A DNA stretch of 37,771 nucleotides from Lentisphaeria bacterium (GTDB lineage: Bacteria; Verrucomicrobiota; Lentisphaeria; Victivallales; UBA1829), in contig JAGCTY010000016.1 of assembly GCA_017963105.1 (NCBI GenBank), forward strand, positions 1 to 37,771, written 5' to 3'. How positions within the stretch are numbered: position 1 is the stretch's first letter; every line of letters begins with the position of its first letter. The notes under the pieces were generated by a model, which made no database searches, was not told the origin of the DNA, and saw only the letters and a program-made list of their open reading frames with translations. Position numbers and translations under genes: made by a program. This document shows, one piece after another, positions 1 through 37,771 of this stretch.

Positions 1-53
1 CCCAATTAGCCTTAAATATACCCTCAACTCCAACAAATAGTCCATGCTTTCCG

Positions 54-101
54 TTTGTAAGACTAAACGCAACACCCCTTTTTGTAAGACTAAACGCAAC
101 A
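54..101. repeat. Two perfect 21-bp direct repeats, 27-bp period
   Basis: A 21-bp word beginning TTTGTAAGACTAAACG occurs at 54-74 and again, identical, at 81-101. Each copy is followed by a C-run and a T-run, so the period is 27 bp. The second copy is followed by more C/T-rich sequence but no third copy. The only ORF through it reads a repetitive CKTKRN peptide without a ribosome binding site, so coding is unlikely. It could be the remnant of a mobile-element end or a paired protein-binding site; nothing in the window decides between these. Confidence 0.85.
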
Positions 102-178
102 TGCCCCCTTTTGACCGTTGCATTTACTTTTACAATCGCCAGGTGCAGTTTTTTTTCGCAAAAGCGCGTTTTTCCGCC

Positions 179-207
179 TTGACATTTGCGGAAGTACGGA
201 GTATACT
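179..207 (+). promoter_or_regulatory. Strong sigma-70-type promoter
   Basis: TTGACA (179-184) and TATACT (202-207) are separated by exactly 17 bp, a near-consensus housekeeping promoter. The expected transcription start is near 214, giving a leader of about 70 nt before the ATG at 285. It would drive the DUF1232 gene and probably the DUF1294 gene behind it. Confidence 0.8.
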
Positions 208-217
208 TATGAATGTC

Positions 218-257
218 TGTCCGTCCGAATACGGACAATACGGCATGATTCCCGTAT
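218..257 (+). promoter_or_regulatory. Two consecutive hairpins in the 5' leader
   Basis: TGTCCGT (218-224) pairs with ACGGACA (231-237) across a 6-nt loop. Immediately after it ATACGG (238-243) pairs with CCGTAT (252-257). The second hairpin ends 15 nt before the AAGGAG Shine-Dalgarno sequence (273-278). As DNA the first dyad lies a few bases past the predicted start site, so it could equally be an operator. Confidence 0.5.
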
Positions 258-284
258 CGGCAAACTCAAACGAAGGAGAACCCC

Positions 285-680
285 ATGAGCGAATTGAACA
301 AGAACGACCAGGAACGAGTCAATGAGACCTTTGAAAAGGGCGTTGACAACTTCACGGAGGCTGACCTGGAAAAAGTCAGGAAGGATGGAGACATCGCGGT
401 AGAAAAATCGTCGAAACTCGGAGCTCAGTTCGAATCCTTCAAGCTGACCTGGGGCCTCCTCCAGGACTACTGGGCCGGGGACTACAAGAACGTTCCGTGG
501 AAACTCCTCGCCGCGATCGGTTTCGCCGTGGCATATCTGGTCTCTCCGCTCGACATCATCCCCGATTTTATTCCCATCCTCGGATTCGTGGACGATGCCG
601 CGGTTTTCTCGCTGGTTATCAAGGCTTTCGAGTCCGAGCTCGACGACTACAAGGAGTGGAAGAAACAGCAGGGGAAGTGA
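285..680 (+). CDS. DUF1232 (YkvA-like) membrane protein
   Basis: A 131-residue protein. The N-terminal 70 residues are charged and helical. A membrane segment follows at about 73-92, containing the family signature in which AYLVSPLDIIPDFIPILGF leads into DDAAV. This YLxSPxDxIPDxxPxxGxxDD pattern is diagnostic of the DUF1232/YkvA family, whose biochemical function is unknown. The start is secure: AAGGAG lies 6 nt upstream of the ATG and a near-consensus promoter lies at 179-207. The gene is followed after 9 nt by the DUF1294-like gene, so the two are probably cotranscribed. The family call rests on a clear motif; no function is inferred. Confidence 0.88.
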   Translation: MSELNKNDQERVNETFEKGVDNFTEADLEKVRKDGDIAVEKSSKLGAQFESFKLTWGLLQDYWAGDYKNVPWKLLAAIGFAVAYLVSPLDIIPDFIPILGFVDDAAVFSLVIKAFESELDDYKEWKKQQGK

Positions 681-689
681 CCGGCCGTC

Positions 690-1172
690 ATGCCTGCCGC
701 AAAGGAACGTCAGCGTTCCGTGAAAAAATCATCCTCCGGCAAGGCCGGAAACGGGACGAAAGGTAAGAAGCTTCCGTTTCCGGCCAGGCTTGCGTGTTTC
801 TGGCCGCTGGCCGTAATCCCGGGGCTGGCCGTCTCCCTGTGTCTGAAACATCCGCTTCCCGGCATTGTCCTGGCATTCGTCTGCAACAGTCTGCTCGAGG
901 TGCTGTTCTACCGGGAGGACAAGCGCCTGGCGGAACGGCAGGACTGGAGGATACCCGAGTTTTATCTTCATTTCTGGGAGCTTTTCTGCGGCTGGCCGGG
1001 CGCGCTTTACGCGCAGATGCGGTTCCACCACAAATGGAAGAAACTCTCCTATATGGCCGTCTTCTGGCTGTACGTGATTCTGAACGTGTGCGCGGTTGCC
1101 TGGCTTGTTTCGCCCGAGGGCGTGAGGAATCAGGCGGAAGCATTCCTCCGCGGGATCCCGGAGATGTTCTGA
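690..1172 (+). CDS. DUF1294-like small membrane protein
   Basis: A 160-residue protein with a basic Ser/Lys-rich N-terminus (about residues 1-30) and three or four hydrophobic segments. The core contains YREDKRLAERQDWRIPE, GGWPGAL-like GWPGALYAQ, and HKWKK followed by a final membrane helix. This D-K-x-A ... R-x-P-E ... G-x-P-G-A ... H-K series is typical of DUF1294 membrane proteins, which are of unknown function. An AGGGGAAG stretch overlapping the end of the preceding gene may serve as ribosome binding site, although its spacing is long. It lies 9 nt behind the DUF1232 gene and is probably cotranscribed with it. Confidence 0.8.
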   Translation: MPAAKERQRSVKKSSSGKAGNGTKGKKLPFPARLACFWPLAVIPGLAVSLCLKHPLPGIVLAFVCNSLLEVLFYREDKRLAERQDWRIPEFYLHFWELFCGWPGALYAQMRFHHKWKKLSYMAVFWLYVILNVCAVAWLVSPEGVRNQAEAFLRGIPEMF

Positions 1173-1331
1173 TTTCCGGACAGCGGTCCGGCTACAGGAT
1201 GCAGCGTCCGTTCCGGGGCGCCGGCGGGCGTGCCGGTCAACGGTTGTGTTGTCCGGTCGGCTGGTGGATCGCTTTTTTCCGGCGGGGAAGCGCGGATGAA
1301 ATGAAATGCTGATATTTTAAAAAGTCTTTAC

Positions 1332-1360
1332 TTGAATTTTCTCATAAGATGGATTATAGT
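1332..1360 (+). promoter_or_regulatory. Predicted promoter of the polysaccharide operon
   Basis: TTGAAT (1332-1337) and TATAGT (1355-1360) are spaced by 17 bp, placing transcription start near 1367. It is the only good promoter-like match in the AT-rich spacer upstream of the aminotransferase. The following genes are closely packed or overlapping, so it probably serves the whole set up to about 10585. Confidence 0.6.
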
Positions 1361-1372
1361 ATAAAGAGTCAG

Positions 1373-1399
1373 ATCGCTTTTTTGAGCAAAAAAAGTGAT
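1373..1399 (+). promoter_or_regulatory. Leader hairpin with T/A-rich stem
   Basis: ATCGCTTTTTT and AAAAAAAGTGAT face each other across GAGC. They form an 11-bp stem with one G-U pair directly downstream of the predicted transcription start. It could act as an early pause or attenuation signal or as an operator dyad. There is no gene product here to name. Confidence 0.4.
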
Positions 1400-1513
1400 A
1401 TGGCCTGATATTTCGTTCAACCCCCACCGGATTGATTTCCGATGGGTCAACGATAACCCCCGACTGCGTTAAAATATCGCTGCGGCACAATCCTTCAGAA
1501 GGAGAGCCTGATT

Positions 1514-2617
1514 TTGTTTATTCCAGTTTATGAACCGTATCTCAACGGGAACGAGAAACGGTATGTCAATGATTGCCTTGACACGAATTGGATTTCCTCA
1601 AGAGGAAAATATGTCAATCTGTTCGAGCAGCATTTTGCCGAATATACGGGCGCCGCGCATGCCGTCGCCGTCTCGAACGGGACAGTCGCGATCCATCTGG
1701 CTCTGGCGGCGCTCGGGATCGGGCCGGGCGATGAAGTCCTGGTTCCGACCCTGACCTACATCGCGAGCGTAAATCCGATCGCCTACCTCGGCGCCACGCC
1801 CGTTTTCGTCGACTCCACGGTCGACAACTGGCAGATGGACCTGGATGACCTGGAACGCAAAATCACGGAAAAGACGAAGGCGGTCGTTGCCGTACATCTC
1901 TACGGCAACGTCTGCGACATGGACCGCCTGGTCGCGATCTGCCGGAAGCATCATCTGCTCCTGGTGGAAGACTGCGCCGAAGCGCTCGGGTCCACCTGGA
2001 ATGGCCGCCACGTCGGCACGTTCGGCGACATCGGGTGCTTCAGCTTCTTCGGCAACAAGACCGTGACCACCGGCGAAGGCGGCATGGTCGTCGCCGCGGA
2101 CGACGAGCTGGCCAAACTGCTTGCCCGCCTGAAAGGGCAGGGCGTTTCCCCCGTGCGGTACTACTGGCACGATATTATCGGCTTCAATTTCCGCATGACG
2201 AACATCCAGGCGGCGATCGGGCTGGCGCAGCTGGAACAGGTCCACGAGATCATGGCACGCAAGCGCCGGATCGCGGAACGCTACAAGACCGAATTCGAAA
2301 AGCGCGGCCTGCCGCTCAAGGTCCTCTGGGAAAGCGAACATTCCCACAACTCCATGTGGCTGCCGACGATCCGCCTCGACGACCCGGCCCGCCGCGATTC
2401 CCTGATGGCCGACCTCAAGGAGAAGCACGGCGTGGAAACGCGTCCGGCGTTCTATCCGGTCCATACGATGCCGATGTACGTCAAGTATGCGGAAGGAAAG
2501 GCTTTCCCCGGCGCGGAAACGCTCTCCTACGGCGGCATGAACCTGCCCGGATTCCCCGGCATGACCGACGAACAGCAGAGCTGCGTCATAAACGCCATCG
2601 CACAGGAACTGGCATGA
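1514..2617 (+). CDS. DegT/DnrJ/EryC1/StrS-family sugar aminotransferase
   Basis: A 367-residue PLP-dependent aminotransferase of the type that aminates nucleotide-linked keto-sugars (perosamine/QuiN4N-like synthases). Visible family marks are the N-terminal PVYEPYLNGNEKRYV segment, AVAVSNGTVAIHLAL for cofactor phosphate binding, EDCAEALGS, and the PLP lysine K182 in FGNKTVTTGEGG. FNFRMTNIQAAIGLAQLEQ and the terminal PxFYPVHTMPMY segment are also typical. The start is a TTG: a good AGAAGGAG lies at 1497-1504 with correct spacing, and no in-frame ATG precedes the conserved N-terminus. It is the first gene of the polysaccharide operon, 30 nt before the exporter permease, and probably makes an amino-sugar for that glycan. 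The exact sugar cannot be read from the sequence. Confidence 0.92.
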   Translation: MFIPVYEPYLNGNEKRYVNDCLDTNWISSRGKYVNLFEQHFAEYTGAAHAVAVSNGTVAIHLALAALGIGPGDEVLVPTLTYIASVNPIAYLGATPVFVDSTVDNWQMDLDDLERKITEKTKAVVAVHLYGNVCDMDRLVAICRKHHLLLVEDCAEALGSTWNGRHVGTFGDIGCFSFFGNKTVTTGEGGMVVAADDELAKLLARLKGQGVSPVRYYWHDIIGFNFRMTNIQAAIGLAQLEQVHEIMARKRRIAERYKTEFEKRGLPLKVLWESEHSHNSMWLPTIRLDDPARRDSLMADLKEKHGVETRPAFYPVHTMPMYVKYAEGKAFPGAETLSYGGMNLPGFPGMTDEQQSCVINAIAQELA

Positions 2618-2647
2618 CCGGCAACCGGACGGGGTTTTGAGCGCAGT

Positions 2648-3484
2648 ATGTTTCAGCGAATGTCTCAATATCTGTTCAGGATCTACTCCAGCCGGTATTT
2701 CTGGTGGAACCTCGCCCTCGCCGACCTTCGTTTCAAGTACCGCAGATCCTATTTCGGCGTCCTGTGGAGCATTTTCCAGCCGCTGGCCATGACGCTGCTC
2801 CTGAGCTTCGTCATGGGCCGGATGTTCAAGATGGAGATGCATTATTTCGCGCCGTACATTTTCTCCGGCATGATCATGTGGGAACTGATGCTGGCGTCCG
2901 TGATGGCGGGCTGTACGACGCTGGTCAATTCCGGCGCCTACATCCACCTGTTCAACCACCCGATGGCGATTTATTCCCTGCGGAGCGTGCTGGCGCTCTT
3001 CGTCAACTTCCTTTATGCGATGATCGGCCTGATCCTCTGGTGCGTTATCGCGATGCCGTGGAAGATCACGCCGTCGCCCGCCGGGATCGCCGCGCCGGGG
3101 GAATACGCCTGGATCTCGTTCATCGTCCTCCCTGTCTCCTGTTTCATCCTTTTCACATGGTGCTGGGCGGGAGCCACGATCTGTTCGTTCAGCGGCGTCC
3201 GGTTCCACGACCTGCCGCAATTCCTGGTTCTCCTCATGCAGGCGCTCTGGTTCGTGTCTCCAGTCTATTTCCCGCTCGATCTTTTCCGGAACGGGAAGAT
3301 GACTTTCCTCCTCGACTACAATCCCGTGTATCATATCCTTGAGCTTTTCCGCGCGCCGCTGCTCGACGGCAATTTCCCGGCAAGCGTGCATTGGGAGTGG
3401 AGCATCTGGACGATGATTATCCTGTGGCTCCTCGCCATATTCTCCATCAGCAGCCTTGAACGGAAAACCATTTATTACGTGTGA
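2648..3484 (+). CDS. wzm: ABC-2 type polysaccharide exporter permease (Wzm-like)
   Basis: A 278-residue integral membrane protein with about six hydrophobic segments. The N-terminal NLALADLRFKYRRSYFGVLWSI is the characteristic cytoplasmic amphipathic region of O-antigen and teichoic-acid exporter permeases. The late QALWFVSPVYFP and YNPVYHILELFRAPLL motifs are equally typical of the ABC2 family. It forms the membrane half of an exporter that moves finished, undecaprenol-linked polysaccharide across the inner membrane. Its stop overlaps the GTG of the ATPase gene, so the two subunits are translationally coupled. An alternative start at the second Met (2660) is possible because no clear Shine-Dalgarno sequence separates them. 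Confidence 0.93.
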   Translation: MFQRMSQYLFRIYSSRYFWWNLALADLRFKYRRSYFGVLWSIFQPLAMTLLLSFVMGRMFKMEMHYFAPYIFSGMIMWELMLASVMAGCTTLVNSGAYIHLFNHPMAIYSLRSVLALFVNFLYAMIGLILWCVIAMPWKITPSPAGIAAPGEYAWISFIVLPVSCFILFTWCWAGATICSFSGVRFHDLPQFLVLLMQALWFVSPVYFPLDLFRNGKMTFLLDYNPVYHILELFRAPLLDGNFPASVHWEWSIWTMIILWLLAIFSISSLERKTIYYV

Positions 3485-4266
3485 TCGACATGGAACAGAC
3501 CGGCAACAAAACGGAAAAAATCGGCATCAGGCTCAGGAACGTGGATCTGTACTATTCCTCCGTCGCCTTCAAGGAGCGCTCCCTCAAGGCCACGGTCCTT
3601 TCGTTCTGGAAACGGCACAATACCCATGAACTTCAGGATATTCATGCGCTGAAAAAGATCAGCCTCGATATCAAGCCGGGGGAACGCGTGGCGCTTCTCG
3701 GACGCAACGGCGCAGGCAAAAGCACGTTCCTGAAAATGCTCGCGGACCTTTATCCGATCCGCAGCGGCATCCGCGAGGTCCACGGCAACGTCCGGCCGCT
3801 CCTCGAGCTTTCCCTCGGGTTCGAATCGGAGGCGACGGGCCGCGAGAACATCCTGTACCGCGGCCTGATGCTCGGGCAGACGCCGAAACAGGTCCGGGAA
3901 AGGACCGACGAGATCATCGAATTCGCCGAGCTGGGCGAATTCATCGACTATCCAATTAAGACGTACTCCTCCGGTATGATGGTGCGCCTGGCGTTCGCGA
4001 TCACGTCCAGCCTGGAAGGCGACATCCTGCTTCTGGACGAGGTCTTCGGCGCAGGCGACTATGCGTTCATGCAGAAAGCGCAGAAACGGATCACCGGGCT
4101 GATCAACCAGGCGAAGATCGTGGTGTACGCCACGCATGACTGGGGGTCGGCCAAGGCAATCTGCCAGCGCGGCCTTCTCTTCTCGCACGGCAGCATCGTC
4201 TACGACGGGCCAATCGACAACACGGTGGAAGAATACTTGAAACTCCTGGAAGCGGAGAAACAATGA
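3481..4266 (+). CDS. wzt: Polysaccharide exporter ATPase (Wzt-like, short form)
   Basis: A 261-residue ABC ATPase. Walker A is GRNGAGKST at about 74-82. TYSSGMMVRLAF is the signature helix, DILLLDEVFGAGD is Walker B, and VYATHDW is the H-loop. The upstream YYSSVAFKERSLKAT segment and the SSGMxxRLAF form of the signature are specific to the Wzt/KpsT/TagH branch. It ends about 20 residues after the nucleotide-binding domain, so it lacks the C-terminal carbohydrate-binding domain with which E. coli O8/O9a Wzt recognises a capped chain. This implies export without terminal-cap recognition. Translation may start at GTG 3481 or ATG 3490. It overlaps both neighbours. Confidence 0.93.
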   Translation: MIDMEQTGNKTEKIGIRLRNVDLYYSSVAFKERSLKATVLSFWKRHNTHELQDIHALKKISLDIKPGERVALLGRNGAGKSTFLKMLADLYPIRSGIREVHGNVRPLLELSLGFESEATGRENILYRGLMLGQTPKQVRERTDEIIEFAELGEFIDYPIKTYSSGMMVRLAFAITSSLEGDILLLDEVFGAGDYAFMQKAQKRITGLINQAKIVVYATHDWGSAKAICQRGLLFSHGSIVYDGPIDNTVEEYLKLLEAEKQ

Positions 4267-6749
4267 TGCGCAAGAAAAGAATCCTCTGGATCTGCAACCA
4301 CGTCACCCTGATGGATGCCGAAGTCCCGCTTCTGCTGGCACTCGGATTCGAGGTATTCGTTCCGAAGAAGTTCCCCAAAGGAAGCGAATTCGTCAGCTGC
4401 GTTTCCAAAGATATCTACGACCCGTCTCTGACGATCCCGCCGGAAGACCTTGCGCTGCTCAATACCGTGGATTTCTACGACGACCTTTTCAGCGACGAGG
4501 TCATCGACGCGATCAACCGCAACTTCGACATCGCGTTCTGCACCTTCTACGAAAAGCCGCTGAAAATGCTGGTCCGCCATTTCCCCGGCCAAATCTTCAT
4601 CCGGGCGTTCGGGCTGGCCGGCAAGGCGTCCTACTGGGCCGTTGCCAGGGAAGACTGGGGACGTCATTTCCTCGACCAGATGTATTCCATCCGGGACCGC
4701 CTGTTCTTCGCCATGTCGTACCGGAACATGCTGAAGGTGGAAAAGAACATTTTCCGGGAGAACGCGGTCTTCCTGCCGCTCGGTCTTCCGGAGACGTTCG
4801 CGCAGCGGCTGAAAAACGGTTATACGGGGACGAAACGCCAGATCCTGTTCGTCTGCCCGAAAATCTGCGCGGTCGAATACTACTGGAACGCCTACAAAAG
4901 ATTCAAGCATAATTTCTGGGGGTTCCCCTACGTCATCGCCGGCAATCCGTTCGGCAAGATCGCGGACCGGCACCTGCTCGGCTATCTGCCGCGCGCGGAG
5001 TTCGACCGCGTGTTCTGCGAATCCCGCGTGATGTATTACCATTCGGTCGAGCCGCGGCATCTGCATTACCATCCGCTGGAGGCGATCTACGCCAACCAGC
5101 CGCTGATCTTCATGTCCCAGGGCATGCTCGGCCAGCTGACCCCGAAAGTCAAGTATCCCGGCGCCGCGGAGTCCATCCTGGAGGCTAAAATCAAGGTCGG
5201 GCGCGTCCTGATGAACAGCCGCCGCTTCATCCGCGATGTCCAGGAATCCCAGCAGGAGCTTCTGCAGTTCTTTACCCCGGACTATGTCAAGGGATACTGG
5301 CTGAAGAATTTCATGCCGCTCGTCGAGGACGGGAAAGACAAATCCGAGAACGAAACGATCACGCTGAATCTGCCCGCCGGGGGGGATGCGGTCAAGCCGG
5401 AAGAACCGGCCGAAATCGCGGGGCCGTCCCCTGTCCCCTCGAAGAAACAGGAACATGTCGGGCTGATCCTCCCGATCGGATACCGCGGCGGCACGCTTCA
5501 CGCGTTCCTCCAGATCGCGAAAATGCTGAAGGCGTGCGGCTACCGCGTGACGATCGGACTGCCGGAAGACTATCTGGACCGGGAAGGGCTCTATTACTAT
5601 CCGACGATCATGGACGAAGTCCTGCGTGCCCTGGACAAGGACAGCGACATTCCCATCCGTTTTTACAAGTGGAAAAAGATTCCGCTGGAGGAGAACGAGA
5701 TGCTTCGCGAGTTGTCCCGTCTGCCGGCTTTACGGGAAAAGAACCTGCTCAACGGCATCATGGACGACCATGTGAACTGCTTCTGCGAATGCGACCGCTG
5801 GCTTTTCGTTTCGGACCGGTTCTTCTCCGGCATTCCGATTCCCCTGCGTCCGTATTCCGTGGTCGTTTACGATTATCTGCAGCGCTATATGCCGTTCCAG
5901 CTTCTGCCGCCCAAGTTCGAGACTCTCTACACGCACTCCACGCGTCAGGCGGAAAGCGTGTTCGTCACGAACCCGGAAACGGCCAACGACATGGTCGTCT
6001 ACAACGGCGTTTCTTCGAAAAAGATCTTCCTGCTCCCGTTCGAATTCACCGCGGACGAGATGAAGAAATACACGGCGCTGAACCGGGCTCCGTTCAAGAA
6101 CAAACGTCCCTATATCGTCTGGGCCTGCAACCGCGGCTGGCACAAGAACCATGTCCGTGTCCTTCATGCCCTGATCCGGTACTACAGCGAATTCTGCGGC
6201 CAGCTGGAGGTCTTCATCACCGGCGTCGAGACTTCGGACCTGGACTACAAGAAGAACAGCAAAAAAGACAAAGTCAAAGACAAAGAGAAGGATGCCGGAA
6301 AGAAGAAACCGGAAGCCGCTCTGCCGCAGCACATCATCGAGTTCCGGGAGCTGTTCAGGAAAAATAAGGAAATCCTGAAGAAGAACGTTCATATCAAGGG
6401 CGAGATGGACCGTTATTCCTATTTCGACTTGCTCTCCGGCGCGGAATTCCTTCTGCTCAGTTCGCTCAGCGACAACGGCGCGTTCGGCGCGGTCGAGGCC
6501 GCATGGCTCGGGACGCCCTGTGCGTCTTCGGACTATCCGCACATGCGTTATATGGCGAAGCATTACGGAATCACGCCCCTGTGGTACAAGGGCGAATGGA
6601 TCGACAGCATCACGGACGCGCTGAACATGATGCCGCAGTGTTCGGCGGAATACAGGGCGAAGCTTCCTTCCCGGGAAAGCCTCGAGGCGCAGTCCTACGA
6701 ACACCACCAGGAATCTATCCGGAAAACACTTCGGGAGGCGTGGACATGA
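4263..6749 (+). CDS. Two-domain glycosyltransferase (fused GT-B domains)
   Basis: An 828-residue protein that reads as two glycosyltransferases joined. The N-terminal half (about 1-350) ends in a donor-site-like HYHPLEAIYANQPLIFM, in which an E lies in the region contacting the nucleotide sugar. A Pro/Glu-rich linker (about 355-398) follows. The C-terminal half (about 400-828) is a GT4-like domain with LLLSSLSDNGAFGAVEAAWLGTPCASSD. A Lys/Asp-rich insertion lies at about 661-682 (KKNSKKDKVKDKEKDAGKKK). No membrane helix or signal peptide is seen, so it should act at the cytoplasmic face during chain assembly. ATGA overlaps link it to the ATPase and the next transferase. Donor and acceptor are unknown. 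Confidence 0.8.
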   Translation: MMRKKRILWICNHVTLMDAEVPLLLALGFEVFVPKKFPKGSEFVSCVSKDIYDPSLTIPPEDLALLNTVDFYDDLFSDEVIDAINRNFDIAFCTFYEKPLKMLVRHFPGQIFIRAFGLAGKASYWAVAREDWGRHFLDQMYSIRDRLFFAMSYRNMLKVEKNIFRENAVFLPLGLPETFAQRLKNGYTGTKRQILFVCPKICAVEYYWNAYKRFKHNFWGFPYVIAGNPFGKIADRHLLGYLPRAEFDRVFCESRVMYYHSVEPRHLHYHPLEAIYANQPLIFMSQGMLGQLTPKVKYPGAAESILEAKIKVGRVLMNSRRFIRDVQESQQELLQFFTPDYVKGYWLKNFMPLVEDGKDKSENETITLNLPAGGDAVKPEEPAEIAGPSPVPSKKQEHVGLILPIGYRGGTLHAFLQIAKMLKACGYRVTIGLPEDYLDREGLYYYPTIMDEVLRALDKDSDIPIRFYKWKKIPLEENEMLRELSRLPALREKNLLNGIMDDHVNCFCECDRWLFVSDRFFSGIPIPLRPYSVVVYDYLQRYMPFQLLPPKFETLYTHSTRQAESVFVTNPETANDMVVYNGVSSKKIFLLPFEFTADEMKKYTALNRAPFKNKRPYIVWACNRGWHKNHVRVLHALIRYYSEFCGQLEVFITGVETSDLDYKKNSKKDKVKDKEKDAGKKKPEAALPQHIIEFRELFRKNKEILKKNVHIKGEMDRYSYFDLLSGAEFLLLSSLSDNGAFGAVEAAWLGTPCASSDYPHMRYMAKHYGITPLWYKGEWIDSITDALNMMPQCSAEYRAKLPSRESLEAQSYEHHQESIRKTLREAWT

Positions 6750-8398
6750 GTCACATCGGCGTTTTTACCGCATATCAGCCCTATGTCGTTCTGGGACAGG
6801 AGGGGATCGGACGTCTTCTCGTTTTTATCATGAAGGGGATGCTGAACAACGGGCATGAGCTGACGATTCTGGCGCCGAGCTGGCACCGCAAAGAGGTGAA
6901 AAAACTGCTCAAGGAGCATTCCCTGGAAAAAAGGATCAAGATCAAAACTGTGCGGATGCATCCCCCCATCATGCTCATGATCTACGATCTGATGCTCTGG
7001 TGGCGGGTTCGGAAAGCCGAGGGGGAAGACGACACCTCGATGGAACAGGACGAGGATGAGGAGAAGAAGGAAAAGATCACCTTTTTCGGCGCACTCCGGA
7101 AATTCACATTCGCCCGCCTGTCGAGTTATTCCCTGCCTCTGTTCCTGGTTTATGCGGTCCTGATTCTCGCGATTTACATTGTCCTGTTCCCGTTCCTGCT
7201 CATCATCGTGCCGTTCTGGCTGCTGAAGAAATGGTATGCCTACGACTATGACCCGGATTCCAACAGCGGCAAGGCCAAACGTTTCATCAAGGAAAAACTG
7301 AACCTGTACCTGAGCTTCGTTCCGCGGAATCTGCGGTCCGACGTGATCGCACTCGGGATCATGAACGCCGCCCGGTCGTACGAGATCAAAAAAATGGTCA
7401 AGTATGTCAACAAGGGCGACATCAACTACTGGTACGTCCCGAGCGTGTTCTGGAAGGAAGCGCTGAAGATCCGGAAAAAACGCGTCATCGTCGTCCCCGA
7501 TCTGGTCTATGCGGAGTTCCCGCAGTGCTACTACTCCGAATCCGTGGTCCCGATGAATGCGCGCAACATCGAGTTCTTCCTGAAGAAGAAACCGCCGGTC
7601 ATCTGCTACAGCAACCATGTGAAGGACCGCCATCTGGTCCAGCTGCGCGACATCAGCCCGAAACGGATCACCGTGATCCCGCACGGCGTGGTGGACCTCT
7701 CCGAACACCTGAAACGGGGGCTCCCGCCGAAAGAGATCATCGAGGTGTATCTGCGCCGGAAAGGACACAGCGTCCCGAACATCACGTTCCTGCGGAACTA
7801 CAATTTCGAGGAAGGCCGGTTCATCATTTATTCTTCCCAGTACCGGTTCCACAAAAACATCATCGGGCTGCTTCATGTGCTGGAGATACTGCTGCGCCGC
7901 GAACACATCAACATCAACCTCGTGCTGACCTGCTCCAATTATGCCGAGCTTCAGCCGGTGCTCGAAAAAATGAACCTGACGCGCGAAGTGATCTTCATGC
8001 CACATGTGCCGGAAAATGTACTGGCCGCGCTGAACGCCCTCGCGCTGCTGCATGTCAACCCGACCCTGTTCGAAGGCGGGTTCCCGTTCACGTTCGACGA
8101 GGCGTATTCGGTCGGCACGCCGTCCGTCATGTCCGACATTCCGGTGACACGGGAGTACGTCGACGACGAACTGGCGAAGTACATGCTGTTCGACCCGTAC
8201 GATTATGAAGACTTTGCCGCGAAGGTGAAATGGGGGCTCGAACACAGGGAAGAACTCCTGGCGATGCAGAAACCGTTGTTCGAGAAGTTCGCGCAGCGGT
8301 CGTGGGACACCGTGGCGGACGAATACTACAAGGCCATGCGCTGCTCCTACCGCAGAAAGCTGCCTAAACGGAAACGCAAACCATGGAAACGCTCGTAA
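6746..8398 (+). CDS. Glycosyltransferase family 4-like with internal membrane segment
   Basis: A 550-residue protein; I place the start at ATG 6746, overlapping the previous stop as ATGA and giving MSHIGVFTAYQPY. The C-terminal half is a GT-B domain: FIIYSSQYRFHKNI, a following VLTCSNYAEL strand, then NPTLFEGGFPFTFDEAYSVGTPSVMSD, which carries the E-x7-E-like donor motif of family 4. The N-terminal half is interrupted by an acidic stretch (about 91-112) and a long hydrophobic block (about 126-163, two helices or a re-entrant hairpin). A basic KKWYAYDYDPDS stretch follows. The enzyme is therefore probably anchored at the inner membrane. The substrate is unknown. Confidence 0.82.
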   Translation: MSHIGVFTAYQPYVVLGQEGIGRLLVFIMKGMLNNGHELTILAPSWHRKEVKKLLKEHSLEKRIKIKTVRMHPPIMLMIYDLMLWWRVRKAEGEDDTSMEQDEDEEKKEKITFFGALRKFTFARLSSYSLPLFLVYAVLILAIYIVLFPFLLIIVPFWLLKKWYAYDYDPDSNSGKAKRFIKEKLNLYLSFVPRNLRSDVIALGIMNAARSYEIKKMVKYVNKGDINYWYVPSVFWKEALKIRKKRVIVVPDLVYAEFPQCYYSESVVPMNARNIEFFLKKKPPVICYSNHVKDRHLVQLRDISPKRITVIPHGVVDLSEHLKRGLPPKEIIEVYLRRKGHSVPNITFLRNYNFEEGRFIIYSSQYRFHKNIIGLLHVLEILLRREHININLVLTCSNYAELQPVLEKMNLTREVIFMPHVPENVLAALNALALLHVNPTLFEGGFPFTFDEAYSVGTPSVMSDIPVTREYVDDELAKYMLFDPYDYEDFAAKVKWGLEHREELLAMQKPLFEKFAQRSWDTVADEYYKAMRCSYRRKLPKRKRKPWKRS

Positions 8399-8994
8399 TC
8401 CACGGCTGCGGCGGGCACGCCCGCAGCGTCGCCTCGGCGGCGAAGGCCCGCTGGACGGTCGTTTTCGTCGACTCCCACGCCCGGCCCGGCGAAGTGATCC
8501 TCGGGTGCCCGGTCTATTCTTCCCTCGATCAGGTCACAAACGCGGAATCCGCGGCGCATCATGTTGCTGTCGGCGCGCTGGCGGAAAAGAAAGCGATCTT
8601 CGAATCCCTGCGGAACGCCGGGTATGAGCTGCCTGTCCTGGTCGCGCCCGGCGCGGTCATCGCGGAAGGCGCGGAACTCGGGGCAGGGGCGTTCATCGGC
8701 GTCGGCGCTTACGTCGGGCCGAACGCCCGCATCGGGGAAAACTCCATCCTCAACACCCATGCCATCGCCGAACACGACACCGTGATCGGGGCGCATACCC
8801 ACATTTCCATCAATGCCGCGGTCGCCGGGTATTCCCGGGTGGGATCCGAAGTCATGCTCGGGGCAGGGGCGACTGTCATCGATAAAGTGTCCGTCGGAGA
8901 CCGGATCGTGATCGGGGCGGGAGCCGCGGTCGTCCGCGACCTGACGAAGCCGGGGACCTACGTCGGCGTCCCGGCGAGGATGCTGAGGCCGTGA
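8383..8994 (+). CDS. NeuD/PglD-type sugar O/N-acyltransferase
   Basis: A 203-residue acyltransferase of the left-handed beta-helix superfamily. The N-terminal LVIHGCGGHARSVAS is the nucleotide-sugar-binding Rossmann-like domain of the PglD/NeuD family. From about residue 85 there are hexapeptide repeats (PGAVIAEGAELGAGAFIGVG and following). The NTHAIAEHDTVIGAHTHIS segment carries the H and E-H residues used for catalysis in PglD-like enzymes. It ends with the usual VGVPARMLRP. It overlaps the preceding transferase by 16 nt and its own stop overlaps the next GTG. With the operon's aminotransferase it could form a pair that first aminates and then acylates the same sugar; that pairing is inference. 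Confidence 0.9.
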   Translation: METLVIHGCGGHARSVASAAKARWTVVFVDSHARPGEVILGCPVYSSLDQVTNAESAAHHVAVGALAEKKAIFESLRNAGYELPVLVAPGAVIAEGAELGAGAFIGVGAYVGPNARIGENSILNTHAIAEHDTVIGAHTHISINAAVAGYSRVGSEVMLGAGATVIDKVSVGDRIVIGAGAAVVRDLTKPGTYVGVPARMLRP

Positions 8995-9854
8995 CGCCTC
9001 ACGCCGACAATCCGACCGATCCGTCGTCCGCCGGGATTTCTGTCTCCGCGGAAATGCCGGAGAATGCAGGCCAAACCTTCCCGGAAGGCTCGTTTTATCA
9101 AAGATACAAAAAGCTCATCTGGCTGGTTTTCGCGCTCATCGCCGTGATGGACGCCGTGATGGCATGGCTGTATCCGTTCCCCGGCAACGACATGGCGTCG
9201 CGGTACGCCCCGATGGCGGAGGCGTTTGCCGCCGGGGACTGGCGCGTGGCGTTCCATCCGCGGTTCGGGATGCTGTTTTCCGCCGTGACCGGCAGCATTT
9301 CGTTCGTGACCGGGTTGAACGGGTTCCGCAGCTGCCAGGTTGCCTCGCTGGTGTTCTTCTGGTTGACGGCTTTTCCGCTGTGGAGCATCTTCCGGCGCAT
9401 CTGGGGTGAACGCGTCGCCGCCGTCGGATGCCTGCTGTACCTTCTGAGTTCCTTCCTCACGCGCTATGCGTACTTCGGCCTCCGCGAGACGTGGAAGACG
9501 TTCGGCATCGCGCTGGGCGTGTGTGGCGTCATCGCGGTCTGCCATGCACCGCGCCGGTGGCGCGGGTTCCTGATCGCCGCGTGCGCCGGGGCATTCCTGA
9601 TCGCGGTGCGCGGGGACGGCGCGCTCTATGCGCTGATCCTCCTGCTCGTGGCCGCGAAGGTCGAGATGCAGGTGTTCCGGCGGCTCCCTGTCCGAACGTT
9701 CCTGTGCGGGCTGCTCCTGCTCCTGCTGATCTCGCCGCAGCTGTGGTACAACTACGAGAAACTGGGGTATCCCGTGCCGGAATGCCGCCATGCCCAGATC
9801 CTGAAACACATGGGGATGCCGCCCTGGAAGACCCCGGAGGTGGAGCTGCCATGA
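8991..9854 (+). CDS. ArnT/GT39-like membrane glycosyltransferase, N-terminal part
   Basis: A 287-residue protein with about seven hydrophobic segments. GNDMASRYAPMAEAFAAGDWRVAFHPRFGML after the first helix matches the first periplasmic loop of PMT/ArnT-like, polyprenyl-phosphate-sugar-dependent transferases, where an acidic residue is catalytic. The pattern of short helices and the closing SPQLWYNYEKLGYPVPE also fit this superfamily. It stops after only half the usual length; the next ORF, overlapping by ATGA in the -1 frame, reads like the missing second half. The GTG start at 8991 overlaps the acyltransferase stop. ATG at 9052 is an alternative. Either a true two-gene arrangement or a frameshifted single gene. 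Confidence 0.65.
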   Translation: MTPHADNPTDPSSAGISVSAEMPENAGQTFPEGSFYQRYKKLIWLVFALIAVMDAVMAWLYPFPGNDMASRYAPMAEAFAAGDWRVAFHPRFGMLFSAVTGSISFVTGLNGFRSCQVASLVFFWLTAFPLWSIFRRIWGERVAAVGCLLYLLSSFLTRYAYFGLRETWKTFGIALGVCGVIAVCHAPRRWRGFLIAACAGAFLIAVRGDGALYALILLLVAAKVEMQVFRRLPVRTFLCGLLLLLLISPQLWYNYEKLGYPVPECRHAQILKHMGMPPWKTPEVELP

Positions 9855-10585
9855 GCGAATTTCTGCATTCCTGTTACAGCGGGACCTATCCGCATTACGC
9901 GATCATCGCGTTCGCCGTGATCGTGTACCGGCTCACGTCCGACCGCTGGACCAGAAACGAATCCGCGCTCCTGTTCCTGTTCCTCGCGTTTTACCTCGGG
10001 ACGGTCGCGCAGATTCTGGTCGCGGACCGGGTTCTCTTCGTTTCCCGCCGCTATCTTCTGCCGTTCGCGCCGCTGCTGTTCGGCTTCACGGCGGTCGGCG
10101 TGGTCAAGTTCTACGACTGGCTCAAACGCCCGGTTCTGTTTGCGATTCTGGCGGTGCTGGTCGTCCTCACCCTCATCTGGGACGCCACGGGTCCGATCGT
10201 CAAGGAATACTACTCCGCGTCGCACATCGCGGAGAACACCGGCAACGAGGCTATCGCCGCGTTCATCCGCGCGGATTTCAAAGGGGCGAAGTCGCGCGGC
10301 GAACTGCCGGTCTGGTGGTATGAGCCGCGTTCTCACGCGCGCCCGGTCCTGAAAGGGGCAACGTTCCAGCTCTCCTACCTGGTCGGCGGCACGTACTGGA
10401 ACGAGTTTTTCCCGGACGATCCTGTGGATTATCTGCTCGTCCCGGCGGGCGGGGATGCCGGATCTGTCCCGGACGGCTTTGTCCAGGTCTTCGAAACCGA
10501 GCTCTACCGGGTATTCAAACCTGTGAGCGCGGATTCCGCCGGGAATGCGTCCCCTGCGGAGACGGACAAGAGTTCTGCATTATGA
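9851..10585 (+). CDS. ArnT/GT39-like membrane glycosyltransferase, C-terminal part
   Basis: A 244-residue ORF beginning at an ATG that overlaps the previous stop as ATGA. It opens with a CYSGTYPHYAIIAFAV helix, as found in the middle of GT39-like proteins. Two more hydrophobic segments follow. SRRYLLPFAPLLFGF matches the R-Y-x-x-P signature of the family's late loop. A soluble C-terminal domain of about 110 residues then follows, presumably periplasmic. On its own it lacks the first-loop acidic site, so it is unlikely to be an active enzyme alone. It either pairs with the upstream product or is the downstream piece of a frameshifted gene. It ends the overlapping gene chain; 173 nt follow before the next gene. 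Confidence 0.6.
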   Translation: MSEFLHSCYSGTYPHYAIIAFAVIVYRLTSDRWTRNESALLFLFLAFYLGTVAQILVADRVLFVSRRYLLPFAPLLFGFTAVGVVKFYDWLKRPVLFAILAVLVVLTLIWDATGPIVKEYYSASHIAENTGNEAIAAFIRADFKGAKSRGELPVWWYEPRSHARPVLKGATFQLSYLVGGTYWNEFFPDDPVDYLLVPAGGDAGSVPDGFVQVFETELYRVFKPVSADSAGNASPAETDKSSAL

Positions 10586-10608
10586 GCTGAAAAAAGGCGT
10601 CCGCGCAT

Positions 10609-10636
10609 TTGCAAAACTCCTGAATGGATGTATATT
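10609..10636 (+). promoter_or_regulatory. Predicted promoter for the PaaK-like gene
   Basis: TTGCAA (10609-10614) and TATATT (10631-10636) are spaced by 16 bp in the only AT-rich stretch of the spacer. The predicted start near 10643 gives a leader of about 115 nt. That leader contains a GCAAGC / GCTTGC inverted repeat (about 10708-10741). Confidence 0.5.
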
Positions 10637-10758
10637 TATTGTTGACCGTATGAACAAGGGATACCCTCGTTTCCCCTTCTTTTGTCCGAATACGCGGGTC
10701 GGGAAATGCAAGCGCCCGGCTTGTGAATGATTCATGCTTGCAGGACCGGTGACGGAAT

Positions 10759-12042
10759 ATGGAATTCGATGTGCACGGGCGGCTGGATTTCGCCGAACCC
10801 GAGGTCATCCGCGCGGAACAGATGCGCCTGCTCAACGAGCATCTGGCGTACTGCCGCGCCCGTTCGCCGTATTACCGCCGCATCCTGAGCGGCCGCCCGG
10901 ACCGCCCCGTCACGATCGAATCGCTCGCCGAACTGCCGCTGACCGGGAAGACCGAGCTTGCGGAATTCAACGACCTCTTCGTGGCACTGCCGCCCGAAGA
11001 GATCGCCGACATCAGCTTCACCAGCGGGACCACGGGGCGTCCCTGCCGCATTTCCTACAGCGCAAGCGACCTGACCCGCCTCGGATACAACGACGCCAAA
11101 GGGTTCCTCGCCGCAGGGATACGGCCCGGCGACCGCGTGCTTCTGACCTGCACGATCGACCGGTGTTTCATCGCCGGGCTGGCGTATTATTCGGGCGTGA
11201 TCCAAATGGGCGCCACGGCGATCCGCAACGGCCTGAACACGCTGGAAAGCCACGCCGAAATCATGCGCCTCTCGCGGCCCGGCGCCATCGTCGGCGTCCC
11301 GTCGTTCCTGGTGAAACTCGGCGAATATCTCGCGGAAACCGGCTACGACACTTCGTCCGTGCATACGCTCGTGTGCATCGGGGAGCCCATCCGCACCCGG
11401 GACATGGCATTGACGCCGCTGGGACGCAAGCTCGACCGCTATTTCCCCGGCGCGGCGCATTCCACCTACGCGTCCTCCGAGATCGTGACCAGCTTTACCG
11501 AGTGTTCCGCCTGCGCAGGCGGCCATCCGCCCGCCGACCTCGCGGTCGTGGAGATCGTCGACCCCGACGGGCATCCGCTTCCGCCGGGCAAGGTCGGCGA
11601 AGTGGTCGTGACGCCGCTCCGCGTGACCGGGATGCCGCTGATCCGGTTCCGCACCGGTGACGTTTCGTTCCTGCTCCCGGAGGAACGCTGCGCCTGCGGA
11701 CGCAACACGCGCCGCCTGGGGCCGATCCTGGGACGCAAGGCACAGATGCTGAAGATACGCGGGACCACGCTCTTCCCGAATTCCTTCTTCACCGTGCTCG
11801 ACAGCCTCGAAGACGTCTCCGACTACTACATGGAGGTCACGGGAAGCGCGCTCAGCGACGAGGTGCGTGTGTTCGCCGCGGTCCGCAACCCGGACTGCAC
11901 CGCACAGTTCATCTCCGAACAGCTCTACAAGCGCATCCGCATCCACGTCCCGGTCGAGATCATCCCGGTCGAAGCCGCGCGCGCGAAGATTTCCCGGCAG
12001 TCGCGCAAGCCCGTGCGTTTCTTCGACCTCCGCACGCCGTAA
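10759..12042 (+). CDS. PaaK-like AMP-forming acyl/aryl-CoA ligase family protein
   Basis: A 427-residue adenylating enzyme of the phenylacetate-CoA ligase branch. The N-terminal YCRARSPYYRRI matches the family opening. ISFTSGTTGRPCRI at about 85-95 is the P-loop for ATP. IGEPI and STYASSEI correspond to the adenylate-binding motifs. LIRFRTGDV is followed by CACGRNTRRLGPILGRKAQMLKIRG, the hinge and C-terminal mobile domain. Family members convert an aryl or acyl acid to its AMP ester and then to a CoA thioester. The true substrate is unknown. Such genes often sit next to polysaccharide or aryl-lipid clusters, so it may activate an acid used to decorate the glycan (inference). It ends at a bidirectional terminator facing the alpha-2-macroglobulin gene. 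Confidence 0.82.
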   Translation: MEFDVHGRLDFAEPEVIRAEQMRLLNEHLAYCRARSPYYRRILSGRPDRPVTIESLAELPLTGKTELAEFNDLFVALPPEEIADISFTSGTTGRPCRISYSASDLTRLGYNDAKGFLAAGIRPGDRVLLTCTIDRCFIAGLAYYSGVIQMGATAIRNGLNTLESHAEIMRLSRPGAIVGVPSFLVKLGEYLAETGYDTSSVHTLVCIGEPIRTRDMALTPLGRKLDRYFPGAAHSTYASSEIVTSFTECSACAGGHPPADLAVVEIVDPDGHPLPPGKVGEVVVTPLRVTGMPLIRFRTGDVSFLLPEERCACGRNTRRLGPILGRKAQMLKIRGTTLFPNSFFTVLDSLEDVSDYYMEVTGSALSDEVRVFAAVRNPDCTAQFISEQLYKRIRIHVPVEIIPVEAARAKISRQSRKPVRFFDLRTP

Positions 12043-12074
12043 CCTCATTCCTTTTCTCTGACGATTCCATGAAA

Positions 12075-12110
12075 AAAGCCCGTCCCTCGCAGGAGACGGG
12101 CTTTCGTTTT
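12075..12110. terminator. Bidirectional intrinsic terminator
   Basis: AAAGCCCGTC (12075-12084) pairs with GACGGGCTTT (12095-12104). On the plus strand the stem runs into TTTCGTTTT; on the minus strand it is followed by a six-T run (complement of 12072-12077). It separates the convergent PaaK-like gene and the alpha-2-macroglobulin gene. Confidence 0.88.
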
Positions 12111-12121
12111 GTTGTTTCTTC

Positions 12122-12219
12122 GTGCTCAAGCGAAGCTGAGAGCACTACCGCAGTGGAGGCATCCGCCTCCGTGCTCAAACGAAGTTGAGAGCACTGCCGC
12201 CGTTGAGGCATCCGCCTCA
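12122..12219 (-). repeat. Tandem pair of 49-bp double-hairpin elements (copies A1, A2)
   Basis: Two adjacent 49-bp units, 12122-12170 and 12171-12219. Each has stem P1 (GTGCTC / GAGCAC) with an inner mini-stem: AGC-GAA-GCT in A1, AAC-GAA-GTT in A2. A linker resembling CCGCAGT leads to stem P2: GGAGGC / GCCTCC in A1, TGAGGC / GCCTCA in A2, loop ATCC. The TGA stop of the alpha-2-macroglobulin gene (complement of 12217-12219) lies in the P2 arm of A2. The same element family recurs at 20545-20593 and 22064-22160. Confidence 0.9.
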
Positions 12220-15200
12220 CTCGGCGATCACGAAGATGTGCTGCTCGGAGTTGCACTTGAGCTCGGGGGCGTACACGCCGCTGCCGCCGGCGGGGAGGGC
12301 GATGAAGCGTCCGGGGAGCTGCGCCCGCATCCGGTAGAACACGTTGGAATCGCCGCGCGCCATGTTGCGGAGGTAGAACTTGGCGCCGCGTTCGCGGTAT
12401 TCGCGGTAGATGGGGGCCTTGCCGGTCCAGTCGTAGCCGCTGACGGGCTTTTCGAACTCGAATCCGGCGGGCATGCTGTCGGCGAAGCAGACGTAGTCGT
12501 AATCGTTCTTCGCGGTGGAGATGAGCTCGACTTCAACGAGTTCGCCGGGGCGGATCACATCGCCGGACTTCAGCGGGACGCGTTTGTACTTGTCGCGCTT
12601 GACGGTCTGGACGGAACCCTGGAGCCCTGCCGCGACGGCTTCCTGCACTTCGGGAACGAGGCGGTAGTAGTTGCGCTTGATCTTCATCTCAAGTCCGGCG
12701 GGCTCGATCTCGTCCTCCAGCGTGAAATAGTTCAGCATGGAGTTCATGTAGAGGACGCCGGGGCCGTCGATGGAGATTTCGAGCTTGTGGTCGCCGGAGC
12801 CGAGGGCGTCGGGCTTGGCGAGCGCGACGAACGGGCTGTCCCACATGGAGGTCTTGTCGACGTGGAAGCTCTTGATCTCCTTGCCGTCGAGGCTGACCTT
12901 CACGTTCATGTCGGGCGCGTCTTCGCCTGCCGTCCTGATGTAGCGGGCGAGGGAGCGGACGACTGCGCCGAGTTCGCGGTTGCTGTTGCGCCACGGCGAA
13001 TTGCGGATGTTCGTGACGAGGTAGTTCGCGAGCTTGCGTGCGTTCGGGTCGGACGGATCGTTGTCGAGCAGGAGGTCGAGGTAGGCGGCGTTCGTTTCGT
13101 TTTCGCTGCCGTACCAGAAGAACCTGCACGGGGTCGGGATGTTCAGGTAGGAGGTCTGGTTTTCGTCGTCGACCATGCGGAACTGCGTGAGGTTGCGGAC
13201 GACCATGGCGCGTTCTTCGGACTTGGGCTCGAGCGCGAGGCCGAGCATGGAAAGCCCGTAGGGCGCGAGCTGGCTGCGGAGTTCATAGAGGAATCCGTTC
13301 AGCTCCTTGTTGGGCTTGCCTGCCTTGGCGAGGACGCGGGCGACAAGGGCGTCGGTGTTGGAGACGCCTTTGTGCTTGCGGATTTCGACGAGGCGTTCCT
13401 CGGCGTGGGCCTGGAGCCAGGCGACGCCGCGGTTCATGTGGCTGTCGACGGTCTTGTTGCCGTACGCGCTGACATCCAGCAGGGCGTCGACGACGTAGGC
13501 GGTCGTGTCCGGGAAGGAGTGTTCGCGGTAGCCGCCGAACCAGCCCCAGCCGCCGTCGGAGTTCACCATGGTGAGGATCATCTTCAGGTTCTCGTCCATC
13601 ACGCGGTTGAACGTCTTCGCGTCGAACGACGGATCGACCTTGCCGTCCTTCCAGCAGTACTTCTCCATATATTCGGTATAGAGCTTGTCGCGGGAGGTCT
13701 TTGCCGGGTGGACATCGTCGAAGCTGACGCCGAGCTTGGAGAGAGCGTTCTTCGCCGCCATGGACGGCACGAAGCGGTTCACGACGCCGAACACGGTGGC
13801 TTCGCCGTCGGCCGCGAGGTAGGGCAGGAGCTCGACCATCGCCATGGCCGCGCCGGGGGCGAGGTTCACGGTGAGGAAGGTCGTTTCGGGCTTGCGCTGT
13901 TCCGGGACTTTCAGCGTGACGGTCGCGGACTTGTTGTCCTTGTCGAGGTAGGCGAAGTTGTTCACCTGCTTGTCGATCCCCTTCACGAGGACGGGCAGGG
14001 CGAGCTGGAGCGCGTCGTCCTCTTCGCCGGCCTTCACTGAGAGCGTGATCTTGCTTTCACCGACCGCCTTGGCGTTCAGCGTGAACGGGCAGGCGGTGTG
14101 GCCGCCCGCCTTGACGGTGATGGTCGCGTTGTTCTTCAGGGTCATGGTGTTGACCGTGTCGCCGTCGACCGTGAGCGTAACGTTTGCCGTAACGTCCTTT
14201 TCCGTGTAGTTGTGGATGTTCGCAACGGCGTTGACGGTGTCGCCGTTCACCAGGAAGCGCGGGAGCTCCAGGCGGGCGATGAGGTCCTTGCTGACCACGA
14301 ATTCGGAATCGCCTTCGCCGACCGACGTGTCGGCCGTGAGGGACCACACGTGGACCTTCCACGTGGTGAGGTTGTCGGGAGCCGGGACGTCGATTGTGGT
14401 CTGGCCGTTTTCATCGAGCTTCACGAGCCCGGCGAAGTACGCGGCATCGAGGAAGTTGGAGCGGACGAAGGAACCGCCTTCGCCGCCGCCCATGCCGCCG
14501 CCCATTTCCATGTCGCCTTTCATCTCGACGGATTCTTCCGCCACCATCATGTCGGCGCTTGCGGCTTTCATCATCACGCGTCCGCCGCGGGCTGCCGCGG
14601 GAGCCGCCTCCATGACCATGTCGTCGTCCATGCTGTTCATGGCCGCGCCGAAGGACTGGACAGCGCCGCCGCCGAATCCGCCCATGCCGCCTCCGACGCC
14701 GCGTGCCATGGCGCCGTTCCTGCGGACCGCGCCGCCGTCCTTAAACATGACGCCGCCGTTGAAGTAGACGCTTTCACCCTGGCCGAGCGTGAACGGGAAG
14801 ATGTGTCCGGTCATGAAGAGGTTGTCGTTCATGAAGTGGATGCCGCGGGCGGGATTGTTGTGGAGGCTGGTCATGTTGTCGAGGTTCACGGTGTAGTCGG
14901 CGTAGTGCGAGCGCTTCCAGTTCCAGAAGAAGGAATTGATCGCCGGGATGCGGCTGGATGCGATGGCGTCGAGGGACTTGTCGTAGACCGTGAGCGTGAC
15001 CGCGCCGGAGACGGGCTTGCCGTTGCCGTCCTTGACGGTGATCGTCATCGGGACGTTCTGGCGCGGCTTGACGGGCTTCTTCGGGCCCGCGATGTCGACG
15101 TCGAGCATCTTGGAGATCGGCGGGACGGCGATCATCTTGGAGAGGCGCTGGACCTCGCCGTTGCCGACCGCGATCACGGAAACGTAGGTGTTCGGGCGGT

Positions 15201-18200
15201 CGCCGGGGAGGAAGTCCATCTTGAACTCATGCGAATATTCCTTTTCGCCGAGGCGGACGCACTCGTACTGCGTTTCGCGTTCCTGGCGCGTGAAGAAATA
15301 GAGCGTGGCGCCGGGTTTCTTCATGGAAACGAGGATGCTGGCGGATTCGCCGGGCATGTACTCGCTCTTGTCCGTGGTGATCTCAAGCGGGAGCTTGCTG
15401 AAGAGGTCGCCGGACTTGTCGAACCCGGCCACGAAGAGCGGATAGGAACCTTCGCAGGTCACGGGGTCCTTGCCGCCGTTCGCTTTCAGCGAGGCGTCGG
15501 ACGTGATGCTGGAGACGACTTCGTAGACGCCCTGGCGGTCGATCACGAAGCTCACGCCGTTCTCATCGCCCGCGGTCACATCCATGACCTTCACGGGCTG
15601 GCCGACGCGGTGCGGCACTCCGTTTGCATCGAGGTCGCGCAGGTAGATCGAGACCTTGCCCTTGCCCGCGACGGGCTTGCCGTCGGGCGTGGTGGCCTTC
15701 ACGACGAGCGTGACGGGCTTGCCGGTGCGAGCGAATCCGGTCTTGGCGGACGCGGAGACGTAGAACGGCTGGGCGGCGGTCACGACGGAGCCGGAGCCGT
15801 TGACCACGCGGTTGGACTCGTCGGAGACTTCGGCATCGATGATGTAGCGGAAATCGAGGTTGCCGAAGCGGCGGAGCGCGTCGCCCGTGTCGATGGGTAC
15901 GGTCAGGCAGCCGTCGTCGTCCGCGATGCCTTCGGCCTGCGTGATGAGGTCGCGGCCCCAGGTGACCTGGCGGATGCTCTCGTCACGGTAGGCGGTGGAG
16001 CAGATCCAGTAGCCTTCGCCGAAGAGCCAGTCGAAGCGGCCGCGGAACGGGAAGATGCGGCGCGCCTGTTCGCGGTGGACGGTGTATTTGATCTTCGCGC
16101 CGGACATGGGCGCGCCGAAGTAGTATTTCGCCTGGATCTTCGCCTCGAAGATGCCGCCGGTCTTCACCTGCGTTTCGGGCATTTCGACCTCAAGCAGGTA
16201 TTCCGGCTTCTTGTACTCCTCGACGGAGAACGAAACGCCGCCGTTGCCGGTGCTCAGGTTGAAGCTGCCGAGGGAGACGTCGTCCGGGAGCACGAACTCC
16301 TCGGTGGCGGCGGCCAGCATCGGGTCGCCGGAGATGTTCTGTTCGTACAGCTTCTTGCCGCGGGCGTCGGTGCCGGTGAGCTTCAGCTTGTATTCAGAGC
16401 GCTTCTGCGGTTCCTTCTCGTCGTAGGAGGCGCGGCGGGTGTAGACGGTGTACTTCACCGTGTCGCCGGGACGGTACACCGGGCGGTCGGTGATGATGTA
16501 GTCGCGGTCGCGTTCGTAGAAGCGGCCCGCGTTCATGGTGGAGTAGTAGGCGTTCGGGAGGAAGGTGAGGCCGTCCTCGGACTCGGAGAGGATGAGCGTG
16601 CGGTCGTTGAGCTTTTCGGGGAAGATGACCGCGCCGTCCTTGCCGGTCGTGACCTCGAACTCCTTCACGATGATGCGGTAGCGCCGTCCGCCGAACTCGT
16701 TCTGGTTGCGGTTGTTCGCGTATTCCGTCCGGTAGTTCATGATCTTGAGCTTGCGGTCGGCGAGCGGTTCGCCGGTCTTCGAGTCGTTGAGGGTGAGGAA
16801 ACGACCCTTCGTGACGGATTCCTTCGTGAGGATTTCCGGGGTGATCCAGACGAGGTTTTCGTACCAGGAATCCTTGGAGTAGGTGCCTTCCGTGCCCTCG
16901 GGCAGGGTGCGCACGATGTACGCGCCGGGCTCTGTGATGGGCAGCGTGACCTCGGTGTCGGTCTCCCAGTGGTGCGGCTTCGGCGTCACGTCGAACGTGA
17001 ACTCGGAGATCTTTTCCTTGATGGCGGGCGCCCACCCCTTGAATCCGGTGTTCATCTGATAGGCGTTGTCGGTCTGGTAGGACTGCTCGCCGCCCTCGCA
17101 GAGGCTTTTCAGCATGATGTCGACGGCGGTCTTCGCGTCAGCTTTGGTCACGACCGCACGGACCTTCGTGGCGTTGCGGCTGCGGTAGGAGAGGACAGGC
17201 TTCGTGCCGAACGGGACGACCTGGATGTTCTGCGTGGAGCCCCAGTTGCAGAGGATCTGCTGGACCATCTCGTTCTCATTTGCCTTCTTGAACCAGTCGG
17301 CGGCATTCTCGTACTGCATACGGGCGAGGTAGAGGTAGCCGAGCTGCTGGGCGGACTGCTGCTTGTAGAGTCCTGCCTTGTCTTCGTTCGCGAGTTCCTT
17401 GAAGATGCGGAAATAGCTGAACTCCTCGGGGAGGGCGATCTTGCGGACGCCGTCGGCGAGCTCGGCCACGGTCTCCGCGTCCTTCAGTTCATAAAGGTAG
17501 TCGCGGTATTTGTCGGAGGTCTGGTATTCGTTGCGGACGTTCCAGTCGATCTGGGAGAAATCGAACTCGTTGGCGAGGAAGGACGCCCAGTCGTATTTGC
17601 TCTGGTAGTCGCCCAGCGCGATGGCCTGTTCCAGCGCCCAGCGGAAGCGTTCGCCGTCGCACTTCGCGGACGCGAAATCCTTCGGGCAGGAGTAGAGGAC
17701 CGGGGAGCCGTCCTTGTTCACCGGCGGACGCGAGGAGCTGCCGAAATCGCCGTCGTCGTAGTCGGGCAGAACGGTCAGGTCGGTGAGCGCCTGGAGCTTG
17801 TAGGACTGGCTGCCGGACTGGTTGCGGCAGAGCAGTGAGGCGAGGGCGCGGTAGTATTTGATCTGGAGCGGCTTCGAGACGTTCTTCGCTTCTTCGGAGG
17901 CGGACGCCATGAACCGGAGATTCTGCACGCGGTCGCGCGCCGTGCTGTTCACGAGGCGTCCGGCGTTGCCGCGGTTGGCTCCGCGCGTGAAAGTATTATT
18001 GAAAAAGTAGCCGTAGCTGGTGACGTTGGCGTTCAGCTCGGCGGCGAGCGAGACGTTTTTCGGGAAACGCGAGGTCACGAACTCGTAGGCGTCGTCATAC
18101 TCCTTCACGCGGTTGTTGCTGAAGAGGCTCGCGCGGTACAGGTTCCACAGGGTGCCGACGGCTTCGCTCTGGGACTTCGCGGGGATGGCTTCCAGTGCGG

Positions 18201-18396
18201 CGCGCGCGGCATCGGCGGATTCCTTGAAATTGCCCTCTTCCATGAGTTTGCGGATCTTGGCGATCGTCTCTTTTTCGGCGGGCGTCTGCGCCGTTTCGGC
18301 CTGCGGTTTTTCGTCCTGAGCGGGCAGGGCCGGCGTAAGGAGGAACGCCGGGAGAATGGCCGCCGCGGCCAGGAGGAAGCGGATGTTTCGGTTCAT
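12217..18396 (-). CDS. Alpha-2-macroglobulin family protein lacking the thioester
   Basis: A 2059-residue secreted or periplasmic protein. I place the start at 18396 (AAAGGA 8 nt upstream), giving a signal peptide MNRNIRFLLAAAAILPAFLLTPALPAQ. An N-terminal helical/TPR-like region (about 30-400) precedes macroglobulin-type beta domains (RDYIITDRPVYRPGDTVKYT is the classic MG signature). At about 1216-1310, where the bait region lies, there is a Gly/Met/Ala-rich low-complexity segment. The A2M complement-like domain follows (FLDAAYFAGLVKLDENGQTT, DNLTTWKVHVWSLT). The alpha-helical thioester domain has DGGWGWFGG, but the expected C-x-E-Q is replaced around 1515-1525 by LPYLAADGEATVFG. Bacterial A2Ms trap foreign proteases; this one could not do so covalently. 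No pbpC neighbour is present. Confidence 0.88.
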   Translation of the reverse strand: MNRNIRFLLAAAAILPAFLLTPALPAQDEKPQAETAQTPAEKETIAKIRKLMEEGNFKESADAARAALEAIPAKSQSEAVGTLWNLYRASLFSNNRVKEYDDAYEFVTSRFPKNVSLAAELNANVTSYGYFFNNTFTRGANRGNAGRLVNSTARDRVQNLRFMASASEEAKNVSKPLQIKYYRALASLLCRNQSGSQSYKLQALTDLTVLPDYDDGDFGSSSRPPVNKDGSPVLYSCPKDFASAKCDGERFRWALEQAIALGDYQSKYDWASFLANEFDFSQIDWNVRNEYQTSDKYRDYLYELKDAETVAELADGVRKIALPEEFSYFRIFKELANEDKAGLYKQQSAQQLGYLYLARMQYENAADWFKKANENEMVQQILCNWGSTQNIQVVPFGTKPVLSYRSRNATKVRAVVTKADAKTAVDIMLKSLCEGGEQSYQTDNAYQMNTGFKGWAPAIKEKISEFTFDVTPKPHHWETDTEVTLPITEPGAYIVRTLPEGTEGTYSKDSWYENLVWITPEILTKESVTKGRFLTLNDSKTGEPLADRKLKIMNYRTEYANNRNQNEFGGRRYRIIVKEFEVTTGKDGAVIFPEKLNDRTLILSESEDGLTFLPNAYYSTMNAGRFYERDRDYIITDRPVYRPGDTVKYTVYTRRASYDEKEPQKRSEYKLKLTGTDARGKKLYEQNISGDPMLAAATEEFVLPDDVSLGSFNLSTGNGGVSFSVEEYKKPEYLLEVEMPETQVKTGGIFEAKIQAKYYFGAPMSGAKIKYTVHREQARRIFPFRGRFDWLFGEGYWICSTAYRDESIRQVTWGRDLITQAEGIADDDGCLTVPIDTGDALRRFGNLDFRYIIDAEVSDESNRVVNGSGSVVTAAQPFYVSASAKTGFARTGKPVTLVVKATTPDGKPVAGKGKVSIYLRDLDANGVPHRVGQPVKVMDVTAGDENGVSFVIDRQGVYEVVSSITSDASLKANGGKDPVTCEGSYPLFVAGFDKSGDLFSKLPLEITTDKSEYMPGESASILVSMKKPGATLYFFTRQERETQYECVRLGEKEYSHEFKMDFLPGDRPNTYVSVIAVGNGEVQRLSKMIAVPPISKMLDVDIAGPKKPVKPRQNVPMTITVKDGNGKPVSGAVTLTVYDKSLDAIASSRIPAINSFFWNWKRSHYADYTVNLDNMTSLHNNPARGIHFMNDNLFMTGHIFPFTLGQGESVYFNGGVMFKDGGAVRRNGAMARGVGGGMGGFGGGAVQSFGAAMNSMDDDMVMEAAPAAARGGRVMMKAASADMMVAEESVEMKGDMEMGGGMGGGEGGSFVRSNFLDAAYFAGLVKLDENGQTTIDVPAPDNLTTWKVHVWSLTADTSVGEGDSEFVVSKDLIARLELPRFLVNGDTVNAVANIHNYTEKDVTANVTLTVDGDTVNTMTLKNNATITVKAGGHTACPFTLNAKAVGESKITLSVKAGEEDDALQLALPVLVKGIDKQVNNFAYLDKDNKSATVTLKVPEQRKPETTFLTVNLAPGAAMAMVELLPYLAADGEATVFGVVNRFVPSMAAKNALSKLGVSFDDVHPAKTSRDKLYTEYMEKYCWKDGKVDPSFDAKTFNRVMDENLKMILTMVNSDGGWGWFGGYREHSFPDTTAYVVDALLDVSAYGNKTVDSHMNRGVAWLQAHAEERLVEIRKHKGVSNTDALVARVLAKAGKPNKELNGFLYELRSQLAPYGLSMLGLALEPKSEERAMVVRNLTQFRMVDDENQTSYLNIPTPCRFFWYGSENETNAAYLDLLLDNDPSDPNARKLANYLVTNIRNSPWRNSNRELGAVVRSLARYIRTAGEDAPDMNVKVSLDGKEIKSFHVDKTSMWDSPFVALAKPDALGSGDHKLEISIDGPGVLYMNSMLNYFTLEDEIEPAGLEMKIKRNYYRLVPEVQEAVAAGLQGSVQTVKRDKYKRVPLKSGDVIRPGELVEVELISTAKNDYDYVCFADSMPAGFEFEKPVSGYDWTGKAPIYREYRERGAKFYLRNMARGDSNVFYRMRAQLPGRFIALPAGGSGVYAPELKCNSEQHIFVIAE

Positions 18397-18539
18397 AGGA
18401 AAATCCTTTCTCTGGTAGCCCGGCGGCACGGACAGGCGGACGAAGCGGAACAGTCAGCCCCTTGCGAATGCAGCCGGACGATGAAAAATGATGGTTGTTT
18501 TCAGGTTGTTTCCGATAATTTGACGCGAAAGATATAGAA

Positions 18540-18567
18540 ATCTTAGCGGAAAATCACAAAAAGTCAA
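18540..18567 (-). promoter_or_regulatory. Predicted promoter of the alpha-2-macroglobulin gene
   Basis: On the minus strand TTGACT (complement of 18562-18567) and TAAGAT (18540-18545) are spaced by 16 bp. The predicted start near 18533 gives a leader of about 137 nt. The promoter lies just behind the stop of the acidic-tail gene, so the large gene is probably transcribed independently. Confidence 0.65.
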
Positions 18568-18579
18568 GTTTTTTTCGGA

Positions 18580-19434
18580 TTATTCTTCGATTTTTTCGGA
18601 GATTTCTTCCTTTTCGCCGTCGGAAGAGGCATCCGCGGCATCGTCTTCTTCATCGTCCGCGGCAGTGTCATCATCGTTGTCCGTGTCGTCGTCCCGGTCA
18701 TCATCATCCCGGTCTTCACCGTCCTCGTCATCCTCGTCATCCAATGCTTCGCGCGGATCCTGTCCGGCGGATTTCAGGATGCGGACGACGGTGTTCACGT
18801 CGCGCGGGTCGAACATCAGGACGAGCGTGTCATCCTCGCCGGGTTCGATAGATTTGAACGCCGAAAGCGTGGTGCGGATCTTTTCACGGCTCATGGCTTC
18901 CCGCTCCATCCGTCGCGCCAGCTTGTTCAAGGCGAATTGTGACATCGTGAGTTTGCCGATGGAGCCGGCCCCCGGTTCGATCGTGAGCTGGCCGTCGTCG
19001 ACGTAAGGCGTCAGTTCGATGAAGAGGTTGAGGGCTTTGCCGGAGAAGAGGGCGCTGCGCGACTTGATCGGAATGGAGAGGTGGGCTCGGATCCTGCCGT
19101 CTTCCCAGATCACGGCGTAGGGAACCACTTCCGGCGCGTCCTCACGGTCGTCGCGCATCAGGGCGTCCAGGAGCGTCTGGACTTCGTTCTGAGTGAGGTG
19201 AAGTTCTGCGACGTCGACCACGCGGCCTTCCTTGTCGACCAGCGAACGCGCCAGACGCGTGATGACGCTTGCCATCACGCCGGTGTCGCGTTTTTCGAAT
19301 TTGGGGGCGGGATAGGATACGGGCTTGCCGATCGCGAGGGCGACCAGGACGACCAGGAGAACGATCAGGACGACCAGGAGGACAAAGAAGAGTTTCAGAA
19401 GTCTGGAGAAACAGCTTTTTTTCTTCGCCGCCAT
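18580..19434 (-). CDS. Membrane-anchored protein with extreme acidic C-terminal tail
   Basis: A 284-residue protein of unrecognised family. I place the start at ATG 19434, with GGGGGA just upstream. The N-terminus MAAKKKSCFSRLLKLF is basic and is followed by a Leu/Val-rich transmembrane helix (about 13-36), so the protein is N-anchored with its body outside the cytoplasm. Residues 40-225 form a soluble domain. Its QNEVQTLLDALMRDD, IRAHLSIPI and LNLFIELTP pattern loosely recalls small anchored lipid- or wall-associated domains such as DUF2140, but I do not claim membership. The last 55 residues are almost entirely Asp/Glu. It starts 19 nt after the pseudopilin stop and is probably cotranscribed with it. 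Confidence 0.75.
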   Translation of the reverse strand: MAAKKKSCFSRLLKLFFVLLVVLIVLLVVLVALAIGKPVSYPAPKFEKRDTGVMASVITRLARSLVDKEGRVVDVAELHLTQNEVQTLLDALMRDDREDAPEVVPYAVIWEDGRIRAHLSIPIKSRSALFSGKALNLFIELTPYVDDGQLTIEPGAGSIGKLTMSQFALNKLARRMEREAMSREKIRTTLSAFKSIEPGEDDTLVLMFDPRDVNTVVRILKSAGQDPREALDDEDDEDGEDRDDDDRDDDTDNDDDTAADDEEDDAADASSDGEKEEISEKIEE

Positions 19435-19453
19435 GATGTCCCCCGTCAAACGA

Positions 19454-20341
19454 TCAGTTGTTGTCGTCGTCGAGGCGCATGGACCAGTAGTTGCCGGCAT
19501 TCCAGCGGCTGAGCGCCTGGTCCTTGCGGATGGTGTTGCGCGGATACATGAGCTTCACATGACCGTCGGCGAACGCGTAGTTCCACATCTTGCTGTGGAG
19601 CGTGGTGGTCGCGTCGAAGGAGGAGGAGCCGCTGGCGGATTCGTCGCCGCCCCATTGTTCGGACTGCTGCGCCGGGCAGGAGATGGAGGACCACCAGGCG
19701 GAGAAGAATCCGGTGCGGTTGGAACGGTCGTGGTTCGCGCTGGGGACGTACTCGACGAAATAGATCATGCGGGAAGGCATCGGGATCTTGGCATACTTGA
19801 GGCCGACCCAGAAGCCTCTTCCGTCGTTGCTGTCGTTGCAGATGGACTGGCCGCCGATCGTGTCGCCGACCTTCTCGTCATTGGTGGTGCTGCCGCCGGG
19901 GGAATGGTTCATGGCGTAGGTGCGGATCGGCATCCCGTTGGAGACGCTGGTGTTGCGCGGATACTTGTCGGCGGGACACTGGAAGAGTTTGATCGCCATG
20001 AAATCGGACTTCCCCTTGCAGTTCGGCACGCCCTTCGTCCCGACGTCCATGGTGCTCATCGGCGTGTATTTCAGGATCAGGCGTTCCCACAGGGAGTCGT
20101 TGTTGCCGCCGCCGGATTTCGCCGGGGTGACGAATTTCGTGTCGCCAACGTACTGGAGCGCACAGACCATCATCTGTTTCATGTTGCTGGCGCATCCGGC
20201 CACATAGGCGCTGCGCTTCGCGGACTGCAGCGCGGGCAGGAGCAGGGCGGCGAGAATCGCGATGATCGCAATGACGATCAGAAGTTCGATCAGGGTGAAG
20301 CCTCGGAACGTGGAACGGACAGGATTGCTTGTGCGTTTCAT
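19454..20341 (-). CDS. Type II/IV pseudopilin-like protein with H-X9-DG type C-terminus
   Basis: A 295-residue secreted fibre-type protein. The N-terminus has a short basic leader ending in RGFTLIELLIVIAIIAIL, the classic prepilin peptidase site (cleavage between G and F, with E at +5). LLPALQSAKRSAYVAGCASNMKQM follows, typical of the large pseudopilin families of Planctomycetes and Lentisphaerae. Near the C-terminus YAFADGHVKLMYPR matches the DGHV part of the H-X9-DG motif. It would be processed by a type IV prepilin peptidase and exposed at the surface. GAGGAG precedes the ATG at good spacing, and a promoter is visible upstream. Such proteins occur in many paralogues per genome; individual roles are unknown. 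Confidence 0.9.
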   Translation of the reverse strand: MKRTSNPVRSTFRGFTLIELLIVIAIIAILAALLLPALQSAKRSAYVAGCASNMKQMMVCALQYVGDTKFVTPAKSGGGNNDSLWERLILKYTPMSTMDVGTKGVPNCKGKSDFMAIKLFQCPADKYPRNTSVSNGMPIRTYAMNHSPGGSTTNDEKVGDTIGGQSICNDSNDGRGFWVGLKYAKIPMPSRMIYFVEYVPSANHDRSNRTGFFSAWWSSISCPAQQSEQWGGDESASGSSSFDATTTLHSKMWNYAFADGHVKLMYPRNTIRKDQALSRWNAGNYWSMRLDDDNN

Positions 20342-20377
20342 GGGGGTAACTCCTCAAGTGGTTGTTTTTTCAAAAAT

Positions 20378-20406
20378 AATGTACGCCCCGCGCGAAGAAA
20401 AATCAA
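20378..20406 (-). promoter_or_regulatory. Predicted promoter of the pseudopilin gene
   Basis: On the minus strand TTGATT (complement of 20401-20406) and TACATT (20378-20383) are spaced by 17 bp. The predicted start is near 20371, about 30 nt before the ATG. Confidence 0.65.
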
Positions 20407-20436
20407 GATAAAAAGCGACTGAAAACGGAGTTTTTT

Positions 20437-20469
20437 ACGTTATTTAACAGAAACGAACGTTAATAACGT
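20437..20469. promoter_or_regulatory. AT-rich inverted repeat upstream of the pseudopilin promoter
   Basis: ACGTTATTTAAC (20437-20448) is complementary, with one bulged T, to GTTAATAACGT (20459-20469) across a 10-nt loop. It lies about 30 bp upstream of the -35 element on the minus strand. It is either an activator-type binding site or a transcript hairpin. A similar dyad overlaps the LacI gene promoter at 32516-32528. Confidence 0.4.
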
Positions 20470-20483
20470 GATTTTGAGGCGGA

Positions 20484-20527
20484 CACAGCAAGCTGTGCTG
20501 ATGCAGTGCCTTGCTTCGCAACGGCAC
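20484..20527. repeat. Two further short hairpins beside repeat copy B
   Basis: CACAGC-AA-GCTGTG occupies 20484-20497. GTGCC-TTGC-TTC-GCAA-C-GGCAC occupies 20506-20527. The second hairpin resembles the P1 stem-loop of the dispersed element but is not followed by the linker or P2 stem. It may be a degenerate half-copy lying beyond the terminator of the Sel1 gene. Confidence 0.5.
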
Positions 20528-20537
20528 GGAGCTGTAT

Positions 20538-20567
20538 AAAAAAAGTGCCCGAGTGTAAGCCGGGCAC
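20538..20567 (-). terminator. Intrinsic terminator of the Sel1-repeat gene, formed by repeat copy B
   Basis: Reading the minus strand, GTGCCC and GGGCAC form a 6-bp GC-rich stem (20545-20567) followed directly by seven T (complement of 20538-20544). The hairpin is stem P1 of the dispersed element, so here the repeat serves as a terminator. Confidence 0.8.
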
Positions 20568-20593
20568 TGCCGCAGTTGAGGGCTTGCCCTCAC
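20545..20593 (-). repeat. 49-bp double-hairpin element (copy B)
   Basis: P1 is GTGCCC / GGGCAC. The linker is TGCCGCAGT, forming part of the palindrome ACTGCGGCAGT. P2 is TGAGGGC / GCCCTCA with loop TT. The copy ends 3 nt before the TAA of the Sel1-repeat gene (complement of 20597-20599). Compared with the copies at 12122 and 22064, both stems differ by paired, compensatory changes. Confidence 0.9.
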
Positions 20594-20596
20594 TCA

Positions 20597-21823
20597 TTAG
20601 TAGCCCCAGTCCTTGAGCGTCTTCTTCGCCGGAGCATAACCCGCCCTTTCCGCGTCGCGGACCCAGCTGTAGGCGCGGAACGAGCTTTTCTCCACGCCGT
20701 AGCCGAAATGGTAGCACAAGCCGAGGTTGTACATGGCTTCGGGCAGCCTCTGTTCGGCGGCTTTGCGGAGCCATTCCGCGCCCTCTTCCTTGTCGACGGG
20801 ACCGCCCCGTCCGTCGAGGAGGTAATTGCCGAGATTGAGCTGGGCTTCCGCCAGTCCCTGTTCGGCGGCCTTGCGGAACCATTCGACCGCCTTCGCTCGG
20901 TCCGTTTCCACGCCCATGCCCAGGTCGCAGCAGATGCCCATGATGCACTGCGCCTGCGGCATGCCCTGTTCGGCGGCTTCCCGGAACCACCTGGCCGCCT
21001 CGGCGTCGTCCTTCTCCACGCCGTCGCCGGACATATATTTGCCGCCCAGACGGAACTGAGCCTCCGCCAGGCCGTTTTCGGCGGCTTTGCGCAGCCATTT
21101 CGCGGATTCCTCCTTGTCCTGTTCCACGCCCCAGCCCGTATCATAACAGCGGGCTATGTTGTATTGCGCTTCCATGTGCCCCTGTTCGGCGGCTTTCCGC
21201 CACCAGTTCGCTGCTTCGGCGTAATCCTGATCGACGGAGTTCCCTGTAGAGTACGCGCTTCCGAGGCCGAACTGGGCTTTCGCGTGCCCCTGTTCGGCGG
21301 CCTTGCGGAGCCACACGAGGCTTTCCCTCATCCGGCCTGAACTCGTGTATACCCCTTTCACGCCCCAGTCCGCGGCATAGCAGACTGCGAGGTTGTACTG
21401 CGCCTCCGCGAAATCCTGTTCCGCCGCCCTGCGGAACCATTCGACCGCCTCGCTCAGGTCCTGTTCCACACCGTCGCCGTTCAACAGGCAGATTCCGAGG
21501 TTGTTCTGCGCCTCCGGCAGGTCCCTGCCGTACATGGAGAAATGATCCGCGGCCATGCGATACCATTTGACTGCTTCGGCGTAGTCCCGCGGGACCCCGT
21601 CGCCGTTGTAATACCTGTTGCCGAGCTCGAACTGCGCGTTCGCATCGCCCTGTCCGGCGGAGGCTGCGAGCTCTTCCGCCGTTCGGCCGGCCATGGCGGG
21701 GTTCTCCGGCACATAAATGTCTTTCCGGATGTCGGTTTGTCCTCCGCATCCGGTGAATGCTGCGGTCAGGAGAACTGCGAGGAAACAAACGACTGCGGAA
21801 CGGATCGGGCTGAAGTCGAACAT
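20597..21823 (-). CDS. Sel1-repeat (SLR) lipoprotein
   Basis: A 408-residue lipoprotein. I place the start at ATG 21823, which gives a compact signal sequence ending AAFTGC with the lipid-carrying Cys at 26. Upstream Met codons lack a ribosome site and would spoil the signal. From about residue 45 to the end there are nine Sel1-like repeats of about 36 residues, each with the A-x-A-Q-x-x-L-G ... G-x-G-V-x-x-D ... A-x-x-W-x-R-x-A-A-E-Q-G pattern. Sel1 repeats fold as alpha-alpha hairpins and mediate protein-protein contacts, often in envelope assembly or host interaction. No catalytic domain is present. It has its own promoter and ends in the terminator formed by repeat copy B. Confidence 0.9.
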   Translation of the reverse strand: MFDFSPIRSAVVCFLAVLLTAAFTGCGGQTDIRKDIYVPENPAMAGRTAEELAASAGQGDANAQFELGNRYYNGDGVPRDYAEAVKWYRMAADHFSMYGRDLPEAQNNLGICLLNGDGVEQDLSEAVEWFRRAAEQDFAEAQYNLAVCYAADWGVKGVYTSSGRMRESLVWLRKAAEQGHAKAQFGLGSAYSTGNSVDQDYAEAANWWRKAAEQGHMEAQYNIARCYDTGWGVEQDKEESAKWLRKAAENGLAEAQFRLGGKYMSGDGVEKDDAEAARWFREAAEQGMPQAQCIMGICCDLGMGVETDRAKAVEWFRKAAEQGLAEAQLNLGNYLLDGRGGPVDKEEGAEWLRKAAEQRLPEAMYNLGLCYHFGYGVEKSSFRAYSWVRDAERAGYAPAKKTLKDWGY

Positions 21824-21897
21824 GGCGTGGTCTTTCTGTTGCATGTTTTTGATTTTTGATAATGGAAGAACCAATGATTCCCTGTCTATCCGAAACT

Positions 21898-21925
21898 AAT
21901 ATAGCACGCCAAATGCAAAAAACAA
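21898..21925 (-). promoter_or_regulatory. Predicted promoter of the Sel1-repeat gene
   Basis: On the minus strand TTGTTT (complement of 21920-21925) and TATATT (21898-21903) are spaced by 16 bp, with start near 21892 and a leader of about 70 nt. Confidence 0.6.
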
Positions 21926-22022
21926 ACCGCTTCTAAAAAAAAGTTTAACAGTGTTGTAATACATTGAGAATCAATAAGTTAAAACAAAGAAAAATGCTTT
22001 TTGTTTCTTTGGTGTTGATACA

Positions 22023-22056
22023 GAAAACGGACCGGCAGAGGGGAATCTGCCAGTCC
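22023..22056 (-). terminator. Intrinsic terminator of the GH51 gene
   Basis: GGAC-x-GGCAGA (22029-22039) pairs with TCTGCC-x-GTCC (22046-22056), with one mismatch and a 6-nt loop. On the minus strand the stem is followed by GTTTTC. It lies immediately beyond the repeat pair C1/C2. Confidence 0.7.
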
Positions 22057-22063
22057 GAATTCT

Positions 22064-22160
22064 GTGCCGTCGCGGAGCACGGCACTATCGCAGTTGAGGA
22101 CTTGTCCTCGGTGCGCAAGCGAAGCTGAGCGCACTGCCGCAGTTGAGGGCTTGCTCTCAC
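22064..22160 (-). repeat. Tandem pair of double-hairpin elements (copies C1, C2)
   Basis: C1 (22064-22110) has P1 GTGCCGT / ACGGCAC and P2 TGAGGAC / GTCCTCG. C2 (22111-22160) has P1 GTGCGC / GCGCAC with the inner AGC-GAA-GCT seen in copy A1, and P2 TGAGGGC / GCTCTCA with one G-U pair. The linker CGCAGTT is shared. The TGA stop of the GH51 gene (complement of 22157-22159) lies inside the P2 arm of C2, just as in copy A2. Confidence 0.9.
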
Positions 22161-24628
22161 CAGCGGAGGATGGAGATGGAGTTTGCGGGGAAGGTGTAGC
22201 GGAAATCGTCGGATTTCGCCTTGAACTCGCTCTTCTTCGGGACGATGAGGAGCGGATTCTCGAACGTGTTCTCCATATTCTGGTCACTGCCGGCGAGCGT
22301 GGAGGCCGTGCCCTTGATGGTGGAGGGCCTGGTCGCGCCGGTATCGATGGTGAGCGTGATCGGTTTCGTGTCGGAATTCACGAACTTCAGGATGGTCTCG
22401 CCGGTCTTCTGGTCGAGCCCGGCGACGGCGGCGAGCGCGGAATTCTGCTGGATTTTCTGGTCGAAGACGACCTTGCCGTCGAGGCTGCACACCACGTTGG
22501 ACTTGTTCACGTCGATACGGATGTCGTACCATCTGCCGGTCTCGATGACGCCGCCGATGCGGCGGGTCGGGGTGTCGGGATGCTCGATGGCGTGGTCGGT
22601 GTTGCCCCAGCCGCCGAGGTTGAGCCAGCTCTTGGTCTCGGCGTCGGGCATGGCGAAACCGATGAGGAAACCCTCGTTGCCTTCGAGCTTCTTCGCCTTC
22701 ACGGAGATGGTGTAGTTTTCCCATTCGGGCTCGCCGATGATGGCGAGGGTGTCGGTGTCGAGCGAGGACTGCGTGAGTTCGCCGTTCTGCGCAAGCCACT
22801 GGCCGCGGACGGGCATGACGCCGTCAAGCCCGGTCTTGAATTCCGGCGCGGCGAGGACCTTGCCGCCGCTCGTGATCTTGAGGTCCTTGTAGGCGACCTT
22901 CGTTTCCCAGGAACCGAGGCCGACGAAGCCCTTGAACGTCTTCTGGTGCTCGTCCGAGACGGTAAGCGTCAGGTCGAGGTTGCGGTCCGCGCGGTTGTTC
23001 GCGAACATGACCTGCGCCCAGTAGGAGGGCGTGCCGAATACGCGGCTCTGGTCGAAGACGATGGCGTCCGGGTTCCAGGTCTCCCAGCCGGCGCGGCGGA
23101 AGAGCGGCGCATAGGAGCTCATGATCACGATGTCGCCGTTGCGTTCGAGCCCGGTCATGAAGGCGGCCTCGCCGAGCGCGGCGTTGAGGTTTCCCTTGCC
23201 CGCGCCGGAGGTCACGGCGTATTCGCCGAAGTAGATTTCGGGGCCCTTGCGGTCCTGGTTGTCGAAGCGGGTCGCGTCGCGGCGGAAGGTGTTGGAGTCG
23301 GAATAGAGGTGCGGGTCGAGTATGTCGTTCTCATAGCCCGCGGTGGCTTCGTTTGCCACGAGGCGCATGTAGGGATATTTTTCGAGGATGGCCTTCGCGA
23401 TGAGGGCGTAGCGTTCGGCGTAGGCGCGGCCGCCGTTTTCGTTGCCGATCTCCATGTATTTCATGTTGAACGGCGCGGAATGCCCGTTTTTGGCGCGTTC
23501 GGCGCCCCATTTCGAGGTGACGGGCCCGTTTGCGTATTCGATGGCGTCGAGGGCGTCCTGCACGAAAGGCTGCATCTCGTTCATCGGGACTTCGTACATG
23601 GTGTCCCTGCCGTTCCGCGTTTCGTGGCCGATGCCGCAGTTGATGACGAAGAGCGGTTCCGCGCCGAGGTCTTCGCACATCTGGAGGTATTCATGGAATC
23701 CGAGGCCGTTGCTGACCTGGTACTGCCAGATGCACCACTGGCCCTTGCGCTGTTCGACGGGCCCGACGGAGTTCTTCCAGATCGCGCGGTTTTCGATGCC
23801 GCGTCCTTCCACGAAGCAGCCGCCGGGGAAGCGCACGAACGCGGGCTTCATGGCGGCGACCATCTTCATGAGGTCGGGACGGAGGCCGTTCTTTCTGTTT
23901 TTCCATGTGCGGCGGGGGAAGAGGGAGACCATGTCGAGCCAGTAGGTGGCGGCACGGGCGTTTCCGATCACGAGCTGGGCGTTCCTGTCGGTGCGCTGGG
24001 CGGTCAGGAGGAGCGTGTACTTCTTCCATTCCTTCGTGGGCGTGATGGTCGTGTGCGCCAGGACCTTGCCGTCGCCGCCGACGAGGGAGACGTCGAGACG
24101 TTCGCCGCCCTTCTCGGAGCGGGCATACAGCGTGAGGTCGTACTCGGCGCGGGCCTCCACGAAAAGCTGGCCGGGCTGTCCGGCGGCATCGGACTGCCAC
24201 TGGCGGCTCGCCCGGCGCGGATTGCCGCCCTGCGGCCCGCCCACGAATCCGCGGTTCATCACGCGGCCGCCGGCCTGTGCCACGACTTTCAGGGAAGTCG
24301 GGTTGTCGGCGTGGATCGAACCGGTGCGGTCGAGGGTGATATCGGCTTTTTCGGAGAACCAGGCGATCGGAAAGGACATGTTGTCCTCGAACGAACGGTT
24401 CTGGATCATTTCGGCGTAGATGCCGCCTTCTCCGGCGCGGTTGATTTCCTCGAAGAAGATGCCGTAGAGCAGGGGGCTGATCTTCGCGCCGGGGCGCGCG
24501 GTATCAATTTTGATAGTGCCGGCGGACGGCGTTCCGGGCGCGGCTTCCGCGGCGGCGGAGGAGCAGCCGGCGAGGAGCGCGGCGGCGGTCGAAGCGGCGA
24601 GGAGAAAAGCGGAGAATTGTTTCAGCAT
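22157..24628 (-). CDS. GH51 alpha-L-arabinofuranosidase-type lipoprotein
   Basis: An 823-residue secreted glycosidase. The signal peptide ends in a perfect lipobox LAGC (Cys22). GAKISPLLYGIFFEEINRAGEGGIYAEMIQNRSFED is the GH51 opening strand. A CBM4/9-like beta-sandwich insertion (about 85-240) follows. The catalytic barrel has FVRFPGGCFVEG, acid/base E397 in MEIGNENGG and nucleophile E469 in YFGEYAV. A second, laminin-G/DUF1080-like sandwich is inserted near 590-740 (WENYTISVKAKKLEGNEGFLIGF), before the closing C-terminal strands ending FPANSISILRW. GH51 enzymes remove L-arabinofuranose from arabinans and arabinoxylans. Lipidation suggests action at the cell surface or in the periplasm. It has its own promoter, and its stop codon lies inside a repeat element. 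Confidence 0.92.
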   Translation of the reverse strand: MLKQFSAFLLAASTAAALLAGCSSAAAEAAPGTPSAGTIKIDTARPGAKISPLLYGIFFEEINRAGEGGIYAEMIQNRSFEDNMSFPIAWFSEKADITLDRTGSIHADNPTSLKVVAQAGGRVMNRGFVGGPQGGNPRRASRQWQSDAAGQPGQLFVEARAEYDLTLYARSEKGGERLDVSLVGGDGKVLAHTTITPTKEWKKYTLLLTAQRTDRNAQLVIGNARAATYWLDMVSLFPRRTWKNRKNGLRPDLMKMVAAMKPAFVRFPGGCFVEGRGIENRAIWKNSVGPVEQRKGQWCIWQYQVSNGLGFHEYLQMCEDLGAEPLFVINCGIGHETRNGRDTMYEVPMNEMQPFVQDALDAIEYANGPVTSKWGAERAKNGHSAPFNMKYMEIGNENGGRAYAERYALIAKAILEKYPYMRLVANEATAGYENDILDPHLYSDSNTFRRDATRFDNQDRKGPEIYFGEYAVTSGAGKGNLNAALGEAAFMTGLERNGDIVIMSSYAPLFRRAGWETWNPDAIVFDQSRVFGTPSYWAQVMFANNRADRNLDLTLTVSDEHQKTFKGFVGLGSWETKVAYKDLKITSGGKVLAAPEFKTGLDGVMPVRGQWLAQNGELTQSSLDTDTLAIIGEPEWENYTISVKAKKLEGNEGFLIGFAMPDAETKSWLNLGGWGNTDHAIEHPDTPTRRIGGVIETGRWYDIRIDVNKSNVVCSLDGKVVFDQKIQQNSALAAVAGLDQKTGETILKFVNSDTKPITLTIDTGATRPSTIKGTASTLAGSDQNMENTFENPLLIVPKKSEFKAKSDDFRYTFPANSISILRW

Positions 24629-24670
24629 GGCGGGGCATCCTTCCGATTGTTGTTTTGATTCGTTTTCAAC

Positions 24671-24698
24671 AATATAGTATCGAAACTAAAAAAATCAA
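24671..24698 (-). promoter_or_regulatory. Predicted promoter of the GH51 gene
   Basis: On the minus strand TTGATT (complement of 24693-24698) and TATATT (24671-24676) are spaced by 16 bp; start near 24664, leader of about 36 nt. AAGGA precedes the ATG by about 11 nt. Confidence 0.7.
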
Positions 24699-24730
24699 AC
24701 GTGTTAGGATCGAAAAAGCGCAAAAAGCGC

Positions 24731-24766
24731 AAAAAAAGGGCAGGGCTCCCTGAGGAAGCCCTGTCC
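24731..24766 (-). terminator. Intrinsic terminator of the sugar ABC ATPase gene
   Basis: GGGCAGGGCT (24738-24747) pairs with AGCCCTGTCC (24757-24766) in a 10-bp stem with one G-U pair. On the minus strand it is followed by seven T (complement of 24731-24737). Confidence 0.9.
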
Positions 24767-24794
24767 GGAATGCTTGCGAATGAACGAAGCCGGA

Positions 24795-25898
24795 TCAGAC
24801 GATGCGGTTCGTGGTCGCGGGATCGAACACGTGCGCGCCGACCATGGCGAGCTTGAGGGTGATGGTCTCGCCGACCTTGGCGTCGAGGTGAGGTTCCACG
24901 CGGGCGATGCAGGGGGCGTCGACGCCGGTATCAAGGTGGAGATAAATCTCGGCGCCCATGGGCTCGCGGACATCGACCTTGGCGGTGATGGACGGAGCGC
25001 TGGCGTCGTTCGTGGCGCGATCGGAGCCGATGTCCTCGGGACGGATGCCGAAGAGGATTTCCTTGCCGACGTAGGACTCGATGGCGGAGTTCCAGTCGGA
25101 GGGCAGGGGGACGGAGATCGGGCCGGCCTTGAAGACGAGCGCGCCGTTTTCGGAGACGAGCGTGCCCTTGAAGATGTTCATGGGCGGGGTGCCGATGAAG
25201 CCGGCGACGAAGGTGTTCGCGGGCTTGTCGTAGATGTTCAGGGGAGTGTCGATCTGCTGGATGACGCCGTCCTTCATGACGCAGATGCGGTCGCCCATGG
25301 TCATGGCCTCGATTTGGTCGTGCGTGACGTAGATCATGGTGGTGCCGAGGCGGGTGTGGAGCTTGTTGATTTCGGCGCGCATCTGGACGCGCATCTTGGC
25401 GTCGAGGTTGGAGAGGGGTTCGTCGAAGAGGAACACGGCGGGCTTGCGGACGATGGCGCGGCCGACGGCGACGCGCTGGCGCTGGCCGCCGGAGAGGGCT
25501 TTCGGCTTGCGGTTGAGGTAATCGCCAATGCCGAGGATGTCGGCGGCTTCCTTCACGCGCTTGTCGATCTCGGCCTTCGGGAACTTGCGGAGCTTGAGGC
25601 CGAACGCGAGGTTTTCATAGACCGTCATGTGCGGATAGAGGGCGTAGTTCTGGAACACCATGGCGATGTCGCGATCTTTGGGCGGGACGTCGTTGACGAT
25701 GCGTTCACCGATCTTGATCTCGCCGTCGGAAATCTCTTCGAGGCCGGCGATCATACGGAGTGTGGTGGATTTGCCGCATCCGGAGGGGCCGACGAGGACC
25801 ATGAATTCCTTGTCGTGGATGTCGATGGAAACGCTGTTGACGGCCTTCACGCCGCCTTCGTAGATTTTGCAGACATTTTTAAGAATGACTTCAGCCAT
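24795..25898 (-). CDS. Sugar ABC transporter ATPase (MsmX/UgpC/MalK type)
   Basis: A 367-residue ATPase of the carbohydrate-uptake CUT1 family. Walker [10 protein letters not shown] is at 37-45. The Q-loop is in [21 protein letters not shown], the signature is LSGGQRQR, Walker B is [14 protein letters not shown] and the H-loop is [10 protein letters not shown]. The C-terminal 130 residues form the OB-type regulatory domain ([11 protein letters not shown]). Such subunits energise uptake of di- and oligosaccharides or glycerol-3-phosphate. No permease or binding-protein gene lies nearby; MsmX-type subunits are known to serve several permeases, which may apply here (inference). It has the best-matching promoter in the minus-strand block and its own terminator, so it is monocistronic. 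AGGTGA precedes the ATG. Confidence 0.95.
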
Positions 25899-25949
25899 GA
25901 TTCACCTGATGAAAGGTTGGTTTGAGTTGAGAATAATGGAATTTCCAGT

Positions 25950-25978
25950 AATATAGCCTTGTATTTCCGCATTGTCAA
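25950..25978 (-). promoter_or_regulatory. Consensus promoter of the sugar ABC ATPase gene
   Basis: On the minus strand TTGACA (complement of 25973-25978) and TATATT (25950-25955) are spaced by exactly 17 bp. The predicted start is near 25943, giving a 45-nt leader. About 35 bp further upstream lies the AT-rich inverted repeat AAAATA / TATTTT (26013-26029), a possible operator. Confidence 0.85.
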
Positions 25979-26124
25979 GCGTAAAGCGGATTATTTTTGA
26001 AAAAAACAGATTAAAATATACAGTATTTTCAGATTTTTTAATTGAACGGGCGCTCGCATACGCGTTGCTCCACGGTCGGGACGGAGCGGATGCGCGCTGG
26101 ACAATCATGGATTCCGATGCGCCG

Positions 26125-27387
26125 TCAACCCTCGTTTTCGGACGCGAGGATCATGGCGCGGAGCCGGAAGAACGCACCCGCCACGGCACGTTCGCGAATC
26201 TGTTCGCGCGTGCGGCGCAAACGCAGCTCGAAGACCTCCGTTTTGTCGCGGTAGCGGATGGCGGCGAAGACCAGTCCGACCGGCTTCCCGACCGTGGCTC
26301 CGCCGGGGCCCGCGATCCCCGTGAGTGCGATCGCTGCGTCGGACGGGATGGCGTTCGCGAGGCCGTCGACCATGGCGCGGGCGGTTTCTTTGCTGACAGC
26401 GCCATGCTTGCGGAGGACGTCGGCAGGAACGCCGAGGAGTGACGTTTTCGATTCGTCGCTGTAGGTCACGACGCCGCCGGCAAAGACATGCGAGGAGCCG
26501 GGGATGTCGGTCAGGAGTTTCGCCGCGAGGCCGCCGGTACAGGATTCGGCCAGGGCGAGCGTTTCGTCGCGTTCGCCGAGGAGATGCAGGATCTCGTGGG
26601 AGAGCGAATCGGCGTCGTCGGACAGAAGCTCGGCCGCGAAAAGCTCCTGCACGGACTGGATGGCGGAATCCATGACTTCGGGGGATTCCGTGGTCAGGAA
26701 GAGGCGGACGAATTGGGCCGTGGCGCAGTAGGCGACCGAGAGCATGGAGTGGAAGCGGGCGATGACGGGGAGCATCCTCTCCTCGACGATGTTTTCGCCG
26801 AGCCCGGCGACGTGGAATTCACGCGTGAAGGTGAAGTGCTTGAGCGTCTTTTTCAGGAACGGCACGACGGAGGCGTCCATCATGGGGCAGAGTTCGTTCG
26901 GCGGGCCGGGGAGCATGATGATCGTGCGGCCGGGGAATTCGTCGGTTTCGGGCGTACGCAGGATCAGCCCGGGCGCCGTGCCGCAGTCGTTCTGGAGGAT
27001 CTTCGCGCCGTGCGGGACGAGCGCCTGGTTGAAGACGCGCGGCGGGATCTCCTCGCTCGGATGACGCATCTTCCAGTGCTTCATGATATTTAGGGCGGCG
27101 GCGCCGTCCTCCTCCAGCCGCAGTCCGCAGCGTTCGGCGATATATTCCTTGGTCACGTCGTCGGCCGTGGGGCCGAGCCCGCCGCTGGTGATCACGATGT
27201 CGGCGCGGGCGAGGGAAAATTCCAGCGCGGCGAGGATGTCGGCGCGGCGGTCCGGGACCTCGACGGAGGAGACCGGGACGACGCCGAGTGCAAGCAGGCG
27301 CACGCCGATGGAGGCAAGATTGGTGTTGACGACGGCGCCCTTCAGCAGCTCGTCGCCGATGCAGATGACGGCGATCTTTTCGCTCAT
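26125..27387 (-). CDS. cinA: CinA family protein (nicotinamide-nucleotide amidase type)
   Basis: A 420-residue two-domain protein. The start is at ATG 27387, with AAGGA at good spacing. The N-terminal MoaB/Mog-like domain (about 1-170) has IAVICIGDELLKGAVVNTN and VITSGGLGPTADDVT, the usual CinA signatures. The C-terminal amidase domain (about 260-420) has ALAESCTGGLAAKLLTDIPGSSHVFAGGVVTYSDESK and ALTGIAGPGG. In known CinA proteins this domain deamidates nicotinamide mononucleotide for NAD recycling, and the N-domain can hydrolyse ADP-ribose. It overlaps the DUF374 gene by ATGA and is last in the nth operon. No terminator is evident behind it. Confidence 0.94.
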   Translation of the reverse strand: MSEKIAVICIGDELLKGAVVNTNLASIGVRLLALGVVPVSSVEVPDRRADILAALEFSLARADIVITSGGLGPTADDVTKEYIAERCGLRLEEDGAAALNIMKHWKMRHPSEEIPPRVFNQALVPHGAKILQNDCGTAPGLILRTPETDEFPGRTIIMLPGPPNELCPMMDASVVPFLKKTLKHFTFTREFHVAGLGENIVEERMLPVIARFHSMLSVAYCATAQFVRLFLTTESPEVMDSAIQSVQELFAAELLSDDADSLSHEILHLLGERDETLALAESCTGGLAAKLLTDIPGSSHVFAGGVVTYSDESKTSLLGVPADVLRKHGAVSKETARAMVDGLANAIPSDAAIALTGIAGPGGATVGKPVGLVFAAIRYRDKTEVFELRLRRTREQIRERAVAGAFFRLRAMILASENEG

Positions 27388-28064
27388 AGGTAGTCCTTTG
27401 GCTCCACGAGGGAGACGCGGTTCAGTTCGTCCTCGGCCGCCTGGCGCCAGTGCTCGAGTTCGTCGGCAGTCAGTTCGGCGGGGATGTGCAGCTCTTTTCC
27501 GATGATCACGGTGAGCTTGGCCCACGGTTTCGGGATGCGGAATCCGTCCCAGCTTTTCACGCCCCAGTACGCCGAATAGTTGATGCCGAGCGCGACGACC
27601 GGGATGCCGAGCTGGGACGCGATGTGGATCGGGCCTTTGCTCATGTGGTAGCGTGGGCCGCGCGGTCCGTCCGGCGTGAAGACGACCATGCAGCCGCCCT
27701 GGATCGTCTTGACCGCGTCATGGATGACTTTCACGCCCTGGCGCCGGGTCGATCCGCGGATGCTCTTTGCGCCGAACTGGGCGGCGAAATCCGCGATGTA
27801 CTGGCCGTCGCGCGAGGCGCTGATGACCGCCACGGTGCGTTCGCGCAGAGGGCGTTCGAAGAGAGGCGGGAGCATGAGCAGGCGGTTGTGCCAGATGTTG
27901 ACGATGCAGACGCGCTGCGGGGCGTGCCGGTATTCCTCCAGCAGGCCGTCAGGATCGATGATCCTGACCGGCATGAGCTTGCGCCAGCAGAGCATGAACT
28001 TGGCGGGAAACCAGTAGAGCCAGTCGGGGAATTTCTTGATCTCTCGGAAATACTTCTTGATCAT
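27384..28064 (-). CDS. DUF374 lysophospholipid-acyltransferase family protein
   Basis: A 226-residue protein beginning MIKKYFREIKKFPDW at ATG 28064. A membrane-associated N-terminus (WLYWFPAKFMLCW) precedes IVNIWHNRLLMLPPLF, where the histidine is the likely catalytic base. ISASRDGQYIADFAAQFG, RGSTRRQG and FTPDGPRGPRYHMSKG follow in the order typical of DUF374, a branch of the LPLAT superfamily close to lipid A acyltransferases. The reaction is presumably acyl transfer to a lipid at the inner membrane, but no member-specific substrate can be read. It overlaps nth upstream and cinA downstream by ATGA, a tight three-gene operon. Confidence 0.88.
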   Translation of the reverse strand: MIKKYFREIKKFPDWLYWFPAKFMLCWRKLMPVRIIDPDGLLEEYRHAPQRVCIVNIWHNRLLMLPPLFERPLRERTVAVISASRDGQYIADFAAQFGAKSIRGSTRRQGVKVIHDAVKTIQGGCMVVFTPDGPRGPRYHMSKGPIHIASQLGIPVVALGINYSAYWGVKSWDGFRIPKPWAKLTVIIGKELHIPAELTADELEHWRQAAEDELNRVSLVEPKDYL

Positions 28065-28843
28065 GATCCCGTCCCGGATTTTGAGGTGGTTTTCTTCGCC
28101 GTCCGGCCCGTGGATGCGGCTTTGTTCGTGACTTTTTTCTTCGCGACGGGCTTCGAAGTCTTTTTGGCCGAAGCCCTGACCGTCTTCTTCGGGGCGGATT
28201 GTTTCCCGGCGGATTGAACGGCCTTCGTATGACGGCAGAGACGTGCGAGCTCGCAGCCGGGGCAGTCCGGGCGGTTCGCCGGACAGCGGGTGCGGCCGTG
28301 GACGATCAGCAGGTGAGAGAACTGCGCCCAGGTTTCCGGCGGCATGACGGAGCAGACGTCGGATTCGATGACCTCGGGATCGGACGAGGCGGAAAGACCG
28401 ATGAGCCCGGCCAGACGGCGCACGTGGGTGTCGACCGGAAAACCGGGCTGGCCGAGGGCGTCGCCGAGCACCACGTTGGCGGTCTTGCGTCCGACGCCGG
28501 GCAGCTCGAGCAGTCCTTCCATCGTGCCGGGGAGTTCGCCGTGGAACTGCTCGACGATTGCTTTGGATGCCTTCAGGATGTGATCGGCTTTTGCCCGGTA
28601 GAACCCGCAGGTGAAAATGGCCTGTTCGAGCTCTTCCCTGCCGCAATTTGCGAACGCCTCGGCGTCAGGCCAGCGTTTGAAGAGGTCGCGGGTGACCATG
28701 TTCACGCGTTTATCCGTACACTGGGCGGAAAGGATCGTGGCGACAAGGAGCTGGAACGGCGTCATATGTTCCAGAAAACATTTCTGGGGGCCGTAGACGG
28801 ACAGCAGTTTGTCGTAGACTTGTTTTGCAAGTGCGGATTCCAT
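28061..28843 (-). CDS. nth: Endonuclease III with long basic C-terminal tail
   Basis: A 260-residue DNA glycosylase/AP lyase for oxidised pyrimidines. The helix-hairpin-helix LPGVGRKTA places the catalytic Lys at 120 and the VDTH aspartate at 138, the same numbers as in E. coli Nth. The [4Fe-4S] cysteines are 187, 194, 197 and 203 (C-x6-C-x2-C-x5-C), again matching E. coli. E. coli Nth is 211 residues. Here about 50 further residues, mostly Lys, Ala, Ser and Thr, resemble a histone-H1-like DNA-binding tail. The gene heads a three-gene operon; its promoter is visible at 28923-28951, but no clear Shine-Dalgarno sequence precedes the ATG. Confidence 0.95.
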   Translation of the reverse strand: MESALAKQVYDKLLSVYGPQKCFLEHMTPFQLLVATILSAQCTDKRVNMVTRDLFKRWPDAEAFANCGREELEQAIFTCGFYRAKADHILKASKAIVEQFHGELPGTMEGLLELPGVGRKTANVVLGDALGQPGFPVDTHVRRLAGLIGLSASSDPEVIESDVCSVMPPETWAQFSHLLIVHGRTRCPANRPDCPGCELARLCRHTKAVQSAGKQSAPKKTVRASAKKTSKPVAKKKVTNKAASTGRTAKKTTSKSGTGS

Positions 28844-28922
28844 GAGGATACGGGAAAAGACCGCGCAGCCCTGGGCGGAATGGGGCGGCCGGATGGTTCG
28901 GGTGCAACATTAACGAATAAGA

Positions 28923-28951
28923 AATTTAGCGTCATTCGGAGGCGTTTTCAA
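28923..28951 (-). promoter_or_regulatory. Predicted promoter of the nth-DUF374-cinA operon
   Basis: On the minus strand TTGAAA (complement of 28946-28951) and TAAATT (28923-28928) are spaced by 17 bp. The predicted start is near 28916, giving a leader of about 73 nt. Confidence 0.7.
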
Positions 28952-28991
28952 GCGATGAACGTGTTTTTTTCGTTTTTTTTCGCCGTTCGCA

Positions 28992-29020
28992 TTGATTTTT
29001 GTGCCGGAAAGACGTATCTT
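28992..29020 (+). promoter_or_regulatory. Predicted promoter of recN
   Basis: TTGATT (28992-28997) and TATCTT (29015-29020) are spaced by 17 bp; start near 29027. No LexA-like palindrome that I can identify overlaps it. The leader to the assigned ATG is about 93 nt and carries a strong GGAGGGGG at 29055-29062, too far from the ATG to act on it. Confidence 0.6.
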
Positions 29021-29119
29021 TTTTATGTCAATCGATCTTTCACCCGGATCCTCGGAGGGGGCCTCTTCGTTGAAACGTCCCATTTTCCTCCCCGCGGATT
29101 CATTCCTGTCCGCCTTATC

Positions 29120-30799
29120 ATGCTCAACTGGCTTTCCGTTCATAATCTTGCAATCGTGGAAGAGGCCGAAATCGAGTTCGGCCCGTCGTTCAATGTCATC
29201 ACGGGCGAGACCGGCGCCGGCAAATCCGTCATCATGGGCGCGCTCGGGCTCCTGCTCGGGAACCGCGCCGACAAGTCCGCCATCCGCACCGGCTCGGACC
29301 ACTGCGAAATCTCCGCCGGATTCACGCTCGCGCCCGGCGCATTGCCGAAACTGCGGGCTTTCCTGGAGGAAAACGCGCTGCTCTCCTCGGACGAACCGGA
29401 CAGCATCCTGGTCCGTCGCGTAATCACGCACAGTTCGTCGCGGAACTTCGTGAACGGGTCGGCGGTGAATCTGAACGTGCTCCGTGCGATCGCCTCGGCG
29501 ATGGTCGACGTCCATGCCGCGAACGAAAACGCGGCGATCCTCGATCCTGGCAACCAGCTCGAAGTGCTGGACCGTTTCGCCGGGCTTCAGAAGGAACTGG
29601 AGACTGTCCGGCAGCGCTGGGCCGACCTCACCGCCGTCCGCCGCGAAAAAGATGCGTTCGCCGCGTCCCTGCCGTCGCCGGAAGAGGCCGCGCGCCTCCG
29701 CCGCGACTGCGAGGAGATCGAACGCGCGGACGTTCACGCTGGGGAGGACGACGAGCTGACCGCGCGTCACGACCTCGCCGCCAATTCGCGCAGCGTGATC
29801 GAGCTGGCTTCGCAGGTGTGCGGCGGGCTGACCGACGGCGAGGACAGCATCTCCCAGCGGTTTACGGAATGCCGCCGCATCCTGCGCGGGCTGGAGCGTA
29901 TCGAACCGGGAAAGGCCGAGGAGTTTCTGAATGCGCTCGACGGCGCGAAGGAGGCCGTGGACGATCTTTCCTCCGAGCTTGCGTCTTTTGCGTCCGAGGT
30001 GGAGGTCGACGAACGGGAGTTCCAGGAGATGGAGGAGCGCATGCGCCTGATCCAGACGCTGAAACGACGTTACGGTCCGACGCTCGACGACGTGCTGGCG
30101 CACCTGGAACGTGTCCGGGACCGCGTCGCGGCGTTCGACGACGCCGAGCTCCGGCGCAGGGAGTTCGAAACGAAGGAGGCCGACGCGTTCCGGGAATACC
30201 GGACCGCCGCCGCGCGCCTCGGCGAAAAACGCAGGGCCGCCGCCGGGAAGCTCGAAGACGCTCTCTCAAAGGAGACGCGCAAGCTCGGTTTCCTGAAGGC
30301 AGCCTACAGCCTCGCATTTTCCGACGCGAAGGATGGCCCGCTCGGGACCGATGCCGTCACGTTCCTGTTCACCGCGAACCCGGGCGTCCCGATGATCCCG
30401 CTCCGCGACGTCGCCAGCAGCGGCGAAGTGGCGCGCGTGATGCTGGCCGTGAAGACCGTTCTGGCGGCGGTCGACGAGATTCCGATCCTGGTGTTCGACG
30501 AGATCGACGCGAATATCGGCGGCGAGACCGCATGCCGGGTCGGCGAGGAGCTGTCGCAGCTCGGTCGCTTCAAACAGATCATCTCCATCTCGCACCTGGC
30601 GCAGGTCGCTGTCTGCGCGGACACGCATTTCCGCGTGGCAAAGCATGTCGCCGACGGTCGCACGCTGTCCGGTATCCGCAGGCTCGACGAGGCGGCGCGC
30701 GTGAAGGAGCTCGCCCGAATGCTCGGCGGCGGCGACTCGGCGGCCGCCCATGCGGAAGATATGCTCAAACAGACCGGAAAGGTACGCAAAAAGAAATGA
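29120..30799 (+). CDS. recN: DNA repair protein RecN
   Basis: A 559-residue SMC-like ATPase of double-strand break repair. Walker A GETGAGKS lies at 29-36 after the typical opening MLNWLSVHNLAIVEEAEIEF. A helical coiled-coil region (about 170-360) follows. The C-terminal lobe has SGEVARVMLAVKTVLA as ABC signature, ILVFDEIDANIGGETA as Walker B, and ISISHLAQVA as switch. The start is the first Met of the conserved sequence, yet no Shine-Dalgarno sequence is adjacent. The stop overlaps the next ATG, coupling it to a GNAT acetyltransferase. It is divergent from nth, so two repair genes share this spacer. Confidence 0.95.
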   Translation: MLNWLSVHNLAIVEEAEIEFGPSFNVITGETGAGKSVIMGALGLLLGNRADKSAIRTGSDHCEISAGFTLAPGALPKLRAFLEENALLSSDEPDSILVRRVITHSSSRNFVNGSAVNLNVLRAIASAMVDVHAANENAAILDPGNQLEVLDRFAGLQKELETVRQRWADLTAVRREKDAFAASLPSPEEAARLRRDCEEIERADVHAGEDDELTARHDLAANSRSVIELASQVCGGLTDGEDSISQRFTECRRILRGLERIEPGKAEEFLNALDGAKEAVDDLSSELASFASEVEVDEREFQEMEERMRLIQTLKRRYGPTLDDVLAHLERVRDRVAAFDDAELRRREFETKEADAFREYRTAAARLGEKRRAAAGKLEDALSKETRKLGFLKAAYSLAFSDAKDGPLGTDAVTFLFTANPGVPMIPLRDVASSGEVARVMLAVKTVLAAVDEIPILVFDEIDANIGGETACRVGEELSQLGRFKQIISISHLAQVAVCADTHFRVAKHVADGRTLSGIRRLDEAARVKELARMLGGGDSAAAHAEDMLKQTGKVRKKK

Positions 30800-31296
30800 A
30801 AACGTCGTTTTTAACGCTCGATACGCCGGAAAGCCTTCAGGTCGTACGCGATATCGCCGCCGAAGTCTGGCCGAAGACGTTCGCCCCGATTCTTCCCCCG
30901 GAGCAGATCCCGTACATGATGAACATGATGTACGCGCCGGAGGTCATGGAACGCGAACTGCGCGAGGGGTATCACTTCGCCGCGCTGGCCGTGGACGGCG
31001 TCCCGTCCGGCTACGTTTCCTGGTCACCGTACCGCGAGGACACTGCCAAGCTGCACAAAGTGTATCTGCTGACCTCGTGCCACGGGAAGGGATTCGGGCG
31101 GATGATGCTGGACTATGTTTCGGAGGTCTGCCGCGCCGCCGGGTTCAGACGGCTCCGGCTGAACGTGAACAAGCACAACGAACGCGCGATCGCCGTGTAC
31201 CGCAAAAACGGGTTCGAAACCGTCGAGTCCGTCAAAAACGACATCGGCGGAGGGTTCTTCATGGACGATTACGTCATGGAGAAACGTCTGGGCTGA
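30796..31296 (+). CDS. GNAT-family N-acetyltransferase
   Basis: A 166-residue acetyltransferase starting at an ATG that overlaps the recN stop as ATGA. KVYLLTSCHGKGFGRMMLDYV is motif A, with HGKGFG binding the acetyl-CoA pyrophosphate. RLRLNVNKHNERAIAVYRKNGF is motif B with the usual N and Y residues. The ending VMEKRLG is typical of small-molecule or protein N-acetyltransferases. The substrate cannot be deduced. Coupling to recN may be incidental. It converges on the LacI gene with 40 nt between the stops. Confidence 0.9.
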   Translation: MKTSFLTLDTPESLQVVRDIAAEVWPKTFAPILPPEQIPYMMNMMYAPEVMERELREGYHFAALAVDGVPSGYVSWSPYREDTAKLHKVYLLTSCHGKGFGRMMLDYVSEVCRAAGFRRLRLNVNKHNERAIAVYRKNGFETVESVKNDIGGGFFMDDYVMEKRLG

Positions 31297-31336
31297 CGTC
31301 CCCGGCAGACGCCCCCGGCGTATGCGGTGCGGCGCC

Positions 31337-32464
31337 TTAACGTGATTTCTTTTTCGGAGCGGACTTCGAAGCGGGCTTTGCGGCGGCTCTCGACGCGGGG
31401 GTCGCAATGCTGCTCTTCGTGGCGGGTTTTACCGCGGATGTGAGGCGCAGCGTGGATTCACGGACGATCAGGCTGGTCGGGATGACGCGTTCCACCGACG
31501 GGAGTTTCATGGTCGGATTGTTCATGCGCGTGAGGAGCAGTTCCGCCGCCGCGGTCGCCAGTGCGTTTTCGTCCTGATGCACGCTCGTGATCGGCACGCG
31601 GACGATGCCGCTTTCGAAGACTCCGCCGAACCCGACGAGCATGATGTCATCCGGGATGCGGATGCCGCGGTTCAGGAGTTCCAGCTCGGTGCCGACCGCG
31701 AGCATGTCATTGAAGCAGAAGATCGCCTCGACCTTCTCTTTCTGTTCCAGCAGCTGTGCGACGGCGCTCTGGCCGGCGATCATGTCGTTTCCGGTGCGGA
31801 ACATCCAGTCGCCGCGCACCTCGATCCCGGCCTCGCGGAGCCCGGCCAGGTACCCGGAACGGCGTTCCTGGGTCACGTAGGAGTCGAGCCTCGCGCCGAA
31901 ATAGGCGATTTTGCGGATGCCCATGCTGGTGAGGTGGCGCATGGCGGAGAGTGCGCCGTGGCGGTCGTCGACGACCACGGAATCCGTGTTGATGCCGGGA
32001 ATCTTGCGGTCGATGAAGACCAGCGGGCAGTTCTGCCTCATGATGAGCTCGGCGGCGCGGCGCCCCTCGTCATAGACGACCGGTGCCCAGATGATGCCGT
32101 CCACCTGGCGTTCGAGCAGCGCCGAAATGTCATGGAATTCCTTGATCGGATTGTTGAAACTGCACGCGAGCAGGATGCGGTATCCGTGGGTGAAAAGCGT
32201 CGCCTCGATCTGCTGGAGGATACTGGTGAAGAAGGAGTTGCCGAAATGCGGAATCACCACGCCGACCGTCATTGTGTTCTTCTGCTGCCCGAGTTCGTAG
32301 GAGAGGCGGTTCGGCACATAGCCGAGCTCCTCGGCCAGGCGCGTGATGCGCGTGCGGAGTTCGCCGCTGACGCCGACGCCGCCGCGGAGGGCGCGGGAAA
32401 CGCTCATCATAGAAACGTTTGCGGCCTTTGCGATGTCGCGGAGCGTGGTCTTCTGCTTTTTCAT
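31337..32464 (-). CDS. LacI-family transcriptional regulator with basic tail
   Basis: A 375-residue repressor-type regulator. TLRDIAKAANVSMMSVSRALRG is the N-terminal helix-turn-helix and RTRITRLAEELGYVPNRLS the hinge helix region. The sugar-binding domain covers about 60-335 (TVGVVIPHFGNSFFTSILQQIE; FIDRKIPGINTDSVVVDD; EAIFCFNDMLAVG). The last 33 residues are Ala/Lys/Ser/Pro-rich and basic, beyond the usual end of the family, like the tail on Nth in this window. The inducer is probably a sugar. AAGGA precedes the ATG. The divergent reductase fusion and its own gene are the nearest possible targets; a dyad at 32516-32528 overlaps its own promoter. Confidence 0.93.
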   Translation of the reverse strand: MKKQKTTLRDIAKAANVSMMSVSRALRGGVGVSGELRTRITRLAEELGYVPNRLSYELGQQKNTMTVGVVIPHFGNSFFTSILQQIEATLFTHGYRILLACSFNNPIKEFHDISALLERQVDGIIWAPVVYDEGRRAAELIMRQNCPLVFIDRKIPGINTDSVVVDDRHGALSAMRHLTSMGIRKIAYFGARLDSYVTQERRSGYLAGLREAGIEVRGDWMFRTGNDMIAGQSAVAQLLEQKEKVEAIFCFNDMLAVGTELELLNRGIRIPDDIMLVGFGGVFESGIVRVPITSVHQDENALATAAAELLLTRMNNPTMKLPSVERVIPTSLIVRESTLRLTSAVKPATKSSIATPASRAAAKPASKSAPKKKSR

Positions 32465-32515
32465 GACAGGGATCCTTATCGAGGGAAAAATCGTTGTTTT
32501 AAATGCGTTATGGCA

Positions 32516-32546
32516 GTTAATTTAACGTATAATTTATAAAAATCAA
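32516..32546 (-). promoter_or_regulatory. LacI gene promoter with overlapping palindrome
   Basis: On the minus strand TTGATT (complement of 32541-32546) and TAAATT (32519-32524) are spaced by 16 bp. The palindrome GTTAA-T-TTAAC (32516-32526) covers the -10 element, consistent with autorepression. The flanked form ACGTTAAATTAAC resembles the arms of the dyad upstream of the pseudopilin gene. Confidence 0.45.
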
Positions 32547-32701
32547 GCGATAAAGACAAATAATCCTAACTTTTTTCCGCGGAAACGGCGTTCTTCCGGC
32601 CGTTTTCCACCCACGCCGGGAGCTTTCCGGCGGTCGCGCCCCGGGTTGCGGCGGGAAATGGATCAAAAAACGGAGAAGACGGCAAAAAAGGCGGAACGGA
32701 C

Positions 32702-32730
32702 TTGATAAAACGGTTGCTCCGGGGTATATT
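32702..32730 (+). promoter_or_regulatory. Predicted promoter of the CoA-disulfide reductase fusion
   Basis: TTGATA (32702-32707) and TATATT (32725-32730) are spaced by 17 bp. The predicted start is near 32737, with a leader of about 65 nt ending in a strong GGAGGGAG before the ATG. Confidence 0.75.
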
Positions 32731-32801
32731 ACAAAACGAAGGAATCAGCCCGGAGCCTTTCCTGTCACGACATATACAGCTCACCCCGGAGGGAGAACCT
32801 T

Positions 32802-35225
32802 ATGAAAGTCATCATCGTGGGCGGCGTCGCCGCCGGAGCCAGTGCCGCGGCGCGTCTGCGCCGTCTGGACGAATCCGCGGAAATCATCCTGCTCGAAAAG
32901 GGCGCGTTCATCTCCTATGCGAACTGCGGTCTGCCGTACCATCTGGGGGGCGTCATCCCGGACCGCGACGACCTGCTGGTCATGACGCCGGAGAAATTCA
33001 AGTCGTGGTTCCGCGTCGACGTGCGCACGGAAAACGAGGCGGTGAAGATCGACCGGGCAAACCATACTCTGACGGTGCGCTGCGCGGACGGCGAGTATAC
33101 GGAGACCTACGACAAACTCCTGCTGGCGGTCGGCGCGACTCCGGCGGGCGAGGTGTACCCGGAGAAGGAATATCCGCATGTGACGCATCTGTGGACGATC
33201 CGCGACATGGACCGGGCGCTGAAACGTCTGCCCGGGGCGAAACGCGCTGTGATCGTCGGAGCCGGATTCATCGGACTGGAGACGGCGGAGAATCTGCGGG
33301 AACGCGGTCTCTCCGTGACGGTCGTCCAGCGCGGGAAACATGTCCTGCCGACCCTGGACGCGGAAATGGCCGGGGCACTCGCGGACGAACTTGCGGTCGC
33401 GGGGATCGACGTCCGGTTCGGGCGTCTGGTCAAGCAGTTTCATGAACATCCTGACTTCGTGGAAGTCGAGCTGGACGACGGATCGAAGGTCGAAACCGAC
33501 CTCGCGATCGTGTCGACCGGGGTGCGTCCGAACACCGCGATCGCGGCGGAAGCCGGACTGGAGTGCGGCCCGCGCGGACACATCGTCGTGGACGAGCATC
33601 TCCGCACGTCTGATCCGGACATCTTCGCCGCTGGCGACGCCGTCGAGGTCGCGGAACCGGTATTCGGCGGCAGGACGGCGATCCCGCTGGCGGGTCCGGC
33701 GAACAAGCAGGGGCGCATCGCGGCGGACAACATCTGCGGCGGACATTCGGCGTACAAGGGCAGTTTCGGCACGAGCATCGTGAAGGTCGGACATCTGAGC
33801 GCGGGTTCGGTCGGACTGACCGAAAGCAGACTGAAAGACATGGGGCGCCCGTACCGGAAACTCTACATCCACCCCGCATCGAACGCCTCGTACTATCCGG
33901 GCGGCACGCGCCTGACGCTGAAGCTGATTTTCGGAGACGACGGCACGATCTACGGTGCGCAGATCGTGGGCGCGAAGGGAGTGGACAAGCGCATCGACAC
34001 CATCGGACAGGCCATGCGGAACGGCCTGAAAGCACCTCAACTGGGCGAACTCGAACTCGCGTATGCGCCGCCGTACAGCTCGGCGAAGGATCCGGTGAAC
34101 TTCGCCGGATTCGTGGCGGAGGACATTCTGGCCGGGAAAAGCGACGTCGTGTACGCCGACGCGATCCCCGCTGACGCGCTGGTGGTCGACGTGCGCGAAC
34201 CGGATGAACACGAGCTCGGCGCCATTCCCGGCGCGGTCAATATCCCGCTCGGACAGCTCAGGGGCCGTCTGGCCGAACTTGATAAAGCGCGCCTGACCGT
34301 GACGTGCTGCCAGGTGGGACTGCGCGGCTACCTGGCCGAACGCATCCTGAAACAGAACGGATTTCGCGCGGCGAACCTTTCCGGCGGCTGGCTCGCGTGG
34401 AAGATGTTCCACCGCGAACCGAAAAAAAATGCCGTTCCGGCCCCGGAGGAGAAGCCTGGGGCATCCGCGTCCGCCGTGCCGACCGACCTCAGAAAACTCG
34501 ACGTGCGGACGCTGCCGTGTCCCGGCCCGGTCGTGAAGCTGAAAGCCGCCATGAAGGACGTTCCGACGGGCGGCGGCGTGCACCTGCTCGCGCCGTCGAC
34601 GTTCGAGGGCGATCTGCTGAACTGGGCGAAGGGATCCGGGGCCGCCGTGCGGAATCTCGCCCGCGTGGAGACATGGATCGAAGCCGACGTCCTGAAAAAC
34701 GATGCGGGGCAGACCTCGGAAAACGTTCCGGCGGGGCAGGGGAATACCCGGGCGGGCCAGTCGGCCGCGCTCGTGGTGTTCAGCAACGATTTCGACCGGG
34801 CGATGGCGGCCATGATCCTGGCGAACGGGCTGTCCGCCGCCGGGATGAAGGTCAGCGTGTTCTTCACGTTCTGGGGGTTGAGCATCCTGCGAAAGAATCC
34901 CGCGCCGGCGGTGAAAAAGAATCTCGTCTCGCGAATGTTCGGGTTCATGCTTCCGAAGGGACCGGAGAAGCTCGCACTCTCCAATCTCAATATGATGGGT
35001 ATGGGCTCCGCCATGATGAAGTCCGTCATGAAACGGAAGCATGTGCTGAGCCTGCCGGAGCTGATCCGGTCCGCGCGCGAGTCGGGGGTCCGGTTCATCG
35101 CGTGCGACATGGCGATGGACGTGATGGGCATCACGCGCGAGGAGCTGAACGATGTGGACGAGGTGGCGGGCGTCGCGACCTTCGCCGAGCTCGTGAAGGA
35201 CAGCGGGACCACACTCTTCATCTGA
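32802..35225 (+). CDS. CoA-disulfide reductase fused to rhodanese, TusA and DsrE-like domains
   Basis: An 807-residue, four-part sulfur-handling protein. Residues 1-445 form a flavin disulfide reductase of the CoADR/NADH-oxidase family: FAD motif GGVAAGASAAARLRR, single redox Cys42 in SYANCGLPYH, NAD motif GAGFIGLETAENL near 151, and FAAGDAVEV near 276. A rhodanese domain (about 450-545) carries VDVREPDEHELGAIPGAVNIP and the sulfur-carrying CCQVGLRGYLA near 500. A TusA/SirA domain (about 563-640) has LPCPGPVVKLK, with the sulfur-relay Cys near 572. A DsrE-like domain (about 655-807) ends with FIACDMAMDVMG. It plausibly passes persulfide sulfur between domains or reduces CoA-persulfide in the cytoplasm. 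Its promoter and ribosome site are strong. Confidence 0.93.
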   Translation: MKVIIVGGVAAGASAAARLRRLDESAEIILLEKGAFISYANCGLPYHLGGVIPDRDDLLVMTPEKFKSWFRVDVRTENEAVKIDRANHTLTVRCADGEYTETYDKLLLAVGATPAGEVYPEKEYPHVTHLWTIRDMDRALKRLPGAKRAVIVGAGFIGLETAENLRERGLSVTVVQRGKHVLPTLDAEMAGALADELAVAGIDVRFGRLVKQFHEHPDFVEVELDDGSKVETDLAIVSTGVRPNTAIAAEAGLECGPRGHIVVDEHLRTSDPDIFAAGDAVEVAEPVFGGRTAIPLAGPANKQGRIAADNICGGHSAYKGSFGTSIVKVGHLSAGSVGLTESRLKDMGRPYRKLYIHPASNASYYPGGTRLTLKLIFGDDGTIYGAQIVGAKGVDKRIDTIGQAMRNGLKAPQLGELELAYAPPYSSAKDPVNFAGFVAEDILAGKSDVVYADAIPADALVVDVREPDEHELGAIPGAVNIPLGQLRGRLAELDKARLTVTCCQVGLRGYLAERILKQNGFRAANLSGGWLAWKMFHREPKKNAVPAPEEKPGASASAVPTDLRKLDVRTLPCPGPVVKLKAAMKDVPTGGGVHLLAPSTFEGDLLNWAKGSGAAVRNLARVETWIEADVLKNDAGQTSENVPAGQGNTRAGQSAALVVFSNDFDRAMAAMILANGLSAAGMKVSVFFTFWGLSILRKNPAPAVKKNLVSRMFGFMLPKGPEKLALSNLNMMGMGSAMMKSVMKRKHVLSLPELIRSARESGVRFIACDMAMDVMGITREELNDVDEVAGVATFAELVKDSGTTLFI

Positions 35226-35243
35226 GTTGTCCCGACAGAGAAA

Positions 35244-35270
35244 AGTCCGCATCGAATGGAATCGGTGCGG
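35244..35270 (-). terminator. Probable terminator of the PlsC-like gene
   Basis: CCGCATCGA (35247-35255) faces TCGGTGCGG (35262-35270) across a 6-nt loop. On the minus strand the stem is followed by ACTTTTC. It lies between the convergent reductase fusion and acyltransferase genes; there is no T-run on the plus strand. Confidence 0.5.
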
Positions 35271-35312
35271 GCCAAAAACCATTACAATCGGCCGCGGCCG
35301 CAATGGCTGCGG

Positions 35313-36131
35313 TTACCGTGATTTGGCGGCTTTTTCTTCCTCGGCCCAGCGGTCGAAGCATCCCTGGATGAAGTCGATGGTCTTCTGATGCGTCTCGTGG
35401 CTGTTCTGGGCGACTTCCATGGGCGGGCCGAACTCGAACCGGACGGGGCGTTCGGGGTGGAGCGGGCCGAGGTCGCGGAGATATTTGCCGGTGGAAAGGA
35501 AATCGGTCTTCAAGGCCATCGGAAGGACGGGGACGCCGGCGGATTTTGCGAGCTTGATGCCGATGGTGTTGAACTGCGACGGGTCGAACGTCTCCGTGCG
35601 CGTGGACTGCGGGAAGACGATCATGGAGCGGCCGGCCTCGAGCATCTTTTTGCCCTCGGTGAGGACGGTCCGGAGGTCTTCGCGGGGATTGGTGCGGCTG
35701 ACCGGGATCGCGTGGAACGACAGCAGGATATGGCGGAAGAACGGCACGTCCAGCAGGGATTTCTTGACCACGAAGGAGAAGTCGATATGCTCGCGGATGA
35801 TCGCGTGGAGCACGGCGGTCTCCAGCAGGCTCATGTGGTTGCCCACGATCACCACCGGCTTGCCGCCGAGGTCGCGCAGATGGTTGAGGCCGCGGATGTG
35901 GATGCGTCCTCCGCAGCGTTCGATCAGGCGGATGTTGCGGGAGGAATAGGCGATCTGTTCTTCCTTCCCGAGCCTGCCGTGCGCGGCGGTGTTGCCGCTC
36001 AGGAAGAACGTCCAGAAGTTGCTCTGGTAGAAATACCAGCGGCTGTGAAGCCAGAGGTGGAACGCGAGGGAGCAGCGGTTGGACTCGGGGGTATCGTAAC
36101 TGTCCATGCCGGCGAAGAGATAGTGAGACAT
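35313..36131 (-). CDS. PlsC-type 1-acyl-glycerol-3-phosphate acyltransferase with altered motifs
   Basis: A 272-residue LPLAT-family protein. The N-terminal region has an aromatic-rich membrane segment (LWLHSRWYFYQSNFWTFFL). Motif I is NHMSLLE at 98-104: His99 is kept, but the aspartate of the usual NHxxxxD is Glu104. Motif II-like AIPVSRTNPREDLRT is intact. Motif III reads FPQSTRT at 174-180 instead of the usual FPEGTRS. VPVLPMALKTDF provides motif IV. The family transfers an acyl chain to lysophosphatidic acid at the inner membrane. The substitutions suggest a different acceptor or a specialised paralogue. The ribosome site is weak. It is divergent from the decarboxylase gene. Confidence 0.88.
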   Translation of the reverse strand: MSHYLFAGMDSYDTPESNRCSLAFHLWLHSRWYFYQSNFWTFFLSGNTAAHGRLGKEEQIAYSSRNIRLIERCGGRIHIRGLNHLRDLGGKPVVIVGNHMSLLETAVLHAIIREHIDFSFVVKKSLLDVPFFRHILLSFHAIPVSRTNPREDLRTVLTEGKKMLEAGRSMIVFPQSTRTETFDPSQFNTIGIKLAKSAGVPVLPMALKTDFLSTGKYLRDLGPLHPERPVRFEFGPPMEVAQNSHETHQKTIDFIQGCFDRWAEEEKAAKSR

Positions 36132-36216
36132 TTCAAACCCGTGTGAATGGTGAAAGTGTGGACCCGCGGCGCCCGCCGGGGGAGGTCCTCGGAAAAGACG
36201 CTAAAACTACTTCAAT

Positions 36217-36245
36217 AATTTACATCGAAAACCCGGTTTCTTCAA
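36217..36245 (-). promoter_or_regulatory. Predicted promoter of the PlsC-like gene
   Basis: On the minus strand TTGAAG (complement of 36240-36245) and TAAATT (36217-36222) are spaced by 17 bp; start near 36210, with a leader of about 79 nt. Confidence 0.6.
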
Positions 36246-36270
36246 GCGGAAAACGGCATCCCGCGGCGTC

Positions 36271-36365
36271 TTTTTCGTTTTTTTTTCCGCGCGATGTTTT
36301 TTTTGATTGTTTTTTGCCGTTTTGTGCGGTTTCAGGCTTGCATGAGAAACAAAATGTGATAAATT
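36271..36365 (+). promoter_or_regulatory. Decarboxylase promoter with upstream T-tracts
   Basis: TTGCAT (36338-36343) and TAAATT (36360-36365) are spaced by 16 bp, start near 36372. Upstream lie five T-tracts (36271-36275, 36278-36286, 36297-36304, 36310-36315, 36320-36323) whose centres are about one or two helical turns apart. This is typical of bent DNA or an UP-like activating element. Confidence 0.45.
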
Positions 36366-36395
36366 GTATTTCCACATTTACCTCACAACAACGTC

Positions 36396-37583
36396 ATGAA
36401 GAAGGACACGGCAAACATGCTGAAGGACGTGTACGATTACTACAGCCACGACGACTGGGCACTGATGAAAGCTGAAATGGACCGGAGGGAGACCCCGTTC
36501 CTGGTCGTCAACCTGAACATCATCCGCCGCAACTACGAGGCGCTCCGCAACCTGTACCCGTTCGCACACATCTACTACGCCGTGAAGGCGAACCCAGCGC
36601 CGGAAGTCCTGACCGTGCTGCGCGACATGGGGTCCTGCTTCGACATCGCGTCCATCTACGAGCTCGACCAGATTCTCGCGCTCGGGGTTTCGCCCGACCG
36701 CGTCAGCTACGGCAACACCATCAAGAAGGCGCGGGACATCGCCTACGCATACGGCAAGGGTGTCCGTCTCTTCACGACCGACAGCGAGAGTGACATCCGC
36801 AACCTCGCGCAGTACGCGCCCGGATCGCGCGTGGCGTGCCGCATCCTGACCGAAGGCGGCGAGACGGCAGAGTGGCCGCTTTCCCGCAAGTTCGGATGCC
36901 ATCCCGACCTGGCGATCGACCTCATCATGCTCGCGAAGGAACTCGGCCTCAATCCGTGCGGCGTGTCGTTCCACGTCGGTTCCCAGCAGCGCGACATCGG
37001 CGCGTGGGACTCCGCGATCTCGAAAGTGCGCTACATCTTCGACTATCTCGCGGGGGAGGGCATCAGCCTCAACCTCCTGAACATGGGCGGCGGATTCCCC
37101 GTCAAGTACATCTCGAAGACCAGCAGCCCGCACGTCTATGCCGAGGAAATCACGCGCTATGTGAACGAAGACTTCCCCAACGGCCTGCCGGAGATCATCC
37201 TGGAGCCGGGGCGTTCGCTCGTCGCGGAATCCGGCGTGCTCGTGACCGAGGTCGTACTCGTCTCCAAGAAATCCAACGTAGGCGTCGACAAGTGGGTCTA
37301 CCTCGACACCGGCCTCTTCAACGGTCTGATCGAGACCATCGGCGAGAGCATCAAGTATCCTCTCTACAGCGACGCCGAGGGCAAACCGTCCGACAATTTC
37401 GTGATCGCAGGTCCGACCTGCGACAGCCAGGACATCATGTACGAGAAGTTCCGCAACGCGCTTCCGTGCGGCATCAAGCCCGGCGACCGCATCTACTGGC
37501 TTACGACCGGAGCCTACACGGCCAGTTACTGCGCCGTCGGTTTCAACGGTTTCCCGCCGCTGAAGACGTATTTCGTGAAGTGA
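36396..37583 (+). CDS. Ornithine/lysine decarboxylase, fold III PLP type
   Basis: A 395-residue alanine-racemase-fold decarboxylase. PLP binds Lys64 in YYAVKANP. Other family marks are FDIASIYELDQIL, SFHVGSQQ, NMGGGFPVKY, EPGRSLVAESG and GPTCDSQD, where Cys342 is the catalytic residue contributed across the dimer. The spacing and the lack of diaminopimelate-specific features indicate ornithine and/or lysine decarboxylation, producing putrescine or cadaverine; carboxynorspermidine-type activity is less likely. The ATG at 36396 has no Shine-Dalgarno sequence, whereas the ATG at 36417 is preceded by AAGAAGGA about 10 nt away, so the protein may begin seven codons later. It is monocistronic, with a terminator behind it. 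Confidence 0.9.
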   Translation: MKKDTANMLKDVYDYYSHDDWALMKAEMDRRETPFLVVNLNIIRRNYEALRNLYPFAHIYYAVKANPAPEVLTVLRDMGSCFDIASIYELDQILALGVSPDRVSYGNTIKKARDIAYAYGKGVRLFTTDSESDIRNLAQYAPGSRVACRILTEGGETAEWPLSRKFGCHPDLAIDLIMLAKELGLNPCGVSFHVGSQQRDIGAWDSAISKVRYIFDYLAGEGISLNLLNMGGGFPVKYISKTSSPHVYAEEITRYVNEDFPNGLPEIILEPGRSLVAESGVLVTEVVLVSKKSNVGVDKWVYLDTGLFNGLIETIGESIKYPLYSDAEGKPSDNFVIAGPTCDSQDIMYEKFRNALPCGIKPGDRIYWLTTGAYTASYCAVGFNGFPPLKTYFVK

Positions 37584-37610
37584 TACGCTCCCGGGTTCCC
37601 CTTATGCAAA

Positions 37611-37640
37611 GAGGCTGCCCCGTTTCCGCGGGACAGCCTC
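37611..37640. terminator. Strong hairpin behind the decarboxylase gene
   Basis: GAGGCTG-x-CCCG (37611-37622) pairs with CGGG-x-CAGCCTC (37629-37640), with one mismatch and a 6-nt loop. The plus-strand side lacks a T-run, while the minus-strand side continues into TTTG. It could stop a convergent transcript from outside the window or slow the decarboxylase transcript. Confidence 0.55.
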
Positions 37641-37660
37641 GAACCGTATCGGACTGAAAT

Positions 37661-37679
37661 AGCCGGACCGGCTTATTTT
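37661..37679 (+). terminator. Intrinsic terminator of the decarboxylase gene
   Basis: AGCCGG-A-CCGGCT (37661-37673 region) is a 6-bp stem followed on the plus strand by TATTTTC. It is the first T-rich stop signal behind the decarboxylase. Confidence 0.6.
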
Positions 37680-37716
37680 CGATTAGGTCATTTGTCCTGG
37701 AAGTTCTGCAAAGGAC

Positions 37717-37771
37717 TTGAAAGCTGGTGTTTTCACATTACTTTATAGTTCGTCCAAAAACCTTAAAGGAA
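37717..37771 (+). promoter_or_regulatory. Possible promoter and ribosome site for a gene beyond the window
   Basis: TTGAAA (37717-37722) and TACTTT (37739-37744) are spaced by 16 bp, and the window ends in AAAGGAA, a possible Shine-Dalgarno sequence. No start codon is inside the window. Confidence 0.3.

Follow-up and report, generated by a model that had tools for sequence, protein, structure and literature searches.

The window, a stretch of 37,771 nucleotides from a Lentisphaeria bacterium, carries on its reverse strand (12217..18396, stop codon included) a gene for a 2,059-residue protein that is a genuine alpha-2-macroglobulin (A2M) without the CxEQ thioester motif; the open reading frame and its window coordinates were confirmed. 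With moderate confidence, we predict that this exported bacterial A2M captures proteases without a covalent bond. The reactive bond is lost and the floppy bait loop is kept, so the protein probably traps without gluing. By analogy with known systems, non-covalent trapping appears to be the most plausible consequence of the loss.

The protein shows the macroglobulin (MG), bait-region, A2M and C-terminal MG domains in the order of the A2M superfamily (Pfam and fold matches), with a disordered bait between the bait-region and A2M domains (model and alignment). Five families exceed the Pfam cut-offs: MG2 (PF01835, E 1.2e-14; residues 633-717, 16246..16500), which matches A2ML1, TEP1, CD109 and C5 by profile; MG3 (PF17791); the bait-region domain A2M_BRD (PF07703, E 1.2e-12; residues 1004-1142, 14971..15387); A2M (PF00207, E 8.1e-18; residues 1325-1408, 14173..14424); and the C-terminal domain bMG10/CTMG (PF17973, E 1.8e-20; residues 1940-2045, 12262..12579). 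These features and those located below are all on the reverse strand. The thioester-type helical domain (TED), which lacks the thioester, was placed at residues ~1516-1855 (12832..13851) from model and profile; it is helical in the model and profile-aligned to CD109 across the thioester site. By eye, the N-terminus resembles a signal peptide (residues 1 to ~26, 18319..18396), and a crude lipobox pattern, which matches 4 of the 56 rows with enough N-terminus, found none in it. Residues 39-382 (17251..18282) are mostly helices in the AlphaFold2 model m9e3a8312f937, with block pLDDT of 81-97 except for two blocks (74 and 68), and weakly resemble TPR chains in a profile comparison. An NCBIfam profile search of the protein returned one chance match only.

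Both halves of the protein found their best Foldseek matches in E. coli and Salmonella A2M (ECAM, E 6e-44 and 6e-23), and a second look with VIA-align gave Z from 26.7 (TEP1) to 23.6 (SaA2M). Whole-chain TM-scores against ECAM are low (0.31 and 0.22 by query length) and the rmsd of the fold matches in the second look is high (about 12-18 A), showing that individual domains agree better than their arrangement; the pTM of the two models is 0.67 and 0.60. Relatives over nearly the full length were found at named Lentisphaerota, Planctomycetota and Verrucomicrobiota loci.

To locate the thioester site, we used an alignment of the query with 87 relatives, in which 87 of the 88 rows cover the site. 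Cysteine and glutamine are both kept in 64 of these rows, 62 of which read CTEQ, and both are missing in 23. In the query, the four columns hold T1534-V1535-F1536-G1537 (13786..13797), by an ungapped match to YPYGCTEQTLNRFLP, and comparison with YfaS, YfhM and the genome's second A2M, on contig C40, recovered the same register. An earlier note on this DNA had seen CxEQ replaced around residues 1515-1525 by sequence containing ADGEATVFG. This sequence is indeed present, but at 1529-1537, some 10 residues further on, and it is TVFG, not DGEA, that occupies the C-T-E-Q columns. A motif scan found C-x-E-Q nowhere in the 2,059 residues, so an intact site elsewhere, which the note had named as a possible objection, is absent; the only near misses, CRNQ at 190 and CEGGEQ at 433-438, both fall within the first third of the protein, well away from the thioester site. 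The loss is real and common to a whole Lentisphaeria group, which alone makes up 19 of the 23 thioester-less rows and contains all 12 rows of the genus. The thioester-less rows outside it are L044, L059, L085 and L105.

At the bait position lies a Gly/Met/Ala/Glu-rich segment, delimited to residues 1217-1308 (14473..14748) by composition, alignment and pLDDT, the last falling below 50 for residues 1174-1307. Residues 1217-1312 (96 aa) are 25% Gly, 16% Met and 16% Ala. The earlier note, which had drawn this low-complexity segment at 1216-1310, was correct on composition and position, but its reading of a missing or odd bait does not stand. All 87 rows whose thioester site can be read have a counterpart segment, 33-105 residues long, and Met enrichment is seen in 59 of 63 rows with a thioester and 20 of 22 without one; the conservation of Met-rich composition that the note had proposed to check is thus found in homologues with and without a thioester. 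We therefore rejected a tie between the bait and the thioester loss. Sequence comparison indicates that a planctomycete-verrucomicrobial-lentisphaeral subfamily normally has a Gly/Met/Ala segment of this kind as its bait and that the segment is unconnected with the loss, and because it is that normal bait, the note's idea that close homologues with normal baits could reveal local degeneration does not apply. Besides being disordered in the model, the bait varies more than any other region (nine diverse group rows average 0.20 identity there), and the query bait (105 residues) offers 8 Lys/Arg plus many Ala, Met, Val and Phe as potential protease sites. Its dN/dS of 0.26-0.62, in a region where the alignment is unsure, does not point to positive selection driven by a changing set of proteases. 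A DNA repeat artefact was also rejected, since the arrays that Tandem Repeats Finder reports there are all short, with 2 to 2.5 copies (14482-14505 and 14584-14607).

We compared the pocket with the thioester-pocket residues of SaA2M, taken from passages of PMC4498604. Shielding side chains are lost in two domains: the Tyr at 1530, the Tyr at 1532 and the Met at 2041, the last equated by its MY motif with the thioester-shielding Met of SaA2M. The query has Asp1630 (13507..13509) at a position that is His in 61 of 64 thioester-bearing relatives, and Val2041 (12274..12276) where Met stands in all 61 thioester-bearing rows with a letter. Among tree rows, H1630 is altered in 20/22 thioester-less versus 3/64 thioester-bearing rows and M2041 in 19/22 versus 0/61; these changes represent two independent contrasts, for which a sign test cannot reach significance. 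Three planctomycete losers of the thioester keep M2041 in 3/3 and H1630 in 2/3 cases, which speaks against an obligatory link between these changes and the loss. F1536, V1539, D1630, A1638 and R1803 are fixed in nine diverse group rows, where letters exist, and mean identity among these rows is 0.45-0.49 in the BRD, A2M, TED and CTMG. The dN/dS of the TED is 0.06-0.23 in five comparisons and that of the CTMG is well below 1. On these estimates, the TED is under purifying selection within the genus and keeps its core, which is not decay.

The Lentisphaeria group seems, from the sequences compared, to have lost the thioester by its own route. Beyond the group, most relatives have CTEQ, which argues for a loss separate from that of MagD/YfaS; on the family profile, the longest YfaS piece outscores the partial C40 paralogue (96.8 versus 70.8 bits). 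That the 22 thioester-less rows of the tree all go back to one origin was mildly rejected (p-AU 0.035, for a group defined after the thioester states had been seen). The tree was a quick one of the subfamily rows, and the branches at the point where the group attaches were flagged as long.

Macroglobulins without a reactive bond are already known in bacteria. The protein departs from type I bacterial A2Ms, which have a CXEQ thioester, in carrying TVFG at the aligned site, and it agrees with type II (MagD/YfaS) in having a bait and no CXEQ. Passages of PMC5764988 describe thioester-less MagD as cleaved in its bait and holding TEV protease non-covalently, by a mechanism suggested to be distinct from those proposed so far, and place a thioester A2M and a type II A2M together in E. 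coli. Here too a thioester A2M coexists, since the second A2M on C40 keeps CLEQ; 12 of 12 other genus genomes likewise give a further A2M match, weaker and in a separate frame (1,189-1,722 aa). Unlike MagD/YfaS, the query is ~2,060 aa long and has a helical N-terminal region, its subfamily bait is 33-105 aa and Met/Ala/Gly-rich (YfaS: ~35 aa, 3% Met), its site reads T-V-F-G instead of the G-V-I-N of YfaS, and its nearest relatives outside the group mostly have CTEQ.

MagD also has operon partners, whereas none was recognized beside the query gene. The surrounding genes encode a 306-aa protein that matches no Pfam family, a pilin-like N_methyl protein, a Sel1 protein, and AMP-ligase and glycosyltransferase proteins; no yfaPQTA/mag-type genes of the six-gene mag (yfa) operon were recognized there. 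DUF2135, the mag family that was searched genome-wide, gave one match, inside a 1,239-aa frame on another contig. Across 78 neighborhood sources (the window, L003 and L033-L108, leaving out L001, L002 and L004-L032), A2M is the only window gene family to turn up at two or more loci outside the genus; where frames overlapped, all but the longest were discarded, so the comparison can overlook small neighbor genes. Compared with E. coli YfhM (ECAM) and Salmonella A2M, the order of bait-region, A2M, TED and C-terminal MG domains is shared, but the query lacks the thioester, the pocket Tyr, Tyr and Met, the lipobox and the pbpC neighbor: pbpC is not adjacent, and no BiPBP_C match was found in the 87%-complete genome. 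Thioester-bearing A2Ms of Planctomycetota, Verrucomicrobiota and Lentisphaerota share most of the length, mostly at ~30% identity, and the bait type, and differ in the Cys and Gln and in the residues at 1630 and 2041. Complement C5, a thioester-less animal member of the superfamily that is a complement component and not a bait trap, likewise keeps the fold and is among the fold matches of the query.

By analogy, the predicted bait-triggered trap would work like Pseudomonas MagD, apparently after a separate loss. Before firing, the conserved hydrophobic V-F stretch that replaces the thioester and the tyrosines would pack the TED against the C-terminal domain. A protease would cut the Met/Gly/Ala-rich bait, and the freed bait would push the TED off the C-terminal MG domain, as has been proposed for E. 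coli A2M; passages of PMC4498604 describe activation through bait release and not thioester opening. The molecule would then close round the protease and hold it purely by its shape, in the way MagD retains TEV, while the CLEQ-bearing second A2M could act as the covalent trap of the same genome. Lacking covalent capture, a monomeric protein may be a poor trap unless it oligomerizes or has partners. We tentatively entertain a further possibility, namely that rumen and related Lentisphaeria made a second, independent invention of a non-covalent bacterial macroglobulin, in which the reactive bond and its shielding pocket were swapped for a conserved hydrophobic x-V-F-G plug, Asp1630 and Arg1803, and the contact between TED and C-terminal domain became a mechanical latch released by the cut in the Met-rich bait.

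Alternatively, the protein may no longer be a protease trap: its TED would bind another ligand, such as the envelope or peptidoglycan, protecting against lytic effectors, and the bait would be a flexible linker between the halves. We consider this unlikely, though the remodeling of the TED is heavy and group-specific. Of the 68 TED columns with at least 95% constancy among thioester-bearing rows, 29 are altered in the query, suggesting that the TED may have another job, and the five residues fixed in the group point the same way. Passages of PMC12663445 (2025) call type II A2M function unclear and tie MagD to resistance to peptidoglycan-targeting T6SS effectors. Against this, the bait retains the place, composition and cleavable residues of the subfamily and is disordered in the query, and, of the columns with at least 90% constancy among thioester-bearing rows, 23/28 in the BRD and 49/68 in the C-terminal region have an unchanged majority residue in the group.

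Simple degeneration, with the thioester lost under relaxed selection and the protein disappearing, is very improbable. It could draw on the four thioester-less rows elsewhere in the subfamily, which have 6 to 14 of the 68 TED columns altered, and on the split frame of genus row L012. However, 11/12 genus rows have an uninterrupted frame of 2,059-2,120 aa, the group is old (its terminal branches reach 1.27 changes per column), and its new fixed residues and the purifying selection on the TED led us to reject decay.

The earlier note had also offered the Met-rich segment as an oxidant or metal sink; in a stronger form of the idea, which is ours, oxidation or Cu(I), not proteolysis, would fire the molecule. 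Met is the most enriched residue of the segment subfamily-wide (4.1-fold), and close Met pairs (within three residues) summed over the 87 segments number 186 versus 141 in shuffles (sd 11, reached in 0/300), a statistic that counts related rows repeatedly. The query itself shows no clustering, with 5 close pairs versus 5.9 expected, and its segment contains no Cys or His, both of which are depleted subfamily-wide. Ala, Gly and Ser are enriched and Trp, Tyr and Ile depleted, as in disordered segments generally, and rumen bacteria of this kind are generally regarded as anaerobes. We regard the sink as a weak possibility and a redox or metal trigger as highly doubtful. Membership in the newly described CAGE family, hollow homotetramers of about 1 MDa common in Planctomycetota and Verrucomicrobiota, is most improbable: passages of PMC12485934 report a similar length, a signal peptide, a helical N-terminus followed by beta-sandwich domains and A2M as the top fold match of two CAGE domains, but also no Pfam domain in CAGE1, whereas the query has five A2M-type domains above cut-off and no CAGE chain among the PDB matches listed.

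Among the open-licence papers listed, none describes the subfamily bait or its thioester loss in its title or in the abstract text shown. A tempting misreading is corrected here, as Met/Gly-rich baits are ordinary in this A2M subfamily. The wider question is how a macroglobulin holds a protease without a covalent bond. With 64 thioester-bearing and 23 thioester-less rows, a single subfamily provides a natural before-and-after series that points to residues possibly going with the bond, and that supplies proteins for comparing covalent with mechanical trapping.

The alpha-2-macroglobulin (A2M) gene at 12217-18396 (minus strand) is an open reading frame of 2,059 residues with its ATG at 18396, and its product has a signal-peptide-like N-terminus without a lipobox. 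Pfam domains over cut-off are MG2 (residues 633-717), MG3 (727-775), the bait-region domain A2M_BRD (1004-1142), A2M (1325-1408) and bMG10 (1940-2045). The window is part of contig C75 of a 3.0 Mb draft genome, 87% complete. Near relatives are mostly 87-97% identical and carry labels such as Lentisphaeria, Lentisphaerae or Victivallales bacterium, some with Sheep_Rumen or Goat_Rumen. In one member of the genus (L042/L012), a frameshift or assembly error breaks the A2M frame into two near residue 970.

An earlier note held that this A2M has lost its thioester, and the alignment bears this out: C-x-E-Q is absent from the entire protein, with no intact copy elsewhere, and TVFG occupies the aligned columns. 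We aligned the query with 87 relatives (88 rows, 18 near-duplicates having been removed first); every row except L101 covers the site. Cys and Gln are both present in 64 of these 87 rows (62 CTEQ, one CVEQ, one CTDQ) and both missing in 23. The sequence YPYGCTEQTLNRFLP matches the query without gaps and sets the C-T-E-Q columns at T1534-V1535-F1536-G1537. The motif ADGEATVFG is at the site as noted earlier, although it starts at 1529 rather than around 1515-1525. The family profile places the site against PYGCGEQ of human CD109, and a separate alignment gives the same register for E. coli YfhM (CLEQ), E. coli YfaS (GVIN) and a paralogue from the query's own genome (CLEQ).

The loss is common to a whole Lentisphaeria group, which supplies 19 of the 23 thioester-less rows; 12 of the 19, query included, belong to the window's genus, of which a thirteenth genome (G009) gives an N-terminal match only. 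The other four are L044 from Victivallaceae (NTEA) and the planctomycete rows L059, L085 and L105 (TTDT, TTDA and TTDS). L025, in the window's family by code, retains CTEQ. In a quick tree of 86 rows, built with the site's own columns excluded and L022 left out as too short, a branch supported at SH-aLRT 100 separates 18 group rows from the others; L044 lies at the base of this branch, on the opposite side from them, and the three planctomycete rows cluster together with support of 89. Long branches are flagged exactly where the group joins the remainder of the tree, whose starred branches require at least two changes of thioester state. A topology holding all 22 thioester-less tree rows together was mildly rejected (p-AU 0.035).

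The side chains described as shielding the thioester of the Salmonella and E. coli A2Ms are two tyrosines of the thioester-type helical domain (TED), just N-terminal of the Cys, together with one Met and one Tyr from the C-terminal MG domain (PMC4498604, in the part used here). We assigned the query equivalents (1530, 1532 and 2041-2042) through the shared YxYGC and MY patterns. Across what amount to two independent contrasts, for which a sign test cannot reach significance, an aromatic residue or His fills the tyrosine columns in 64/64 thioester-bearing rows versus 0/19 group rows, Met stands at 2041 in 61/61 versus 0/18 rows with a letter there, and column 1630 is His in 61/64 thioester-bearing rows (Asp, Tyr and Phe in the remaining three) and Asp in 18/18 group rows with a letter. 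Tyr2042 is retained in every row with a letter. As read from the alignment, the pocket is lost along with the bond in the Lentisphaeria group. The separate losers run contrary to this: L059, L085 and L105 retain Met at 2041 (L044 has Ile), 1532 is Tyr in three of the four and His in the fourth, and Tyr1530 persists in L059 and L085. L044 and L105 also have Asp at column 1630; L059 and L085 retain His. In the thioester-bearing members from these phyla this His may contribute to the chemistry of the bond; in YfhM the position is Trp.

Selection on the coding sequence indicates that the thioester loss is not decay. For the TED, dN/dS ratios computed from pairwise values between the query and four genus relatives (L002, L003, L006 and L009) are 0.06-0.17, and for the C-terminal region 0.02-0.08; against L011, where dS exceeds 1, they are ~0.23 and ~0.13. 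The bait gives 0.26-0.62, with the alignment unsure there. The group retains the TED core (DGGWGWF, S1627, W1761 and R1807), and L1523, F1536, V1539, D1630, A1638 and R1803 are fixed in nine diverse group rows, counting those with a letter at the column. Of 68 TED columns with one residue in at least 95% of the thioester-bearing rows, the query is changed at 29, versus a median of 0 and a maximum of 12 in those rows themselves; the separate losers (L044 6, L059 7, L085 14, L105 10) are less remodelled than the group.

The earlier note also took the Gly/Met-rich segment to stand in place of an ordinary bait; it is instead the ordinary bait of the planctomycete-verrucomicrobial-lentisphaeral subfamily, with or without a thioester. 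The stretch aligned to query residues 1206-1310 is 33-105 residues long in 87 rows. Its Met-rich composition is conserved: leaving out L018, L030 and L101 (too short or uncovered), the Met share exceeds that of the rest of the protein in 59/63 thioester-bearing and 20/22 thioester-less rows, more than twofold in 50/63 and 18/22, with medians of 7.4% and 11.7% against ~2% elsewhere. By sequence, the Met/Ala/Gly bait is independent of thioester state. In 54 of 67 rows of at least 1,800 aa, Met content over 90-residue stretches of the whole frame peaks at a stretch centred on the bait. Across the subfamily the bait is enriched in Met (4.1-fold), Ala (2.2), Gly (1.95) and Ser (1.5) and strongly depleted in Trp, Tyr, His and Ile. 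Conservation is lower here than in any other region: mean identity is 0.20 (nine group rows) and 0.19 (first 40 of the 64 thioester-bearing rows), and no column reaches 90%. AlphaFold2 predicts query residues 1174-1307 with pLDDT below 50, against 79-96 for the majority of ten-residue blocks in the flanking domains, and the segment has the look of a bait in both sequence and model. The aligned stretches of YfhM, YfaS and the paralogue on contig C40 are 33-35 residues long with 0-3% Met, so a long Met/Ala/Gly bait marks the subfamily, not all A2Ms. Over the 87 bait segments, Met residues lie closer together than in shuffles (186 close pairs versus 141), which is not the case in the query.

Bacterial A2Ms are described as type I and type II (PMC5764988, in the part used here). 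The query has the sequence character of type II, but its locus lacks the mag operon context. Upstream on the minus strand lie a 306-aa protein (18580-19500) that by eye has a membrane segment at its N-terminus and ends in a strongly acidic Asp/Glu tail, an N_methyl pilin-like protein and a Sel1-repeat protein (20597-21874) with 8 matched stretches and, by eye, a lipoprotein-like start; AMP-ligase, hexapeptide-transferase and glycosyltransferase genes lie downstream on the opposite strand. The 306-aa protein has no Pfam match, and the five other loci in which it was detected all come from the window's genus, two being copies of one genome (L003 and L039). Searches of the genome (87% complete) found no BiPBP_C domain and, for DUF2135, the one mag-operon family covered genome-wide, a single match (G000:C127:3265-3402), on another contig within a 1,239-aa frame; in E. 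coli, DUF2135 (YfaP) adjoins yfaS. Most relatives outside the group bear the thioester; together with the sequence character and the missing operon, this makes the query a type II-like A2M whose group probably lost the bond separately.

The mechanism proposed for E. coli A2M is that, once the bait is cut, the released disordered strand vies with the TED for binding to the C-terminal MG domain and thereby brings about closure; in Salmonella A2M, opening the thioester chemically brings no large change (PMC4498604). Since bait release, not thioester opening, is the proposed trigger, closure can work without a thioester. In MagD, which lacks a thioester, trypsin, chymotrypsin and papain each cleave the bait, and a form engineered to carry a TEV site holds TEV non-covalently (PMC5764988). 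By analogy, the most likely working of the query is that cleavage of its bait would free a strand displacing the TED, closure would follow, and the protease would be held non-covalently; the V-F stretch would provide a hydrophobic contact replacing the guarded thioester bond.

A second A2M in the query's own genome (L032, G000:C40, reverse strand frame) has an intact YPYGCLEQ and a short bait, and a second A2M match, in a different frame, occurs in each of the genus's 12 other genomes, which makes a division of labour between the two A2Ms plausible. From their description in a 2025 preprint (PMC12485934, in the part used here), CAGE complexes resemble the query protein in size and occur in the same phyla. 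Among the literature matches listed, no paper is announced as an account of the subfamily's bait or of its thioester loss. The bait is ordinary for the subfamily; the missing thioester is more interesting than first stated, because the change spans two domains in a whole group.
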